This document shows, piece after piece, positions 1 to 64,000 of a stretch of 64,000 nucleotides of DNA. A program made the translations under genes and the position numbers. The stretch lies in NCBI GenBank assembly GCA_002746975.1, contig NVXE01000010.1, forward strand, positions 270-64,269. Direction: 5' to 3'. The stretch is from Bacteroidota bacterium. GTDB taxonomy: Bacteria > Bacteroidota > Bacteroidia > Flavobacteriales_D > Sanyastnellaceae. A model generated the notes under the pieces. That model saw nothing but the letters and a program-made list of their open reading frames with translations, did no database searches and was not told where the DNA came from. Within the stretch, counting starts at the first letter, position 1, and each line of letters opens with the position of its first letter.

Positions 1-85
1 ACTTAATTTCAATGGTGTTTTTATTAGTTAGATTTATTCGGCAGTGTTTCCCCTTTTTATTTGATGCTCCTCGGATGTATGGTAA

Positions 86-132
86 CGTCTAGTATATGGC
101 GCGTTTTAACGCGCTATATACACTGTTGTAAG
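86..132 (-). repeat. attC-like recombination site (hairpin)
   Basis: A 12-bp stem joins positions 92-103 to 110-121 with one G-T wobble and a 6-base loop (TTTTAA). On the - strand it is preceded by CTTACAAC (125-132) and followed by GACGTTACC. Layout and size resemble an integron attC: outer R'' arm, imperfect stem, G-TT cut point. It lies directly 3' of the cassette gene, where an attC belongs. A simple terminator is less likely because no T-run follows. Confidence 0.55.
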
Positions 133-211
133 TAGTTATTCTTTTCATTGTCAATTTCCAGGTTCTGCTTTTGCTTTTCCAAATGATTAAATCAATAGCT
201 ATTATTTTGCT

Positions 212-625
212 TCACCCGATTAATTCTTCGAAGTGTTCAAAGAATTTTTTCGCGTTCCTTTTATTCTTCCCCCAGTCGATAATCGTTGTTGTAAAAGCAC
301 ACATAGATGCAAACTTTACTTCTTGACCTTCTTCAGTCACTGCAACTTTCACCGTAATATTTTCGCCAAATGACCAAAACGATAAACCGGCATGCGCATA
401 GTGTCTATCAAGTTCATTGTTAAATCCAACCTTTTTAAACCTTGCATTCATAAGCGCTTTGGTAATGATTTTTTTCATGTCGACATTTGTCTTGGAGTAA
501 GTTCTTTTTACTTTATGCTTACTTGTTAATGCGTCAGGGTCTTTTGTGATTTTCTTATAAGAGTAGAAGAAAACGAAAATGATTAAGAGTAAAATCGGTC
601 CTAAATATTCAATCTGCCATTCCAT
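212..625 (-). CDS. Small membrane-anchored hypothetical protein (cassette gene)
   Basis: A 137-residue protein of unknown function. Residues 8-22 form one hydrophobic membrane segment (ILLLIIFVFFYS region), followed by a basic stretch and a soluble domain of about 90 residues that looks mixed alpha/beta (motif GLSFWSFGENITVKV). I recognise no catalytic motif. It is the only gene of the integron-like cassette: its start lies about 27 bases inside the 5' boundary, and its stop is followed by the attC-like hairpin. Many integron cassettes encode such small orphan proteins. Topology would place the soluble part in the cytoplasm or periplasm; the sequence does not decide which. Confidence 0.6.
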   Translation of the reverse strand: MEWQIEYLGPILLLIIFVFFYSYKKITKDPDALTSKHKVKRTYSKTNVDMKKIITKALMNARFKKVGFNNELDRHYAHAGLSFWSFGENITVKVAVTEEGQEVKFASMCAFTTTIIDWGKNKRNAKKFFEHFEELIG

Positions 626-743
626 TTATATTGCTTTTAAATTACTTACAACTATTATATATCCTCACCTTTATGCCCAATCTCAGTCTATAATTAAGAT
701 GTTAAATGAGAACTCAGAATGAAGTGTTTGTCAAGATAGTTAA

Positions 744-1004
744 TTATAACATATCATCGAATGGGTTGGGAAGATTTTTAATGTGCTGACTGCTCAAGTG
801 CAAATAAATTTCTGTCGTCATAATACTTCCATGTCCTAACAGAAGCTGCACAGCACGTATGCTTACCTTGTTTTCAACCAAATGAGTTGCAATACTGTGC
901 CTGAATGTGTGAGCACTTACCTTTTTCTGAATACCGGCATTTTTACAAGCCCGTTTGATGATTTTGTTAATGCTACTCGGACTGTAAAAGTTCCCGCTTT
1001 GCCC
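744..1004 (-). pseudogene. Tyrosine recombinase remnant (C-terminal part, XerD/integron-integrase-like)
   Basis: An open frame of 86 codons with no start codon; an in-frame TAA (1005-1007) lies directly upstream. The translation has the C-terminal catalytic part of tyrosine recombinases: HTFRHS (His-x-x-Arg), LLGHGSIMTTEIYLH (Gly-His and the Tyr nucleophile) and a typical short tail. The N-terminal arm-binding domain and the first catalytic Arg are missing, so it cannot be active alone. It reads in the same direction as the cassette about 90 bases downstream, as in 'inverted' integrons. It may be the degraded integrase that served that cassette, or an unrelated Xer-type element. Confidence 0.75.
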
Positions 1005-1319
1005 TTAGACTAAATAGGAACGATTGAGGGGTGTTTTAGATTATGATTTATAATCTGAACTACAATTAATCTGCCGATAGTACAGTGGGACGTTTTTTGC
1101 TTTTGGTGAGATATTCTAACTGACTGACAATCCTATTTCCTTTATAGTACATTTCACAATAGGCTCAAACCTATATGTTATATTTATAATTTCCCTGTTT
1201 TATTCAGTTGAATATCTAATATGCTTACCCTTAAAGAATCCAGAACATTTTAAATCTTTTTTAAACATGATTTGACAGAGTAATTTCAGCTAAAGCTCAT
1301 TATACTTCCCTAGTTCGTC
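1005..1319. other. Gene-free stretch between two mobile-element remnants
   Basis: No supportable gene in about 315 bases of AT-rich DNA. The only structure I see is a perfect 7-bp stem (1038-1044 with 1050-1056) around the 5-base loop GATTT. It has no T-run, so it is not a convincing terminator. The stretch probably holds decayed parts of the IS-like element to its right. Confidence 0.5.
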
Positions 1320-1442
1320 TCATCGCAATCCTGAAATAACAACAACCATCATCTCCTCAGATTTAAACTGCTTTCTGGATTCACGTTTGATATCCCTAAT
1401 TGAGTTCTTTATATTATTAGACCTACCTGGCCCTCTTTGCAT
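1320..1442 (-). pseudogene. Decayed IS3-type transposase OrfA fragment
   Basis: The translation contains IKRESRKQFKSEE followed by a hydrophobic turn and SGLR. This resembles the start of IS3-family OrfA proteins, where (K/R)R.(R/T)R..(Y/F)S.EEK is followed by (I/V)..GLRGE. Here the codon after GLR is TGA and the next residues would be D-E, so a GGA (Gly) to TGA change could explain the stop. Beyond it the frame decays and no helix-turn-helix remainder or DDE domain is recognisable. No terminal inverted repeats were found. The call rests on a short motif and is tentative. Confidence 0.4.
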
Positions 1443-1542
1443 AAAAAAGTTTTGTGATACTCTAAAGTAAAAAGTATACATTAATATTAGTAACTTTTGT
1501 CCAACTTTTGCTGACGCCTTACATACTTGAAAAATTAGATAA

Positions 1543-3399
1543 ATGAAATTAGAAAAAATCTTAAGTAACTTAAATTCACTAGAGAAGAATTCATTTATTA
1601 AAATTATCGACAATATAATTGCGAATAATCCTAAAAATTATAAAGCAATTGATAAGATCCTTGCAGAAACGGACAACACTGTTCTAAAAAGCCTTGACAA
1701 TGTCGTTATATCTAAAATTTTCAGCTTAATCGAAGTAGAGTTTTCTCAATTGATAAAATCTGAATTTGTAAATACATCTTCCCAACTAGACATCTTGACT
1801 GATATTATTACTAGAGATGGAAATTGTATCATGAAACAAGACTGGTTTGCTCGACTTTATGAAACAGAATTAAAGACGATAAACAAAAAAATAAAATCTT
1901 TACAAAAAGAAATTGAAAACCCCAAGTCGGAATTATCTGAAGACAGAAAGAGAGATTATAAAATATATCAATGTTGTGTTCACACAGCTTTTCATAATGA
2001 CATAGAAAATAATCGTGAAGCAAAAATTACAGATGATGAATTATCAATTTTATTGACTTTATCAAATCAGCTGGAGCTTTCTCAAGAAGAAACTAAATTG
2101 ATTAATTATACGATTTTACCTGCAAAAAAAGCAGAAATAGACAATGTAATTTCTGAGTTAAAAAACTTAGGGGTAATCTTTTACGTAAAAAAAACAAGCA
2201 CAATATATGTGGCGGATGAGATGGTTCGTGTTATCCGAAAAATTCGAGAAAAAGAAATTGCCGATAAATTTTTTAGACGAGTTTTAAGATTATTCAAAGA
2301 ACCTCAAATCAACTTAATTGCACGAAAACATAACATCGACAGAAAATTGAGCTTTGACCAAAAAATAAAGGAAATAATTAATGAAGGAATCTCTTTTTCC
2401 GGCGTTTTATCAAGAGACATATACAAAGATGGTACAAATGTTTCCGATAAAAAGAAATTCTTAAATGAGTTTTGGAGCAAAAACTTAAACCTCTCTCCTG
2501 CTTTAAAGGGGACTACATTAGAAGAAAAACTAGCAAATATAATTGCACATTTTGACACGATTGAAAAAGATGATAAAGTGGGTATTTCAATTGATGGTTA
2601 CGAAAAGCTTTTAATAGAACTTGATGAAACATTACCAAAACTAAATAATCGAGTCAAGGATGAATTCGAACTGCAAGATGAACATGTTTTAAAAAGCAAC
2701 TTACTCCTAGATTACAACATTAAACCCCGAGATATTCTAGATATTATTCAATCGAAAGAATTAGAGAAATTCTGTAAAATACGAGAAATAAAAACACGAG
2801 GAAACGATATTGAAAATATTCTTGATGTGTATAAAGATTCTGAAAACCTCTATCTTGAAAATTATGTAAATATTGGATTTAGAAATCTAAATGCATTAAA
2901 AGAAAATGGTATCATCATTAAAGAAGCCAATCTAGGAATAAAATTTGAAGATTTAACGAAATCTATTTTCTCTCAATTGGGATTTAACGTTGACGAAAAA
3001 CTTAAAAAAGAACTCAACACTAAAAAAGACAAGATTGATATTTTACTCAACCTAGGGAACAATGAATTAATCTTAATTGAGTGTAAAACGATTAAAGAAA
3101 GCGGTTACAATAAATTCAGCTCTGTTTCTAGGCAAATGAAATCATACACAGGACTTGCAAAAGCAAAAGACTGTAAAATAATCAAATCTTTATTAATAGC
3201 ACCTGATTTTAGCGATGACTTCATCAATGACACAGAACTTGAATATGAGTTGAATTTATCATTAATTACAGCTTCTTCTCTACTTAAAATTCTTGAAGGC
3301 TTCAAAAAATCTAAGAAACATAAACTCTTCCCATATAAGCTACTTATGAGAGATGTGTTAATCAAAGAAGACAGAATAATAAAAGCTATGGGGAAATAA
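1543..3399 (+). CDS. Large protein with C-terminal PD-(D/E)XK (Mrr-like) nuclease domain
   Basis: A 618-residue, AT-rich, Lys-rich protein. The first 380 residues are mainly helical with a coiled-coil-like part near 95-120 and match nothing I can name. Residues 387-430 (NIKPRDILD, then FCKIREIKTRG) look like a SAP-type or similar small DNA-binding fold. Residues 465-600 form a restriction-endonuclease-like core: E469 in FEDL, D499 in KIDILL, and E513-C-K515, the classic E...D...ExK set. It probably cuts DNA, perhaps as a type IV-like or other defence nuclease. It stands alone in DNA full of mobile remnants; the next gene is an AAA_14 ATPase 204 bases downstream. Confidence 0.7.
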   Translation: MKLEKILSNLNSLEKNSFIKIIDNIIANNPKNYKAIDKILAETDNTVLKSLDNVVISKIFSLIEVEFSQLIKSEFVNTSSQLDILTDIITRDGNCIMKQDWFARLYETELKTINKKIKSLQKEIENPKSELSEDRKRDYKIYQCCVHTAFHNDIENNREAKITDDELSILLTLSNQLELSQEETKLINYTILPAKKAEIDNVISELKNLGVIFYVKKTSTIYVADEMVRVIRKIREKEIADKFFRRVLRLFKEPQINLIARKHNIDRKLSFDQKIKEIINEGISFSGVLSRDIYKDGTNVSDKKKFLNEFWSKNLNLSPALKGTTLEEKLANIIAHFDTIEKDDKVGISIDGYEKLLIELDETLPKLNNRVKDEFELQDEHVLKSNLLLDYNIKPRDILDIIQSKELEKFCKIREIKTRGNDIENILDVYKDSENLYLENYVNIGFRNLNALKENGIIIKEANLGIKFEDLTKSIFSQLGFNVDEKLKKELNTKKDKIDILLNLGNNELILIECKTIKESGYNKFSSVSRQMKSYTGLAKAKDCKIIKSLLIAPDFSDDFINDTELEYELNLSLITASSLLKILEGFKKSKKHKLFPYKLLMRDVLIKEDRIIKAMGK

Positions 3400-3603
3400 A
3401 GCCCCTGCATATCAAGCTCCTAAACGTAATTCCATCCAGCTCGAGTTGTCTTTCTTAGAACTATCGTTTCGCCTCACGACTGCTGGAGAGTATTGGGAAA
3501 TAAGCTCTCCTAAAACCTCATTTTTGTTTAAAAATAACTATTTATAAAAATAAGGTCATTTGCAAGACTCTGTTTTGTAAGTTTATTATAAAATAAGCCC
3601 CAA

Positions 3604-5031
3604 ATGATACGAGAAATATCCAAAGATCAAGTATTAGACCGCATTCGCTTTGAAAACCCATGGTGGATTGAAGGTGAAATTGAAGCTTATTACAATGAGA
3701 TGCCACGTAGATTATACTTTGACCTTTTCAAGCCTTTAGTAAAAGAGAGAGAGGTTAGAAGAGCTGTAGTCCTTATGGGACCGAGAAGAGTGGGCAAAAC
3801 CGTTATGCTCTATCATATGGTTCAAGAATTAATCGACCTTGGGGCAAATCCTAAAAAGATAATATTTATAACTATAGAAAACCCTATCTTTAATAATATC
3901 TCTCTTGAACAACTTTTTACTTATTCAAAAGAAGCAACTGGCCTGACTGATAAATCTGATTGGCACATAATATTTGATGAAATACAATATTGTAGAGATT
4001 GGGAAGTGCACTTAAAATCACTAGTAGATAGCTATAGGAAAGATGAATTTATTGTCTCAGGCTCTGCCGCAGCTGCCTTAAAATTTGCAAGTAATGAAAG
4101 TGGGGCGGGTCGATTTACAGATTTCTTACTCCCTCCGCTCACCTTTAATGAATATATCTCTTTAAAAGGTTTGGGCAGACTTATTAAACCAATACAGCTG
4201 AAATGGAACGATAAACAGACGGAATTCTATTCGACAAGTCACTTAAATGAGCTTAACAGACATTTTTTAGATTATATAAACTTTGGAGGGTATCCAGAAG
4301 TTATACTTTCTGAGAAAATTCAAGCGAACCCAGGACGATATATTAGGCAGGACATTGTAGACAAAGTTATACTTAGAGATTTACCGAGCCTTTATGGCAT
4401 AAGCAACACAAGAGAATTATACTCTTTATTCACAACAATTGCATACAATAGTGGCGGTGAATTTTCGCTTGAAACTTTGAGTAAGCAATCGCAAGTACCT
4501 AAAAAAACATTGAAAAAGTATATCGAATATCTAGAAGCCGCATTCCTCATCAAGAAAGTAAAACGAATTGATCAAAGTGGAAAAAGATTCAAACGCGATA
4601 ATTTCTTTAAACTTTATCTTACAAATCCTTCATTAAGAAGTGCTTTATTTACTCCCATAACATATACTGATGAAATGATAGGAAATATGATTGAAACAGC
4701 CATCTTTGCTCAATGGATGCATAGGGACAGGTTTACACCATATTACGCGAGATGGAGTAATGGTGAAGTGGACATGGTGGGAATTAGTGATAATACATTA
4801 AAACCTATTTGGGCTCTAGAAATCAAATGGTCTGACCGGTATTTTGAAAAACCAAAAGAATTGAAAAGCTTAATTAAATTTTGCCATGAAAATAATCTTA
4901 AGACACCGATTGTTACATCAATAAGTAAAGAGGGGGAAGTAGAATATGCCGACGTGCATTTTCAATTTTTACCCTCTTCAGCCTATGCTTACACGGTCGG
5001 GCAAAACACGCTTGACATAAACAAACACTAA
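3604..5031 (+). CDS. AAA_14 / DUF4143 family ATPase
   Basis: A 475-residue protein of the common prokaryotic ATPase family with an N-terminal AAA_14 domain and a C-terminal DUF4143 domain. The Walker A motif is GPRRVGKT (59-66), Walker B is HIIFDE (D125, E126), and SGSAA near 152 acts as sensor. GRFTDFLLPPL near 170 is also typical of the family. A winged-helix-like part follows, and near the end GEVDMVG with ALEIKW resembles the PD-(D/E)XK-like core of DUF4143. These proteins are widespread, often horizontally moved, and their cellular role is not settled; some are linked to toxin or DNA metabolism. Length is normal. Confidence 0.85.
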   Translation: MIREISKDQVLDRIRFENPWWIEGEIEAYYNEMPRRLYFDLFKPLVKEREVRRAVVLMGPRRVGKTVMLYHMVQELIDLGANPKKIIFITIENPIFNNISLEQLFTYSKEATGLTDKSDWHIIFDEIQYCRDWEVHLKSLVDSYRKDEFIVSGSAAAALKFASNESGAGRFTDFLLPPLTFNEYISLKGLGRLIKPIQLKWNDKQTEFYSTSHLNELNRHFLDYINFGGYPEVILSEKIQANPGRYIRQDIVDKVILRDLPSLYGISNTRELYSLFTTIAYNSGGEFSLETLSKQSQVPKKTLKKYIEYLEAAFLIKKVKRIDQSGKRFKRDNFFKLYLTNPSLRSALFTPITYTDEMIGNMIETAIFAQWMHRDRFTPYYARWSNGEVDMVGISDNTLKPIWALEIKWSDRYFEKPKELKSLIKFCHENNLKTPIVTSISKEGEVEYADVHFQFLPSSAYAYTVGQNTLDINKH

Positions 5032-5085
5032 ATGGACAACAACATTTCTAACATTTGTAGGCGATCAATGCGGGAAACCTGAACT

Positions 5086-6225
5086 ATGACAATATTTTAT
5101 ATACTCGCATTGGTTTCTTTGGTGATAGGCATGGGAGCGATTTTTACTTTGGTGGAGAAATTCCCTGTCAAGCTACTTTACTATCACTATCACTACAGAA
5201 AACCCCTTATCTGGAGTTTGTTTCTTGGCTCTTCTCTATACCAAATCATCTCTTCCGAAGGCTTCGACATTAACTCTATCCCTCCATTAGCGATTATGGG
5301 GTTGGCGGTGATTTTGACTTATAAAGTACATCAGTCGAATTGGTTTAAAGCGGTTTACTACCCCGAGATGACAGAAGATTTCGATCTTCTCCCGCTATCG
5401 GATGATCAAGAAATTGCACTTATAGAATATGAAGGCGTTACGAAGGCTTACCCCTTAAATTATGTGATTCATCATCATATCGTAAATGACAAATTCAACG
5501 ATAAAATCATCGCTCTCACATACTGCGCTATGTGTAGAAGCATTATCCCATTCAATGTAACAGAAATCGGTCCACTATTCGTTGCATCATTCAAAAACGC
5601 TAATATGATAGTTGCCGATAAGAAAACTGGAACGTTTTTTCAGCAAGCTACTTTTGATTCTATCATAGGGAAATTACACCCCCGCTCTCTGGAAATGATA
5701 ACGTTTCAAATTTTGCCTTGGGCTATGATTAAGGAATTGAAAAGTAAACCTCAAGTAGCTCTTATAAATGAAAATGACCTTAGACCTTTTAATCTGCCCA
5801 TGCCTGGTGTTTGGAAAAAAGTTATGACTTCAGAGCTTACTCCAGGGCTTTCGAAAAAAGACACGACATTTCCGTCGAAAACTCATGTTGTAGGTATAAC
5901 AGATACGTCTATAAAGGAGAAGGTCTTCTATTTAAAGTCTGAGGTATTAGAACAGAAAATCGTGAAAAACGAAAAAAACAATTTCACGTTGATTTCAATA
6001 GGTAGTACTGTAACAGGGTTTAAAACGAAACGAATAAATATAATCCTGAAAGAGGATAGATTAATTGAAGACACGTTAACCAAATCTACTTGGGATATTA
6101 CTGGAAAATATCTTGACGGTGATATGAAAGACGATTTAGAAAAAATCTCAATCTCAGATGAATATTGGTTCTCGTGGAAGAAATTTCACCCGAAAAGTAA
6201 ATTGCTTCGCCTAAGTGAAAATTGA
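5086..6225 (+). CDS. Membrane-anchored DUF3179 domain protein
   Basis: A 379-residue protein. Three hydrophobic segments at about 1-24, 41-57 and 66-79 anchor it in the inner membrane. The rest is a DUF3179 domain, shown by KAYPLNYVIHHHIVND and LTYCAMCRSIIPF, the two signature blocks of the family, including its CxxC pair. DUF3179 proteins have no proven activity; the His cluster and cysteines suggest metal or redox binding, but that is inference. It heads a + strand group with a small barrel protein (62 bases further) and a type II NADH dehydrogenase, so a link with electron transfer is possible. Confidence 0.8.
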   Translation: MTIFYILALVSLVIGMGAIFTLVEKFPVKLLYYHYHYRKPLIWSLFLGSSLYQIISSEGFDINSIPPLAIMGLAVILTYKVHQSNWFKAVYYPEMTEDFDLLPLSDDQEIALIEYEGVTKAYPLNYVIHHHIVNDKFNDKIIALTYCAMCRSIIPFNVTEIGPLFVASFKNANMIVADKKTGTFFQQATFDSIIGKLHPRSLEMITFQILPWAMIKELKSKPQVALINENDLRPFNLPMPGVWKKVMTSELTPGLSKKDTTFPSKTHVVGITDTSIKEKVFYLKSEVLEQKIVKNEKNNFTLISIGSTVTGFKTKRINIILKEDRLIEDTLTKSTWDITGKYLDGDMKDDLEKISISDEYWFSWKKFHPKSKLLRLSEN

Positions 6226-6287
6226 GTCTAAATTTCGTCAAGCCAAGGCTTACCTTTATCTTATTAGTGTTCAAACCCTACAATTTT

Positions 6288-6764
6288 ATGAAAAATCGAA
6301 TTATAAAGACTCTTTCAATAATTACAGTGATTTTTCTGAGTAATTACTCTTTCGCCCAAACCATTACTTCACCTGAAAGAGGCGATTCGTTGAAGAAGGA
6401 CTATCAAAGACATTCTATAGTACTAGAGGTGCTCGGGAAATCATGGGGCGGCACGATTAGCTACGAGTATAAATTTCGCCCAAACCTATCTGGAGGGGTG
6501 GGATATGGTACAAGCCCTACGTTTTATGGTGGTAAACATATAGGGGTAGTATATGGGGTTTTACGAGTTGGGGAAAACAGAAAACACTTTGTTACCTCAG
6601 CTGGGATAATGTTCTCAAATGAAATTATGAGCCCTAACTTCGGTTTCGGATATGAGGTTGAAAAAGAAAAAAGCTATTTTAGGATAATGCCCTACGCAAT
6701 TCTAGCAATGGATGATGACTATCCGATAATACCTTCTCTAGGTCTTTATTTTGGACTAAAATGA
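6288..6764 (+). CDS. Small outer-membrane-barrel-like protein
   Basis: A 158-residue exported protein. The ATG at 6288 gives a clear signal peptide (KNRIIKTLSIITVIFLSNYSFAQ) with a cut after FAQ. An upstream TTG at 6222 would add 22 residues in front of that signal and is rejected. The mature part has alternating hydrophobic residues and many Gly and aromatic residues (LSGGVGYGTS, GFGYEVE, LGLYFGLK ending in a hydrophobic strand), as in small outer-membrane beta-barrels. No named family. Its stop overlaps the start of the NADH dehydrogenase by 4 bases, so the two are translationally coupled. Confidence 0.65.
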   Translation: MKNRIIKTLSIITVIFLSNYSFAQTITSPERGDSLKKDYQRHSIVLEVLGKSWGGTISYEYKFRPNLSGGVGYGTSPTFYGGKHIGVVYGVLRVGENRKHFVTSAGIMFSNEIMSPNFGFGYEVEKEKSYFRIMPYAILAMDDDYPIIPSLGLYFGLK

Positions 6765-8104
6765 TAGAATCAACCTTAAAGGAAAGCATCAATGCGAATG
6801 ATGAAACTAAGGAGCAAATATGCTTAGCTAAATCCGACAATCCTAAAGTAGTAATTATAGGCGGAGGGTTCGGGGGCTTATCACTAGTGAAGAATCTGAG
6901 TAAAGAAAATGTACAGGTTATTTTAATTGACAAGAACAATTTCAATCAGTTTCAACCGCTGTTATATCAAGTTGCGACGAGCGGATTAGAGCCAGACAGC
7001 ATAGTCTTTCCTTTTAGAAAACAAATTTCTAATTCGAAAAACGTGAGTTTTTTAATGGTTACAGTAGAAACTATTAATACGGAGTCAAAGACCATATATA
7101 CTAATAATGGGTTTCTGAGTTATGATTACTTAGTAATAGCAACAGGAACGGCAACGAATTTTTTTGGTAATAAAAACATTGAAAAACACAGTATCGGATT
7201 AAAGAACATTAGAGATTCTCTGAATATTCGTCATAAAATGCTTCAAAACCTCGAGCGTGCAACAATAACTAGTGATGCAAAAGAAAAGGAGGCACTTACG
7301 AACTTTGTGATAGTAGGTGGTGGTCCTGCTGGTGTTGAGATGGCGGGTGCATTAGCTGAGTTTCGCAAATATATCTTACCGAAAGATTACCCAGAATATC
7401 CTCCCTCTATAATGAAGGTTTATTTGATTGAAGGCTCTGGTAATCTCATTGCTTCTATGTCAGAAAAGGCATCGCGCAAAACTTTAAAATACCTACAAGA
7501 ACTCGATGTAACTGTAATTCTAAATGAGATTGTTACTGATTATGACGGACATAAAGCAGTTACGAAAAGTGGGCGAGAGATTCTTGCGAAAAATTTGATT
7601 TGGACTGCAGGAGTGAAAGGACTTTTACCCAACGGAATCAATGAAAGCCATATTGTTGGGGGTAATAGACTTAGGACGAATCAATTTTTAGAAGTTGAAG
7701 GCCTTAAAAACGTCTTCGCAATAGGCGACATCGCAGCAATAATCAGTAGCGAAACACCTAAAGGTCACCCACAAGTAGCTCAGCCCGCTATCCAACAGGG
7801 TAAGCTATTGGCGAAGAATTTAATGAATGCGATTAATCATAAAACTCTTTTACCTTTTCATTATAAAGACAAAGGATCATTAGCTACTATCGGTAAAAAA
7901 AAGGCCGTTGCAGATATCGCAAACTATAAATTCGCTGGATACTTTGCTTGGCTACTTTGGTCTTTAGTGCATCTATTCTCAATTATTGGATTTAGAAATC
8001 GGTTGCTTGTAGGCCTCAACTGGACTATAAGCTATTTCAGTTACGAGAAGAGTAATAGGATAATTATTCGCGAGTATAATAATGATGACGTAGACTCTCA
8101 ATAG
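6761..8104 (+). CDS. ndh: Type II NADH dehydrogenase (NDH-2)
   Basis: A 447-residue FAD enzyme that passes electrons from NADH to quinone without pumping protons, at the inner face of the cytoplasmic membrane. The FAD-binding motif is IIGGGFGGL (32-40), the NADH-binding motif is IVGGGPAGVEMAG (184-196), and the block NQFQPLLYQVATSGLEP (62-78) is typical of the family. FAIGDIA near 325 is the second FAD contact, and AQPAIQQG the quinone-site helix. The C-terminus (WLLWSLVHLFSIIGF) is a membrane anchor. The family call is firm; the exact substrate is not proven. The ATG overlaps the stop of the preceding gene. Confidence 0.85.
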   Translation: MIESTLKESINANDETKEQICLAKSDNPKVVIIGGGFGGLSLVKNLSKENVQVILIDKNNFNQFQPLLYQVATSGLEPDSIVFPFRKQISNSKNVSFLMVTVETINTESKTIYTNNGFLSYDYLVIATGTATNFFGNKNIEKHSIGLKNIRDSLNIRHKMLQNLERATITSDAKEKEALTNFVIVGGGPAGVEMAGALAEFRKYILPKDYPEYPPSIMKVYLIEGSGNLIASMSEKASRKTLKYLQELDVTVILNEIVTDYDGHKAVTKSGREILAKNLIWTAGVKGLLPNGINESHIVGGNRLRTNQFLEVEGLKNVFAIGDIAAIISSETPKGHPQVAQPAIQQGKLLAKNLMNAINHKTLLPFHYKDKGSLATIGKKKAVADIANYKFAGYFAWLLWSLVHLFSIIGFRNRLLVGLNWTISYFSYEKSNRIIIREYNNDDVDSQ

Positions 8105-8119
8105 AGGTAAACTCTAGGT

Positions 8120-8290
8120 TTATCGAATATAATACACTCGATTTTCTTTTTCAGCTTCTTTATCTTTCATCTGCCCAAAATGTGCTCCTATGAAAAGTCC
8201 AAACATCTTTTTAAGTACTTTCTTCCTTTTTGAGTCAACTGAATTTTCGATGAGAATTGTTAAATCATCACTCATTATTGTCGTTTTCAT
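8120..8290 (-). CDS. Small hypothetical protein (56 residues)
   Basis: An open frame of 56 codons starting MKTTIMSDDL and ending RVYYIR. It lies 10 bases downstream of the MDR dehydrogenase in the same direction. It is Lys-rich with a short amphipathic or hydrophobic middle (KKMFGLFIGAHFGQ). It is supported only by an uninterrupted frame filling an otherwise empty 196-base gap; no family is recognised and it could be chance. Confidence 0.35.
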   Translation of the reverse strand: MKTTIMSDDLTILIENSVDSKRKKVLKKMFGLFIGAHFGQMKDKEAEKENRVYYIR

Positions 8291-8300
8291 GATGCCGATA

Positions 8301-9278
8301 TTATGAGTTCATTGTTACAATTACATTCCCTCTTTTTCTCTCAGAATCAACATATTTGTGTGCTTTTTGAATTTGAACAAAAGGGAATACTCGATCTATT
8401 ACTGTAACTAGTTGCTTCGATTCTAACATGTCTCTAACTATGATGAAATCTCGCTTACGAAGTTCCTCAGTACGCATTCCCGTTGCAGAAAACTTCAACT
8501 TCTTCTTTGTAAATGGTGAAACGAACAACATGGTAAGTAGTGTAGACATTTTTAATACCGGGGTAAGAAAAACACCGTTTTCAGACATGTTATTTCTAGT
8601 TTCCATATAAGATAGCTTACCTACTGTATCGAAAACAACATCAAACTTTTCCGAACTGTTTTGAAATTCATTCTTTGTGTAATCAAAAACATTATCCGCA
8701 CCTATATCTTTCACAAGCGCCTTATTCTTCCCACTACACACTCCTGTTACTTCAGCCCCGAAGTGTTTCGCAAGCTGAATAGCCGCGGTGCCGATACTTC
8801 CTGAAGCTCCATTTATCAAAACCTTTTGGCCTTTCTTAATAGTGACTTGATCGGTGAAAAACGCGAGTGCAGTACATGCTCCATCAATTATTCCAGTAGC
8901 TTCTTCAGGACTTACATTCTCAGGTTTGATTACAATTAATCCATCTGATGCCAAACAAATGTATTCGGCATAAGCCCCACAATCAAGAGCGGTTGCAGCC
9001 ATTACACTATCGCCTATGTTAAAGTTTTTAACTTCAGAACCTATTGCCTCAACAACTCCTGCAAGATCTGTTCCAGGGGTTTTAATTTTAGGTTTCGTAA
9101 GTCCGAGAAACAAACGACCGAAATATGGTTTGCCTTCTCTCATAAACGTGCTTGCAGCAGTTACAGCTGTCGCGTTAATTTTAATGAGAACCTCATTAGG
9201 CTTAGGAGAAGGTTTATCTACATGTGTGAGTTGAATAACTGAATAGTCTCCATATCTCTCTGTAATTACTGCTTTCAT
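8301..9278 (-). CDS. MDR-family NAD(P)H-dependent oxidoreductase (quinone-reductase-like)
   Basis: A 325-residue medium-chain dehydrogenase/reductase. The N-terminal GroES-like domain includes PGTDLAGVVEAIG (68-80). The nucleotide-binding Rossmann motif is INGASGSIGTAAIQLAKHFGA (154-174). The four-Cys structural zinc site and the catalytic zinc ligands of alcohol dehydrogenases are absent, so it fits the zinc-independent quinone oxidoreductase or enone reductase branch. Substrate unknown. It lies 72 bases downstream of a TolB/TPR/AraC regulator in the same direction, so it may be that regulator's target. Confidence 0.8.
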   Translation of the reverse strand: MKAVITERYGDYSVIQLTHVDKPSPKPNEVLIKINATAVTAASTFMREGKPYFGRLFLGLTKPKIKTPGTDLAGVVEAIGSEVKNFNIGDSVMAATALDCGAYAEYICLASDGLIVIKPENVSPEEATGIIDGACTALAFFTDQVTIKKGQKVLINGASGSIGTAAIQLAKHFGAEVTGVCSGKNKALVKDIGADNVFDYTKNEFQNSSEKFDVVFDTVGKLSYMETRNNMSENGVFLTPVLKMSTLLTMLFVSPFTKKKLKFSATGMRTEELRKRDFIIVRDMLESKQLVTVIDRVFPFVQIQKAHKYVDSERKRGNVIVTMNS

Positions 9279-9300
9279 ATTATAATGTTTTAATATGATG

Positions 9301-9309
9301 CAAAGATTA
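9301..9309 (-). promoter_or_regulatory. Possible -7 box of the MDR dehydrogenase
   Basis: The - strand reads TAATCTTTG followed by C, close to the Bacteroidota -7 box, 22 bases upstream of the ATG. No good -33 TTG is seen at the right distance. It suggests the gene can be transcribed apart from the regulator upstream. Confidence 0.35.
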
Positions 9310-9350
9310 CCCGACAGATTCCGGCAGTCGTTCCAGATTACAAATCAGAA

Positions 9351-11138
9351 CTAATTATTAAGTTGCTTCCAGTAAGCTTTAGGAGTTAGGCCTAGCTTAT
9401 TCTTAAAGAAGGTGTTAAAGACCGTTTTAGAGTTGAACCCACTATCGTAAGCTAAAGCCAAAAGAGTCAGCTGGTGTGCCGAATTAGTGCCCAATTTTGA
9501 TTGAAAATCTTTTAGCCTGTAACTATTCGTGTAGTATGCAAAATTTTGATTAAACCCCTCGTTTAAAAGTTGAGACATGTGGTTTGGAGGTAGGTTCATA
9601 TATTCGGCAAGTGATCTTAGGGAAAGTTCCGGATTTAGATACAACTTATCTTCTTCCATTAAAGTCTTCAATCGATTTTTATAGTGACTGATCTCTTTAT
9701 CCGAAAATAACGACTTTTTGTATTTTCTAAGCGGGGCGACAGATATGGTGTCTTTTAAAATCCCGGTTATATGTTTCTTAAAAGCTGAAAGGTTGTGTAA
9801 AGGCCTTGCCAAAGGCTCTGTAGGGAGCAATAACACTAAAGGAAATAGACTTTCTATTCCAGTTTTAATGTGCTCTAAAGCTTTATCCAGATTGTTTAAT
9901 TGTGTATGACACAGAATCAGGAAGTTTAAAGCATTTCCTGCAGATGAAGTTTCCAAGTATGTCTCTAGTTTGGAAATCCCCTCTTCTGCTTTCTCAATAT
10001 TTCCCATCATAGCGTGCGAAATAGTAGTCCCTCCAAGTTTTGCAAGATAGCCCGTGTCATCTTTTGGAAGGTTTTCAAAATAGGCCAAACCTTCTTCAAA
10101 ACGTCCAGACAAAAGGTGACAAGCTCCGATATAAACGACAGGGAAAGGAAGTTCAGGCTGTAGGTTTAAACTCTTTTTGAAATGAGTCAATGCTTCATCA
10201 TACTTACCCAACATATAGAATAGAAACCCCTTATAATGCACACTAACGGGAGAAAATGGGGCTAATTCTAATGATTTATCTATGAAAGTCATTGCTTCAT
10301 CGAGTTTGCCTTCAACTGTCAAAAAATTAGACATGGTTAGATACATCGTATCGGAGGGGCGAATTCTCAACGCATTATTTAAATGTATATAGGCCTGTTG
10401 TAAATCCCATTGTTGCCAGCAACTACTCCATGACAAATTCAACTGAGTTTCGGGAAGGTCCTCCTTCAATTCAATCGCCTTAGAAAGGAAGGGTTGAGCT
10501 TTCATAAAACCTTCGTAAGATGATATAAGTCCCATAGTGCCCAAATAAGAATACGCTTGGTTTACATCTAAATAAGGTAAAGGGAAGTCTGGAGATTCGT
10601 GGATAACATCTTCAAATATTGATATTGCTTTTAAAGTATTCGTGTAATCCAGCTTCATCAAGAAGAACCTTCCCTTTAAGTATTTTTTATACGTTTCAAA
10701 TGGGACATTGTACGAGTCAACTAATTGTTCTTCTAACTCGAAGTGGCCTAGCTGTTCTCTGAGCTTATCCGCTATGAGTAAGCTTATCTCATCTTGAACA
10801 AGGAATATGTTTTTCATATCCCTATCAAATGTCTCTGACCAAAAATGGAAATCGTTTTCAACTTCTATTAGCTGAGCTGTTATTCTAGCTGAAGTGCCTG
10901 AAAGCCTAATACTCCCTTCTAGTATATAGGAAACATTTAATTTGGCACCAATTTCTGACAGATTAAAGCTTGTTCCTTTGAATGAAAATGAAGACGTTCT
11001 GGAAGTGACTTTTAGTTCCTGAATCCTTGCAAGTGCGTTTATGATTTCCTCAGTAATCCCATCAGAAAAATACTCAGCCTCTGAATTTGAACTCATGTTC
11101 ACAAATGGAAGCACAGCGATAGATTTGTTATCTGTCAT
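9351..11138 (-). CDS. TolB-like / TPR / AraC-type transcriptional regulator
   Basis: A 595-residue, three-part protein. Residues 5-125 (SIAVLPFVNMSS, YFSDGITEEIINALA, YILEGSIR) form the TolB/FlgO-like N-terminal domain often found in signalling proteins. Residues about 135-460 are tetratricopeptide-like helical repeats (for example DEALTHFKKSLNLQPELP). Residues about 485-595 are an AraC/XylS DNA-binding domain with two helix-turn-helix motifs (LSLRSLAEYMNLPPNHMSQL; LALAYDSGFNSKTVFNTFFK). It has no membrane segment, so it acts in the cytoplasm. It probably senses a protein or small ligand through the repeats and controls nearby genes, most simply the dehydrogenase downstream. Confidence 0.8.
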   Translation of the reverse strand: MTDNKSIAVLPFVNMSSNSEAEYFSDGITEEIINALARIQELKVTSRTSSFSFKGTSFNLSEIGAKLNVSYILEGSIRLSGTSARITAQLIEVENDFHFWSETFDRDMKNIFLVQDEISLLIADKLREQLGHFELEEQLVDSYNVPFETYKKYLKGRFFLMKLDYTNTLKAISIFEDVIHESPDFPLPYLDVNQAYSYLGTMGLISSYEGFMKAQPFLSKAIELKEDLPETQLNLSWSSCWQQWDLQQAYIHLNNALRIRPSDTMYLTMSNFLTVEGKLDEAMTFIDKSLELAPFSPVSVHYKGFLFYMLGKYDEALTHFKKSLNLQPELPFPVVYIGACHLLSGRFEEGLAYFENLPKDDTGYLAKLGGTTISHAMMGNIEKAEEGISKLETYLETSSAGNALNFLILCHTQLNNLDKALEHIKTGIESLFPLVLLLPTEPLARPLHNLSAFKKHITGILKDTISVAPLRKYKKSLFSDKEISHYKNRLKTLMEEDKLYLNPELSLRSLAEYMNLPPNHMSQLLNEGFNQNFAYYTNSYRLKDFQSKLGTNSAHQLTLLALAYDSGFNSKTVFNTFFKNKLGLTPKAYWKQLNN

Positions 11139-11290
11139 AGAAAATCAAGGTTTAGGCATTCGAATATACATCATAAAGCATTTTTCTTTGGACTATGTCT
11201 TTCTTCAAATCTAGAACTACGACTTAGAAGCAGCGTTAAACCAAAAAACGTATCTTAGCATTGTCCTGACTTACGGACTTCAACAGAATT

Positions 11291-12241
11291 ATGTCTTCAG
11301 ATAAAAACAAACACGTAAAAGCGAGACTTCATTCTAGAAATAAGAATCGAGAACGGTATGATTTAACAGCATTAACCAATTCTAACCCTGAATTATCGGA
11401 ATATGTCATTACCAATAAATTTGGGGTAGAGACTGTCGATTTTTCAAATCCCTTTGCCGTAAAGTTTTTAAATAAAGCGATACTCAACCATTATTATGGA
11501 ATATCAAGTTGGGAATTTCCCGATGAGAATCTTTGCCCTCCTATACCAGGGAGAGCTGATTACATTCATCATATTGCTGATCTATTAAGTGAGGCAAATC
11601 ATGGCTCTATACCACTTGGAGAAAACATAACTTGCCTCGATATAGGCATTGGGGCTAGTTGCATTTACCCGATTATAGGAGTGACAGAATACGGTTGGAA
11701 TTTTATAGGCTCTGATATTGATGCCAAATCCATTGCTTCCGCTCAGGATATTATTAACTCAAACACGCTTCTAAAAGACAAGGTTGAATGTCGATTGCAA
11801 AAAAACAAGCGGAATATTTTTAGAGGAATACTTGGGAGAGATGAGAAAATCGATGTTACTATCTGTAATCCCCCTTTCCATGCGTCAATTGAAGATGCAC
11901 AAAGAGGGACCAAACGAAAAGTGAAGAATCTATCCGGGAAAATGATAAAAAACCCTAAGCTTAACTTTTCTGGAAGAAGCAGTGAATTAATCTACGAGGG
12001 AGGCGAGTATCAATTTCTTCAGAATATGATTCTCGAAAGTGAAAGTGTCTTTAAAAACTGTTTCTGGTTTACGAGTTTGGTCTCAAAACAATCTAATTTA
12101 AAGGGAATTTACAAGTCGTTAGAAAATATTAAACCCCAAAAGGTAATAACTATCCCCATGGACACCGGTAATAAATCTAGCAGAATCGTAGCTTGGACCT
12201 TCCTTACAGAACGAGAACAAAGAGAGTGGCGAAACAAGTAA
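11291..12241 (+). CDS. rlmF: 23S rRNA (adenine-1618-N6)-methyltransferase RlmF
   Basis: A 316-residue S-adenosylmethionine-dependent methyltransferase that modifies A1618 of 23S rRNA. The SAM-binding motif is CLDIGIGASCIYP (115-127), the acidic turn is GSDID (140-144), and the catalytic NPPF is at 193-196, followed by HASIEDAQRGTKRKVKNL, typical of RlmF. The N-terminal RSRNKNRERYDLTAL-like block is also conserved. A TATCTTAG box (11252-11259) about 30 bases upstream may be its promoter. Stand-alone gene before tilS. Confidence 0.9.
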   Translation: MSSDKNKHVKARLHSRNKNRERYDLTALTNSNPELSEYVITNKFGVETVDFSNPFAVKFLNKAILNHYYGISSWEFPDENLCPPIPGRADYIHHIADLLSEANHGSIPLGENITCLDIGIGASCIYPIIGVTEYGWNFIGSDIDAKSIASAQDIINSNTLLKDKVECRLQKNKRNIFRGILGRDEKIDVTICNPPFHASIEDAQRGTKRKVKNLSGKMIKNPKLNFSGRSSELIYEGGEYQFLQNMILESESVFKNCFWFTSLVSKQSNLKGIYKSLENIKPQKVITIPMDTGNKSSRIVAWTFLTEREQREWRNK

Positions 12242-12277
12242 ATCCTGCTTAATCGAGCGTTTGGAGGAAAGAACCTC

Positions 12278-12285
12278 TATATTTA
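12278..12285 (+). promoter_or_regulatory. Possible -7 box of tilS
   Basis: TATATTTA ends 7 bases before the tilS ATG, with a TTTG 14 bases upstream (12260-12263). The short spacer makes it weak, but the distance to the ATG matches the leaderless pattern seen elsewhere in the window. Confidence 0.35.
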
Positions 12286-12292
12286 TTCCATA

Positions 12293-13696
12293 ATGAAAAA
12301 TTTGAGTTTTCAATTTACAGCCCGGTTTAAAAACGAGCTGGAAAAGTGCGAGGTAGAGGAGGGCGAGCTCGTTATTGCAGCTTGTAGTGGAGGGGTGGAT
12401 TCGATGTGTCTCGTGAATGCGCTATTGAAGGGGGGGGCGAAGTTTGAGGTCGCGCACGTAAATTTTAAGTTGAGAGGCGAGGATAGCGAGGCGGACTCTA
12501 AGCTCGTGCAAGAGTGGTGTGATGCAAATGGCGTGGTGTGTCACGTGAGGCATCTACCCGCTGATGAGGAGGCGAAGCGTAAGGGAGACGGGATTCAGGA
12601 TGCTGCGAGGCGGTTGAGGTATGCGTGGTTTGAGGAGTTGAGGGTGGAGCGTATGGCGACTTGTATTGCTGTGGCTCACCATTTAAAAGACCAAACCGAA
12701 ACACTTCTCATTCAACTTATCCGAGGCGTTGACCCTTCCTCATTAGGAGGTATGTCTTTACGAAATGGATATATTGTTAGACCTTTTCTTAGTTGGAGTC
12801 AGGAAGAAATTGAGGAATGGGTAAGTTTAGATGGGGTCCCCTTTAGAGAGGATTTATCTAATCAAAGTCCTAAATATCTTAGAAACCGCATCCGTAATGA
12901 AGTTCTACCACTACTTGAGTCGATTCGTCCAGGTTCCACAAACCACCTAGCTGAATGGACGACTCGTTTAAGGTCTCAAGCCCTCGCAGTAGAAAGTTCG
13001 ATGAGCGATGCATCGAGAGATATCATTAAATATTCAGACTCAGGTTTCGAGTTAGACTCAGATGTAATATGTCGAATCGAATTAATCTCTCTCGGAAATT
13101 CCGATTGGGGGGATCAAGTATTTGATCGACTCCTAGCCGAGAGAAAGTGGCCACTCGGAGCTCGAGAACAAGCTTTATTACTTAAAAGAGCTACTATCGG
13201 AGCTGAAGTAGTTTATAAAGACGACTCATTGATTAGAGAAAGAGAGCATATTATATTACGTAAAATCGAAACTGTTGTCGAAGATTCCGATAAGGACTCA
13301 TCATGCAAAATCGAAGTTGAACATGGTAATTTTCATGACTTATACTGGTCTTGTGAAGTAGAAAACTTAGACTCCACTCCCCCACTTGACGCATCAATCC
13401 TTTGGCTCGATTTCTATACCGTAGAACACCCACTTTTATGGCGTCTCTGGGAAAATGGAGATAAGATTGAACCAAATGGCATGGAGGGAACTGTCAATAT
13501 TAGCGACCTACTTACTCAATGGAAAGTTCCTCACCTTGCTAGATCTCAAGCTCGTGTTCTGCAAGACGCAAGAGGGAATATATTATGGGTTTTCGCAACA
13601 GGCAATGGGGGCAAAGGTGAAGTTTGGTCTAGAATTTCTAGAAAAACGACCCTAACAAAAGGCGCTAAGCGATTAATCTTTCAAGTTAAAGCCTGA
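12293..13696 (+). CDS. tilS: tRNA(Ile)-lysidine synthetase TilS
   Basis: A 467-residue cytoplasmic ATP-dependent ligase that adds lysine to C34 of tRNA-Ile (CAU), changing both its charging and its codon. The PP-loop is CSGGVDS (31-37). AHHLKDQTETLLIQLIRG (126-143) and RPFLSW are core motifs, and LRNRIRNEVLPLL follows. The C-terminal domain (DKIEPNGMEGTVNISDLL) is present, so length is normal. The first 125 codons are strikingly G- and GC-rich (12340-12665, with runs such as GGGGGGGCG), and the rest returns to the AT-rich codon use of the neighbours. That suggests a recombination or conversion tract inside the gene. Confidence 0.93.
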   Translation: MKNLSFQFTARFKNELEKCEVEEGELVIAACSGGVDSMCLVNALLKGGAKFEVAHVNFKLRGEDSEADSKLVQEWCDANGVVCHVRHLPADEEAKRKGDGIQDAARRLRYAWFEELRVERMATCIAVAHHLKDQTETLLIQLIRGVDPSSLGGMSLRNGYIVRPFLSWSQEEIEEWVSLDGVPFREDLSNQSPKYLRNRIRNEVLPLLESIRPGSTNHLAEWTTRLRSQALAVESSMSDASRDIIKYSDSGFELDSDVICRIELISLGNSDWGDQVFDRLLAERKWPLGAREQALLLKRATIGAEVVYKDDSLIREREHIILRKIETVVEDSDKDSSCKIEVEHGNFHDLYWSCEVENLDSTPPLDASILWLDFYTVEHPLLWRLWENGDKIEPNGMEGTVNISDLLTQWKVPHLARSQARVLQDARGNILWVFATGNGGKGEVWSRISRKTTLTKGAKRLIFQVKA

Positions 13697-13809
13697 GGCG
13701 CTGAGAAGGTGTGTATTTAAGCACATTTAACAGCTATTTCCCTATAAATCTTAAACGACTCCGCAAATTCGTCGCAAGACTTATCTTTACGCTCAAGAAA
13801 ATTCTTAAT

Positions 13810-15750
13810 ATGACTCGTATTTTAACGGCCTTTCTCGCGATTTTTACCCTCGCTACTACTGGTATAACTAGTATTTCAGCCCAAATAGAAGATCCTATTT
13901 CATGGGAACTCAATCTCTATGAAGGAGCTAATGAAGGCGAGGTTGATGTGATTTATCATGCATCGTTAGATACATGTTGGCATATTTATTCTCAATTTTT
14001 AGAAACAGACGACGGTCCAATTGCAACTGCATTCTATACAGGTGATTATAATGTTATAGAGGGCGTAGAAGAATGTACTCCACTGGTTGAGTACGATCCT
14101 AATTTCATGATGGATCTCAAATTCTTTGAAGAAGAAGTTTATTGGAAAGCTACTCTTAAGATTGCTGACATCTCATCTCCAGACACATTAAGAGGCTCAT
14201 TACTTTACATGGTGTGTAATGCAACTATGTGCCTACCACCTACTGATATCTATTACAACTTAGCTCTTGCTGATATCAAGCCCTCATCTTCAAAACCTAA
14301 CTTATGTCCACCTTCTAAACACCTATGTAAGGAGGGTTCTCACGACGAAATTGATAGTGATGACAATGGTTTGGGTGAAGAAGGTGAGGATGAAGGGTTG
14401 ATTTGGATTTTTCTAATGGGGTTTGGGCTAGGTCTTGCAGCTCTCTTTACTCCTTGCGTATTTCCACTAATCCCTATGACTGTCAGTTATTTTACAAAAA
14501 CAAGTAAAACGAAAGCAGACGGAATTAAAAACGCTCTTATATATGGCTTCTTTATCATTTTCATTTACACTGCTTTAGGATTATCTCTCACCGCGATTTT
14601 CGGTGTTGATATTATGAATGTAATTTCTACTGATCCGTATTTCAACTTAGGTTTATTCGTGCTTTTAGTTGTTTTTGGAATTAGTTTTCTTGGATTTTTC
14701 GAAATTCAATTACCCCAAAGCTGGGCAAACAAAGCTGACGAAGCGTCTGACAAAGGAGGTTTAATTGGAATTTTCTTTATGGCTGCAACGCTTGCTATCG
14801 TTTCGTTTTCTTGTACGGGTCCACTTATAGGAGGCGCACTTGCAGGAGCTGCAACAGGATCTTTTGCTGCTCCCACCGCTGTTATGCTTGGGTTTTCTAT
14901 CGCTCTAGCACTCCCTTTCATGTTTTTCAGTGCCTTCCCTGGATACCTTAATTCACTACCTACAGCAGGTGGGTGGCTTAACAACGTTAAGGTAGTTTTA
15001 GGTCTTGTAGAGATAGGATTTGCTTTTAAATTCTTGAGTAATGCCGACTTAGTTCTTCAACTAGGACTACTTCCTAGAGAAATTTTTATAGGTATTTGGA
15101 TTATCGTTTCGTTAGTTCTTGCAGCATATCTATTCGGTTTAATTAATTTCCCTCACGACACTAAAGGCGTGAAAATCGGAACAAAGCGCAAAGTACTTGG
15201 CGCCGTATTTATTCTCTTTAGCGGGTATATGACTCCAGGTTTATGGGGAGGGTCCGTAGATTTAATCTCTGGATTTCCACCACCCTCATTTTATAGTATT
15301 TGGTCTCACGAAAACGGGCATGTCGAAGCTCATTTCACTGACTATGATAAAGCTATGGCTGCCGCTCAAGACCAAAACAAACCACTCCTACTCGATTTCA
15401 CAGGCTGGGCTTGTGTAAACTGCAGGAAGATGGAAGAACAGGTTTGGACTGATAAAAGGGTAGCAAAAATCCTCAACGAAGATGTGATTCTAGTATCTCT
15501 TTATGTGGACGACCGCACGAAACTGCCTGAAGACGAGTGGGAAGTTGAAGAATATGGCGGGAAGGTATTCCACATACGTACCATAGGTAAAAGATGGTCC
15601 TACTTGCAGGCATCTCAGTTTAACCGCAACGCTCAACCGTTCTATGTTCTACTCGACCACGATGGAAACCAAATCGGTGGTTCTGCAGGTTATAATTCCG
15701 ACCCGGATGTCTTCCTAGACTACTTAAATGACGCGCTAGCAAAGTTCTAA
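13810..15750 (+). CDS. dsbD: Thiol:disulfide interchange protein DsbD
   Basis: A 646-residue inner-membrane protein that carries electrons from cytoplasmic thioredoxin to periplasmic disulfide reductases. The ATG at 13810 gives a signal peptide (cut after ISAQ); a GTG at 13711 would add 33 residues before it and is rejected. Order: periplasmic alpha domain (about 25-160, with MVCNATMC), an acidic linker rich in D and E, eight membrane segments (about 195-490, with FTPCVFPLIPMTVSYF and SFSCTGPLIGGA), and a C-terminal thioredoxin-like domain with WACVNC (C535, C538). Both membrane cysteines are present. A TATCTTTA box at 13782-13789 may be its promoter. Confidence 0.9.
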   Translation: MTRILTAFLAIFTLATTGITSISAQIEDPISWELNLYEGANEGEVDVIYHASLDTCWHIYSQFLETDDGPIATAFYTGDYNVIEGVEECTPLVEYDPNFMMDLKFFEEEVYWKATLKIADISSPDTLRGSLLYMVCNATMCLPPTDIYYNLALADIKPSSSKPNLCPPSKHLCKEGSHDEIDSDDNGLGEEGEDEGLIWIFLMGFGLGLAALFTPCVFPLIPMTVSYFTKTSKTKADGIKNALIYGFFIIFIYTALGLSLTAIFGVDIMNVISTDPYFNLGLFVLLVVFGISFLGFFEIQLPQSWANKADEASDKGGLIGIFFMAATLAIVSFSCTGPLIGGALAGAATGSFAAPTAVMLGFSIALALPFMFFSAFPGYLNSLPTAGGWLNNVKVVLGLVEIGFAFKFLSNADLVLQLGLLPREIFIGIWIIVSLVLAAYLFGLINFPHDTKGVKIGTKRKVLGAVFILFSGYMTPGLWGGSVDLISGFPPPSFYSIWSHENGHVEAHFTDYDKAMAAAQDQNKPLLLDFTGWACVNCRKMEEQVWTDKRVAKILNEDVILVSLYVDDRTKLPEDEWEVEEYGGKVFHIRTIGKRWSYLQASQFNRNAQPFYVLLDHDGNQIGGSAGYNSDPDVFLDYLNDALAKF

Positions 15751-15786
15751 CGCTCGTTTATTAGTTTTAGGAATATTAATTTCTCT

Positions 15787-15808
15787 CATGTGTCAATTTT
15801 GTCACATG
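15787..15808. promoter_or_regulatory. 22-bp near-perfect palindrome upstream of gmhA
   Basis: CATGTG (15787-15792) and CAA (15794-15796) are mirrored by TTG (15799-15801) and CACATG (15803-15808), with one T-T mismatch in each arm and a 2-base centre. Its right end touches the -33 region of the gmhA promoter. That position suits an operator or activator site for a dimeric regulator. It lies 37 bases after the dsbD stop and lacks a T-run, so a terminator is less likely. Confidence 0.4.
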
Positions 15809-15839
15809 TTAAACGTATCACTTTTACTCCATACCTTAG
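15809..15839 (+). promoter_or_regulatory. Promoter of gmhA
   Basis: TTA (15809-15811), 20 bases, then TACCTTAG (15832-15839). The box ends 5 bases before the ATG at 15845, which predicts an almost leaderless mRNA and supports that ATG over the upstream starts at 15788 and 15806. Confidence 0.45.
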
Positions 15840-15844
15840 AGGTC

Positions 15845-16423
15845 ATGCCAAAAGCTAGGTCGCATTTTCGAGAAGCTCTCTCTCTCCTTTCTAATTTAAT
15901 AGAGGACGAGCAATTTATCGATTCCGTAGATATCGCTTCTGACGCTCTCAGTTCGTCCCTACGCTCAGGCGGGAAAATTTTATGCTGTGGAAACGGCGGA
16001 TCAATGAGTGACGCTATGCATTTCGCAGAAGAACTCTCCGGAAAATTTCGTGACGACAGACCCGCTTATGCCGCCATTGCTATAAGTAGCCCCGCACACA
16101 TCACATGTGTCGCTAACGACTACGGTTTCGACAAAGTATTCTCGAGGGGTGTAGAAGCTCTAGGAAAGCCTGGCGACGCTCTGCTCGTTATCTCTACGAG
16201 CGGAAATAGCCCTAACATCGTAGAAGCGGCACGCGTAGCTAAAGCTAACGGAATTAAGGTCGTCGCCTTAACAGGAAAAGATGGGGGTACTCTTGTCCGA
16301 GAGAAACTCTTAGACTATGAGATACGAATCCCATGGAACGGATATTCCGATAGGATACAAGAGATGCATATTAAATGCATACATGCAATGATAGACTATA
16401 TAGAGAAATCGCTCGCCTCTTAA
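15845..16423 (+). CDS. gmhA: Phosphoheptose isomerase GmhA
   Basis: A 192-residue SIS-domain enzyme that converts sedoheptulose 7-phosphate to D-glycero-D-manno-heptose 7-phosphate, the first step of heptose supply for lipopolysaccharide. Motifs: CCGNGGSMSDAMHFAEELSG (phosphosugar site and metal His), STSGNSPN (SIS loop), ALTGKDGG and IQEMHIKCIHAMID (second metal site). The ATG at 15845 gives the usual family N-terminus; longer starts add an unlike sequence. The gene is somewhat richer in GC codons than its neighbours. Rest of the heptose pathway is not in the window. Confidence 0.9.
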   Translation: MPKARSHFREALSLLSNLIEDEQFIDSVDIASDALSSSLRSGGKILCCGNGGSMSDAMHFAEELSGKFRDDRPAYAAIAISSPAHITCVANDYGFDKVFSRGVEALGKPGDALLVISTSGNSPNIVEAARVAKANGIKVVALTGKDGGTLVREKLLDYEIRIPWNGYSDRIQEMHIKCIHAMIDYIEKSLAS

Positions 16424-16435
16424 AGTCCCTCTCAC

Positions 16436-17971
16436 ATGATAGTTTCTACCTTCGGGTTTGCCGGCACTACTGGCTCTCCTTCTTTCGTGCGCGTTGAATT
16501 AAGATTCGAACGAGGCATCTTATTTAGAATTTCTGGGTTTAGTTCTCAAGCGGCGAAAGCTTCTCATGCTAGAATTCGCTCAGCTTTAATTTCATGCGGG
16601 CAACGTTGGCCAGGAAAGGCAATAACGGTAAATCTCGCTCCTGCCGAACTCTCACGAACCTCCACTTCTTTCGACCTTCCTATAGTTCTAGCTATACTAG
16701 CCTCACGAGGCGTAATAACCCCCACAGCACTTACTCACATCGCTTCGGCTGGAGAACTAGGCCTTGATGGATCTATTCGCCCTTGGCAAACTTCTATTTT
16801 CGAAAACCCTTTAAGCCTCACCTCACAACTTTCCGATTCAAACAAAATAAAAACCCTTATCTCTCCGCCTTTGAATGGCTACTCTGAGCCACGTTATCCA
16901 CACGAAACTTTTACCCATCTAAGTAATTTAATAGCATACTTAAAATCATCATCATCCCAAACACTATCAAATTCTATATTCCTTCCTAAAACTTCTTCTA
17001 AAAGTACTATCCCAATTCAAAATGAAATCACTTTTGACAATATTCAAGGAGAAGAAACAGCAAAACGCATGGCCATAATCTCCGCTGCTGGATCACATGA
17101 TTTAATAATGCTTGGGCCTCCAGGGTCAGGTAAAACCGTATTAGCAAAGTGTATTCATTCTCTACTTCCAGACCTATCTCAGAAATCTCACTCTGAATGT
17201 ACTTCCATTCATGCTGCAGCTGGCCATCTATTCAATCCAAACTCTAAACGACCTCCTTGGCAAGCTCCTCACTCCTCCACAAATCTCAATGGCCTCATAG
17301 GCTCGTGGAGTAATTTAAAATCTCGGGGGGTAATTCCTGGGGCGTGGAGTCTTGCTCACAATGGAGTACTTTTTTTAGATGAGTTCGCAGAGTTTTCAAG
17401 AGGAACTTTAGAAGCATGCCGAGCACCTTTAGAATCACACACTATTTCATTAGTTCGGGCAGCAGGATCATCTGAACTACCCGCCTCTGCTTTACTAATC
17501 GCAGCCTTAAACCCTTGTCCTTGTGGCAGAGGAACGGGTAGATCAAAATCATGCTCTTGTCAAGAAGGCGAAATAAAACGATATCTCAGAAAAATATCCG
17601 GTCCCGTAGCTGATAGAATTGCTATTCACTTAGAACTTGGCCACGAGAATACTGACCACTCGTACACACATATTTCAAGTAATTCAATTCCGTGGAAAGA
17701 AGCTCGAAAAACAGTAGCACGAGTTCGCAAATGGTATCTCGAGCACCCAGGCGATGACCGGTTTTTACAAGGTCCGCAAATAACTTCCAAAGCAGCAGAC
17801 CTACTTCGCTCATGCAGAAAAGTTCTCAAGCTTTCTCATCGCGGACTCCACCATGTTCGAAGCGTTGCTTTAACGTCTGCACTTGTAGATAAAAGCCCCG
17901 CTATAGAGGTCGAGCATCTTGCCGAAGCTGGCACAAGTAGATTATTCGATCGTAAAACGTGGTTGCGTTAA
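16436..17971 (+). CDS. comM: ComM/YifB-family AAA+ ATPase (Mg-chelatase-like)
   Basis: A 511-residue protein of the ComM family, a hexameric helicase that helps branch migration during natural transformation in some bacteria. The N-terminal ChlI-like Lon-type fold covers 1-175 (NLAPAELSRTSTSFDLP). Walker A is GPPGSGKT (227-234), Walker B is VLFLDEFAEF, and ALNPCPCGRGTG with SCSC forms the Cys-rich insert (zinc-ribbon-like). The C-terminal lid domain contains RVRKW and SHRGLHHV. It starts 12 bases after gmhA and ends 9 bases before the carbonic anhydrase gene, so it probably belongs to one transcript. Confidence 0.9.
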   Translation: MIVSTFGFAGTTGSPSFVRVELRFERGILFRISGFSSQAAKASHARIRSALISCGQRWPGKAITVNLAPAELSRTSTSFDLPIVLAILASRGVITPTALTHIASAGELGLDGSIRPWQTSIFENPLSLTSQLSDSNKIKTLISPPLNGYSEPRYPHETFTHLSNLIAYLKSSSSQTLSNSIFLPKTSSKSTIPIQNEITFDNIQGEETAKRMAIISAAGSHDLIMLGPPGSGKTVLAKCIHSLLPDLSQKSHSECTSIHAAAGHLFNPNSKRPPWQAPHSSTNLNGLIGSWSNLKSRGVIPGAWSLAHNGVLFLDEFAEFSRGTLEACRAPLESHTISLVRAAGSSELPASALLIAALNPCPCGRGTGRSKSCSCQEGEIKRYLRKISGPVADRIAIHLELGHENTDHSYTHISSNSIPWKEARKTVARVRKWYLEHPGDDRFLQGPQITSKAADLLRSCRKVLKLSHRGLHHVRSVALTSALVDKSPAIEVEHLAEAGTSRLFDRKTWLR

Positions 17972-17980
17972 ATTCGCCTC

Positions 17981-18520
17981 ATGGAAAAACAACCACAACG
18001 CCCCGTAATTCTGCCAGCTCGCGGCAAAAGCCCAAAAATTCACGGCTCGGTTTGGCTTGCCCCAAATTGTACAGTGGTAGGAGATGTAAAAATCGGCTTA
18101 GAAAGCACAATATGGTTCGGTGCGATTGTTAGAGGTGATGTAGCTTCTATAGAGGTCGGAGATCGAGTTAACATCCAAGACGGAGCAGTCATTCACGCTA
18201 CTTTCGGGAAATCGAAAACAATACTTGAAGACAGAGTGAGCATAGGTCACAACGCCATCGTTCACGGAGCTAAAGTATGTAAAGGAGCTCTAATAGGAAT
18301 GAGCTCGGTCGTCATGGATAATGTCGTAGTGGGTGAAGGCGCAGTAGTCGCTGCAGGAGCGGTTGTGCTAGAGGGGACTATTATCCCTCCTGGAACGCTA
18401 TTTGCTGGAGTACCAGCAAAAAATAGAGGCGAGGTACGCACAGAACTTGCCGATCATCTGAGCGCTACAGCAGATAGATACGTTGAGTATGCAGGTTGGT
18501 TTCGAGCTTGTGAATTGTAA
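17981..18520 (+). CDS. Gamma carbonic anhydrase-like hexapeptide-repeat protein
   Basis: A 179-residue left-handed beta-helix protein of the YrdA/PaaY/gamma-CA family. Hexapeptide repeats run from about 28 to 150 (for example VVGDVKIGLESTIWFGAIV). The three zinc-binding His residues are H72 (IHAT), H90 (SIGHN) and H95 (IVHGA), so metal binding and carbonic anhydrase activity are possible. The Glu proton-shuttle loop of archaeal Cam is not evident, as in YrdA-type proteins. Last gene of the + strand block; a hairpin terminator follows. Confidence 0.85.
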   Translation: MEKQPQRPVILPARGKSPKIHGSVWLAPNCTVVGDVKIGLESTIWFGAIVRGDVASIEVGDRVNIQDGAVIHATFGKSKTILEDRVSIGHNAIVHGAKVCKGALIGMSSVVMDNVVVGEGAVVAAGAVVLEGTIIPPGTLFAGVPAKNRGEVRTELADHLSATADRYVEYAGWFRACEL

Positions 18521-18577
18521 CCTCTATTTGAAGAAATTGTTGTGTTTTTACTAGCCATGGACTGTACTTTGTGAAAT

Positions 18578-18604
18578 CGAAAAACCTTACTCTTAAGTTT
18601 TTCG
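18578..18604. terminator. Bidirectional hairpin terminator
   Basis: CGAAAAAC (18578-18585) pairs exactly with GTTTTTCG (18597-18604). With one bulged C, three more TTA/TAA pairs form inside, leaving a 4-base loop. Runs of A and T in the stem work in both directions. It sits between the convergent carbonic anhydrase and murI genes. Confidence 0.7.
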
Positions 18605-18612
18605 TTAGCTAA

Positions 18613-19410
18613 TTAAAGCTTCACTTCCTCTAGCTTTAGATCCTCCCCGAAAAAGTATTGAGCACTTTTTCTGAAATTTTCTGTAAGATCAGATACTTGG
18701 AAATGATGCTCTGTAGATTGAGATTTTTTTGAAAGTAATTCTTGATTTTCGAGCTGTGATTTTAACTCCAAAGCAATAACTGAAGGTGAGTCAATTACTT
18801 CAACATTAGGGGATAAAAGTACGTTTACCTCGTTACTAACAAGCGGGTAATGAGTACAACCAAGAATAATTGAGTCTATCTCTTTAAAAAAATCGTCCGA
18901 GAGGTATGCCTCAAGAACAGCTTGAGGAATGCTATCGTTGTAGAACCCCTCCTCTATTGCAGAAGCAAGAAGAGGTGTTGCTCTAGATAGTAAGGAAATG
19001 GAATCCGAAATATCTGCGAACCCTTTTTCGTAAACTCTTGAAGAAATAGTCGCTCTAGTGCCTATTAACCCCACCCTTGCATTTGGATTCTTTGAGGAGA
19101 TATAAGTAACCATAGGTGAAACCATATCAATCACCGGAATTGAAGAGCCAACAGCGTTCTTTATCGCTTCAAGGGCGTTGCTCGATGCCGAATTACATGC
19201 TATTACAATTGCTTTACAACCACTCTCAACTAGGTGGAGTGCAATTCTTGTAGAGTACCTGCGTATTAACTCCGGAGATTTCTCACCATAAGGTAAATGA
19301 GCGGTATCTCCGAAATATAGAATAGACTCATCTGGAAGAAGGTCGTGAATAGCACGGGCGACCGTTAGACCGCCTATACCCGAATCGAAAATACCTATAG
19401 GTCCCAACAA
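18613..19410 (-). CDS. murI: Glutamate racemase MurI
   Basis: A 265-residue cytoplasmic enzyme that supplies D-glutamate for peptidoglycan. Motifs: FDSGIGG (8-14, catalytic Asp9), the first catalytic Cys in ACNSAS (C72), and the second in LGCTHYPL (C185, with His187). YFGDTAHLPYG (32-42) is the substrate loop. Full length. It is the last gene of the envelope operon, 6 bases after the second Skp gene, so peptidoglycan precursor and outer-membrane assembly genes are co-expressed. Confidence 0.95.
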   Translation of the reverse strand: MLGPIGIFDSGIGGLTVARAIHDLLPDESILYFGDTAHLPYGEKSPELIRRYSTRIALHLVESGCKAIVIACNSASSNALEAIKNAVGSSIPVIDMVSPMVTYISSKNPNARVGLIGTRATISSRVYEKGFADISDSISLLSRATPLLASAIEEGFYNDSIPQAVLEAYLSDDFFKEIDSIILGCTHYPLVSNEVNVLLSPNVEVIDSPSVIALELKSQLENQELLSKKSQSTEHHFQVSDLTENFRKSAQYFFGEDLKLEEVKL

Positions 19411-19416
19411 CGAAGC

Positions 19417-19911
19417 TTACATTCCTAGCTTAGTGCGTACTAGGTCGGTTACGTCCTCACCGCCATTGTATAGGGTCGCGCCCATACTAGAGTCGAAAAT
19501 GTATGTGAATCCGTGCTCGGAACCTACAGCTTCGATTGCGTTCTTAACTCGGGCGATCATAGGACTTAGGAGAGCCTCTTCTAATCCTGCTAATTCTCCT
19601 TGAACTGTAGTACCGAACTCTTGTAGGCCTTGATCTAAAGCTTGAATCTCACGTTCTTTTGACTCGCGAATTGCTGTAGGCCACGTATCCGCTTTAGCTT
19701 GGTACTCAGCGTACTTAGTTTGGAGTTCTTCCTGCATACGCATCATCTCCTGCTCAAACTCCTTAGCTGTTGACTCAATAGAAGCTTGTGCTTCGGCACG
19801 CTCTGGAAGGTTAAGTAATAGGTTTTGCGCATCGATATGGCCAAATTTTTGGGCAGAAGCCCCGAAAGACATGAAGCCGATAAGGCCGCAAAGGAGTAGA
19901 AACTGTTTCAT
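19417..19911 (-). CDS. OmpH/Skp-family periplasmic chaperone (short paralogue)
   Basis: A 164-residue exported protein. Signal peptide 1-20 (cut after GASAQ), then KFGHIDAQNLLLNLPE, the conserved N-terminal strand of Skp, a long charged helical hairpin (about 42-125) forming the tentacles, and the return strand GFTYIFDSS. Skp trimers hold unfolded outer-membrane proteins during transit to BamA, encoded upstream. It is the second of two tandem Skp-like genes and shares the start (SAQKF.hID) with the first. Three 11-bp repeats separate the two genes. Confidence 0.88.
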   Translation of the reverse strand: MKQFLLLCGLIGFMSFGASAQKFGHIDAQNLLLNLPERAEAQASIESTAKEFEQEMMRMQEELQTKYAEYQAKADTWPTAIRESKEREIQALDQGLQEFGTTVQGELAGLEEALLSPMIARVKNAIEAVGSEHGFTYIFDSSMGATLYNGGEDVTDLVRTKLGM

Positions 19912-19932
19912 AGAAAATTGATTGCTTAGTTA

Positions 19933-19965
19933 GTGAAATACTTGTGAAATACTTGTAAAATACTT
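19933..19965. repeat. Three tandem 11-bp repeats between the two Skp genes
   Basis: GTGAAATACTT occurs at 19933-19943 and 19944-19954, followed by GTAAAATACTT at 19955-19965. The copies are head to tail with a single A/G change. They fill most of the 61-base gap between the paralogues, just upstream of the second start codon on the - strand. Confidence 0.8.
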
Positions 19966-19972
19966 TTGGTTA

Positions 19973-20656
19973 TTAATTTTTAGAGGGCTTGGAGCCACCT
20001 GTTGCACGACCCATTGTAGACCTTCCTGCATCTCTTACGTTATCACGAGCTCCATCGAGTTTATCCTGAGCTCTACCTACAGCACCTCCATCACCATCTT
20101 TCTTCTCTACCTCAATAGTTTCTCCAGGTACGTAACCGAGCTTTTTGATGAGGCGGTCTGAAATATCATATTTAGGATTAGTGTAAAGCATATTGCTCTG
20201 ATTACTCTTGTCGAAAACGACCATGTAACCTGAACCGCCAGCTATATCTTTTAATTCCTCAAAAATTTGTTGCTGAATCGGCTCGATAAGCTCTTGACGT
20301 TTCTGAAAAAGCTCACCATCCACACCGAATTTCTGCTTTTGCATCTCCTTTGCCTGTGCTCGCTTTTTCGTTATCTCTTGTTCTCGCTTTACTCGCATTT
20401 CCTTTGTAAGAAGAACTCTCTCTGCACGATATGCAACCTCCAATCTATCAGCAGCTTCTAATTTGGATTCTATTTCACTCTGCCATTCTATTGCATACGT
20501 ATTCAATTCCTGTTGAGCTGAAGCATAATCAGGCATATGTAAAAGAACGTAATCAGAATCGATATAAGCAAATTTTTGAGCCGAAGCACTTAATGACAGT
20601 AATGAAAACATCACTACCGATAGAGTAACCATTGCTATTTTGAAAAATCTTGACAT
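19973..20656 (-). CDS. OmpH/Skp-family periplasmic chaperone (long paralogue)
   Basis: A 227-residue exported chaperone. The signal peptide covers about 1-26 (cut after SASAQ), KFAYIDSDYVLLHMP is the conserved core strand, the helical hairpin covers about 45-140 with heptad-like charge, and GYMVVFDKS is the returning strand. Unlike the paralogue downstream it carries a tail of about 45 residues rich in G, D and R (for example RAQDKLDGARDNVRDAGRS), which is outside the normal Skp fold and probably disordered. It probably escorts outer-membrane proteins to BamA, whose gene lies 78 bases upstream. Confidence 0.88.
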   Translation of the reverse strand: MSRFFKIAMVTLSVVMFSLLSLSASAQKFAYIDSDYVLLHMPDYASAQQELNTYAIEWQSEIESKLEAADRLEVAYRAERVLLTKEMRVKREQEITKKRAQAKEMQKQKFGVDGELFQKRQELIEPIQQQIFEELKDIAGGSGYMVVFDKSNQSNMLYTNPKYDISDRLIKKLGYVPGETIEVEKKDGDGGAVGRAQDKLDGARDNVRDAGRSTMGRATGGSKPSKN

Positions 20657-20734
20657 CTTAAAGTATTCTTTGCGAAGTTAATAAAGAGGCTCGTGTCACA
20701 CACTTCACTAAACGCAGTTTTATGCTAATCATTG

Positions 20735-23257
20735 TTATAACTCACCCATATTCATCCCCATACTGAAATGGAATTGTCCACGAGACATGTTTGGAACTGC
20801 TTCCACATCATCAAGCCTCCATCCATAATCTAGCCCTAATAGACCAAACATTGGAAGGAAAATTTTAAGTCCTATACCTGCAGACCTATAAACTTGGAAG
20901 GGGTTAAATGCTCTAGCATCTTCCCAGGTAGATCCACCTTCGAGGAATGCGAGTGTGTATATAGTTGCACTAGGATTTGTAGAAAGTGGGTATCTAAGTT
21001 CAGCTGTATACTTAGCAGCTACAGGTGCTCCCGTTTGAGGGTTCGGAGCAGTTAGGGATAAATCATCATAACCACGAAGGTTCAGAATCTCTCGACCATC
21101 GAGAGTATAACCGCTTAGGAATACTCCTCCGAGATAAAAACGTTCGAATGGAGAAAGAGGAGCCGCTCTATCGTATTGACCTATAAGACCTACACCAGCT
21201 GCCATCCTTAGAACTAGGGTTCGAGGATTCTCTCCTCCACTTCTCGAAAGTGGCGTGTACCATTCAGCTTTAAACTTCCACTTATGATACTCAACCCATT
21301 TGTACTGCTGATCGATAGGGATATTTTCGTAGTATCCCTCTTCTCGGAAAGCGCTATAAGGAATTGTCGCCCTTACACTAACCTCTACGTTAGAACCCCA
21401 TGTCGGAAATATAGGGTCACTAATAGAATTGCGGCCTAAAGTAAATTGTGCTGCAAGGTTATTTGACCTCCCGTTCGAGAAACTAAAGAAAGAACCGTAA
21501 TTATCTAAATTGAAGTTTTGGTATGAAATAGAAGCTCTCATAACGAACCAGTCATCTGGCTTCTTCCATCTTTGGCCTAAACCTACCTGAGCACCTATAA
21601 CCTCTAGTGAATTGCGGAGCGAATTAGGCTCATCATTTACATACTTTGGCTGACCATTAGACTGAACTGATTTCCAAATCGAAACACTCAATGAGTTGGG
21701 TTTTTTACCCCCCAACCATGGCTCCGTAAAGCTTAAATTATAGCTCTGGTAATACAAACCGTTAGATTGAGCGCGTATGCTCAATCTCTGACCATCACCT
21801 GTAGGTATCGGACGCCAAGCACCCTTTTTAAACATGTTTGCAGCAGAGAAATTCGTAAAACTAAGCCCGAGAGAACCTACTACACGTCCTCCTCCCCAAC
21901 CTCCACTGAGCTCGATTTGGTCTGAAGGCTTTTCTTCAACCTTATACTCAATGTCCACAGTACCATCCTCAGGATGTTGGATAGGGTTTATTCCGAATGC
22001 CTCTGGATTAAAATAATTGAGTTGCGAAAGCTCACGCTGAGTCCTGATGATATCCGTTCTACTAAATAAATCGCCTGGTCGCGTTCTTATTTCACGATAG
22101 ATAACATGATCATTCGTTTTCGTATTGCCTTCTACTAAGATCTTTCCAATACGGAATTGTTGACCCTCCATCATACGGATTTCAATATCTATAGTATCAT
22201 TTTCAACGCGCTGTTCAATAGGCATAACGCGGAAAGTAAGGTAGCCATCATCTTGATATAGAGAACTAAGATCCATTCCCTTAGGGTCCATAAATACTCT
22301 GGTTTCTAGATGTGCCAAATTATAAATGTCCCCTTTGCGAATTCCCAAAATAGAATCGAGCTGAGTAGAGCGATATTTCGTATTTCCTGTAAAAGTTATC
22401 TCTCCAAACCGAAATTGGTTTCCTTCTTCAATATTAAGTACAAGACCGATTAATCCTTCTTCAGTTCTGTAAAGAGAATCACTTAAGATTCGAGCATTTC
22501 TATATCCCTCATTATTGTACATAGCAATAATTTGAGCTTGGTCTGTTTCGAAACCGTCAGCTAGATATTTCGACGGTTTATAAAAACGCCACCACTTTTT
22601 CTCTTTCGTAGTTTTCATATTGCGTTTCACCTTCTCCACTTCGAAAGCTGTAACGCCGTTTATCGCGATCTCTTCGATCTTTACTTTATCGCCCTTATCA
22701 ATGTTAATTCTAACAATAGTTCCATTTGCGAAAGTTGAATCCATTTCCTGAACTATATCAACATCTACATCTAGGAACCCTTTATCTCTATAGTGATCGT
22801 TAATCCTCTTTGTAGAAGTGGCAAGTACGTTTTCGTTAACGATACGGCCTGTCATCAAATCGATTTTACCCTTAATGGTCTCCTGTTCCGATCTATTAAC
22901 TCCTGCAATGCTATATCGAGTCAACCTAGGGAGTTCTTGTACCCTTATCACTAAGTACACATCACGTTCGCGAAGTTCTGCAGCCTCTATACTGATGTCA
23001 GCAAAAAGATCTTGGTTCCACAAATTTTTAATCGCCTCTCCCACCTGTTCTCCTGGAATGGTAATAGACGCTCCGATTTGCAAAGCGCTAAATAGTTTAA
23101 TCGCCTGAACATCTGTATATTCAGCTCCTAAAACAGTAATCCCTCCAATGCGGTACTCCTGTGGAATACTTAAATCCAGAACCTCAGAAGGAGAGGTTTG
23201 AGCTGAAAGGTAAAAAGACGACAGCAAAAAAGCAGTCGCAAGCAAAAAAGCTCTCAT
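20735..23257 (-). CDS. bamA: Outer membrane protein assembly factor BamA
   Basis: An 840-residue essential outer-membrane insertase. Signal peptide 1-19 (cut after LSAQ), five POTRA-like domains (about 28-440; for example YRIGGITVLGAEYTD, QFRFGEITFTGNTKY, QFRIGKILVEGNTKTN), then a 16-strand barrel. The barrel has ERFYLGG with a following RGYDD (the L6 VRGY-type motif) and ends with FHFSMGMNMGEL. It overlaps uppS by 4 bases (ATGA). It is followed by two Skp chaperone genes, a classic pairing. Length fits Bacteroidota BamA. Confidence 0.93.
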   Translation of the reverse strand: MRAFLLATAFLLSSFYLSAQTSPSEVLDLSIPQEYRIGGITVLGAEYTDVQAIKLFSALQIGASITIPGEQVGEAIKNLWNQDLFADISIEAAELRERDVYLVIRVQELPRLTRYSIAGVNRSEQETIKGKIDLMTGRIVNENVLATSTKRINDHYRDKGFLDVDVDIVQEMDSTFANGTIVRINIDKGDKVKIEEIAINGVTAFEVEKVKRNMKTTKEKKWWRFYKPSKYLADGFETDQAQIIAMYNNEGYRNARILSDSLYRTEEGLIGLVLNIEEGNQFRFGEITFTGNTKYRSTQLDSILGIRKGDIYNLAHLETRVFMDPKGMDLSSLYQDDGYLTFRVMPIEQRVENDTIDIEIRMMEGQQFRIGKILVEGNTKTNDHVIYREIRTRPGDLFSRTDIIRTQRELSQLNYFNPEAFGINPIQHPEDGTVDIEYKVEEKPSDQIELSGGWGGGRVVGSLGLSFTNFSAANMFKKGAWRPIPTGDGQRLSIRAQSNGLYYQSYNLSFTEPWLGGKKPNSLSVSIWKSVQSNGQPKYVNDEPNSLRNSLEVIGAQVGLGQRWKKPDDWFVMRASISYQNFNLDNYGSFFSFSNGRSNNLAAQFTLGRNSISDPIFPTWGSNVEVSVRATIPYSAFREEGYYENIPIDQQYKWVEYHKWKFKAEWYTPLSRSGGENPRTLVLRMAAGVGLIGQYDRAAPLSPFERFYLGGVFLSGYTLDGREILNLRGYDDLSLTAPNPQTGAPVAAKYTAELRYPLSTNPSATIYTLAFLEGGSTWEDARAFNPFQVYRSAGIGLKIFLPMFGLLGLDYGWRLDDVEAVPNMSRGQFHFSMGMNMGEL

Positions 23258-24030
23258 TTAACAGTCTGTTGCGAAACGCCACCGAAGCGGCGTTCTCGGT
23301 TTTGAAAATCGTGAATTGCAGCGAGGAAATGCTCTCTGCGAAAATCAGGCCAAAGTACGGATGTAAAGTGGAATTCCGCATACGCTAATTGCCACAACAT
23401 GAAATTACTTATCCTACGCTCTCCTGAAGTTCTTATCATAAGTTCCGGGTCAGGCAATCCTTTCGTCTGTAGGTATGTTTCGAATTTGTCAATATTTATT
23501 TCTTCCTCTTTCACTCCGTCACGTATTATGCCTTTAACAGCCTCAGTTATTTCCCACTTGGCACTATAATTTAATGCTAGAATTAAATCCAAACTCACAT
23601 TCTTAGTTTCTGCCTTTTCAGTAGTTTCTAGCTGTTTTTGACAATTATCCGGAAGGGCACTAAGGTCTCCGATAGTCCTTAACCTTACTCCTTTGCCATT
23701 TAAATCATCAGTTTCTTGATTCAAAGTCGTCACAAGAAGATTCATTAATGCTGCAACTTCTTCCTTAGGCCTACTCCAGTTCTCAGTACTAAACGCGTAA
23801 AGCGTTAGATATCTCACTCCAACTTGTAGAGCCGATTCTACAACAGCTCGTACAGACTCCACCCCATTTAGATGTCCGAAGACCCTGTCTTCACCTCTAT
23901 TCTGAGCCCATCTTCCATTGCCATCCATTATGATCGCGATGTGTTGAGGGATTTTATTAGGATCTAAGCCCGCAGATTTAAGCAAGTCAAATCTCTTTTT
24001 CTTGTTTACTTCGGTCATTGCATCCAACAA
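23254..24030 (-). CDS. uppS: Undecaprenyl diphosphate synthase UppS
   Basis: A 258-residue cis-prenyltransferase that makes the C55 lipid carrier for peptidoglycan and surface sugars. The diphosphate and Mg site is IAIIMDGNGRWA (31-42, Asp36). LTLYAFSTENW and the C-terminal RTSGERRISNFMLWQLAYAE block (IPP site) are intact, as is the final DFRREHFLAAI. An ATG at 24018 is an alternative start that would trim 4 residues. The gene overlaps the PorG gene by 16 bases upstream and bamA by 4 downstream. Confidence 0.95.
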   Translation of the reverse strand: MLDAMTEVNKKKRFDLLKSAGLDPNKIPQHIAIIMDGNGRWAQNRGEDRVFGHLNGVESVRAVVESALQVGVRYLTLYAFSTENWSRPKEEVAALMNLLVTTLNQETDDLNGKGVRLRTIGDLSALPDNCQKQLETTEKAETKNVSLDLILALNYSAKWEITEAVKGIIRDGVKEEEINIDKFETYLQTKGLPDPELMIRTSGERRISNFMLWQLAYAEFHFTSVLWPDFRREHFLAAIHDFQNRERRFGGVSQQTVK

Positions 24031-24860
24031 GATGTGGGTTTTTTACTCACTCTAAAAGCCAAAGATGCTAAGAAAAATCCGTATTTATCATTCAGTCCAG
24101 GGTCACCACGTTGTAGACCTTGAGAGCTACTCAGCCCATCTGGTAATGTTATAATTCTATCTGCAAGTTCGAGAGCAAGTTCTCCTCTAGCTTGTCGTAA
24201 AGCAACAGCGTTTGTGTACTGAGTACTAACATCATCTAGGTAATCAGTCCATGTTTTTCTAAGGCCCCATTCCATTTGAAACGCAATCGCAGGGCCTATA
24301 TTAAGTTTGAATCCCATGCCGAAAGGCAATGCTATACCGTTAAGTTTATAAGGGTCTAAACCGAAAGTCCAGCCCTGCCCCTCTGTACCTAAAGGTTGAA
24401 GTGGATGCCAGTTTCCGTACTTATCCATAGCCTCAGGATCATGAGTAAAGTATGCAATACCAGCTGTTAGATACCCGGTTAATCTATCTCCTGGGTCACC
24501 CATCGTGAAGTCGATATAATTTATTTCTCCAGAAACAGAAAATTCCATTATTTTATTTCTGAAATGAAGATTTCTGTTCTGAGCCCAAGCATTTTTGCTA
24601 TCCTCATCCCACGCTTCAATTTCTGCTTGCATGAGCTGAATACGAATTCCCACACGAGAATTGATATTATGCCTGTAATACCCCCCTTGAGCAATGTGAT
24701 TCCGCGCTTTAAGCGGGTTAGTAGGATTAAGATCTCCCAGATAATACCCTGTTCCTATCTGATACCCGATTTCACGAGTCCCACTTTGAAAGGTTTGGGC
24801 CAAATAAGGGAGCGAAAACATTGCCATAAATAGGCATATCACTAATTTTATAGAATTCAT
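24015..24860 (-). CDS. porG: PorG-like outer membrane protein (DUF6089)
   Basis: A 281-residue barrel protein from the ATG at 24860, which gives a signal peptide ending in YLAQ; a start at 24932 would put 24 charged residues before it. Repeated aromatic and Gly-rich strands (REIGYQIGTGYYLGDLNP, YLTAGIAYFTHDPEA, PFGMGFKLNIGPAIAFQMEWGLRKTWTDYLDDVS) match DUF6089. In Porphyromonas gingivalis PorG is part of the type IX secretion machine, joined to the PorKN ring. Gene order nadK-porG-uppS-bamA is widely kept in Flavobacteriia. T9SS sorting domains elsewhere in the window agree. Confidence 0.85.
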   Translation of the reverse strand: MNSIKLVICLFMAMFSLPYLAQTFQSGTREIGYQIGTGYYLGDLNPTNPLKARNHIAQGGYYRHNINSRVGIRIQLMQAEIEAWDEDSKNAWAQNRNLHFRNKIMEFSVSGEINYIDFTMGDPGDRLTGYLTAGIAYFTHDPEAMDKYGNWHPLQPLGTEGQGWTFGLDPYKLNGIALPFGMGFKLNIGPAIAFQMEWGLRKTWTDYLDDVSTQYTNAVALRQARGELALELADRIITLPDGLSSSQGLQRGDPGLNDKYGFFLASLAFRVSKKPTSCWMQ

Positions 24861-24904
24861 CTCGGTATTACTAACGTATGAAAATAGTGGAGATTGTGTC
24901 AATT

Positions 24905-25783
24905 TCACCTCTCTCTTGGATCTATACCCCAATGCATCTTAGAACGGATGGTATTGAAGAAGTGTTGGTGCTCTAAATTTAGAAATTTCGCTTTGAAAGG
25001 CGCCGGTTTTATTATCACCTTACTTCTAGGAGTTATGTGATATGACCGGCTATCTAGAGATAGTAAAAAACTCGCATCTCTACCATCTGGCGAAATTGTG
25101 ATTACGCCATCTAATGGTACCACAAGAGGTCTATTTGTAAGATTGTGTGGAGCAAGAGGAGTAATAACTGCGACATCAGAACTTGGAGAAATAATAGGCC
25201 CTCCAGCGCTTAAGCTGTAAGCTGTCGAGCCCGTTGCTGTAGAGACAAGTAGTCCGTCAGCCCAGTACGTGTTAACGAATCTATTATTCCTATGAACTTC
25301 TACTACTACCATACTTGCGGTATCGCGCTTATGAATTGCGACTTCGTTTATCGCGTATGGGAAAGAGCCCAAATCGATACCTTCTGCTTCTACATGAAAT
25401 AACGACCGTTCATCAATCCATGTATTCCCTTCGATAATCGCATCAATGGCTTCGTCAATGGATTCTGTTCCTACGTTAGAAAGAAATCCTAATGTCCCTG
25501 TGTTTATTCCTATTATCGGAATGCCTCTTTCGGCTGCTAAAGTGACACATTCTAGAAATGTACCATCTCCTCCGACAGAAAATATTAAGTCACAACCATT
25601 TAACTCGCTCGAATTAAAAAACGTGCCAGATGAAACTGGGAGAGTCATTTGTTTGTCCAAATGCTCACTAAACTCACTGTGAATCAACATTTGAGGATCT
25701 ACCTCTACAATCCTGTCTACAAGATGCTTCACAGCATCGTTGTGTTTCTGTTTGAAGGGTTTTCCGAAAAGTGCTATCCGCAT
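24905..25783 (-). CDS. nadK: NAD kinase
   Basis: A 292-residue cytoplasmic enzyme that makes NADP from NAD and ATP. The signature GGDGTFLE is at 71-78 with catalytic Asp73. GINTGTLGFLSN and ATGSTAYSLSAGGPI are the other NAD-binding blocks, and PLAPHNLTNRPLVVP closes the C-terminal beta domain. Full length. Second gene of the envelope operon, between the CBS-domain gene (19 bases) and porG (44 bases). Confidence 0.95.
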   Translation of the reverse strand: MRIALFGKPFKQKHNDAVKHLVDRIVEVDPQMLIHSEFSEHLDKQMTLPVSSGTFFNSSELNGCDLIFSVGGDGTFLECVTLAAERGIPIIGINTGTLGFLSNVGTESIDEAIDAIIEGNTWIDERSLFHVEAEGIDLGSFPYAINEVAIHKRDTASMVVVEVHRNNRFVNTYWADGLLVSTATGSTAYSLSAGGPIISPSSDVAVITPLAPHNLTNRPLVVPLDGVITISPDGRDASFLLSLDSRSYHITPRSKVIIKPAPFKAKFLNLEHQHFFNTIRSKMHWGIDPRER

Positions 25784-25802
25784 AATCTAAATGTTCTCGC
25801 TT

Positions 25803-26450
25803 TCACGACTCAAGGTAACGCATGAAAGCGTCGAACTTGTTGCGTAAGTCGTCTTCAACTTCTGGTGAATTAAAAAAGGTCAAAACTTTATAGTCAAATC
25901 TTTCAAAAGAAGTCAGAATTGTGGCGATTTTCGTTGTGTTTACTTTAATGGTTACGACCAAATCTCCCGATTCTAAGTGAATCATGTTAAAACTCGTTAT
26001 TCGAGTACCGTTCTCTTCTACGATTCGAGAAATTTCAGATAAACTGTAATTCGCAATAGGAATTTCGAGAATAACAGTACTCCCTTCTAATCCCCATCCC
26101 GCATCGTGTGCAAAAAAGTTCAACACTGCGCCTCTATCAATACAACCCATGTACTTTCCTTGAATTACGACAGGTAAGATATCAACTTCTGCTCGTGACA
26201 TTTGGGCTACAACCTCATAAACGTGAAGGTTAGGGTCCACGGAAAGCGGGTGGGTCGGGACTTCTGCAATGACGGCGTCACTCTCAAACTCAAGTAAATC
26301 ATCTTCATTTATCAGCCCCTGAAACTTGTCCTCTACAACGAGAGGTAGATGCGCAACTTTATACTCATCCATCAACTTAATCGCTTTAGAAACTGTGTCT
26401 ATAGGGATTAAAATTGGAAAATCAGAAGTTAGAAGTTGCTGGGCTCTCAT
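25803..26450 (-). CDS. CBS-domain protein (AcuB-like)
   Basis: A 215-residue cytoplasmic protein. Residues 1-125 contain a pair of CBS motifs (IPIDTVSKAIKLMDEYKVAHLPLV; DPNLHVYEVVAQMSRAEVDILPVV), which usually bind adenine nucleotides. Residues about 135-215 look like an ACT-type regulatory fold (GSTVILEIPIANYSLSEISRIVEENG). No enzyme domain. It is the first gene of the operon with nadK, which suggests a role in sensing the nucleotide state, though that is inference. Its start is only 16 bases from the divergent pdxJ start. Confidence 0.82.
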   Translation of the reverse strand: MRAQQLLTSDFPILIPIDTVSKAIKLMDEYKVAHLPLVVEDKFQGLINEDDLLEFESDAVIAEVPTHPLSVDPNLHVYEVVAQMSRAEVDILPVVIQGKYMGCIDRGAVLNFFAHDAGWGLEGSTVILEIPIANYSLSEISRIVEENGTRITSFNMIHLESGDLVVTIKVNTTKIATILTSFERFDYKVLTFFNSPEVEDDLRNKFDAFMRYLES

Positions 26451-26454
26451 GAGT

Positions 26455-26462
26455 TAATTTTG
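26455..26462 (+). promoter_or_regulatory. -7 box of pdxJ (leaderless)
   Basis: TAATTTTG, an exact TAnnTTTG match, ends 4 bases before the pdxJ ATG. A TTG lies 16 bases upstream (26436-26438). Transcription would start at or next to the ATG. The box lies within the 16-base gap between divergent genes. Confidence 0.55.
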
Positions 26463-26466
26463 CCGT

Positions 26467-27207
26467 ATGTCAGACAGTCCGAAGGTACAAAACACTAAGC
26501 TAAGCGTCAACGTAAATAAAATTGCTACTTTACGCAATGCAAGAGGAGGTAATGTTCCTGACGTATTGCTAGCTGCCACTAGGATACAGGCCTATGGAGC
26601 TGATGGTATTACGGTACATCCCAGACCCGATCAAAGGCACATTACATACGAGGATGTGAGAGCTTTGAGGGCCGTAGTTAAGACTGAATTTAATATTGAG
26701 GGGTTCCCTTCTGAAGATTTTATATCTCTTGTTTTAGAGACTAAACCCGAGCAAGTAACCCTCGTGCCTGACCCACCTGACGTACTCACGAGCAATGCTG
26801 GATGGGATGTCATAAAAAATGAAGCGATGTTGAAAAAGGTCGTGAAGATATTCCAGGCTGAAGGGATTAGGGTAAGTTTATTTATGGATACTGACGAAGA
26901 TGGGATAATCGCTGCCGCAAATACTGGGACGAATCGAATCGAGCTTTATACGGAGGGTTATGCGGTCGAGCATAAAACAAAAGGACAAGAGGCAACGATT
27001 CCTTATGCTCGCGCTTCAACTTTAGCCCATGGGTTAGGGCTAGGAGTTAATGCTGGTCATGATTTAGATCTTTCAAATTTGAGCGATTTCGCTTCGTGTG
27101 TACCATATCTCTCCGAAGTAAGCATAGGTCATGCTTTGATTTCAGACTCACTTTATTTGGGTCTTTCCAATACTATTGCTTCCTATTTAAATTGTTTAAA
27201 GTCGTAA
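26467..27207 (+). CDS. pdxJ: Pyridoxine 5'-phosphate synthase PdxJ
   Basis: A 246-residue cytoplasmic TIM-barrel enzyme that joins 1-deoxy-D-xylulose 5-phosphate and 3-amino-2-oxopropyl phosphate into pyridoxine phosphate (vitamin B6). Motifs: [17 protein letters not shown] (substrate loop), [13 protein letters not shown] (barrel strand and His), [25 protein letters not shown] (catalytic Glu) and [15 protein letters not shown]. Full length. One substrate is the product of Dxs, also encoded in this window (60.3 kb). The hydrolase gene starts 1 base after its stop. Confidence 0.95.
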
Positions 27208-27208
27208 T

Positions 27209-27985
27209 ATGAAGACAGTCGTTTTAAACAGCCGAATTCTAGGTGAATCTTCCTCACCCGACCTTGTGATTTTGCACGGTTTACTGGGTAGTTCTGATAA
27301 TTGGCAGACCTTAGCTAAACGTTATGCCGAAAAATTTCGAGTACACTTGATTGACGCCAGAAATCACGGTAGAAGCCCTCACATAGCAGAACATTCTTAC
27401 AAAGCGATGTCAGAAGATCTCTTAAATTACCTTGATACAAATAATATCGAACAGGCTGCTCTGCTCGGGCATAGTATGGGAGGAAAAACCGTAATGACTT
27501 TTACTGAACTCCATCCAGATAGAGTCACGAAATTAATAATTGCCGACATTGCTGCAAGAGCCTACGAATCTCATCATGGCCCGATTTTCGAAGCTTTAAA
27601 ATCGACAAAACCCGAATTAGCACAATCCCGAGAAGAAGTATCACAAATTTTAGAATCATATTTGGGAAAAGACCCTGTACTAATCCCTTTCTTGATGAAG
27701 AGTTTAAGGAGAGAAAAATCTGGTGGATATTCTTGGAGATTTAACGTAGATGCACTTTACTCGAATCTTTCAAACGTGACAGAAAAAATTGAGCTTTCTC
27801 TTAATACACTACCTACTTTGCTAATTTACGGGGGAGCATCAACCTATGTTAACAGAAGTGATATAGATGCATTTGAGAAACTATACCTAAGACTAGAAAT
27901 CGCCTGTTTAGAAGAATCCGGACACTGGCTTCATGCTCAAGAACCTAATGAATTTTATGAAATAACTGATGAATTCTTAGACTGA
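27209..27985 (+). CDS. Alpha/beta-fold hydrolase (YbfF-like)
   Basis: A 258-residue serine hydrolase. Oxyanion motif LHGLLGSSDNW (22-32), RNHGRSP (51-57), nucleophile elbow GHSMGG (S89), an Asp in the DIAAR block near 112 and the catalytic His in SGHWLH near 242. It resembles the esterase family of E. coli YbfF, which cleaves acyl esters such as acyl-CoA or short-chain esters. Exact substrate unknown. It follows pdxJ immediately, and its last 9 bases overlap the end of the ClC gene on the other strand. Confidence 0.85.
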   Translation: MKTVVLNSRILGESSSPDLVILHGLLGSSDNWQTLAKRYAEKFRVHLIDARNHGRSPHIAEHSYKAMSEDLLNYLDTNNIEQAALLGHSMGGKTVMTFTELHPDRVTKLIIADIAARAYESHHGPIFEALKSTKPELAQSREEVSQILESYLGKDPVLIPFLMKSLRREKSGGYSWRFNVDALYSNLSNVTEKIELSLNTLPTLLIYGGASTYVNRSDIDAFEKLYLRLEIACLEESGHWLHAQEPNEFYEITDEFLD

Positions 27986-29761
27986 CGAAGTCTCTTTCAA
28001 CCAACTTCTATAAGCATTGAAAAGTCTCGATCTAGATACGTAACCTATATATTTTCCTTTGTTACTGATAACAGGGAGATTCCAAGCCCCACTCATCTCG
28101 AATTTGCTCATCACACTTTCCATCTTCTCGTTTTCGATGATACAATTATCCGGTACAACCAGAAGATCTTTTACTAAAGTATTTTCATACCTATCTCTAT
28201 CGAACATTATCTGACGAATGTCCTGAAGATCGATTTGGCCTAAAAACTTGCCCTTATCATCAACTACTGGATGCAAATTCCTGTGACTCTGAGAAATAAC
28301 ACGTACGAGCACGCCCAAAGTATAATCTGGACTTACTGGCAAGAAATCTGTCTCAATTTCAGAGGTAAGACTCATCAAAGTTAGCACACTTTTATCCTTG
28401 TCATGTGTGAGAAGCTCACCACGCTCCGCCAATTCCCTAGTATAAATACTGTTTTTTACAATGACTTTTGAGACCAAATAACTCAATGCCGCACCCAGCA
28501 TGAGCGGGACGAAAAGCTCATATCCACCACTAATTTCAGAGGCAAGGAAAATTGCCGTCAGAGGGGCGTGAAGAACACCTGCCATCATTCCACCAAGCCC
28601 TACTAATACAGCATTGCCTACAGGAATTGTGTCAGGTCCGAATATTAAATTTACTGATAATGCAAAAACATATCCCAAAAGTGCTCCGCCGAAAAGTGCT
28701 GGTGCAAATACCCCAGCTACTCCCCCTGCCCCAACGGTAAGTCCTGTGAGAATAGGTTTTAATGCCCATGCAATGAGTAATACTCCTATTAAGGCTACAC
28801 CTTCTGCTTTTTCTAATGGGATTAGTTCATTTGCCAAATCGTGAGAGAAACCCATAAATAACGAGTTAATAACCTCGTACCCCTCGCCATAAAGAGATGG
28901 GAAACTTGCAACGGCCCAACCAACAATAGTGCCTGCAATTAAAATCCTGGTTATGGGTTGTTTAAACCTAGCAACGAATCTTGACGATGCGATATAAAAA
29001 CGTGTGAAAATAACTGACCCTAGACCGGCAAGTAAACCCAAAACGATATAAAATGGGAGTCGGGATACGGCGAAAGGAGTTAAATCAGTTACGGCTAAAA
29101 TATCCTCTCCTTCGATTAAAAAATAAGCCGTGAGAAGTGAGGCAAGGGAAGCGAAAATTAACGGCACCAGACTTGCTGCTGTAAGGTCTATCATTATAAC
29201 TTCTACAGCGAAAATTAAAGCTGCAATCGGCGCTTTAAACATTGCTGAAAGTGAAGCCGTAGCTGCACATGCGATTAGAAGTCGTCGTCTATAGAAATTC
29301 CTCTTTGTTTGAGAGGCAATCTCAGAACCTATTGCTGCACCAGCTTGAACCGCGGGCGCCTCTAGTCCTCCCGAACCTCCAAACCCCACAGAAAAAATAC
29401 TTGTAACGATGGGTGCGAAAAGCCACGTTCTTTTTAACGAGCCTCTTCTCGTAGAAAGTGCGTGTAGTGTTGCCGGAATTCCACCTCCAGGATGGTCTCC
29501 ATTAAGTACTTTCTTAACGAACCAAGCTGTTAGAAGTAGACCTATAAGTGGTCCCAAACCCAAAATAAAATTGTAGCCTGAGAGGGTTTGGGCTGAAAAA
29601 ATACCGTATCTAATAAGGCTAACTCCATTTTTCAGGAGAACAGCTACCAAACCTGAAAGAACCCCCACTAAACTCGCCCAAACCAATATCGCTTTATCCG
29701 AACGCAAGAACTCCCAGGTGTTTGCACTAATTGAAGATAGTAACTTACCTAGTAATTTCAT
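27977..29761 (-). CDS. ClC-family chloride channel/transporter with CBS domains
   Basis: A 594-residue inner-membrane protein. Selectivity motifs: GDHPGGGIPATLHA (88-101), GGLEAP (131-136, gating Glu134) and GGVAGVFAPALFGG. The two-fold repeat of about ten to twelve membrane helices covers 25-430. Residues about 460-590 hold two CBS motifs (DYTLGVLVRVISQSHRNLHPVV; NEKMESVMSKFEMSGAWNLPVI) that probably regulate by nucleotide binding. The gating Glu favours H+/Cl- exchange, but this cannot be settled from sequence. Last gene of the YfiR/phosphatase operon, 14 bases after the phosphatase. Confidence 0.92.
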   Translation of the reverse strand: MKLLGKLLSSISANTWEFLRSDKAILVWASLVGVLSGLVAVLLKNGVSLIRYGIFSAQTLSGYNFILGLGPLIGLLLTAWFVKKVLNGDHPGGGIPATLHALSTRRGSLKRTWLFAPIVTSIFSVGFGGSGGLEAPAVQAGAAIGSEIASQTKRNFYRRRLLIACAATASLSAMFKAPIAALIFAVEVIMIDLTAASLVPLIFASLASLLTAYFLIEGEDILAVTDLTPFAVSRLPFYIVLGLLAGLGSVIFTRFYIASSRFVARFKQPITRILIAGTIVGWAVASFPSLYGEGYEVINSLFMGFSHDLANELIPLEKAEGVALIGVLLIAWALKPILTGLTVGAGGVAGVFAPALFGGALLGYVFALSVNLIFGPDTIPVGNAVLVGLGGMMAGVLHAPLTAIFLASEISGGYELFVPLMLGAALSYLVSKVIVKNSIYTRELAERGELLTHDKDKSVLTLMSLTSEIETDFLPVSPDYTLGVLVRVISQSHRNLHPVVDDKGKFLGQIDLQDIRQIMFDRDRYENTLVKDLLVVPDNCIIENEKMESVMSKFEMSGAWNLPVISNKGKYIGYVSRSRLFNAYRSWLKETSSV

Positions 29762-29775
29762 ATCGGAATCAGAAG

Positions 29776-31557
29776 TTATATCCTAATACTAACTACTAAA
29801 ACATCATCAACTTGCTCTTCTTTAGCTTTCCACGAGTCGAAAACCCTTCCAAATTCTTTTTTGTGCTCTGATACCGGCATGTCTGCTACGCTTAACATCA
29901 ATTCTCTAAACCTTCTACGCATAAATTTCTTTCCTGCTGCACCTCCAAATTGGTCCACAAAGCCATCAGTTGAAGCAAAAATCGTGTCTCCTTCTTCTAA
30001 ATCAAATGTTTTTTCTGTATAAGACTGAGAGTCTGGTTCGAAAGAGGCAATAGCAAACTTGTCCGATTTCATTTCGTGAAGCTCCCCTCTTCTGACAACA
30101 TATAAAGGGTTATTCGCCCCTGCATATTGAAGCTCCATCTTTTCCATATCTACTGCTATTAAAACGAGATCCATACCATCTTGAAGGTGGGTAGGTGAAT
30201 TCTCCGTTCTCAAGACATCTAATGCCGCAGAATTGAGCTTATCTAGGACTTTACAAGGTTTTGTATAAACTGTCGTTATGTGCTTTAATGCATTATACCC
30301 CACCAAACTCATAAATGCACCTGGAACTCCGTGACCTGTACAATCGACTGCTGCTAGTAGCCTTATGCGTCCTACAGATCGGAAGAAATAAAAGTCTCCG
30401 CTAACGATATCTCTTGGACGATAAAAAACTGAAGCATTGTCGAAAACCTCAGAAACTTGACGTTCTGTTGGAAGAATTGCCTCCTGAATTCTAAGAGCGT
30501 AATTTATACTGTCTCGCAAATCGCCATAAAGTTCCTCCGCGATTTGTTTCTGTCTGGACATTTCTGCTGTTCTGTCCTCTACCTTCATCTCGAGCTCTCT
30601 TTCTGTCGTTGCTAAGTCGTCGCGCATACTTAATAAAGCATGTCCCAGTTTATCATCATCGCTAAGAGGAGTATATAGAGAGTTGAAATTACCGGACCCC
30701 ACATCTTGTGAGAAAACACGAGTTTTATGAAGACCTACAGCAAGTCTATTTACTGCGATAGCCATATCACCTATTTCATCTGGAGTGACTGGCACTGGTC
30801 CGTCTGGTTCTTTACCTTGCCCCATATAAAGAACTGCTCTTTTAAGCTGTCTTACTGGAACTAGTATGGATCTAGTAACTGCAAAACCTACAATTATCCC
30901 CAGTATTAACACAAAAAGCGCTACAGACCCAGCATATGAATTAAGATCGTCTCCAAGCTGTTCCATACGTCCTGTGGCGGAGCGGAGAGAGGAGGTTTGG
31001 GCTGAGGAAAGCCTATCCAATCTCTTACGAATCTTATCTGTAAAAAGCGGCAGACTCGAACCATCTAGAGCATAATATTCAGCATCCATCATTGCTATCG
31101 GATCGTCATAGCTAGAAAAATCGGGAAGAAGCCGCATAATTTCTGAATACGCAATAAAAAGATACTCTAAATCTCGCTGAAGACTGTCTAGCTGGATTTT
31201 CGCATCGCCATCCCATGCCTTTTCCATTTGAGTGAGTGCGTAATACTGATCAGGAATTACGTTGTTTACAAGGTCTATCAACCCTCTTTTCTCAGGATCG
31301 TCAGGTCGACTTTGAACTGTTAACCAGTGCTTAACTCTCACTCTTGATTCCCCTACAGATCTGTCTAAATCTTCTAACGCGCCAATACTTGGAACTAATA
31401 CTTTATCAATCTTTTCTCCTAAAATTCTGCTCTCAGCGAGCATGGTCCTAGTTTGGAGAAAAAGTGCACTTACTGCTAGAGTAAACACACCAAACCCTAT
31501 TGCCATCCGCCATCCTATGGTGAATCTAAATTTAGGTAATTTAATAGGGATATTCAT
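29776..31557 (-). CDS. Membrane HAMP / SpoIIE (PP2C-type) phosphatase
   Basis: A 593-residue sensor. Membrane helices at about 15-35 and 211-231 enclose a helical extracytoplasmic region of about 175 residues. A HAMP linker (SILVPVRQLKRAVLYMGQG) follows, then a second HAMP-like region, a coiled coil (320-360) and a SpoIIE phosphatase domain (360-593). The metal Asp residues are in SGDFYFF, AVDCTGHGVPGAFMS, STDGFVDQFGG and VDDVLVVSIR. Such enzymes dephosphorylate serine or threonine on partner proteins such as anti-anti-sigma factors; none is encoded nearby. It is in an operon with a YfiR-like protein, which suggests a periplasmic input. Confidence 0.88.
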   Translation of the reverse strand: MNIPIKLPKFRFTIGWRMAIGFGVFTLAVSALFLQTRTMLAESRILGEKIDKVLVPSIGALEDLDRSVGESRVRVKHWLTVQSRPDDPEKRGLIDLVNNVIPDQYYALTQMEKAWDGDAKIQLDSLQRDLEYLFIAYSEIMRLLPDFSSYDDPIAMMDAEYYALDGSSLPLFTDKIRKRLDRLSSAQTSSLRSATGRMEQLGDDLNSYAGSVALFVLILGIIVGFAVTRSILVPVRQLKRAVLYMGQGKEPDGPVPVTPDEIGDMAIAVNRLAVGLHKTRVFSQDVGSGNFNSLYTPLSDDDKLGHALLSMRDDLATTERELEMKVEDRTAEMSRQKQIAEELYGDLRDSINYALRIQEAILPTERQVSEVFDNASVFYRPRDIVSGDFYFFRSVGRIRLLAAVDCTGHGVPGAFMSLVGYNALKHITTVYTKPCKVLDKLNSAALDVLRTENSPTHLQDGMDLVLIAVDMEKMELQYAGANNPLYVVRRGELHEMKSDKFAIASFEPDSQSYTEKTFDLEEGDTIFASTDGFVDQFGGAAGKKFMRRRFRELMLSVADMPVSEHKKEFGRVFDSWKAKEEQVDDVLVVSIRI

Positions 31558-31565
31558 TTAATGCC

Positions 31566-32498
31566 CTAATTTTTTCCTTGTAGTTCTAACTCTACCTTTA
31601 ACGCTTTCTGATATTTTTCACTCTCTGAATCATCACTCAGTGCTTTATAAATCGTCATAAGTCCTTTCAGAGTTTCAAGTCGGTGTGGATCCATCTTGTG
31701 TGCAGATAGCATGGGATTCAAGGATCTTTCAAATAAATCAACACAGACATCTTGAATTTCCATTAACTCAAACATGGAGGTTGTGTGATCAATTAACTTT
31801 AGCTGTCTTACACCCATATTGTACAGGTTTATGGCCAAATTATACCTTGAGGCATAGTCCTCACCATCGAGTTCTATAGCTCTCATATAATGCGAAACAA
31901 CCTTCTCGAATAATTTATTGTCCGACCCTGAGATAGATTCTAAGAGTAGTCTATTTGCTTTTGCAAGATTCTTTTCTATCTCTACTTCTTCTGAAATCCA
32001 ATTTTCCTTAGGATCAAGGAGGTGTCTAATCGTAGTGAAATTGTGGAAGTATTCTAAAATTTCTTCGTCAGAATCTTTTTGAAAGCTCTTAATACCTCTA
32101 ACGGCATCATTCATGTAGGTCTTAGCGAGATAGCTAAGTGCTTCGCTCGATAATCGTGAAATTTCGGAGTCTCCGATTTCGAAAGCTGTTGTTAATTGAC
32201 TTACTGCTTTTGATCGTTCACTTTGTGCTTGTGACGAAGTTGAAGTTCCCTTGAAAGCAAAGTCTTTGTATAGACCTTTGTGAGCATAACCCGCTACATA
32301 CCATGCACTTCCGTTATTTTTTGCTTCGTGCTTTAAAAGGGGCTCTACAATATCTAGGGCCTCCATAAACGATCCGTTTTCGGCGTGAGAAATAGCCTCA
32401 TCTATGTTAGCTTGGGCTATCGAATTATTCGAAAACAACACGCTCATAAAGACAATGAAAATTGTACTTAGGGTAATATTTTTCATGAAAGTCTTCAT
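31566..32498 (-). CDS. Exported TPR-like repeat protein
   Basis: A 310-residue protein with a signal peptide (about 1-28, cut after SIAQ). The rest is helical with tetratricopeptide-like units (EAISHAENGSFMEALDIVEPLL; YASRYNLAINLYNMGVRQL). No catalytic motif. It lies between the YfiR-like gene (overlap 4 bases) and the HAMP/SpoIIE phosphatase (8 bases), so it is probably a periplasmic scaffold or sensor partner of that phosphatase. The specific role is inferred from context only. Confidence 0.7.
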   Translation of the reverse strand: MKTFMKNITLSTIFIVFMSVLFSNNSIAQANIDEAISHAENGSFMEALDIVEPLLKHEAKNNGSAWYVAGYAHKGLYKDFAFKGTSTSSQAQSERSKAVSQLTTAFEIGDSEISRLSSEALSYLAKTYMNDAVRGIKSFQKDSDEEILEYFHNFTTIRHLLDPKENWISEEVEIEKNLAKANRLLLESISGSDNKLFEKVVSHYMRAIELDGEDYASRYNLAINLYNMGVRQLKLIDHTTSMFELMEIQDVCVDLFERSLNPMLSAHKMDPHRLETLKGLMTIYKALSDDSESEKYQKALKVELELQGKN

Positions 32499-33070
32499 CG
32501 TTTAACTGCCCATGATAAAATTCTATTCCCCACGATAAGCCCTCTTGCAAGAGCATTTTCCATGTCTAATTCATATCTAATCCTACTAGATTGTACTATG
32601 AAATTTATTACTGCCCCATCAGGCATTGAAGTTTCTGCATTAACTGAAGTAACGAGCATAATCGGCTTGTTTTTTATCGATTCAATTATTCTGTCTAGTA
32701 CTTCTCCATCTGATTCTGTATATAGAATATTTACATATTCATCCACTTCACCTTCTTCATACCAAACCACTTCCAACATCTGATTACCTATCGACTGGCT
32801 TGAATATTTTTCAATCAAGAAATTGTAAAGCGATTTATTGCCTTGAATTCCTATTTTAAACGATCCGTTTTTCGTGTTTTCAGGCCAATCATTTGATTTT
32901 GCAAATTGAAATAGAAAACTAGCCTTTGTGATTGCTATCGTATCAGCATCATCCAACTTAGGGTCTCCCTGTTCTCCATCCAACCACGCTATCCCCAAAA
33001 TCGCAACAATCATTAGCGTCAAAGCTATTATACTTTGATGTTTGTTCTGTAGAAATTGTAACGCATGCAT
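32495..33070 (-). CDS. YfiR/DUF4154 family protein
   Basis: A 191-residue protein with an N-terminal membrane segment (SIIALTLMIVAILGIAWL) and a periplasmic YfiR (DUF4154) domain. Family features are KASFLFQFAKSNDWP near the start, FKIGIQGN, the Rossmann-like strand EYVNILYTES, IMLVTSV and the end block FIVQSSRIRYELDMENALARGLIVGNRIL. In Pseudomonas YfiR restrains a membrane cyclase; here the likely client is the phosphatase in the same operon. The ATG at 33070 is chosen because a -7 box ends 4 bases before it; the longer frame from 33169 would start upstream of that promoter. Confidence 0.75.
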   Translation of the reverse strand: MHALQFLQNKHQSIIALTLMIVAILGIAWLDGEQGDPKLDDADTIAITKASFLFQFAKSNDWPENTKNGSFKIGIQGNKSLYNFLIEKYSSQSIGNQMLEVVWYEEGEVDEYVNILYTESDGEVLDRIIESIKNKPIMLVTSVNAETSMPDGAVINFIVQSSRIRYELDMENALARGLIVGNRILSWAVKR

Positions 33071-33074
33071 TGTA

Positions 33075-33102
33075 CTAAGATAGCCCCCGAAATAAGGACA
33101 AA
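33075..33102 (-). promoter_or_regulatory. Promoter of the YfiR/SpoIIE/ClC operon
   Basis: On the - strand, TTTG (33102-33099), 16 bases, then TATCTTAG (33082-33075), 4 bases before the ATG at 33070. The spacer is shorter than the usual 19 or so. It predicts a leaderless four-gene transcript. Confidence 0.5.
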
Positions 33103-33198
33103 TAAATCGTATGTCATTCGTTTCTAACTTAAAATTGTGAGTGATTCGGTTTTTTATATAACAAAACACCCCCCATAAATCAGCACTAAATAAAAGCG

Positions 33199-34269
33199 TT
33201 AAGTTCGAAGAGTCTTCAAGCGCGACAGGCTCACATCGAGAGGGAGAGGAGTATTATCGAACAAATGATTTGCGAGGTGAGCCGAAGTCGCCGGGCCTAC
33301 GAGAACGCCTCGCGTGCCTAGACCGTTAAGGATGTATATCGAATCGTACCCTGGCACTCGACCTGCATAAGGGCGTCGGTCCGTCGAGGCCGGGCGAAGG
33401 CCTGACTCGTGATTAAGCACTTCCAAACCGTCAAACGTAGTAGATGAAATTATAGGTCGAATGCTTGATAGTAGTTCGTTTAAGCCTTCGTCCGTTGGAG
33501 CGCTTTGCACAATATCCCATTTATATGTTGCTCCTAGTTTAAAAACCGACTCACCTCTAGGGAGAAGCCACTTAACTCGGTTAATACACATACCCTTAGT
33601 GTCCATACTAGCTCTTATAGTGAGTAACTCACCATGATCTGCTTGAATTTTGATCCCTACCGAAGCTAAATCTAATGATGCACCAACTCCTCGACAGTCA
33701 ATAATTCGGCAAAAAGATTTTGTCAGTTTAGAATTAAAACTCCAGGTTTTAGTAAAAAATCTATCTTTTGATACAAGAAACGACTTAAAAGAATCTAAAA
33801 GAAGCGGCAGATCGACCCAACCAGCATCACGCACGATTCCAAACCCGAAAGGAGCCAAAATTTCTTCTGTACATTTATTATCAATTTCTGCTTCAATGTC
33901 GTTAAGCCAAATACTTACCTCGTGGGAGTCTTTTATTCGTTTCGCCCAAAGGTCTCGATACTGATTATTTGGAAACACACGAAGTATAGGAGATGAATGA
34001 ATGATTTTACCTTTAATATCCAAAAAACTTTCTAATTCTGAATATGTTCTGCGCATAATATTCATATGCTCCTCAGCGTTCCAAACAGACACTAAACGCT
34101 TGAACGACACCGGATTAAACATTCCGGCAGCTACACGAGATGCAGAGTTTAACGATGCATCAGGACTTTGCCAAACCTCATATTCTACCCCCCTTTTCTC
34201 TAGCTCCCACGCCATAAGTATTCCAGACAATCCGGCACCAACTATAAGGGAACGATTAGAGTTGAACAC
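33199..34269 (-). CDS. FAD-dependent amino-acid-oxidase-like oxidoreductase (DAO family)
   Basis: A 356-residue flavoenzyme. The FAD-binding motif is LIVGAGLSGILMAWELEKRG (8-27). The C-terminal half has the DAO pattern HESGLRPASTDRRPYAGRVP and ILNGLGTRGVLVGP. It resembles D-amino-acid dehydrogenases and glycine oxidase (ThiO) types; the substrate cannot be chosen. It follows kbl by 5 bases in the same direction; kbl also acts on glycine, which may hint at a shared theme. The last 200 bases of the gene (33200-33420) are clearly richer in GC than the rest. Confidence 0.78.
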   Translation of the reverse strand: MFNSNRSLIVGAGLSGILMAWELEKRGVEYEVWQSPDASLNSASRVAAGMFNPVSFKRLVSVWNAEEHMNIMRRTYSELESFLDIKGKIIHSSPILRVFPNNQYRDLWAKRIKDSHEVSIWLNDIEAEIDNKCTEEILAPFGFGIVRDAGWVDLPLLLDSFKSFLVSKDRFFTKTWSFNSKLTKSFCRIIDCRGVGASLDLASVGIKIQADHGELLTIRASMDTKGMCINRVKWLLPRGESVFKLGATYKWDIVQSAPTDEGLNELLSSIRPIISSTTFDGLEVLNHESGLRPASTDRRPYAGRVPGYDSIYILNGLGTRGVLVGPATSAHLANHLFDNTPLPLDVSLSRLKTLRT

Positions 34270-34274
34270 AGTTT

Positions 34275-35471
34275 TTATGAGATAACACCCAGTTCACGTG
34301 CAACTTTTACAAAGGCTGCTAGAGCAATATCTAAATGCTCTTTTGTATGTGCGGCAGAGAGTTGAACGCGAATTCTAGCAGCACCTTTAGGAACAACAGG
34401 ATAGAAAAACCCTATCACATATATGCCTTCCTCGAGAAGTTTATTTGCCATTTCTTGAGAAAGTCTCGCATCTCCGAGCATAACAGGAACTATTGCAGAG
34501 TCTCCATCATTAAATGGCAAACCTGCTGCCTTAAGACCAGCCTTAAAATATTTCGTATTCTCTTCTAACTTATCTCTAAGCGAGGTGCTCTCACTAAGCA
34601 TTTTGAAAACCTCAAGAGAAGCACCCACTATATTTGGAGCAAGAGAGTTTGAGAACAAATAAGGGCGAGAACGTTGACGTAAAAGTTCGATGATTTCTTT
34701 CCTACCAGTAGTAAATCCGCCCATAGCTCCACCGAGAGCTTTACCTAGGGTTCCAGTAATAATATCCACTCTGCCCATAGCATCTCTTAGTTCGATAGAA
34801 CCACGCCCAGTCTTTCCAATAAAGCCTGTTGCGTGACACTCATCAACCATAACTAGTGCATCGTATTTATCAGCCAAATCGCAAATTTTACCTATTTCCG
34901 CGACATATCCATCCATAGAAAACACTCCATCTGTAACGATGATTTTAAAGCGTGAGTCTGCATCTACCGCTGCTTTAAGTTGGGTTTCCAAATCAGACAT
35001 ATCGTTATTGGCGTAACGAAACCGTTTGGCCTTACAAAGACGTACACCATCAATAATAGAGGCGTGATTAAGTGAATCCGAAATAATTGCATCCTCTGGA
35101 CCAAGTAGGGGTTCGAAAACTCCGCCATTTGCATCGAAGGCAGCTGCATAAAGGATGGTGTCCTCTGTTTCGTGGAAATCTGCTATAGTCTGCTCTAACT
35201 CTTTGTGTATGTCTTGAGTACCACAAATAAATCTAACTGAACTCATGCCGAATCCGTGACTATCTATTGCATCTTTAGCAGCTTGACAAACTCTAGAATC
35301 ACTACTTAGCCCAAGATAGTTATTCGCACAAAAATTGATGACTTCAGATCCGTCTGTAAGTTTAATTACTACGTCCTGTGAGGTTGCAATTATGCGTTCA
35401 CTTTTAAAAAGACCAGCTTCCTCGATATTTGCGAGCTCTTGCTGAAGATGTGATTTGATTTTTCCGTACAT
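34275..35471 (-). CDS. kbl: Glycine C-acetyltransferase (2-amino-3-ketobutyrate CoA ligase)
   Basis: A 398-residue PLP enzyme of the alpha-oxoamine synthase family; it splits 2-amino-3-oxobutyrate with CoA into glycine and acetyl-CoA in threonine breakdown. Motifs: [11 protein letters not shown] (46-56), [19 protein letters not shown] (75-93), [11 protein letters not shown] (207-217) and the PLP lysine in [10 protein letters not shown] (K244). These blocks match Kbl better than BioF or serine palmitoyltransferase, but relatives are close. Threonine dehydrogenase, its usual partner, is not in the window. Confidence 0.88.
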
Positions 35472-35475
35472 GCGG

Positions 35476-35483
35476 CAAATTTA
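35476..35483 (-). promoter_or_regulatory. -7 box of kbl (leaderless)
   Basis: The - strand reads TAAATTTG, an exact TAnnTTTG match, 4 bases before the kbl ATG and inside the 31-base gap after ldcA. A TTG lies 24 bases upstream, farther than usual. Predicts a leaderless kbl mRNA. Confidence 0.5.
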
Positions 35484-35502
35484 GTCCAAACCCGTCACGA
35501 AC

Positions 35503-36381
35503 TTATCCAAATACAACCGGATAATTCATCTCTCCATGCCCCATAGGATTGTTGAACGTTACTGGATAGTTCTCAGGTACATGAGCCGAGATTATTTGTT
35601 CCAGAGATAGCCCAAAAGGATTGTCCGAGGTTTGGCCGTCCCTAATAGTATTGTCGCGTAAATCTGAAAATGTTCCTACGATAAGGCCATCTGCCTTTTC
35701 GAAAACTCCAGCAAGCTTGAAGGCAAGTAACATTCTATCTATGTGGTATAAATATTCATCTAAATCTTCAATCAAAATATAGCAGTTTTCGACTTTAGGA
35801 AAATAAGGGGTACCTAGCAAGCTATATAGGACACTCAGGTTTCCTCCTACTATTTTAACTTTTGGAATATTTGGGATTACCTCTAATTCACCTTTAAGTG
35901 TTTTCCAAAATTCCCTAATGTGAGTTTTGTTAGTTGATGCAAAAGTCGAAGCCACAGGAGCATGTAAACAAGCAATTCCTTGATTTACCGACCAAGAAAG
36001 TAACGCTGTGACATCAGAAAATCCGATTATCCATGTTGGGTCATCGAGATATGCTCCGATTTCGAGAAGTGGCAATATTCGACCACAACCATAACCGCCG
36101 CGTAAAGCCCAAATCGCTCTTACGCTCTTATCTCGAAACGCGGAATTGATAATTGCCGCACGATGAGCGTCCGAGCCGCCCTTAAAATTCGCATCACCAG
36201 AAAATTGGTGATCTCGAGCCTCAAGTCCGCTTGGTATAACTGGAGTAAATCCAGCGGCTCGTACAACCGAGGCGGCCTCTTGAATAAGAGCCGGTGAGGC
36301 GAATCGTGCAGGAGCAGCGAGCATGATTTTATCGCCCTCTTTCAAATAATGTGGTCTAATTCCGTACTTAACTTTCGACAT
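35503..36381 (-). CDS. ldcA: LD-carboxypeptidase (peptidase family S66, LdcA-like)
   Basis: A 292-residue serine peptidase that trims the terminal D-Ala from murein tetrapeptides during cell-wall recycling. The nucleophile is Ser122 in GFSDVTALL. WALRGGYGCGRILPLL, KIVGGNLSVLYSLLGTP, LIEDLDEYLYHIDRML (catalytic Glu region) and the C-terminal MGHGEMNYPV (catalytic His) are present. It stops only a few residues after that His motif, so the usual last part is short. Starts at 36387 or 36381 fit the family; the longer TTG frame from 36453 would leave no room for the divergent metG promoter. Confidence 0.87.
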   Translation of the reverse strand: MSKVKYGIRPHYLKEGDKIMLAAPARFASPALIQEAASVVRAAGFTPVIPSGLEARDHQFSGDANFKGGSDAHRAAIINSAFRDKSVRAIWALRGGYGCGRILPLLEIGAYLDDPTWIIGFSDVTALLSWSVNQGIACLHAPVASTFASTNKTHIREFWKTLKGELEVIPNIPKVKIVGGNLSVLYSLLGTPYFPKVENCYILIEDLDEYLYHIDRMLLAFKLAGVFEKADGLIVGTFSDLRDNTIRDGQTSDNPFGLSLEQIISAHVPENYPVTFNNPMGHGEMNYPVVFG

Positions 36382-36428
36382 GTTCATCTTTAGTTGGTGT
36401 GAAGTTAATGAGTCTGGGAGTAGTGAGG

Positions 36429-36436
36429 TATTTTTG
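36429..36436 (+). promoter_or_regulatory. Possible -7 box of metG
   Basis: TATTTTTG, an exact TAnnTTTG match. Six bases later comes an ATG that opens a five-codon frame (36443-36460, Met-Asn-Phe-Asn-Asn-stop); the metG ATG follows at 36463. Confidence 0.45.
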
Positions 36437-36462
36437 GGCTTCATGAATTTCAATAATTAGGA

Positions 36463-38553
36463 ATGAATTCTATTCGCACACCTAAAAGACGACTTATAAC
36501 ATCAGCGCTTCCCTACGCAAACGGCCCAATACATATAGGTCACATTGCTGGTGCTTATCTTCCTGCTGACATATACGTTAGGTATTTAAGAAGCATGTGC
36601 GAAGATGTTGTTTGGGTTTGTGGCAGCGATGAGCACGGTGCTGCAATTACTTTGAGAGCGAAAAAGGATGGTACAACACCTCAAGAAATCGTTGATAAGT
36701 ATCACGTGGAAATGCAAGAAGCATTCTCGGGATTAGACATCAGCTTCGATCATTATAGCAGAACTTCGAGCAAGAAGCATCATAAAGTTGCTCAAGAGTT
36801 TTTTTTACAATTACTTAAAAACGACAGCTTCGAGGTAAAAACTCAAGATCAGTATTTCGACGAAGAGGCAGACCAATTTCTAGCAGATAGATATATTACA
36901 GGCACCTGCCCTAAGTGCAATGCATCTGATGCTTATGGAGACCAATGCGAGAAATGTGGCGCCACTCTCTCTCCTACAGATTTGATAAATCCTAAATCAA
37001 CTTTAAGTGGAGCAAAACCTATTCTTAAACCAACGACTTTATGGTATTTACCTATGGGTCGCCATGAAGATTGGCTAAGGGATTACATAGAGAATGGAAT
37101 GCTCGACGGTATCCCTCACCATAACGCTAAGGCATGGAAAAGTCACGTTGTGGGGCAATGTAAGAGTTGGATTGATGGAGGATTACAGAGTAGAGCTATG
37201 ACACGCGACCTTAAATGGGGTGTTCCTGTTCCTATTGAAGGAGCAGAAGGAAAAGTGCTATACGTTTGGCTTGATGCTCCGATTGGATATATAACTGCCA
37301 CAATGGAATGGGCGGAAAAAAATGGTCAGGATTGGAAAGATTGGTGGCAAAATTCCGACACAGATTTACTTCATTTCATAGGTAAAGACAACATCGTTTT
37401 CCATTGTCTCATTTTCCCGATTTTACTCAAACAGCACGGTGGTTATATACTCCCAAGCCAAGTTCCTGCAAATGAATTTATGAATCTTGAAGGAGCTAAA
37501 ATTAGCACTTCTAGAAATTGGGCTGTATGGGTTAGTGAATACCTAGAGAGCTTTCCCGAAGGGTCTGACACAATGCGATATGTTCTCGCATCGTTGATGC
37601 CTGAACAACGCGATAGCGAGTTTACTTGGTTAGATTATAAAGACAGAATCAACAATGAACTCGCGGACGTGCTTGGAAATTTCGTAAATAGAATTGTCGT
37701 TCTTACACGAAAATATTACAATGGATCAGTACCTAAAACACCAGCCCCTAGTTCCCTCAATAATGTCGATAAAGCTCTAATTGAATCACTTTCTAAAGCT
37801 CCAGCCAAAATCGGCGACCTTATTTCCAGACATCGATTTCGCGAAGCTCAATTAGAAGCTATGAATGTTGCTCGTTTGGGAAACAAATACCTCACTGAGG
37901 AAGAACCTTGGAAGGTTCAAAAAACTAACCCTGAACGTGTTAAAACCATTATGTATCTAGCATGTCAGGTAGTCGGTAATCTCGGGATAGTTTTGGAGCC
38001 TTTTCTACCTCGTACTGCTGAAAAGCTAAGAGTTTCATTTGGAATTCCTCAAGCCAAATGGTCTGATACTTCACCTAACATTGTGAATCCAGACACAATA
38101 CTAGGAGACCTTCCAATACTATTTACAAAAATTGAAACAGAAACTATAGAAGCAGAAATTGCCAAACTAGGCAGTAAAGATGACGCTTCAGATAACGAGA
38201 ATAACTCTAATATTATGCCCATAAAAGATTCTACAACTTTCGATAATTTCACGGCTATGGATTTAAGAGTGGCTACTGTTACTGAGTGTATTCCTATAAA
38301 AAAGACGAAAAAACTCCTTCAGTTAACTGTCGATACGGGGCTTGACACTCGAACTGTAGTTTCAGGAATTGCCGAGCACTTTTCTCCAGAAGATGTTATA
38401 GGTAGAAAAGTCGTTTTACTCGCAAATCTCGCCCCTCGAAATATTCGTGGTGTAGAAAGTCAAGGAATGATTTTAATGGCTTCTACAAGTGATGGAGGCC
38501 TTAGATTTATCACTCCCGAAGAAGGAGTAAATTCAGGAGATGTAATTAGCTAA
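36463..38553 (+). CDS. metG: Methionyl-tRNA synthetase
   Basis: A 696-residue class I synthetase. ATP site: PYANGPIHIGHIAGAY (HIGH motif) near residue 22. The knuckle has CPKCNASD and CEKCG (four Cys, zinc). The KMSKS loop appears as GAKISTSRN near 345. The anticodon domain follows (WAVWVSEY, DYKDRINNELADVLGNFVNR). The C-terminal part (about 590-696, FDNFTAMDLRVATVTEC, GIAEHFSPEDVIGRKVVLLANLAPR) is an EMAPII/OB tRNA-binding domain that drives dimer formation. Full length for the long, Bacteroidota form. Confidence 0.95.
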   Translation: MNSIRTPKRRLITSALPYANGPIHIGHIAGAYLPADIYVRYLRSMCEDVVWVCGSDEHGAAITLRAKKDGTTPQEIVDKYHVEMQEAFSGLDISFDHYSRTSSKKHHKVAQEFFLQLLKNDSFEVKTQDQYFDEEADQFLADRYITGTCPKCNASDAYGDQCEKCGATLSPTDLINPKSTLSGAKPILKPTTLWYLPMGRHEDWLRDYIENGMLDGIPHHNAKAWKSHVVGQCKSWIDGGLQSRAMTRDLKWGVPVPIEGAEGKVLYVWLDAPIGYITATMEWAEKNGQDWKDWWQNSDTDLLHFIGKDNIVFHCLIFPILLKQHGGYILPSQVPANEFMNLEGAKISTSRNWAVWVSEYLESFPEGSDTMRYVLASLMPEQRDSEFTWLDYKDRINNELADVLGNFVNRIVVLTRKYYNGSVPKTPAPSSLNNVDKALIESLSKAPAKIGDLISRHRFREAQLEAMNVARLGNKYLTEEEPWKVQKTNPERVKTIMYLACQVVGNLGIVLEPFLPRTAEKLRVSFGIPQAKWSDTSPNIVNPDTILGDLPILFTKIETETIEAEIAKLGSKDDASDNENNSNIMPIKDSTTFDNFTAMDLRVATVTECIPIKKTKKLLQLTVDTGLDTRTVVSGIAEHFSPEDVIGRKVVLLANLAPRNIRGVESQGMILMASTSDGGLRFITPEEGVNSGDVIS

Positions 38554-38573
38554 CCTACCTAATAATCAACACG

Positions 38574-39095
38574 ATGTCAGTACTTTCTACTATAAAAAAA
38601 CGTTTCAGCCCCTACACTTACGAAAAAACAAGCATTAGCTTAGAAGAAATCGAGTCTGCTTTCGAAGCGGCGAGATGGGCACCGTCAGGGTACAATAGCC
38701 AACCGTGGAGATTTGTTTTCGCGTCTAGAGACAACTTAAATTTCGAAACACTACTGTCTTTTGCAGTTGAAGCTAATCGAGAGTGGATGCAACATTCTGG
38801 AGCTATAGTGGTCATTCTTGCGAAAACACTAAGTGACTACAATGGCAAGAAGGATGAGTCTGCTGAGTATTGTACTGGTCTTGCTGTAGGCCAAATGCTT
38901 GTCGAATTAACGGCTTTAGGACTACAGGCTCACCAAATTGGAGGGTTCGACCATAAAGCTCTATCCCTTCACCTAAAATTACCTAATGGGGTTTTACCCA
39001 TGGCAATGATGGCCATTGGTGTTACCGAAGAAGAACCCAAAGATGATAGGCAACGAGAGAGTTTGACTACTCTTATTTCTAACGAAATAAGTTAA
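38574..39095 (+). CDS. Nitroreductase-family protein
   Basis: A 173-residue FMN-binding protein. Family signs: RFSPYTYEKTSISLEEIESAFEAARWAPSGYNSQPWRFVF (FMN phosphate and ring contacts), a central AVGQMLVELTALGLQAHQIGGFD and MAMMAIGVTEEEP near the end. It probably reduces nitro- or quinone-type compounds with NAD(P)H as a dimer; substrate unknown. It lies 20 bases after metG, and its last 4 bases overlap the stop of the T9SS protein on the other strand. Confidence 0.85.
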   Translation: MSVLSTIKKRFSPYTYEKTSISLEEIESAFEAARWAPSGYNSQPWRFVFASRDNLNFETLLSFAVEANREWMQHSGAIVVILAKTLSDYNGKKDESAEYCTGLAVGQMLVELTALGLQAHQIGGFDHKALSLHLKLPNGVLPMAMMAIGVTEEEPKDDRQRESLTTLISNEIS

Positions 39096-40348
39096 TCCTG
39101 TTTTGCGACGATAAACGACTCGCGAACTATTCCATTCTGAGTCTGCACCAATAGTATGTATGTGCCATTAGAATAACCACTTACATCAATAGAGGTGGTT
39201 TTTGTCGATATAGTAAACTCTTGAACTTTGCTACCTGTTGATGAGAAAATCTTACAAACGTAATTTGGCCTAATTAATTCAGAAGTAAAAGATAGTGATA
39301 TTTCTGAAGATGCCGGATTGGGAAAAATCGAGACGCCTAAATCATGGTTTATCTGCTCAATACCTAATAGAATATCTACATTCATGACAGATGCTTGGCC
39401 CTCACAGTTTCCTGAATTTGATGCTATCACTGAAACTGAGCCAGTAGTTGATGTACCTGACCACTCAACTAATATTGAAGACGTTCCTTGACCACTAATA
39501 ATTGTTCCTCCATCAGCAGTCCATAAATAGTTTTCTGCGCCTTCATCACATGAGTAAGACCACTCTGTAATTGTGCCCTGTAAGTCAACATTCTCGTCAC
39601 CCACTATCACGCCCGCTGATGGGCCATATTCACACTCGTCATTCATCCACGCCGAATCGTCGTAATTACATGCTTCCAAATCCATACATTGAGTAGGAGC
39701 GTAAAGAACAGGTAGAAGTAACCTTACGTCCGGGTCTTGAATTCCCCAAGGGAAGATTTGAACGTAAAATGATCCAGAAAGAGTACCCGACGTAGTTATT
39801 TGGGCCATAAGGACCTTAAGATCATTACCTGCAAAACCAGGGCTGGAAGCACCAAGCCCAGGGTAAAGTGTAACCCAAGCATTACCAATCTGGGTATTTG
39901 CGTAAACATTCTCACCAGCTTCAAATGCTGTGAAAGCATCGTATGTAGGGTCTGGAAGAGCCAAAATTTCTATATCTGAATATGAGTTTTCTGCACCTAT
40001 TGTAAACCAGCTATCAAATTCTAAATTCGGGAAGGCTGTGAAAAATGCAGGGTTTATTGCGGTTGCAAAAACTTCACTTGCAGAAGGATGTTGATACCAG
40101 GCTGGAGTAGATGTTGACTCTAAAATCCATGGGTTTTCTGTAATCCCTGTGCATGCAGATAAGAAGTCATTAACATCTAACATGTGTAAATACATCCTCC
40201 AAGTAGTCATACCTGCTAATTCTCCCTCAGTATGAACAGCGTATTCTTCAAGTCCTATCCAATACTCATCAGGACCTTGTGCTAAGACTGAAGTAAACGA
40301 CGCTATTGATATAGTAAAGATTATTGCACCTTTTATAATATTTTTCAT
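39092..40348 (-). CDS. Secreted protein with T9SS type A sorting domain
   Basis: A 418-residue exported protein. Signal peptide about 1-23 (cut after VLAQ). The first 220 residues form an unnamed domain with repeated W and Y (EYWIGLEEYAVHTE, TTWRMYLHML). A Cys/Asp block (CMDLEACNYDDSAWMNDECEYG), common in Flavobacteriia surface proteins, follows. An Ig-like domain covers about 250-320 (NYLWTADGGTIISGQGT), and the last 85 residues are a T9SS sorting domain (VSIFPNPASSEISLSF ... FIVAKQD). It should be secreted by the Por system and linked to the surface. Function unknown. Confidence 0.85.
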   Translation of the reverse strand: MKNIIKGAIIFTISIASFTSVLAQGPDEYWIGLEEYAVHTEGELAGMTTWRMYLHMLDVNDFLSACTGITENPWILESTSTPAWYQHPSASEVFATAINPAFFTAFPNLEFDSWFTIGAENSYSDIEILALPDPTYDAFTAFEAGENVYANTQIGNAWVTLYPGLGASSPGFAGNDLKVLMAQITTSGTLSGSFYVQIFPWGIQDPDVRLLLPVLYAPTQCMDLEACNYDDSAWMNDECEYGPSAGVIVGDENVDLQGTITEWSYSCDEGAENYLWTADGGTIISGQGTSSILVEWSGTSTTGSVSVIASNSGNCEGQASVMNVDILLGIEQINHDLGVSIFPNPASSEISLSFTSELIRPNYVCKIFSSTGSKVQEFTISTKTTSIDVSGYSNGTYILLVQTQNGIVRESFIVAKQD

Positions 40349-40443
40349 TTTACTTCAACTTTGTAGATTCCGAAAATACAACTGACTGACCTAAGTTTAT
40401 ACCTAAAAAACAAAAAAGAATCCACCCTATAAAACATACTGTT

Positions 40444-41016
40444 TTACCAGCCAAAGCCGATATTCACTCCAAGGCGAACACCGTTTCCTCCACCAAACAA
40501 GGGCTCATCCTCCTCTACAGACTCGTCAAACCAGTTTGTTGTAACGTTCTTAAACTGTGGCCCGACGAAAGCATCTACTAGAACACCATCTCCATACCAT
40601 TGGAAGCCAAGTACCGCAGCTGCTCCATTTGCTGTTCTAGCAAACCAGTCAGATCCATCAATAGATTGAGTCACCGAACGGAATCTTCCGAGAGCTCCAA
40701 TGTAAAATCCATCACAAGCATCTCCGCTTGGGTAGAACCTAACTTCTGGAATTACAATATATCCAACTCGTTTGTACGTAATTATATTTGTTTCAAGAGT
40801 AATAGGGTCGATTGAACTTGTGGTACCATTTCCTGTAATCAGGCCTGCTGAAAGTTGAACTGAAAATTTGTCATTAATTGCATGTTCATACCCCATATGA
40901 TATTGACCAGCGAAGAAGCCTAAAGGGTTGACTTTTATTACGTGTTGAGGTCCTTTAGACTGTGCAGAAATTGAGGTTACTATTAAAAGGAACGAGATAA
41001 AGAAAGTGTTTTTCAT
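40444..41016 (-). CDS. Outer-membrane-barrel protein (DUF3575-like)
   Basis: A 190-residue exported protein. Signal peptide about 1-18 (cut after ISAQ), then VIKVNPLGFFAGQYHMGYEHAIN, the usual start of DUF3575-type small barrels, and alternating strands (FSVQLSAGLITGNG, YIVIPEVRFYPSG, FYIGALGRFRS). It ends in VRLGVNIGFGW, a proper barrel end. It lies 26 bases after the TonB receptor gene in the same direction, so the two are probably co-transcribed. No substrate can be given. Confidence 0.72.
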   Translation of the reverse strand: MKNTFFISFLLIVTSISAQSKGPQHVIKVNPLGFFAGQYHMGYEHAINDKFSVQLSAGLITGNGTTSSIDPITLETNIITYKRVGYIVIPEVRFYPSGDACDGFYIGALGRFRSVTQSIDGSDWFARTANGAAAVLGFQWYGDGVLVDAFVGPQFKNVTTNWFDESVEEDEPLFGGGNGVRLGVNIGFGW

Positions 41017-41042
41017 AATATATAACTTGTGATTGTTGGGGA

Positions 41043-43877
41043 TTAAAAGCCGATTTTAAGTGAGAAAGATAGTGTACGACCATATGACCAATACCCTTCC
41101 AGTTTACCGTTATCAACAGTTCCTTGGGTTTTAACTCCCGTTTGTGGGTTTGTAAACCACGTTTCGTCAGCTTCGTTCATGAAAATCGTGTTCATTGCAT
41201 TCTGTATATTAAGTCCTAGACGAACATTAAGACCTCTAGCTCTTGTATTCCAACTGATGTTTGCATCCAAATATCCATAATCTGGTACTTGCACCGGCTG
41301 AACACCTATTCTACTCTCGTCAGACCTGTCTCTATCAATTTCAAATTGTGCAAAAAGATCCATGTTATACACGTAGCTTGCGCCTATACGGAAGTTTTTA
41401 GGTAGATCCATTCTTGCTTGTATTCCAAACTGTGTTTGGGGAGCATCACCGACTTTCAAACCGGCCGAATATATATAAAGGCTATCAATAATTTGATTTG
41501 TTTCTTCGTCCAAAATGTCAGCTTCTACATCATTATCCCAACGCCAATCCCCGATACTTATGAGGCCTCCTATTTCAAGAGACGGTAGTGGTTTAGTCCT
41601 GAATTCTAATTCTATTCCATCGTGGGTTTCGATTAAACCTCTCACAAAAGCACGGTATTCCGTTCCGTCAGGCCTTAGAAGTGGACCCGACATTATCGTC
41701 TTATCCTTCCATCTAGTATGATATACATTAAGGTCAAACGTAGCTCTAGCAAGACGAATCCTATAGCCAAGCTCTAGGGCATCAACTTTTTCATTTACTA
41801 GATTTTCATTGCTAAGTACGTTTTGGTAATTCGGGAATACATTTCTAATGAATGGGGCACGAGAATACACGCCTGCATTGACATAGATGTGGTTCGTTTC
41901 TGTAACGGCATAGCTACCGCCCGCTTTTGCATTATATCCAGGAGCGCTGGCTTTTTCACTCCAAGCTCCGTACATGAATTGATCTGTTGTGATATAATTG
42001 CCAGTTGCTTCATCATATTCTGTGACTGCTTGTATACCTGTCTCGTCATACCTAAAGTAAGTATAAGGATCGTAACGTCTGTAGCCGGTATAGCTGCCTG
42101 TCGCGGCAACGAAACCTGAGATACGTTCACTTTTGTATTCGAGTTGAGTGAAAAAGCCCGCATATTTCACTATCCCCACGTTATCGTAGTCCACAACATC
42201 GCCTTCCGTCGCCATTAATTCGTAAGCAGGGTTAATACCATACCCTGTGGAACTAGAAAAGGATTGCATGTAGAAATCCCCTCCAAGTAAATTAGAGGTA
42301 CGCGTAAAATGTTTACCCTCATAATATCTCATATCAACTCCTGCAATCAAACTTAGATTAGGGGATAATTCCGATCTTAAAGTGCTTAAAATTCCAGTCC
42401 AAAAATGTTCATTATGAGCATTCTCGATAACGCTCCTAGCTCGTCCTCCAACTAAAGTGTCCCCATTAATAATAACTGGTGAACCCTTATGTTGAAGTGT
42501 ATCAACCCAAGCACCACTATTCTCATCGTAAGCAATTTCAAATGCGGGATATGTTACAGGCAAAGTACTCGTTACATTAGAATTATATAGGAAATCCCAA
42601 TCTCTAGTTGTTTTAACTGTACTACCATCATAGAGGGTGGCGTAATCTCTAGGATTACTCGTTCCATCATACCGTGAACCATATCCTTTGCCAAAACTTA
42701 CATAAGCAGATGTTGAAATATGAGTTCTTTCACTCAATTGAAAATAATGATTTAATGCGATCTGAGGTTTATGATATCCATTCACTCTCGAGTTTAAAAT
42801 TTCTCCATCCAAATACCCCCAATCATCATTCCATTTATGACCTTCATATCCAAGAGAATCCGGAAGGGAATTTATTTGGTTAAATCTATCAACAGTAAGT
42901 AATCCACGTCGTTGCCCATGAGTTTGAGGAGCCCCTATAGCTGTAAAGACAATTCTATGTCCGCCGAAATCTTTCGCCGCTGTAAGGAAATAACTCCATG
43001 CATCTACAAACGTAGCATCTACATACCCATCTCCATAAGTACGAGATCCGATAGCGCTCACTGCCCAACCACTACTCATCTTACCCGTACTTAGAGATAG
43101 CATGTGCTTTGTAGTACCATAATCCGTTATCGAAGTTCGAAAACTCCCCCCCTTTCTTACATCCGTCGCCTTCGTTACAATGTTAATTGTACCTCCCACA
43201 GAGTTTATGGCAAGCTTAGAAGCTCCAAGTCCCCTTTGGACTTGCATTGTGCGAACCGCATCGCCCAAACCAGCCCAATTAGACCAGTAAACCCATCCGT
43301 TTTCCATGTCATTAACAGGGATTCCGTTTACAAGAACGGCAACGTTACGTTGGTCGAATCCCCTAATATTAATTCGTGAATCTCCATAACCACCACCACC
43401 TTTAGTGGCGTAAATCCCCGGTGTGAAATTGAGAACTTCCACAAGTTCCCTATCGCCAATTTTTTCTTCTATTTCTCGAGCATCAATTGTCGAAACAGCA
43501 ACGGGAGTAGCTCTATCAACAGCGACAGAAGCAATTACATTAGCTTCTTCTAGCCCTATAGAACTGGGCTCTAAAATTATTTCCCCCATATTCATAAGCC
43601 CCGAACCGGTGAGCGAAATGTATTTCTTCACCTTAGAGTATCCCATTGTGGTTGCTATAAGGTTCGTTTGGCCTTGAGCACGAGTTTTAAATTGGAAAAA
43701 TCCGTCAAAATCTGTAAAGGCTCCTTCGTTAAAGTCTTCTAGATAAACTGAGGCGCCTATCAAGCCTATTCCGGAAGACGAATCTATTACCCTACCGCGA
43801 ATCGTGGTTTGGGCTGACACATCTTTAGATAAAAGAATCGCAATCGCCGAAATAGCGAAAAATTTGATGAAATACAT
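41043..43877 (-). CDS. SusC/RagA-like TonB-dependent receptor
   Basis: A 944-residue outer-membrane receptor. The ATG at 43877 gives a signal peptide (cut after VSAQ); an earlier start would add 11 charged residues. A carboxypeptidase-D-like regulatory domain follows (TTIRGRVIDSSSGIGLIGASVYLEDFNEG), then the plug (LVEVLNFTPGIYATKGGGGYGDSRINIRGFDQRNVAVLVNG; SKLAINSVGGTINIVTK), and a 22-strand barrel ending in LSFSLKIGF. The plug is of the Fe-siderophore or small-ligand type rather than the SusC polysaccharide type, and no SusD gene is nearby. Energised by TonB-ExbBD, not in the window. Confidence 0.85.
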   Translation of the reverse strand: MYFIKFFAISAIAILLSKDVSAQTTIRGRVIDSSSGIGLIGASVYLEDFNEGAFTDFDGFFQFKTRAQGQTNLIATTMGYSKVKKYISLTGSGLMNMGEIILEPSSIGLEEANVIASVAVDRATPVAVSTIDAREIEEKIGDRELVEVLNFTPGIYATKGGGGYGDSRINIRGFDQRNVAVLVNGIPVNDMENGWVYWSNWAGLGDAVRTMQVQRGLGASKLAINSVGGTINIVTKATDVRKGGSFRTSITDYGTTKHMLSLSTGKMSSGWAVSAIGSRTYGDGYVDATFVDAWSYFLTAAKDFGGHRIVFTAIGAPQTHGQRRGLLTVDRFNQINSLPDSLGYEGHKWNDDWGYLDGEILNSRVNGYHKPQIALNHYFQLSERTHISTSAYVSFGKGYGSRYDGTSNPRDYATLYDGSTVKTTRDWDFLYNSNVTSTLPVTYPAFEIAYDENSGAWVDTLQHKGSPVIINGDTLVGGRARSVIENAHNEHFWTGILSTLRSELSPNLSLIAGVDMRYYEGKHFTRTSNLLGGDFYMQSFSSSTGYGINPAYELMATEGDVVDYDNVGIVKYAGFFTQLEYKSERISGFVAATGSYTGYRRYDPYTYFRYDETGIQAVTEYDEATGNYITTDQFMYGAWSEKASAPGYNAKAGGSYAVTETNHIYVNAGVYSRAPFIRNVFPNYQNVLSNENLVNEKVDALELGYRIRLARATFDLNVYHTRWKDKTIMSGPLLRPDGTEYRAFVRGLIETHDGIELEFRTKPLPSLEIGGLISIGDWRWDNDVEADILDEETNQIIDSLYIYSAGLKVGDAPQTQFGIQARMDLPKNFRIGASYVYNMDLFAQFEIDRDRSDESRIGVQPVQVPDYGYLDANISWNTRARGLNVRLGLNIQNAMNTIFMNEADETWFTNPQTGVKTQGTVDNGKLEGYWSYGRTLSFSLKIGF

Positions 43878-43923
43878 GTTAATCAGCTTGGTTCGGGTGC
43901 AAAATAACACTCAAATTCGAAAA

Positions 43924-44928
43924 TTAACCCCAGCGATTCTGTTTGTTTAAAAATTCTGCTATTTGTATTGTATTAGTGGCTGCTCCTTTGCGGAGATTAT
44001 CGCTTACTATCCACAGGTGTAGCCCTTTTGAGTTTGATAGATCTCTACGTAATCGGCCAACGAATACATCGTCCTTTCCATGAGCCGAAATAGGCATAGG
44101 GTATTCTAAATCATCCGGGTTATCCTGCAGAATAACGCCTGGGAAACTTGAAAGTAAATCTCTTACTTGCGACATCTCGAAATTCTTTTCGAATTCGAGA
44201 AAAACCGATTCGCCATGTCCGCCAACTACAGGAACTCTTACAGCGGTACAACTAAGAGAAATTGAATCGTCCTTCATAATCTTCTTCGTCTCGTGATGAA
44301 CCTTCATCTCTTCACGAGTATAGCCGTTAGCCTCAAAGATATCGCAGTGTGGTAAGCAATTTTTATCGATCTGATAAGGATAAACTTGTTCGGAAGGGAT
44401 TCGTCCTGCCCGTTCATCTTCCATTTGGGCTACAGCTGCCTGACCAGTCCCCGTAACACTCTGATACGTGCTCACAACTCCTCTAATTATCTTGAATGAA
44501 TCGTGTAACGGCTTGAGTACCATAACGAGCTGCATGGTGGTACAATTAGGATTTGCTATGATCAAATCACTCGCGCACAACTGATCTCCATTTACCTCAG
44601 GGACGACTAATTTATAATCCGGATGCATCCTCCAAGCAGAGCTGTTATCAACTACAGTAGTTCCCACAGCCGCGAACTTAGGTGCCCACTCTAAGCTAGT
44701 TTTACCCCCAGCAGAAAAAAGCGCTACATCAGGGACTTCAGCTAAAGCAGACTCTAACCCCATCACCACTACTTCCCCCTTTCCAAAAGCGATTTTTTTT
44801 CCCACCGACCTCTCTGATGCAACCGCAAGCAACTCATCAACTGGAAAATTTCTCTCCTCAAGAGTTCTAAGCATAGTTCTTCCAACTAAACCGGTAGCGC
44901 CAATGACTGCAATACGTAATGATTTCAT
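43924..44928 (-). CDS. asd: Aspartate-semialdehyde dehydrogenase
   Basis: A 334-residue cytoplasmic enzyme that reduces aspartyl phosphate to aspartate semialdehyde, on the way to lysine, threonine, methionine and diaminopimelate. The NADP-binding motif is IAVIGATGLVGRTML (6-20). NSSAWRM (95-101) is a phosphate contact, the nucleophile is Cys129 in ANPNCTTMQ, and GHGESVFLEF near 233 carries the catalytic His. Full length and of the common bacterial type. Its -7 box is 4 bases from the ATG. Confidence 0.93.
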   Translation of the reverse strand: MKSLRIAVIGATGLVGRTMLRTLEERNFPVDELLAVASERSVGKKIAFGKGEVVVMGLESALAEVPDVALFSAGGKTSLEWAPKFAAVGTTVVDNSSAWRMHPDYKLVVPEVNGDQLCASDLIIANPNCTTMQLVMVLKPLHDSFKIIRGVVSTYQSVTGTGQAAVAQMEDERAGRIPSEQVYPYQIDKNCLPHCDIFEANGYTREEMKVHHETKKIMKDDSISLSCTAVRVPVVGGHGESVFLEFEKNFEMSQVRDLLSSFPGVILQDNPDDLEYPMPISAHGKDDVFVGRLRRDLSNSKGLHLWIVSDNLRKGAATNTIQIAEFLNKQNRWG

Positions 44929-44932
44929 TTGG

Positions 44933-44940
44933 CTAAGGTA
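44933..44940 (-). promoter_or_regulatory. -7 box of asd (leaderless)
   Basis: The - strand reads TACCTTAG, 4 bases before the asd ATG. It differs from TAnnTTTG by one base. No clear -33 TTG at the expected distance. Confidence 0.4.
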
Positions 44941-44989
44941 ATTTTTACCTCATGACTTTATAAGCGTATCAATCTGATTTGTGAACGGT

Positions 44990-45020
44990 TTTGTGATGAT
45001 TAATCGTTGCCTGAAATTTG
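44990..45020 (+). promoter_or_regulatory. Promoter of the lamin-tail surface protein
   Basis: TTTG (44990-44993), exactly 19 bases, then GAAATTTG (45013-45020), which fits TAnnTTTG apart from the first base. The box ends 7 bases before the ATG at 45028, favouring that ATG over the TTG at 45007. Confidence 0.5.
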
Positions 45021-45027
45021 CTGCGTG

Positions 45028-48000
45028 ATGAATTTTTTAAGTTTTATTCCGCTTTTTTTAGCCCAAACCCAAAGCGATTCCATTTCATGGTACGTATCCG
45101 AAAATTGGTCACCTTCTATGGAATTAACTACAGCATATTCTTGGGACTTGAATGCTCCGGGACCTGGAACTTACAGACTTTGGGGATGTTCAACTTCTCC
45201 TATTCCCGAACTTACTTTAGATATGAGGTGGCGTCAAGATTTAGCGGGATCAAACAATAACCAGTCTAGGTTTTTCATTTCCGAATCGCCTCCTAGCTAT
45301 TATTCCGAAGACGAATCATTACCGGAAGAATCTCTCATTTTTTCTATAGGGCGAAACGGCAGTGATGATCCTTTAGTAATTACTACGCCTCCATCATCTT
45401 CTTCCCAGGAAATAAATTCCGAGTATTTCGATTTTTCCGAACCCTTCGACCTAGATTTTTCCGTTCGACTTAACATCGATTCGTCAACCCTATCACTTCG
45501 AGCTTCTCATCATAACTCCGATTTATCACTACCTATTTTAGAAACATCACTAACTTCGTCAATAGTTAATTTCTCTCCTAAGTGTTTTGGCTTCGAAGCA
45601 ACTTGTACATCATCAAACACTGATGCCTTTTCGTGGGCTGTCAACCAACTGCAAGACTTTTGGGCACCTCTTCCCACTTATAAAATAATCTCACAATCAG
45701 CACTAGACAGTATCAGTATAGAAATATTTTGGAACAGATTGCCCCCGTCCGGAATTACCGTTTTCCCTTCGAGTGTTTCTCTACCTCATCAAACATCTTC
45801 CCCTAATAGCTCATTTCACTCTCAATTACCCCAAATGGTAGACGGAATCCCCAACCGTTTTAGAGTTACTGCTTCAGAAATTGATACTACGATTAATTTG
45901 GTGTTAACTAATCCGAATGAAATCGAATTTAGGGAGTTAACAATTACAGAAGTTTTTGTTGATGCAACTCCTTCTATAGGTCTTCCAGAAGTAGAATGGA
46001 TAGAAGTCCTCAATACTTCCGCTAGGGTGATTGATATTGAAGGGTGTGGGTTCAGTTTCGAAAGTGGAGTCAGTGACTCTGGTCAGGCACAATCTATCAC
46101 TCCTTATAATAGTTGGGACGGTCTTATCTCACCCTATGAGCGATTTCTAATTTGCACATCGCCTTATCCCAGTACAAACAACATTTTCGACCAAGGATAT
46201 TTCGCTTTGGCTTCAGGGTTTTCAAACCTAAGCGATAACGGAATGACCCTAACTATTCTTAGACCTGATGGAACATTAATTGATCAGATATCATATAATA
46301 GAACATGGTGGCATGAGGAATCTCTATCAGCGCGATCTACTAACATCATTCATCCGGGGGGATGTGGCTTGCCAGAAAACTGGCGGCCGTCATACTCATC
46401 ATTTGGAGCAACACCATGGCAGCCTAGTTTTTTAGAAGGTCCCGCTTCGATGTCCTATGTGCCATTAGAAATCACTCCACATCAACGTACTTCTCACAAA
46501 GTAGTGTTCGTTATACAACCATGTATTGACCCTTTGTCAAATATTCAAGCAAGACTTAGTCATGAAGATGAAGCAACAGAATTAATCTTTGAGAACCCAT
46601 ATTGGGTAATGAACCGAATCTCGCCTCTTCCCCGTGGAAAACCCTTGCACATTATCTTAGAAGGAGCTAAGTTGTGTTCGAATGGACAGAACGTAAATGG
46701 AGAGGTGCATGATTGGATTCCAACATTACCACCTAAATGGGGTGATTTGGTGATCTCCGAATTCTTAACAAACCCCGCTCCTGATAGTCCTTGGGGAGAA
46801 TGGATAGAAATAGTTAACATTAGCGGACGAACTATAGATCTTGAGGGTTTACAACTTAACTCTGGCTATTTATTATCTAGTAATATTTTAGAAGCTGATA
46901 GTTTTCTAATCCTTTCACCTGAAAACCTTAGCGTTTGGAGTTCCTTATCTCGTAATTCGGGGACGCTTACCCTGAGCATGGATGACCATTTCATCGACAT
47001 CGTTAATTACTCAAAGTGCTTTCATGATGATAGTGAGAAAGCCGATGGTGGATTTTCTTTAGAAAGGGTAAATTTTCATGCCAAATCTAATGACCCTCAA
47101 AATTGGGTAAGTGGGGTAGGCTTTTTTGGTGGGTCTCCTGGAAAAGAACGAGAACATTCTAATGAGGCGACTATGCCTGTAATTACTAGAGACACCTCCT
47201 TAGTTTGGGGGGATTATAACGGAAAACTCGTCTGGCAATCACCATTTTCAATGGATTCATGTGTATTACAAAGTACAAATTGGATGCCTCAAATTGAGTG
47301 GGACTTTTTTGAAAACGAAACTAATATTGCCGTCTCAAGATTATCTATTATCGAATTATTTGATCTATATGAGAACGAAAACCAAATATTAACGCTTGAT
47401 TGTACAGCTTGGAAAACCATTTCAAGGTCAAGTTCTTCAAGAGTCAATTCTTGGACTATCGAAAGGCCAGACGAATCTTCATCTTTAAACTTTCACCTAA
47501 ATGAACTTTTGAGCAACCCCGATATAGGAGGCTCTAAATTTATTGAAATCGGAAATCTAAGAAACTTTGTTAGTTCTACTAGTGGAGTTCTTTTCTCTAG
47601 TGACGAAAATCCAGTGCCAAATGATTGGTCTGCCTTTACGAATATCAATTGGTGGGTACCTAGTAACGGGCTACTTGCTGTGGCTGAGTGTCCCAACTGG
47701 GTTAAAAATTTAGACGAAAGATCTGTAATCGTCAAAGGAGACATTCCTTCGTTAGCTAAGGGGAGATTACTTCAACTAGCATCATCTATTAACACCGAGG
47801 TTGATTCTTTACGAATTACAAATTCTGAAGAAGGGGTTTCAAAATCACGCCTTGATTTATCAAAAGATATATGGGTAAACACTCCATTAATTGAGGGCGG
47901 TAGTTCCCCGGGAAGGCTTAATTATTCATCCTTAAATGCATTTAATAGTGAGAAAAAAGAGACTGCTTTAACGATATCACCTAAAACTATTGATTTAAAC

Positions 48001-48300
48001 TCTATTTCGTACCATCGGTGGGCACAAATAGAATGGGCTCCACCTAAAGACAGTGGGATTTGGTCGATAAAACTTAAAATATATACACAAGAAGGGACTT
48101 GTATTTCTACTCTAAGTGATGATGATGAAATTGAAAGTCTTGGTGTCTGGATTTTTGAAGGCAGAGACAACGAAGGGAGGGCCGTTTATCCTGGAACCTA
48201 TATAGTTGTATTAGAGGCGGATAATATTGTGTCTAATAATGAATTCGATGCCGAGAAGAAAGTTGTTAGACGTGGACTAATTCAAGTAACAGCGATGTAG
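45028..48300 (+). CDS. Large surface protein with lamin-tail domains
   Basis: A 1090-residue exported protein. A short signal peptide ends near LFLAQ. Lamin-tail domain (LTD) blocks begin at about 303 (ELTITEVFVDAT, EVEWIEVLNTS), 570 (GDLVISEFLTNPAP, EWIEIVNISGR) and 825 (NFHLNELLSNP, SKFIEIGN). The end (IKLKIYTQEGTCISTLS ... GRDNEGRAVYPGTYIVVLEAD) is like the FlgD/CHU-type Ig domain seen at the C-terminus of surface proteins. No clear T9SS FPNP motif. Probably a cell-surface or periplasmic structural protein. It precedes DUF4271 and hemD, an order often kept in this order of bacteria. Confidence 0.75.
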   Translation: MNFLSFIPLFLAQTQSDSISWYVSENWSPSMELTTAYSWDLNAPGPGTYRLWGCSTSPIPELTLDMRWRQDLAGSNNNQSRFFISESPPSYYSEDESLPEESLIFSIGRNGSDDPLVITTPPSSSSQEINSEYFDFSEPFDLDFSVRLNIDSSTLSLRASHHNSDLSLPILETSLTSSIVNFSPKCFGFEATCTSSNTDAFSWAVNQLQDFWAPLPTYKIISQSALDSISIEIFWNRLPPSGITVFPSSVSLPHQTSSPNSSFHSQLPQMVDGIPNRFRVTASEIDTTINLVLTNPNEIEFRELTITEVFVDATPSIGLPEVEWIEVLNTSARVIDIEGCGFSFESGVSDSGQAQSITPYNSWDGLISPYERFLICTSPYPSTNNIFDQGYFALASGFSNLSDNGMTLTILRPDGTLIDQISYNRTWWHEESLSARSTNIIHPGGCGLPENWRPSYSSFGATPWQPSFLEGPASMSYVPLEITPHQRTSHKVVFVIQPCIDPLSNIQARLSHEDEATELIFENPYWVMNRISPLPRGKPLHIILEGAKLCSNGQNVNGEVHDWIPTLPPKWGDLVISEFLTNPAPDSPWGEWIEIVNISGRTIDLEGLQLNSGYLLSSNILEADSFLILSPENLSVWSSLSRNSGTLTLSMDDHFIDIVNYSKCFHDDSEKADGGFSLERVNFHAKSNDPQNWVSGVGFFGGSPGKEREHSNEATMPVITRDTSLVWGDYNGKLVWQSPFSMDSCVLQSTNWMPQIEWDFFENETNIAVSRLSIIELFDLYENENQILTLDCTAWKTISRSSSSRVNSWTIERPDESSSLNFHLNELLSNPDIGGSKFIEIGNLRNFVSSTSGVLFSSDENPVPNDWSAFTNINWWVPSNGLLAVAECPNWVKNLDERSVIVKGDIPSLAKGRLLQLASSINTEVDSLRITNSEEGVSKSRLDLSKDIWVNTPLIEGGSSPGRLNYSSLNAFNSEKKETALTISPKTIDLNSISYHRWAQIEWAPPKDSGIWSIKLKIYTQEGTCISTLSDDDEIESLGVWIFEGRDNEGRAVYPGTYIVVLEADNIVSNNEFDAEKKVVRRGLIQVTAM

Positions 48301-48330
48301 ATTTAATCTTTATTGTCAGACATTAGTCGC

Positions 48331-48996
48331 ATGTTAGAAAGCGTGGCAATAATTCAGTTAGACTCTCCTTCGGTGGTGTTATTAATGTTATCACTTTTGT
48401 CTGGAGTATTGATTGTCTTGCTAAGACATAACTTCACTCGAGAATGGAGTTTAGCAAAATGGACACTAACTGATTTACGAAGGATTCAAAAACGAAGCGC
48501 AGAAGAAGCACCTAGTTATAGTGGGATTATAATCGCACAACTACAAGGCGTGCTAGCAATAACAACTATTGTTTATGGGTGTAGTTTAACATTCGATTTT
48601 AGCTTTACTTCCATAAATAGTCTGTTGTTGGGTTTAGGATTTGGATTTGCCTCACTTGTTATAAGGCTACTAGTATTTTTTTTACTAGGTAGGTTTACAA
48701 TCACACAAAATGTTTCGGTAATTCATAATGCTCTTCAACGTCATATTAGCTCTTGGCTTTCGCTAACAGTAGGAGTACTTGCATTGCTTTTTTCGTTACG
48801 TCCTTATCTATTGACTGTCATGGGGCAAGAGGCATTTCTTATCAGTTGGGGGTTCTGGACGATATACAGAGTTTGGCAGGTAACGGCAACATCAATTAGG
48901 TCGTTATCACGACTTTGGTGGGTAATTGTGTATCTTTGCGCCCTTGAAATTCTTCCGGTGCTATTCATTATTAAGTTAATAATAAGCGTGCTATGA
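48331..48996 (+). CDS. DUF4271 integral membrane protein
   Basis: A 221-residue inner-membrane protein with five or six hydrophobic segments (VVLLMLSLLSGVLIVLL, LLLGLGFGFASLVIRLLVFFLLG, WLSLTVGVLALLFSL, WWVIVYLCALEILPVLFIIKLIISVL). It fits DUF4271, a Bacteroidota family whose gene lies next to hemD. Function unknown. The ATG at 48331 is chosen; a TTG at 48313 would add 6 residues. Its coding sequence contains a TATCTTTG box (48931-48938) just before hemD. Confidence 0.78.
   Translation: MLESVAIIQLDSPSVVLLMLSLLSGVLIVLLRHNFTREWSLAKWTLTDLRRIQKRSAEEAPSYSGIIIAQLQGVLAITTIVYGCSLTFDFSFTSINSLLLGLGFGFASLVIRLLVFFLLGRFTITQNVSVIHNALQRHISSWLSLTVGVLALLFSLRPYLLTVMGQEAFLISWGFWTIYRVWQVTATSIRSLSRLWWVIVYLCALEILPVLFIIKLIISVL
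48931..48938 (+). promoter_or_regulatory. Possible -7 box of hemD-rnpA, inside DUF4271
   Basis: TATCTTTG followed by CGCCC, the strongest -7 consensus form in the window, on the coding strand 79 bases before hemD. No TTG at the right spacing. It may be a chance result of the codons for Tyr-Leu-Cys-Ala. Confidence 0.3.
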
Positions 48997-49017
48997 GGGA
49001 TTGACAACTAAATAACG

Positions 49018-49764
49018 ATGACAAAGAAAATCAAGACTATTCTTATCTCACAGCCCAAACCAACTACGGAAAAGAGTCCGTATTTTGATTTGGCAAAGGA
49101 TATGAAGGTGACTATTGATTTCCGTCCCTTTATCCATGTTGAGGCAATAGATGTAAAAGAATTTAGAACACAGAGAGTAGATCTTTCAGACTACACCGCT
49201 GTGATTTTAACTTCTCGCATGGCTGTGGATCACTATTTTAGAATGGCGGAGGAAACTCGATTTGAGGTGCCAGCGACTATGAAATACTTCTGTATAAGCG
49301 AAAGCACTGCTTACTACCTTCAGAAGTACGTTGTATATAGGAAGAGGAAAATTTTTCACGGTCAGGTGAGACTTCCTGAACTAATGACACTAATAAAGAA
49401 GCACAAGAAAGAGAAATTCCTTCTACCTTGTTCAGACCTTCTTAAGGCGTCTATTCCTGCAGCACTCGATGAACTCGGAGTAAATTATTCTCGTGCTTGC
49501 ATGTATAAAACTGTTTGCTCTGACTTGAGTGACCTAACTGATGTAAAGTACGATTTACTTGTATTCTTCAGCCCTAGTGGGATTGAATCACTACTTAAGA
49601 ATTTCCCTGAATTTGAACAAGGGGAAACAAGAATTGCAACTTTCGGACCTACAACTTCTAAGGCTGCAGAGAACGCTGGACTGAGAATCGACATTAATGC
49701 ACCGACGGCTAAAGCACCTTCGATGACAATGGCGATTGAACATTACATGAAAGGCAAGTCCTAG
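49018..49764 (+). CDS. hemD: Uroporphyrinogen-III synthase (HemD-like)
   Basis: A 248-residue cytoplasmic protein of the two-domain HemD fold, which closes hydroxymethylbilane into uroporphyrinogen III in haem synthesis. The family is poorly conserved; signs are ILISQPKPT at the start, DYTAVILTSRMAVDHYF, LLPCSDLLKASIPAALDELG and DLLVFFSPSGIESLL with the ending ATFGPTTSKAAENAGL. Position between DUF4271 and rnpA is the usual one in Flavobacteriia, which supports the call. Confidence 0.8.
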   Translation: MTKKIKTILISQPKPTTEKSPYFDLAKDMKVTIDFRPFIHVEAIDVKEFRTQRVDLSDYTAVILTSRMAVDHYFRMAEETRFEVPATMKYFCISESTAYYLQKYVVYRKRKIFHGQVRLPELMTLIKKHKKEKFLLPCSDLLKASIPAALDELGVNYSRACMYKTVCSDLSDLTDVKYDLLVFFSPSGIESLLKNFPEFEQGETRIATFGPTTSKAAENAGLRIDINAPTAKAPSMTMAIEHYMKGKS

Positions 49765-49781
49765 AGTTATCTTGTGGCCAA

Positions 49782-50186
49782 ATGGGGCGGCAACTAAATA
49801 CATTTGGCAGAGGTGAGCGCCTTAAAAGCGTGATTGTTTTTGATCGAGCTTTTTCTGAAGGCTCTAAACTCAAAGCATTCCCTATTCTTGTCCGTTATAC
49901 ACACAGTTCTTTTGATGCAGAAGTACCTTATCAGGTTGCAACTACAGTTAGTAAGAGGAAGTTTAAAAGAGCTGTTGACAGAAATCGAATAAAACGTTTA
50001 ATGCGGGAGGCCTGGAGGTTGGAAAAACATCGACTTTTACAGTACTGGACACCTGGAGACCCTCAAAGAGCAATTGTTTTTATATATGTTGGAAAACAAA
50101 TTCCGACATTCGAACAATGTAAGGACAACATTCGAAAGATTGTAAACGTATTAATTGACAGCCCTATTGAAAAGCAGGCAAAATGA
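49782..50186 (+). CDS. rnpA: Ribonuclease P protein component
   Basis: A 134-residue basic protein that helps the RNase P RNA cut tRNA leaders. Typical blocks: FGRGERLKS, PYQVATTVSKRKFKRAVDRNRIKRLMREAWRLEK (RNR motif and central helix) and AIVFIYVGKQIP. Length is normal. In many bacteria rpmH precedes rnpA; here hemD does, as is usual in Flavobacteriia. It overlaps the S41 protease start by 4 bases (ATGA), so the two are translationally coupled. The RNase P RNA gene is not in the window. Confidence 0.93.
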   Translation: MGRQLNTFGRGERLKSVIVFDRAFSEGSKLKAFPILVRYTHSSFDAEVPYQVATTVSKRKFKRAVDRNRIKRLMREAWRLEKHRLLQYWTPGDPQRAIVFIYVGKQIPTFEQCKDNIRKIVNVLIDSPIEKQAK

Positions 50187-51892
50187 AAAAGCAACTTAAA
50201 ATATCTATTATACTCACTCTTACAGTAATCAGTGTAAGTACTATTTCTCTTGTATCTCCTGTCAAGGACGATTATTTCGAGATCTCAAAACAATTAGAAA
50301 TTTTAAATTCTGCCTTTAGAGAATTAAACATTTTTTACGTTGATCCTTTATCGCCAGGTGACCTTATGAAAACTGGAATCGAGGCAATTCTAGAATCTTT
50401 AGACCCCTATACAAGGTATTATCCAGAATCTAAAATGGAGGATGTACGGTTTATGTCTACTGGTGAATATGGCGGCGTGGGACTTTCGCTAAGTGAGCGT
50501 TGGGATGGAACGTTTTTTATCTCTGACATTCAGGAAAACTCTCCAGCTGAAGGAAGTGGTATTAAGTTAGGGGATAATTTGGTAGAGATTAATGGCCAAA
50601 CCATTTCTAACCTAAATATGAAAAAAATAGGGGAACTGATTAAGGGTACTAGTGGCACTAACATCGAGCTTGGGGTAAGCCATGCAAAAGGTAGTGATGT
50701 TGTAACTTTTTCGATAACACGCGAAAAAATCAAACGGCCAGACGTGCCTTATTTTGGTATGATTAGCGATTCTACGGGATATCTTATTTTAAGTAAATTC
50801 ACTCGAACAGCATCAGTAGAAGTTCGAAAAGCCTTAATACAACTTACAGACTCTATGGGAGCAAAACAGATTGTGTTTGACTTACGTGGAAATGGAGGGG
50901 GGTTGTTAAGAGAGGCTGTGAATATTGTCAACTTATTCGTACCTAAAGGACAAGAAGTAGTATCTATGAGGGGGAAAACTCCTGATTGGAATAAAAGTTA
51001 CAGTACTGCTCGGAAGGCACTATTACCCGAAATACCCCTTGTTATCTTAATGGACGACCATAGCGCTTCAGCATCTGAAATAGTTGCGGGAACTTTACAA
51101 GATTTAGATAGAGCCGTTATTATCGGACAAGAGAGTTTCGGGAAGGGGCTTGTTCAACAAACAAAAAAACTAGCATACGGAAGTAGAATAAAAATTACTG
51201 TTGCGAAATACTATACCGCAAGTGGTAGATGTGTTCAGCGGCTTCACTATGAGGATAGAAATTCAGAGGGCAATGCAACTATCCAAGCTGATTCTACATT
51301 AAAAATGTATTACACAAAAAATGGTCGGCCCGTAATTGAGGGTAGAGGCGTAATTCCAGACATCGAAATTATTCCCGAAAGCTTAGGATATGTGGTGGGA
51401 GGCATTATGAATAGCGAACTCATATTTGACTACGTTGTAAGCGCAATAAATAATGCTGAGTTGGATAGTGACTTTTTGAAAGAGCTTGATTCCGAAGGGT
51501 TTGGCATAAGTGATGATCAATGGATGGGGTTTGTTGATTTTCTTAAGCAAGAATTAGACCCCAAATTGCTTTTAAAGACTGATAGAGATTTTCCTTATAA
51601 ATCTAATACGACCACTGTTTTGAAGACATTAGAGGAGACAATGGCGAAGGATGGTTTTCTTGAGGAAAATGAAAAAATTATAGCTGAACTAAAATCTTTA
51701 TTTAATCCAAACCTAGAAGAGGATTTATCTCGTAACGAAGAAATATTACGCGACTTAATTTCTGAAGAAATGATCTTTCACTATAAAAATACTTCAGGTG
51801 TCTTTAAATATAGTCTCCCGAAAGATAAAAATGTCTTATCTGCTATTTCCACTGTTGAGGGTGAGGATTACCTTACTTTATTAGGTTATTAA
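50183..51892 (+). CDS. S41-family C-terminal processing protease (CtpA-like)
   Basis: A 569-residue exported serine protease. N-terminal membrane or signal segment (7-25). PDZ domain about 85-170 (GGVGLSLSERWDGTFFISDIQENSPAEGSGIKLGDNLVEING). The catalytic domain follows, with FDLRGNGGGLL, the Ser nucleophile in DDHSASASEIVAGTL and the general-base Lys in ESFGKGLVQQ. It probably acts in the periplasm on the C-termini of envelope proteins. The C-terminal 150 residues are charged and of unknown fold. Its stop overlaps the start of the next gene by 1 base. Confidence 0.9.
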   Translation: MKKQLKISIILTLTVISVSTISLVSPVKDDYFEISKQLEILNSAFRELNIFYVDPLSPGDLMKTGIEAILESLDPYTRYYPESKMEDVRFMSTGEYGGVGLSLSERWDGTFFISDIQENSPAEGSGIKLGDNLVEINGQTISNLNMKKIGELIKGTSGTNIELGVSHAKGSDVVTFSITREKIKRPDVPYFGMISDSTGYLILSKFTRTASVEVRKALIQLTDSMGAKQIVFDLRGNGGGLLREAVNIVNLFVPKGQEVVSMRGKTPDWNKSYSTARKALLPEIPLVILMDDHSASASEIVAGTLQDLDRAVIIGQESFGKGLVQQTKKLAYGSRIKITVAKYYTASGRCVQRLHYEDRNSEGNATIQADSTLKMYYTKNGRPVIEGRGVIPDIEIIPESLGYVVGGIMNSELIFDYVVSAINNAELDSDFLKELDSEGFGISDDQWMGFVDFLKQELDPKLLLKTDRDFPYKSNTTTVLKTLEETMAKDGFLEENEKIIAELKSLFNPNLEEDLSRNEEILRDLISEEMIFHYKNTSGVFKYSLPKDKNVLSAISTVEGEDYLTLLGY

Positions 51893-53433
51893 TGGATATA
51901 AAAGCAGATAAGGTAATTGAGAAAGTATTAGTTTCTGGATTATTTATTACTGTAGTTTCATTACCGTGGTCTCCTTTTGGGACTAGTATGGGTATGGGGC
52001 TTCTCGGCTGTGCTTGGGTGTTAGCATTGATTCAGGGCAAGCTGATTTTTCCTAAAAACAAAATGTTATGCGGGGCTTTGGCAGGTCTATTTGTATGGCA
52101 TGTAATAGGACTGCTTTGGACAGAAAACTTAGTTGAGGGATTAGCTACTTTACAGATTAAACTTCCGATTCTAATAGTTCCATTAAGTTTAATGACTGTC
52201 CCTTGGAGAAAGGACGTTTGGATGTCGAGGTTACTTTCGAGTTTTGTATTTTCAACTGCGTTAGCTGCTTTGAGCGGACTCCTCCTAGGAGGATTGCGGT
52301 CGTATTTAGGGGCAGACCTTCATCCTAGCGAATGGTCGCCTTTTATTTCGCACATTCGAATGGGGATTCTCCTAGCGATTTCTCAAGGGGGACTCATTAT
52401 TTACTCTCTTCGAGATAGACGATTTATTATCCCTACTATACTGTACGCTGTAATTGCTTGCTCCTTTATTTGGCAAACACAAACAGTTACTGGAGCTGGC
52501 ATGATGGGAGTTGCTATACTTTATGGCTTAACTCACAAACTCGTTAAGGGATCTGTTTATAAGGTGATAATCATCATTTCAGTTGCAACCGCCGCATTAG
52601 CTATAGTCATTTTCGCAACGATTTTTCCAGGAGCACCTCCATCTCATCTTCCTTCTCATACTAGGTGGGGGGCGCCGTATATTCATATGCAGGAAAAGGT
52701 ACTTGAAGAAAATGGGAACAAGGTTTGGAATAATCTTGCTTGGGCTGAAGCCAAACCTGAGTGGAATAAAAGAAGCACATACGATTTCAACGGAAACGAT
52801 GACAGAGGTCAGGAAATCAAGATTACTCTTTCGAGGTATTTAACCTCAATGGGGTTACCGAAAGATGGCTATACAGTACGAAATCTTTCTGATGAAGATG
52901 TTCATTTTATAGAACTAGGTCACTCTTCGATAAATGAGGAAAGTGAGTCCGGTATGTCTTTAAGGATTGATGCACTGAGATACGAAATCGGTAATTGGCT
53001 AGATGGTGGGAATCCGAGTGGAAATTCTGTAACTCAAAGGGTTATTTACTTTAAGACTGGACTTCATATTTTATTTCACAACGATATAAAAACAATACTT
53101 CTAGGAGTCGGTACAGGAGATTTACCCGACGCTTTCTCAGAAGCGTATAAAGAGTTAGATACCAAACTTAAACCTCAGTTCAGACATAGGACTCACAATC
53201 AATACCTAGCCTGGTGGATAGCTGGAGGGGTTTTTGCACTAGTTTTATGGCTTCTCGTTTTGATATTTTCCTGGAAAAGAGATGAGATGTGGTTAGACGT
53301 AGGAAGGCTAACATGGTGGGCTGTTGCTCTTTCATGCATAGCAGAAGACACTCTTGAAACTCAAGCCGGTGTAACATTTGCCGTATTTTCAATAGTATTG
53401 TTTTCGATAAACACAGGCACTTCAAAGAAGTAG
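51892..53433 (+). CDS. O-antigen ligase/polymerase-like membrane protein
   Basis: A 513-residue inner-membrane protein with roughly eleven hydrophobic helices (for example FITVVSLPWSPFGTSMGMGLLGCAWVLALI, VIIIISVATAALAIVIFATIF). A large soluble loop (about 255-390) precedes the Wzy_C motif RHRTHNQYLAWWIAGGVFALVLWLLV, with the His that marks the O-antigen ligase family. It could join O-antigen, exopolysaccharide or other glycans to a carrier; the substrate is unknown. It follows the S41 protease directly, and its end overlaps the glycosyltransferase on the opposite strand by 12 bases. Confidence 0.75.
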   Translation: MDIKADKVIEKVLVSGLFITVVSLPWSPFGTSMGMGLLGCAWVLALIQGKLIFPKNKMLCGALAGLFVWHVIGLLWTENLVEGLATLQIKLPILIVPLSLMTVPWRKDVWMSRLLSSFVFSTALAALSGLLLGGLRSYLGADLHPSEWSPFISHIRMGILLAISQGGLIIYSLRDRRFIIPTILYAVIACSFIWQTQTVTGAGMMGVAILYGLTHKLVKGSVYKVIIIISVATAALAIVIFATIFPGAPPSHLPSHTRWGAPYIHMQEKVLEENGNKVWNNLAWAEAKPEWNKRSTYDFNGNDDRGQEIKITLSRYLTSMGLPKDGYTVRNLSDEDVHFIELGHSSINEESESGMSLRIDALRYEIGNWLDGGNPSGNSVTQRVIYFKTGLHILFHNDIKTILLGVGTGDLPDAFSEAYKELDTKLKPQFRHRTHNQYLAWWIAGGVFALVLWLLVLIFSWKRDEMWLDVGRLTWWAVALSCIAEDTLETQAGVTFAVFSIVLFSINTGTSKK

Positions 53434-54558
53434 ATCCCAATCTTTTTTTTCCGGGAATCTATATGCAGCAGGGTAGTTCAGCTTGTGTATCAACCTAAGA
53501 CCCCTTAAGGCCAAAGGTGTTTTAGAAGAAGGCTTAACCTTAATGACTTTTACAGATTGGAGCTTAGCTTGGGGCTTAGCATTAACCTTTTTGCTGAAAT
53601 TTGTAAACTCAAATGACTCGTCGAGTATCACAATCGCATTAAAAGTATTTGTTCCAATGTCAACGTCAGCTTGACTTACAATAGTTATTCTAGCCTCTTT
53701 ATCGAACCACTTAATCGCATTTGAAACAATATTCGCTTCCTCAGGGCAGGTTGAAGCAATTATTAAAATCTTTTTGAACTGTGATTTATTCATTGCGAGC
53801 AGCCTGCGGTACTTCCAATATGTAGATCGGGCATTCTGAGCTGATAGAATGAGGCCTATTCTTCCATCAAGTAGGCCTAGTTGAAAAAAGGTTTGGCGTA
53901 TATAACGAAACATACTACGCAAAATCGCTTCCATATGAGTTGTATGCCGCCCCTCTTCATGCATAAACCTAGCTCCCATTTCACTATATGTAAATAACTT
54001 CCTTAAGAGCTCAGAAGGCTCTGTAATACTGTAATGAAGGAGGTCCCCTGACAGCTTAGATGTTGAAAACCCAGCTTTTATTTCTACAAATTCATGAACA
54101 TTCCTACCTGACCATAGTCCAAAATCTCTATTGTAGAACCTCATTTTAGTGTCAGGATACCACCCTCCGTGCCTTATCCAAGTGCCACAATAATCGGTGA
54201 TTCTATTAAACGAATAACCCACAATTTTATCAGTTAAAGAGCTTAAATTTTCATCTAGGGTGTAATTATTTCTCCATTCTAGCAATGAACTCCTCAACTC
54301 TTTGCTAAGTACTTCATCTGCATCTAGACTTAATATCCATTGATGTTTTGCACTTTTACAGGCGAAATTTTTCTGCGTTCTATACCCCTTGAATGGATGT
54401 GAAATAACCCTTGCTCCCATTTTTTTACATATCTCCACTGTGTTGTCTGATGATTCAGAGTCAACCACAAGAATTTCATCCGCAACCCCCTCCAAAGCTT
54501 TTATACAACGACCTATTATTCGTTCTTCATTAAATGTAATTATGACCGCTGATATCAT
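53422..54558 (-). CDS. Family 2 glycosyltransferase with extra C-terminal domain
   Basis: A 378-residue protein. Residues 1-240 are a GT-A fold of the WaaE/KdtX type: AVIITFNEERIIGRCIKALEG, EILVVDSESSDNT, the metal site SLDADEVLS and GTWIRHGGWYPDTKMRFYNRD. This group adds sugars to the lipopolysaccharide core or lipid-linked glycans. Residues about 265-378 (FKKILIIASTCPEEANIV ... ITIVSQADVDIG) look like a second Rossmann-type domain that I cannot name. Its neighbour is an O-antigen-ligase-like gene on the other strand, so both may serve surface glycans. Confidence 0.82.
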   Translation of the reverse strand: MISAVIITFNEERIIGRCIKALEGVADEILVVDSESSDNTVEICKKMGARVISHPFKGYRTQKNFACKSAKHQWILSLDADEVLSKELRSSLLEWRNNYTLDENLSSLTDKIVGYSFNRITDYCGTWIRHGGWYPDTKMRFYNRDFGLWSGRNVHEFVEIKAGFSTSKLSGDLLHYSITEPSELLRKLFTYSEMGARFMHEEGRHTTHMEAILRSMFRYIRQTFFQLGLLDGRIGLILSAQNARSTYWKYRRLLAMNKSQFKKILIIASTCPEEANIVSNAIKWFDKEARITIVSQADVDIGTNTFNAIVILDESFEFTNFSKKVNAKPQAKLQSVKVIKVKPSSKTPLALRGLRLIHKLNYPAAYRFPEKKDWDLLL

Positions 54559-54604
54559 AAAGCGAAGTTAGTAGTAACTGTGTGTAATGTGTGGAAAAAG
54601 TAGG

Positions 54605-54635
54605 TTGCTGTATCTCTACGGACAAGTTAGCTTTG
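54605..54635 (+). promoter_or_regulatory. Promoter of purD
   Basis: TTG (54605-54607), 20 bases, then TAGCTTTG (54628-54635), a complete match to the Bacteroidota consensus. The box ends 6 bases before the ATG at 54642. It lies inside the longer GTG-started frame (54591), so the ATG at 54642 is the true start. Confidence 0.7.
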
Positions 54636-54641
54636 TCAAAT

Positions 54642-55937
54642 ATGAATGTTTTACTTCTCGGATCAGGTGGTAGAGAGCATGCTATGGCATGGAAACTCTC
54701 TCAAAGTTCTTTATTATCAACGCTTTATGTTGCTCCAGGCAACGCTGGAACAGAGCAAATAGCTACAAATGTGGCTTTAGACCCTATGGATTTTAATGCC
54801 GTTGATAGATATATCCGTCGAAATAACATTAATATGCTGATTGTTGGGCCAGAGGCCCCGCTTGTTGCTGGCATCGTTGATCATTTTCAAGCATCGGAAA
54901 AGCACAAAAATTTAATTATCGTAGGTCCTCCTAAAGCTGGGGCAATGCTTGAGGGGTCTAAAGATTTCGCAAAAGCGTTTATGTCCAGGCACAACATCCC
55001 TACTGCTGACTATGCCACTTTTTCACAAGGACAGTTAAAGGAGGCAAAGAAGTACCTCGACAAAAGAAAACCTCCTTATGTATTAAAGGCTGACGGTCTT
55101 GCTGCTGGAAAAGGGGTAGTTATTACTGATAATCGCGAGGAAGCAGAAGCTACTCTTGAGGAAATGCTTGAAAACAACGCTTTCGGCGAAGCAGGATCAA
55201 AAGTAGTAATCGAACAATTTATGGAAGGAATAGAAGTAAGTTCGTTTGTCGTAACAGATGGTTCTGCATATAGAATTTTACCTTCTGCAAAAGATTATAA
55301 ACGCGTAGGTGAAGGTGATACTGGACCTAATACTGGAGGAATGGGAGCGATTAGTCCTGTGCCTTTTGTAGATGCAGAGTTCCATGAAAAGACTCTAAAC
55401 CAAATCATTATCCCGACTATCAAAGGGCTTCAAAAAGATGACATTCCATTCAATGGATTCCTGTTTATAGGACTAATGAAAGTGGGCAGCGACCCTTACG
55501 TAGTTGAGTACAACTGTCGTCTTGGCGACCCTGAGTCAGAAGTGATATTGCCTCTATTAAAGAGCGATTTACTTCATTTATTTGACAGTCTGGGGTCAGG
55601 TCTTCTCAGTGAATACGATTTACAAATAGACAATAAAACTGCCGCCACAGTTATCCTGACTTCTGGCGGATATCCTGGTGAGTATAAAAAAGGGAAGCAT
55701 ATAAAGGGTCTTGACAATCCACCAAATGAAAAAACGGGATTGATTTTTCACGCTGGAACAACTACATCTCGAGGGAAGGTCGTAACGTCAGGGGGAAGAG
55801 TAATTGCATGCACTGGTCTCGGAAATGGGCTGGAGCAAGCAATCGAACGTAGCTACAAAATCGCTGAGTCAATTGACTTCAGTGACAAACAATACAGAAA
55901 AGATATTGGACAAGACGTACTTGTCAAAGTCAGCTAA
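54642..55937 (+). CDS. purD: Phosphoribosylamine-glycine ligase
   Basis: A 431-residue cytoplasmic ATP-grasp enzyme, second step of purine synthesis (phosphoribosylamine plus glycine to GAR). Motifs: MNVLLLGSGGREHAMAWKLSQSS (1-23), VGPEAPLVAGIVD, the ATP-grasp region VLKADGLAAGKGVVI, GEGDTGPNTGGMGAISPVPF and the metal site VEYNCRLGDPESEVILPLL. Full length. purQ lies 3.6 kb downstream, so the purine genes are partly clustered but not in one operon. The stop is 2 bases from the end of the convergent small membrane protein gene. Confidence 0.95.
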   Translation: MNVLLLGSGGREHAMAWKLSQSSLLSTLYVAPGNAGTEQIATNVALDPMDFNAVDRYIRRNNINMLIVGPEAPLVAGIVDHFQASEKHKNLIIVGPPKAGAMLEGSKDFAKAFMSRHNIPTADYATFSQGQLKEAKKYLDKRKPPYVLKADGLAAGKGVVITDNREEAEATLEEMLENNAFGEAGSKVVIEQFMEGIEVSSFVVTDGSAYRILPSAKDYKRVGEGDTGPNTGGMGAISPVPFVDAEFHEKTLNQIIIPTIKGLQKDDIPFNGFLFIGLMKVGSDPYVVEYNCRLGDPESEVILPLLKSDLLHLFDSLGSGLLSEYDLQIDNKTAATVILTSGGYPGEYKKGKHIKGLDNPPNEKTGLIFHAGTTTSRGKVVTSGGRVIACTGLGNGLEQAIERSYKIAESIDFSDKQYRKDIGQDVLVKVS

Positions 55938-55939
55938 AA

Positions 55940-56128
55940 CTATGGCGTAACGCCATCAGCTTTAGATTTAGCAACGTATGAGTTGAGCTTTTTCAACCAA
56001 ACAACTAACGTTACAAGTCCTAGAATAATAACCGCTGTGTTAAATGGGTCTGACATAGGAACAAGAACGTTCTCAAATGTCCACTCAGTGAGCTTTGCTA
56101 TAGGTGTAATAATTTCCTGTGTATTCAT
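55940..56128 (-). CDS. Small membrane protein (DUF6341-like)
   Basis: A 62-residue protein with one membrane helix (TAVIILGLVTLVVWLKKL), an N-terminal part with a WTFENVLVPM motif and a short charged tail. The pattern of a leading amphipathic segment then a VYWLKKL-type helix end resembles the DUF6341 family, whose gene also sits beside purD in Flavobacteriia. The ATG at 56128 is preferred: a TAAATTTG box (56147-56154) ends 18 bases upstream and overlaps the alternative TTG start at 56149. Function unknown. Confidence 0.65.
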   Translation of the reverse strand: MNTQEIITPIAKLTEWTFENVLVPMSDPFNTAVIILGLVTLVVWLKKLNSYVAKSKADGVTP

Positions 56129-56146
56129 ATCGATGTTGTTCGAATG

Positions 56147-56154
56147 CAAATTTA
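56147..56154 (-). promoter_or_regulatory. -7 box of the small membrane protein
   Basis: The - strand reads TAAATTTG, an exact TAnnTTTG match, 18 bases before the ATG at 56128. No -33 TTG at the usual distance. It covers the TTG at 56149 that would otherwise extend the gene, so that start would not be transcribed. Confidence 0.45.
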
Positions 56155-56237
56155 AGTCGAAGAAGATTAGTATGGACTAATTGCGTAACCTTTTGAGATA
56201 AAAAGTCGTAAAAACATACACACCTATCTCAAATTCT

Positions 56238-59200
56238 ATGCGGTTATTTACGTTTCATATCATCTTTACATTGCTTTTGTGCTTTCCTGCACTAGGACAA
56301 ACCGTAAATAACTTTGAACAACCGACACAAGTAATTTCTGACATACAATCTGCAGAGTTACAAGTGGCGCTTGACATTTTCAACCAACAAGCTCAAGAAA
56401 TTCCCGTTGTTTATCAAGCGGCTACTTTTGAATCTCGTTTAAATTTCATTAGTTCAATTTCTTCTGGAAATTGGAACGACCCTAGCTCGTGGAGTTGTGC
56501 ATGCATACCCACGGCTTCAGACAATGTTACAATTCAATTAGGCCACACTATTAATGTAACTGGAGCTGCCGAAACGAAAAATCTAGCTATAACTGAAGGA
56601 GGAATTTTAAGTCTTGAGGGTGTTTACGGAACTATATTTAGTATTTACGGTGATGTGTCTTCAGCTGGTATTTTAAAGTCAGGACAAATGCGTGTTGCGT
56701 TATCGGGAGATGCTACTCAAACAATAACTGGAGCGTTAGAATGCTACGATTTATGGATGCCTCAAGGGAATTTAGTAAACTTGGATGGTTCTATTCGTGT
56801 ACGTCACCATGTAGAACTCTCTAATGGGGTTTTAGATGTCAGTAACGGAGAGCTTCGTTTAACTTCCAGTGATTTCGGGCCAGCATCAATAATCGTAAAT
56901 CTTAATGCTTCATACATAGGTCTGGTTACTCGTGAAATAGAAGTGTCTTGTCTTGAAGAGTCGATTAAGAGAATTGGTTTTGGCATGTCAGGTGTGACTG
57001 TAGCAGAATTAATAGGAGATATTCCTACTTCAGGTTTCGTGGGGTCAGATAATCCTAGCGCATCTATTTCAAACATTCTCTCTTGGAACGAAGCAACTTT
57101 TCAAATGAATCAAATACAGTCAGTTGATGATGTTTTAGAGCCAGGAGTTGGTTACTCTATTGCACTTCCGGCTGGTAATTATTTGATCGATTTTAAAGGA
57201 ACTCTTCAACCTTATGATGCAGTATTACCTGTTTTTAGATCAAATCCAATCGCATTTAACCTTGTATCAAATCCTACTCAAGCTTACATTGACTTGGGGT
57301 TATTATTTGATAATATGGTCGGGTTAGAGAAGAGCATAAATATTTGGGATAACTCAACTAAAAATTACGATTCTTATGCATCTATGTTTGGTTTAAATGG
57401 TCAAACTCAATTTCTTGCACCAGGTGCAACTTTCTGGATTAGAGCTTTCGACGCTCCTTCTGCGCAACTTAACGAAGAAATGCATGTGAGCAGTACGACC
57501 GCTGAGAGTGATGCTCAAAATTCAAACTCACAAGTAGCCTATATGCGTTGGGTGCTTGAAAGTGATGGGTCATATGATGAAATTGTTATTGCGATAGATG
57601 ACTCTTCAACTACTTTGTTTGATAATATATTAGATGCAAATAACTGGAAAGGGAATCAAAGGTGCGATTTAATGTCAGCGCCTGAAAATCACAATGCGGC
57701 TAGTCCTTTTTATAGCATTCAGTTCTTACCTGCTTTGGCTGGCGAAAAAAATGCAACTGTAGGGTTAGGTATTTCTACTCAGGTTGAAGCCCAAACCACT
57801 AAAAACTTTACTCTTCGCCTTATTGAATACAACATGGGAGATTACTGTGCGTGGATTACAACGGAGGGTGAAAGTGGAGGATTTCCATTAGCAGAGGGTT
57901 TAACGTTAGGTCTATCTATTTCTGGTGGCGCAACGACCATGGGGTCAATTACAAATGATATCAGGTGGAATATTCACATATCCCCACCTTCAGAAGTTGA
58001 GAGTGTAAGCCCTGGTTGTAATGGCGAAGGAGAAGCTTCAATAACTATCCTAGGAAGTGGTTCTGGACCTTGGGACTTCGCCTTAAATGACTCAGACGGT
58101 AATCTAATAAATACACTAACTGGACTTAACGGTCCTGGAGTATTTGCGCCACTAAATTCTGGAGATTACACTGTTGTATTGAGTAATCAAGGTGAATATG
58201 GTTGTGGAGTAAATTCCCATCCAGCAAGTGTAATCGCTCCTGAAAGCATGATGCTCGATATAGAGTCAACTGTTTATTGTGAAGATGCTCTTGATGCCCA
58301 AGCTACTGTTTACGTTCAAGGAGGAGATTCTCCATATACGTACCAGTGGAGTAATGGCGAAACGACACCTATTGCGAGCAGCCTTAAAGACGGGTTTTAC
58401 GATGTAATCGTTACAGACGCATATGGATGTCTAGACACTATTGGAGTAGATATTATTTCAGCACCAAGTATCGATCTTACCGTTGTTTCACCAGGTTGTG
58501 AAGGGAATGGTGTTACCTCAATAACCGTTAATGGATCAGGAAACGAGGTTTGGACGTTTACGTATTATACTGAAAATGGAGACGAAATAGCACACTTCCA
58601 AGATGGTACAGGTGAGGCCGTTTTAACAAATCTTCCTTCAGGAACTTACACTGTTGTAGCGACCGAAGGAGGTCACTGGGGATGTCCTCCTCGAGAGGAG
58701 TCTGCGGAAGTTATAGCGCCAGCTCAACTTGACTTAGGACTAGACATAAGTCATATCGGGTGTGACGGAATAAGTGATGGTGCTATCGATTTTAATGTGA
58801 CTGGAGGAACAGAACCATACGAATACATTTGGTCAACGGGGGAGTCAGGCGGGGCTATAACCAACTTGTCTTCAGGGGAGTACACAGCAATTGCAATAGA
58901 TGCTTTCGGGTGTTCCGATACTGCAACAGTAGAGATCATTGCAGCACCACAAGTTATTGCCGAGTTCCAAACACCTATTTTGCCATTAACATCAGGCGAC
59001 GGGTCTGGGTATACTTTAGGGTTTATAAACACATCAGAAGGGGCAACTGGATATAGTTGGTTTTTTGGAGATAATTCAGATCCAAGTTTCGATATTCACG
59101 CCGTACACACATACTTAAGTCCTGGGACTTACGATGTATTCTTGAACGCATGGAATAACTTTTGTTCTAATACTATCAGGCAGGTTATTACCATTGATGC

Positions 59201-59525
59201 GGAGGAAACTGTGAGCGACGGCGGAAGTACTGGAGGGCCTCCAACGGAAGTGTTTGAAAGAAATTTCGAGATAGAACAAAATCCTTTTTACGATATAGAA
59301 AACCCTATTGCGACTCGTAATGGTTGGAAATTAGAGCTTGGAACGGAGTATGAACATTGTGAGGTGAGAGCTTATGACTTAAGCGGACGTGCTGTAACAT
59401 CTGTGTTTAAACCAGAAATAGATGGCGTTATACATATGGAAGCGGATGTTTGGCCTACTATTGTGTTAATCAGATTGACAGACCCTTTGAACGGAGCGGT
59501 TAAGACCTGGAAAATGGTAAAATAA
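56238..59525 (+). CDS. Large surface protein with SprB-type repeats and PKD domain
   Basis: A 1095-residue exported protein. Signal peptide about 1-20 (cut after ALGQ). Residues 70-200 look like a beta-helix-like region (GNWNDPSSWSCACIPTASDNV). A unit of about 160 residues occurs twice: a SPGC-type module (from 591 and 751) followed by an SprB-type repeat (GGDSPYTYQWSNGE at 695, GGTEPYEYIWSTGE at 856, each closing with DA.GC). A PKD domain (about 920-990, YSWFFGDNSDPSF) and a short C-terminal sorting-like region (VRAYDLSGRAV ... KTWKMVK) end it. Probably T9SS-secreted and a surface adhesin or gliding-related protein. Confidence 0.82.
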   Translation: MRLFTFHIIFTLLLCFPALGQTVNNFEQPTQVISDIQSAELQVALDIFNQQAQEIPVVYQAATFESRLNFISSISSGNWNDPSSWSCACIPTASDNVTIQLGHTINVTGAAETKNLAITEGGILSLEGVYGTIFSIYGDVSSAGILKSGQMRVALSGDATQTITGALECYDLWMPQGNLVNLDGSIRVRHHVELSNGVLDVSNGELRLTSSDFGPASIIVNLNASYIGLVTREIEVSCLEESIKRIGFGMSGVTVAELIGDIPTSGFVGSDNPSASISNILSWNEATFQMNQIQSVDDVLEPGVGYSIALPAGNYLIDFKGTLQPYDAVLPVFRSNPIAFNLVSNPTQAYIDLGLLFDNMVGLEKSINIWDNSTKNYDSYASMFGLNGQTQFLAPGATFWIRAFDAPSAQLNEEMHVSSTTAESDAQNSNSQVAYMRWVLESDGSYDEIVIAIDDSSTTLFDNILDANNWKGNQRCDLMSAPENHNAASPFYSIQFLPALAGEKNATVGLGISTQVEAQTTKNFTLRLIEYNMGDYCAWITTEGESGGFPLAEGLTLGLSISGGATTMGSITNDIRWNIHISPPSEVESVSPGCNGEGEASITILGSGSGPWDFALNDSDGNLINTLTGLNGPGVFAPLNSGDYTVVLSNQGEYGCGVNSHPASVIAPESMMLDIESTVYCEDALDAQATVYVQGGDSPYTYQWSNGETTPIASSLKDGFYDVIVTDAYGCLDTIGVDIISAPSIDLTVVSPGCEGNGVTSITVNGSGNEVWTFTYYTENGDEIAHFQDGTGEAVLTNLPSGTYTVVATEGGHWGCPPREESAEVIAPAQLDLGLDISHIGCDGISDGAIDFNVTGGTEPYEYIWSTGESGGAITNLSSGEYTAIAIDAFGCSDTATVEIIAAPQVIAEFQTPILPLTSGDGSGYTLGFINTSEGATGYSWFFGDNSDPSFDIHAVHTYLSPGTYDVFLNAWNNFCSNTIRQVITIDAEETVSDGGSTGGPPTEVFERNFEIEQNPFYDIENPIATRNGWKLELGTEYEHCEVRAYDLSGRAVTSVFKPEIDGVIHMEADVWPTIVLIRLTDPLNGAVKTWKMVK

Positions 59526-59560
59526 GGGGGCTAAAACGTCGAAAATACGGGTAAATTAAC

Positions 59561-59568
59561 GAACTTTG
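59561..59568 (+). promoter_or_regulatory. -7 box of purQ (leaderless)
   Basis: GAACTTTG, one base off TAnnTTTG, ends 5 bases before the purQ ATG at 59574. No clear -33 TTG. It fits the recurrent short box-to-ATG distance of this window. Confidence 0.4.
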
Positions 59569-59573
59569 CGCCT

Positions 59574-60269
59574 ATGAAAATAGGTGTAGTCACATTCCCT
59601 GGATCGAATTGTAATATGGACATAGTCCATGCTTTAAGTAATGGCCTTGGATACGAGGTCGTTGAATTATGGCATAAGGATTCTGATCTCCAAAACGTTG
59701 AAGCAGTAGTACTTCCTGGTGGATTTAGCTACGGTGATTATTTACGAAGTGGGGCAATCGCGCGTTTTTCTCCTATTATGGAATCTGTAATGAAATTTGC
59801 AGGCGATGGAGGTAAGGTGCTCGGAATTTGTAACGGTTTTCAAATATTATGTGAGGCCGGACTTCTTCCCGGAACATTAATGCATAATGAGAGTCGCAAA
59901 TTTATTTGCAGTAACGTACATATTGTGCCCGTTTCCCGGACAGCTTCGATTTCGGCTGGACTCGATCCGAAAACACCGCTAATGATTCCTATCGCTCATG
60001 GTGAAGGAAACTACTTCCTTCCAAAGGATGAATTAGAAAAACTAGAAGAAAACGATCAAGTCATTTTCCGTTATTGCGACGAGGACGGAAAAGTAAACAA
60101 CAACTCTAACCCTAACGGATCTTCGAACAATATCGCAGGAGTTTGTAACGTTAATAAGAACGTATTTGGAATGATGCCACACCCTGAAAGAGCATGCTCT
60201 GAGGATTTAGGGAATACTGACGGGGCAGCTATTTTACGTGGAGTTCTTGAGTTAATTGAGGCTCAGTAA
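59574..60269 (+). CDS. purQ: Phosphoribosylformylglycinamidine synthase subunit PurQ
   Basis: A 231-residue glutaminase that feeds ammonia to PurL in purine synthesis. The nucleophile is Cys86 in LGICNGFQIL; His and Glu are in MPHPERA near 200. PGGFSYGDYLRSGAIAR (48-64) is the family block. It is the separate small subunit, which implies a short PurL with PurS rather than the fused large PurL common in other Bacteroidota; those genes are not in the window. It starts 10 bases before dxs. Confidence 0.94.
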   Translation: MKIGVVTFPGSNCNMDIVHALSNGLGYEVVELWHKDSDLQNVEAVVLPGGFSYGDYLRSGAIARFSPIMESVMKFAGDGGKVLGICNGFQILCEAGLLPGTLMHNESRKFICSNVHIVPVSRTASISAGLDPKTPLMIPIAHGEGNYFLPKDELEKLEENDQVIFRYCDEDGKVNNNSNPNGSSNNIAGVCNVNKNVFGMMPHPERACSEDLGNTDGAAILRGVLELIEAQ

Positions 60270-60279
60270 GACAAATTAA

Positions 60280-62250
60280 ATGAAGCCCTACCCTGCCGGC
60301 CCCTTCCTTGAAAAGATTAATGTTCCCGCTGACCTACGCGAGAAGTTTAAGCCGGAGGATTTAGAGCAAGTTTGTAAAGAACTCAGACAGTTCATTGTCG
60401 ATGTTGTTTCAGAAAAAGGGGGGCATTTCGGGGCGAGTTTAGGAGTAGTCGAATTAACTGTTGCTCTTCACTATGCCTTTAACACTCCTGAAGACCAAAT
60501 CGTTTGGGATGTAGGTCATCAAGCTTACGGCCACAAGATTTTAACTGGAAGGCGTGATAAATTTCACACAAATAGAGTTTACAAAGGCATTAGCGGTTTC
60601 CCTAAAAGGTCTGAAAGTGAGTATGACACTTTCGGAGTAGGTCACAGTAGCACGAGTATATCCGCAGCACTCGGGATGGCTGTGGGCTCAAAGTTAAATG
60701 CCGATTTCGATAGACATCACATTGCGGTAATAGGAGACGGTGCGATGACAGCCGGTTTGGCCTTTGAAGGGCTGAATCATGGGGGGATTGCTGACACAAA
60801 TATGCTCGTTATCCTCAATGATAACTGTATGTCCATCGACCCTAATGTGGGGGCTCTTAAGGAGTACCTCACTGACATCACCACTTCTCATACATACAAT
60901 AAAGTAAAGAATGATGTGTGGAATTTATTAGGCCAAATCTCGAAATTCGGTCCTAATGCTCAAGCTATCGCTCAAAAGGTAGAGCACGCTGTAAAGTCTG
61001 CTGTTCTCAAGCAAAGCAATCTCTTTGAGTCACTAAATTTCCGTTATTTCGGTCCAGTAGATGGTCATGACGTGGAGCACTTATCTAAAGTACTCGCCGA
61101 TTTAAAGGACATCCCTGGTCCGAAGCTACTACACTGTGTCACTCGAAAAGGAGCTGGATTCGAACCTGCCGAAGCAGGAAGTCCCACGAAATGGCATGCT
61201 CCTGGACTTTTTAATAAAGAAACTGGCGAAATCATCAAACCCAAGGGCTCAGAAAACGAAGGTCCTAAACCGCCTAAATTTCAAGAGGTTTTCGGAAGAA
61301 CTATAATCGACCTTGCAAAGGCAAACAGAAAAATTGTAGGCGTAACTCCAGCTATGCCTACCGGTTGCTCTCTAAAGATGATGATGGAAGAAATGCCAGA
61401 TCGAGCTTTTGATGTAGGTATTGCAGAACAACACGCTGTTACTTTCAGTGCTGGAATGGCAACTCGTGGACTTATACCTTTTTGCAACATATACTCCAGC
61501 TTTATGCAACGAGCTTACGACCAAGTCGTTCATGATGTAGCAATTCAGAATTTGCACGTAGTTTTCTGTCTTGATAGAGGCGGGCTAGTCGGAGCTGATG
61601 GGCCTACTCACCATGGAGTTTTTGATTTAGCCTTTATGAGAAATATACCAAATATGGTGGTAGCTGCTCCAATGGATGAGCCGGATTTGAGGAATATGAT
61701 GTTTACTGCTTGCGAAAAACAAACAGGCCCTTTTACCATACGATACCCTCGTGGGTCGGGAAATACAATAAACTGGAGAAAGGACTTTAAAGAAGTTCCC
61801 GTGGGTAGAGGGCGAAAGCTTAGAAATGGAGATGATGTCGCTATTTTAAGTCTTGGAGCAATAGGAATTGAGGTGCAGAACGCTATCGATATACTAGAAA
61901 AGAAGAAAATCTCTGTTGCTCATTACGATATGAGATATGTAAAACCACTCGATGATGTGCTACTTCATGAAGTCTTTGGAAGATTTGAGTCTGTTATTAC
62001 AATTGAGGATGGAACAATTCAAGGAGGGTTTGGTTCTGCAGTGCTTGAATGGATGTCAGATCAAGGATACCGTAAAACTAAAGTTAATCGTATGGGGATT
62101 CCTGATAGATGGATAGAACATGGAACACAAGCCGAATTATATGCTGATTGTGGATACGATGTTGACTCAATTGTTAAATTAGTTGAGGAAGAAGTCTGCC
62201 AAATAAATTCTAAAGAAAGTATTTTAGGTAAAAGAGCACAATCGGCGTAA
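60280..62250 (+). CDS. dxs: 1-deoxy-D-xylulose-5-phosphate synthase
   Basis: A 656-residue thiamine-diphosphate enzyme that joins pyruvate and glyceraldehyde 3-phosphate, the entry of the MEP isoprenoid pathway and a source for vitamin B6 (PdxJ at 26.5 kb). Motifs: HFGASLGVVELTVALH (near 50), the ThDP site GDGAMTAGLAFEGLNH and NDNCMSIDPNVGA, PVDGHD, and the pyrimidine domain AEQHAVTFSAGMATRG, VFCLDRGGLVGADGPTHHGVFD. Full length. It follows purQ closely and precedes DUF2480, so it is probably in one transcript. Confidence 0.95.
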   Translation: MKPYPAGPFLEKINVPADLREKFKPEDLEQVCKELRQFIVDVVSEKGGHFGASLGVVELTVALHYAFNTPEDQIVWDVGHQAYGHKILTGRRDKFHTNRVYKGISGFPKRSESEYDTFGVGHSSTSISAALGMAVGSKLNADFDRHHIAVIGDGAMTAGLAFEGLNHGGIADTNMLVILNDNCMSIDPNVGALKEYLTDITTSHTYNKVKNDVWNLLGQISKFGPNAQAIAQKVEHAVKSAVLKQSNLFESLNFRYFGPVDGHDVEHLSKVLADLKDIPGPKLLHCVTRKGAGFEPAEAGSPTKWHAPGLFNKETGEIIKPKGSENEGPKPPKFQEVFGRTIIDLAKANRKIVGVTPAMPTGCSLKMMMEEMPDRAFDVGIAEQHAVTFSAGMATRGLIPFCNIYSSFMQRAYDQVVHDVAIQNLHVVFCLDRGGLVGADGPTHHGVFDLAFMRNIPNMVVAAPMDEPDLRNMMFTACEKQTGPFTIRYPRGSGNTINWRKDFKEVPVGRGRKLRNGDDVAILSLGAIGIEVQNAIDILEKKKISVAHYDMRYVKPLDDVLLHEVFGRFESVITIEDGTIQGGFGSAVLEWMSDQGYRKTKVNRMGIPDRWIEHGTQAELYADCGYDVDSIVKLVEEEVCQINSKESILGKRAQSA

Positions 62251-62273
62251 GTTTCCACTAGATTTAATACTTT

Positions 62274-62804
62274 ATGGAAGCTAGTAAAAACGAAACAAAA
62301 GGGGAGATTAGGAATCGTGTCGACGAAAGCGGTTTATTACAACTAGATCTCGATAGAATTAGTGAAATTCGATGTGTCGAATTAGACTTTACAAAATGGC
62401 TTTGGAAAGGCCTTGTTGTAAAAGAAAGAGATTTTCGAAAGAATCTCGAAGAGTTAGATGTCGATATATACAAAGGTTTGGGGGTAGGACTTTGCTGTAC
62501 AGACGAAGCAATAGTGCCTGACTGGGCTTGGATGTTAATCGCCTCTAAACTTTCTGTAGCCGAATTTGTGGTCGTGGGAGGCATTAAATCTGCAGAACTT
62601 GAAGCTCTGAAAAGAGCTATTGAAAATTTACCCATAGATGATTATCTAGATAGAAAAGTTGTTGTTAGGGGGTGTGCAAATAGTGGTGGTGCCGAAACTT
62701 TAGTCCAAATCCAACAAAAATTACAACCAGTTGTAAGTAGTTTAATGTTCGGTGAATCTTGCAGTACAGTACCCGTATATAAAAAAGCGAAGCGAAAAGA
62801 ATAA
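62274..62804 (+). CDS. DUF2480 family protein
   Basis: A 176-residue cytoplasmic protein of DUF2480, a Bacteroidota family of unknown function. Signs are ESGLLQLDLD near the start, FTKWLWKGLVVKERDFRKNLEELD (near 40-60), GLCCTDEAIVPDWAWMLIASKL and VVVRGCANSG. The Cys and Trp pattern hints at an iron-sulfur or structural role, but this is not shown. It lies 23 bases after dxs and 6 bases before polA in the same direction. Confidence 0.82.
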   Translation: MEASKNETKGEIRNRVDESGLLQLDLDRISEIRCVELDFTKWLWKGLVVKERDFRKNLEELDVDIYKGLGVGLCCTDEAIVPDWAWMLIASKLSVAEFVVVGGIKSAELEALKRAIENLPIDDYLDRKVVVRGCANSGGAETLVQIQQKLQPVVSSLMFGESCSTVPVYKKAKRKE

Positions 62805-62810
62805 TCACAA

Positions 62811-64000
62811 ATGTTAACCTCACCTTCTGAAAAAAAGTTATTCTTAATCGATGCTTACGCTCTAATTTTCAGAGCCTACTACGCATTCATTAAAAACCCA
62901 CGAATTAATTCTAAGGGGGTAAATACTTCTGCCGTTTTCGGATTTACAAATTCCATTTTGGAGGTTATTAGGGTTGAAAAGCCCACCCATTTTGCAGTAG
63001 TTTTTGACCCTCCTGGGGGGTCGTTTAGGAACGAAATTTACCCTGAATATAAAGCGAATCGAGATGCTACTCCTGAGGATATTAAACTCAGCGTGCCACT
63101 TATAAAAAAGGTTCTTGAAGGGCTTCAAATTCCATATCGTATGGAGATGGGATTTGAGGCTGATGATTTGATCGGGTATTTGGCAAAAAAGGCCGAAGCG
63201 GAAGGATACGATGTTTATATGATGACGCCAGACAAGGATTTCGGACAACTTGTTACAGATAGAGTTAAAATGTACAGACCAGGGAGAGGTAGAAATCCTG
63301 CTGAAATTTGGGGGCCGGAAGAGGTGTGTGAGAAGTTTGGACTGAATAGAACAGACCAAGTAATTGACTATTTAGGTTTAATGGGTGATGCTTCAGATAA
63401 TATCCCAGGAGTGCCTGGGGTTGGAGCAAAAACTGCTGCAAAATTACTGTGTGAGTTTGATAGCATTGAAGGGCTTTATGAGAATACACACAAACTAAAA
63501 GGTAAGCTACGTGAGAAAGTGGAAGAAAACCACGATTTGGCACTACTCTCTCAAAGACTTGCAACAATAGAATTAAACATCCCAGCTGAAGTCAATATCT
63601 CTGGAATGATAAGAAAAGGTTTAGATACCGATTTACTCAAGTCCATTTTAGAAGATCTCGAATTCAGGACCCTCATTAGAAATTTAATTCCAGATGATGA
63701 AAAGCCGAAGTCAGAGAACGAGGAGAAAGCCGAAGAAACTGATGGTCAATTAAGCATGTTTGGCGGTGACGCTTCTTCTTTAGTTTCTAAAACTGAGAGC
63801 AAAACTGACGCATCAACTGATAGTAAACTAGCTGAAGACAAAGAAGAAACGTATGAATTTGCAAAACCCAAAGGTGATTACTCTATCGTAAAAACGAAAG
63901 ACGAGCGTAAAGACTTAATTCTAAAGTTATCCAAATCGAAAGGATGGGGCTTTCATGTAATCACAGACGGGTTCAACCCTATGCAAGACAGGCTATTAGG
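62811..64000 (+). CDS. polA: DNA polymerase I, 5' part (runs off the window)
   Basis: The ATG at 62811 opens a frame that stays open to the window end (396 codons). The 5'-3' exonuclease (flap) domain is complete: LFLIDAYALIFRAYYAF, AVVFDPPGGSFRNEIYPEYKANR, EADDLIGYLAKKAE, TPDKDFGQLV, and the helix-hairpin-helix GLMGDASDNIPGVPGVGAKTAA. A Glu- and Ser-rich linker follows (about 290-345), then the start of the 3'-5' exonuclease-like domain. The polymerase domain lies outside. It is the last gene of the purQ-dxs-DUF2480 block. Confidence 0.95.
   Translation, partial: MLTSPSEKKLFLIDAYALIFRAYYAFIKNPRINSKGVNTSAVFGFTNSILEVIRVEKPTHFAVVFDPPGGSFRNEIYPEYKANRDATPEDIKLSVPLIKKVLEGLQIPYRMEMGFEADDLIGYLAKKAEAEGYDVYMMTPDKDFGQLVTDRVKMYRPGRGRNPAEIWGPEEVCEKFGLNRTDQVIDYLGLMGDASDNIPGVPGVGAKTAAKLLCEFDSIEGLYENTHKLKGKLREKVEENHDLALLSQRLATIELNIPAEVNISGMIRKGLDTDLLKSILEDLEFRTLIRNLIPDDEKPKSENEEKAEETDGQLSMFGGDASSLVSKTESKTDASTDSKLAEDKEETYEFAKPKGDYSIVKTKDERKDLILKLSKSKGWGFHVITDGFNPMQDRLL

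Follow-up and report, generated by a model that had tools for sequence, protein, structure and literature searches.

Background

Is a small gene that is bounded by sequences resembling the ends of an integron cassette, and that lies beside a broken recombinase, the remnant of a canonical integron or the edge of a different gene-capture system? The question is raised by the first kilobase of the window, by which we mean the whole stretch of 64,000 nucleotides analysed here. It comes from a Bacteroidota bacterium of the Sanyastnellaceae and begins at base 270 of its contig (NVXE01000010.1, here C9), so that 269 bp of contig lie to its left. The available portion of PMC8618304 names the Bacteroidota among the phyla with integrons, and that of a RefSeq-wide survey (PMC9024848) reports a single complete integron in Bacteroidetes proper, in Salinibacter. 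A preliminary description of the window had proposed a single, stranded cassette, possibly of an integron-like family in Bacteroidota that uses a shorter fold than the classic attC. We now consider it highly likely that the window includes the part of an integron-like gene-capture platform that lies next to its integrase, a platform run by a sister lineage of IntI that lacks the I2 insert and moving circular cassettes by attC sites folded mainly as bottom strand.

Results and discussion

A cassette with complementary ends

The features at the start of the window all read on the minus strand (Table 1). Cassette 1 starts, from the G652^T651 crossover, with GTTGTAAG, an 8-nt stretch to which its R'' core, CTTACAAC, is exactly complementary; the complementarity of the ends, claimed from the outset, thus holds to the letter. 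The core is followed by 3 nt of spacer, a 12-position helix that closes a 6-nt loop, 5 nt of spacer and the second crossover, G86^TT. The loop is as first described; the stem, given as 12 bp, consists of 11 Watson-Crick pairs and one A.C mismatch, which falls at helix position 9, position 14 being paired. The predicted fold of the bottom strand has -12.2 kcal/mol and that of the top strand -10.5 kcal/mol.

Table 1. Features at the start of the window (positions of the window)
Feature	Position	Strand	Remarks
Start of cassette 2	1..85	-	Continues beyond the window, on C9 down to about 100
Gene cassette 1	86..651	-	566 bp; crossovers G652^T651 and G86^T85
attC-like site of cassette 1	86..132	-	R'' core 132-125, L'' arm 121-110, loop 109-104, L' arm 103-92, R' begins G86
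137-aa cassette ORF	212..625	-	No match to a Pfam family; of 299 genomes, 16 including its own have weak relatives (15 others)
attI-like stretch	653..743	-	91 bp from integrase stop to first crossover; comparable position in relatives
C-terminal integrase fragment, 86 aa	744..1004	-	An in-frame stop opens it; 11 more codons reach to 1040
Match to the end of contig C12	898..1053	-	157 columns, 95.5% identical; 996-898 is an exact 99-nt overlap
Decayed upstream integrase sequence	1031..1127	-	101 columns at 73%; position shifted against the C12 copy

For searches we used a strict test that demands an 8-nt start, its exact reverse complement 120-2600 bp further on, and next to that a helix that has 11 or more pairs and ends at GTT. 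Cassette 1 was the sole match on the minus strand of window positions 1-1100, and positions 1101-64000 gave none on either strand. An Rfam scan of positions 1-10000, with E up to 1, returned no match. Applied to C9:1-1400, the strict test found two chained units: the first 269 bases of the contig carry a second cassette of about 250 bp, chained to cassette 1 and ending in a longer attC of its own. A third unit begins at the contig end, where it nearly repeats the first ~90 bases of cassette 2 before the contig stops. The cassette is therefore not single.

The ORF of cassette 1 has relatives at 17 returned loci, and none of the 12 that were checked lies in a strict cassette, which gives no sign that this gene family moves. 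Farther into the window, a 618-aa protein without Pfam match (1543-3399) adjoins an AAA_14/DUF4143 ATPase at 3604-5031.

The neighbouring integrase and an assembly fork

To judge from its sequence, the recombinase next to cassette 1 is a tyrosine integrase copy that has decayed; a near-intact copy, with 350 open codons and cut by the contig end, closes contig C12. When C9:1-1400 was compared by BLAST with 27 contig ends of the genome, each of 4 kb, only the C12 end matched. The exact 99-nt overlap of the two contigs looks like an assembly k-mer and hence an assembly fork; the intact and the broken gene may therefore both lead into the array, or the array may exist twice. An intact integrase may thus precede the array in reality, and the local copy, whether decayed or wrongly joined, is presumably inactive. 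'Broken' is accordingly right for C9, with its 86-aa C-terminal fragment, and leaves room for an intact copy upstream by way of C12; 'stranded' hinges on the same fork. The genome also has its own XerD, above the cut-off of the model, and a second Xer on C11 that is probably XerC-like. Several of its contig ends (e.g. L038, L042, L046, L053, L057 and L062) share, among the matches listed, repeats of ~120-390 bp that are about 75-95% identical to each other and unrelated to the cassettes.

C9 thus has two complete attC-like sites and an upstream integrase made ambiguous by the fork, and the threshold for a CALIN is two or more attC sites that lack an integrase (IntegronFinder 2.0; available portion of PMC9024848). 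An ordinary CALIN would consist of canonical attC cassettes, once moved by a canonical IntI elsewhere and now stranded, with the neighbouring recombinase unrelated to them. A set of cassettes beside a broken local recombinase suits such an origin, and CALINs are, in the available text of the same survey, about as frequent as integrons in RefSeq.

Arrays beside the integrases of relatives

A first sample comprised 80 loci, the best 80 of at least 562 confirmed. The strict test gave 87 matches in 263,955 bp downstream of the integrases vs 4 when this stretch was shuffled once; the 480,874 bp upstream yielded 46 (19 on the plus and 27 on the minus strand). The 77 minus-strand matches downstream were rejected as a control, attC being nearly palindromic, so that arrays also score on the other strand. 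Counted without the stem criterion, chain links numbered 160 against a mean of 27.9 in 20 shuffles, and at least one link, which singly can be chance, was present in 34 of the 41 loci whose downstream flank measured 1500 bp or more. Downstream flanks shorter than 1500 bp were found in 39/80 loci, upstream ones in 1/80, which fits assembly breaks in repetitive arrays.

In 43 of the 80 loci a pair start lies less than 200 from the end of the integrase match, and 20 of these starts fall at 129-137 in match coordinates, about 100 bp past the stop. This proximity to an integrase without I2 speaks against an ordinary CALIN, whose cassettes would have no tie to the recombinase beside them. The 3' flanks of several integrase genes show a stretch common to related species, then GTT, then differing sequence; in four of six related locus pairs (L026/L036, L008/L009, L012/L013 and L021/L033) homology ends at the crossover GTT or within a few bases of it, and in the other two it stops at the gene end.

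A second sample consisted of 20 genomes, chosen as the best minus-strand profile matches with 9 kb of room; one locus (L201) appears to repeat one of the first sample (L073), since both have the same hit position on a record of the same size. It yielded 44 strict matches vs 1.6 in shuffled sequence, distributed over 15 of the 20 loci, the other five having none. Allowing A^TT as crossover in the same sample gave 40 matches vs 18.2 shuffled and was too noisy to use. The cassette with an attC-like end and the integron-like family of Bacteroidota that had first been suggested are thus borne out by the strict test and the arrays of relatives alike.

The integrase is co-directional with the cassettes in the loci of relatives. 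Of 38 cassettes chosen at 11 loci, which are part of the strict matches of the first sample, 34 have their largest ORF on the strand of the integrase, and the remaining 4 had no ORF of at least 50 aa. Pfam recognised nothing in six of ten cassette ORFs; the others included a Fic protein and one of the phosphotransferase family, along with two matches that were weak or to a DUF. A cassette of Flavobacterium cheongpyeongense (L113:11681-12694) carries a phosphotransferase-family (APH) gene. On a Chryseobacterium plasmid (L064:6918-9185), one unit in an array is bounded by the same long inverted sequence, with 14 of 14 helix positions paired, and is possibly another element.

A GC-rich hairpin 3' of a gene could also be a transcription terminator or a dispersed repeat, the complementarity of the ends being coincidence. 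The hairpins, however, follow differing genes, in every unit start and end are exactly complementary, chain links are far more numerous than in shuffled sequence and homology breaks at the crossover. We rejected this explanation on the strict cassettes of the second sample, and the chance that it is right is minute.

Copies of the stem in other genomes

The preliminary description would have been refuted by a stem with no copy in related genomes, or by one always downstream of one conserved gene. The stem pattern of the window occurs once in its own genome and, with one mismatch, in two other genomes among the 299 of the order that were searched, its own included; with up to 3 mismatches the total is 3/299, again with its own. 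Viral contigs contained no exact copy of the pattern. In one of the two genomes, from another family (L005), the window-type stem closes a cassette that holds a different gene, and a further cassette, with a different attC, comes before it, so the proposal stands. This site, the nearest relative of the window site that was found, has A.C at both positions 9 and 14 (by eye and from the folds). A shorter fold is not a mark of the family, the sites listed spanning about 54 to 144 nt.

A conserved mismatch and a predicted strand preference

To look at the stems without having selected for them, we took 142 candidates chosen by chaining, with no stem criterion. At least 11 of 14 positions were paired in 45, vs 1/710 shuffled; the other 97 had no good stem, and given the numbers of chain links in shuffles many chain candidates must be chance links. 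The 45 sites passed an ungapped-pairing filter, which would overlook bulged sites and raises the apparent pairing; it did not select for particular bases at position 14. At that position 38 of the 45 have A.C (22/26, 8/10 and 8/9) and one has a Watson-Crick pair. Most of the other positions in the stem vary among 2-4 Watson-Crick types, and sliding the register lowers pairing from 0.79-0.85 to 0.22-0.32. No bulged, that is extrahelical, bases were seen in the 45 sites, which were paired ungapped and chosen by the ungapped filter. The bottom strand is predicted to fold better in 39/45 sites (mean 2.5 kcal/mol), vs 108/225 random segments, because a top-strand A.C is a G.T on the bottom strand.

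Stems that carry a mismatch and not a bulge are again at odds with an ordinary CALIN. They also bear on a further alternative, in which the system is real and the DNA moves double-stranded, by Xer-like exchange at the R boxes, with the stem used for binding only. The arms are nearly a duplex site, and an enzyme without I2 resembles XerA as much as IntI4. Such movement would hardly account for a covarying stem with a mismatch that is almost invariant and a strand bias that runs one way; it seems to us unlikely, although it is the most serious of the alternatives.

An integrase lineage without the I2 insert

The integron-integrase model TIGR02249 scored above its cut-off in none of the 299 genomes of the order, and in none of 14 control genomes either, so that the cut-off is without a positive control. 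Many partial matches of the model in the order's genomes skip its positions ~180-238. Against IntI4 (2a3v) the alignment of a family integrase jumps 42 residues; this stretch we take to be the I2 insert, in agreement with what the literature holds on an IntI-specific insertion. The insert is absent from 16/16 aligned rows, two of them cut off beyond that place. An AlphaFold model of a family integrase (pLDDT 86.5) is nearest to XerA and IntI4.

In a tree of 50 rows, the 36 family members form one clade (96/96) with XerA and XerC/D outside, and its sister is the pair IntI1 + IntI4 (97/90), the only two IntI included, IntI1 being flagged for odd composition. To judge from the sequences, and with two IntI in the tree, the integrases form an I2-less sister lineage of IntI. 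The integrase copy of the window genome pairs with that of L130 (98/94), whose array has nine strict cassettes, mostly chained. Taken with the arrays, and with a search for canonical integrases that returned nothing in the order at a cut-off without positive control, this leaves an ordinary CALIN improbable.

The lineage extends well beyond the order. A profile run on 296 genomes of the phylum separates the family, at 231 bits or more, from the rest at ~217 and below, and finds a family-type gene in 94, about a third (by hand count, and by integrase score, not array); some of them may be components of other mobile elements. A phage collection gave 57 records, with identity of at most 37% in 12 among the matches listed. 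Some family proteins are called 'site-specific tyrosine recombinase/integron integrase' in plasmid annotations. The available text of PMC8138268 places integron integrases in a subgroup called 'integron-like' and describes its insertion as 'not fully conserved' but 'essential for integron function'.

Comparison with known systems

With the canonical integron the family shares tandem co-directional cassettes, complementary R''/R' ends, an L''/L' stem, the G^TT crossover, a better-folding bottom strand, a sister integrase and an attI beside the integrase, this last by anatomy only (its recurring position and the end of homology). It differs in three respects. IntI has I2, whereas the family integrase is without that insert; bulged bases there (an unpaired extra base in one class 1 site, by eye) contrast with A.C mismatches here; and the canonical integrase is divergent from its cassettes, while here it is co-directional, with attI at its 3' end. 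Integrons with a co-directional integrase exist in Treponema, in the same orientation as here. By strict definition the system of the window is thus not a canonical integron, and very probably it is a sister variant that works like one.

An array with immunity genes on a Bacteroides ovatus plasmid (L065:6835-12797) is made up of co-oriented short genes, with intergenic motifs that are short attC-like hairpins, and its integrase lies inside the clade of the window family in the tree. It has 7 chain links, against a mean of 0.075 and a maximum of 2 in 200 shuffles; the pair count, weak alone, is 14 vs 5.5 shuffled with a maximum of 13. By the features described in the available part of PMC12247911, the array can be assigned to the rAID type. 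That text speaks of 'conserved intergenic sequence motifs', with 0 occurrences of 'integron' and 'attC' in the part available. A tyrosine recombinase, co-oriented short genes and intergenic motifs are all present in relatives of the window, whose own integrase is broken. The cargo of rAID is orphan T6SS immunity genes, and no immunity family is recognised in the window ORF, which has no Pfam family.

The tet(X2) cassettes of Sphingobacterium faecium pWB1 (L230:1680-3007) and of an Empedobacter brevis plasmid (L231:1680-3007) have exactly complementary start and end, a full attC of the family type and, on the two plasmids, different neighbours on either side; for the Empedobacter plasmid, two more copies of the 8-nt start farther upstream pass the strict test as well, and the copy adjoining the gene was taken. 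No integrase is annotated in the 2.6-kb flanks examined. For tet(X3) on pHH1107 the strict test failed, the 3' site looking incomplete, and the tpnF/xerD gene beside it (L066:5001-5708) is in the tree a shortened member of the integrase clade. The available portion of PMC13148043 describes aph(3')-IVb of Riemerella anatipestifer, with a short 5' UTR and a 140-bp attC-like 3' UTR, as inserting without flanking homology; the same portion reports no integron near the insertion site, names no recombinase and leaves the mechanism open. This insertion resembles the family cassettes in its described anatomy. In the open-access literature searched we recognised no paper on I2-less integrons in Bacteroidota.

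A proposed mechanism

For the platform proposed at the outset, the following course would account for the data. A tyrosine integrase reading the same way as the cassettes would have an attI-like site right after its 3' end. Circular cassettes, each with one attC folding mainly as bottom strand, would be inserted there at G^TT, and they should be excisable again, because each end is complementary to its own start. The choice of strand would come from the conserved top-strand A.C mismatches, G.T wobbles on the bottom strand, which would replace the bulged bases read by I2. The proposal draws on the anatomy, chaining, position and variable content of the units, the sister relation to two IntI, the missing insert, the mismatch pattern and the predicted strand bias. 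Recombination would be performed by the family integrase, with the folded single strand as its substrate.

Conclusions

It is probable, in our judgement, that the Bacteroidota run phylum-wide integrons of their own, with a sister lineage of IntI that dispenses with the I2 domain, regarded as necessary for folded attC sites, and a choice of strand through A.C/G.T mismatches in place of bulged bases, and that rAID arrays, the movement of tet(X) and the homology-free uptake seen in Riemerella are one mechanism. Current integron finders seek I2-type integrases and would presumably miss this family for the most part. The platform would supply a concrete candidate for how tet(X) and the immunity genes of rAID arrays move. 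In the available text of PMC4792948, I2 and the bulged bases of attC are held to have co-evolved, which leaves a paradox that is stated there. If the present reading is true, the Bacteroidota would hold a living answer to this published 'chicken-egg' question of whether I2 or attC came first; a platform without I2 or bulged bases would widen the known range of integrons and make the I2/attC paradox testable.
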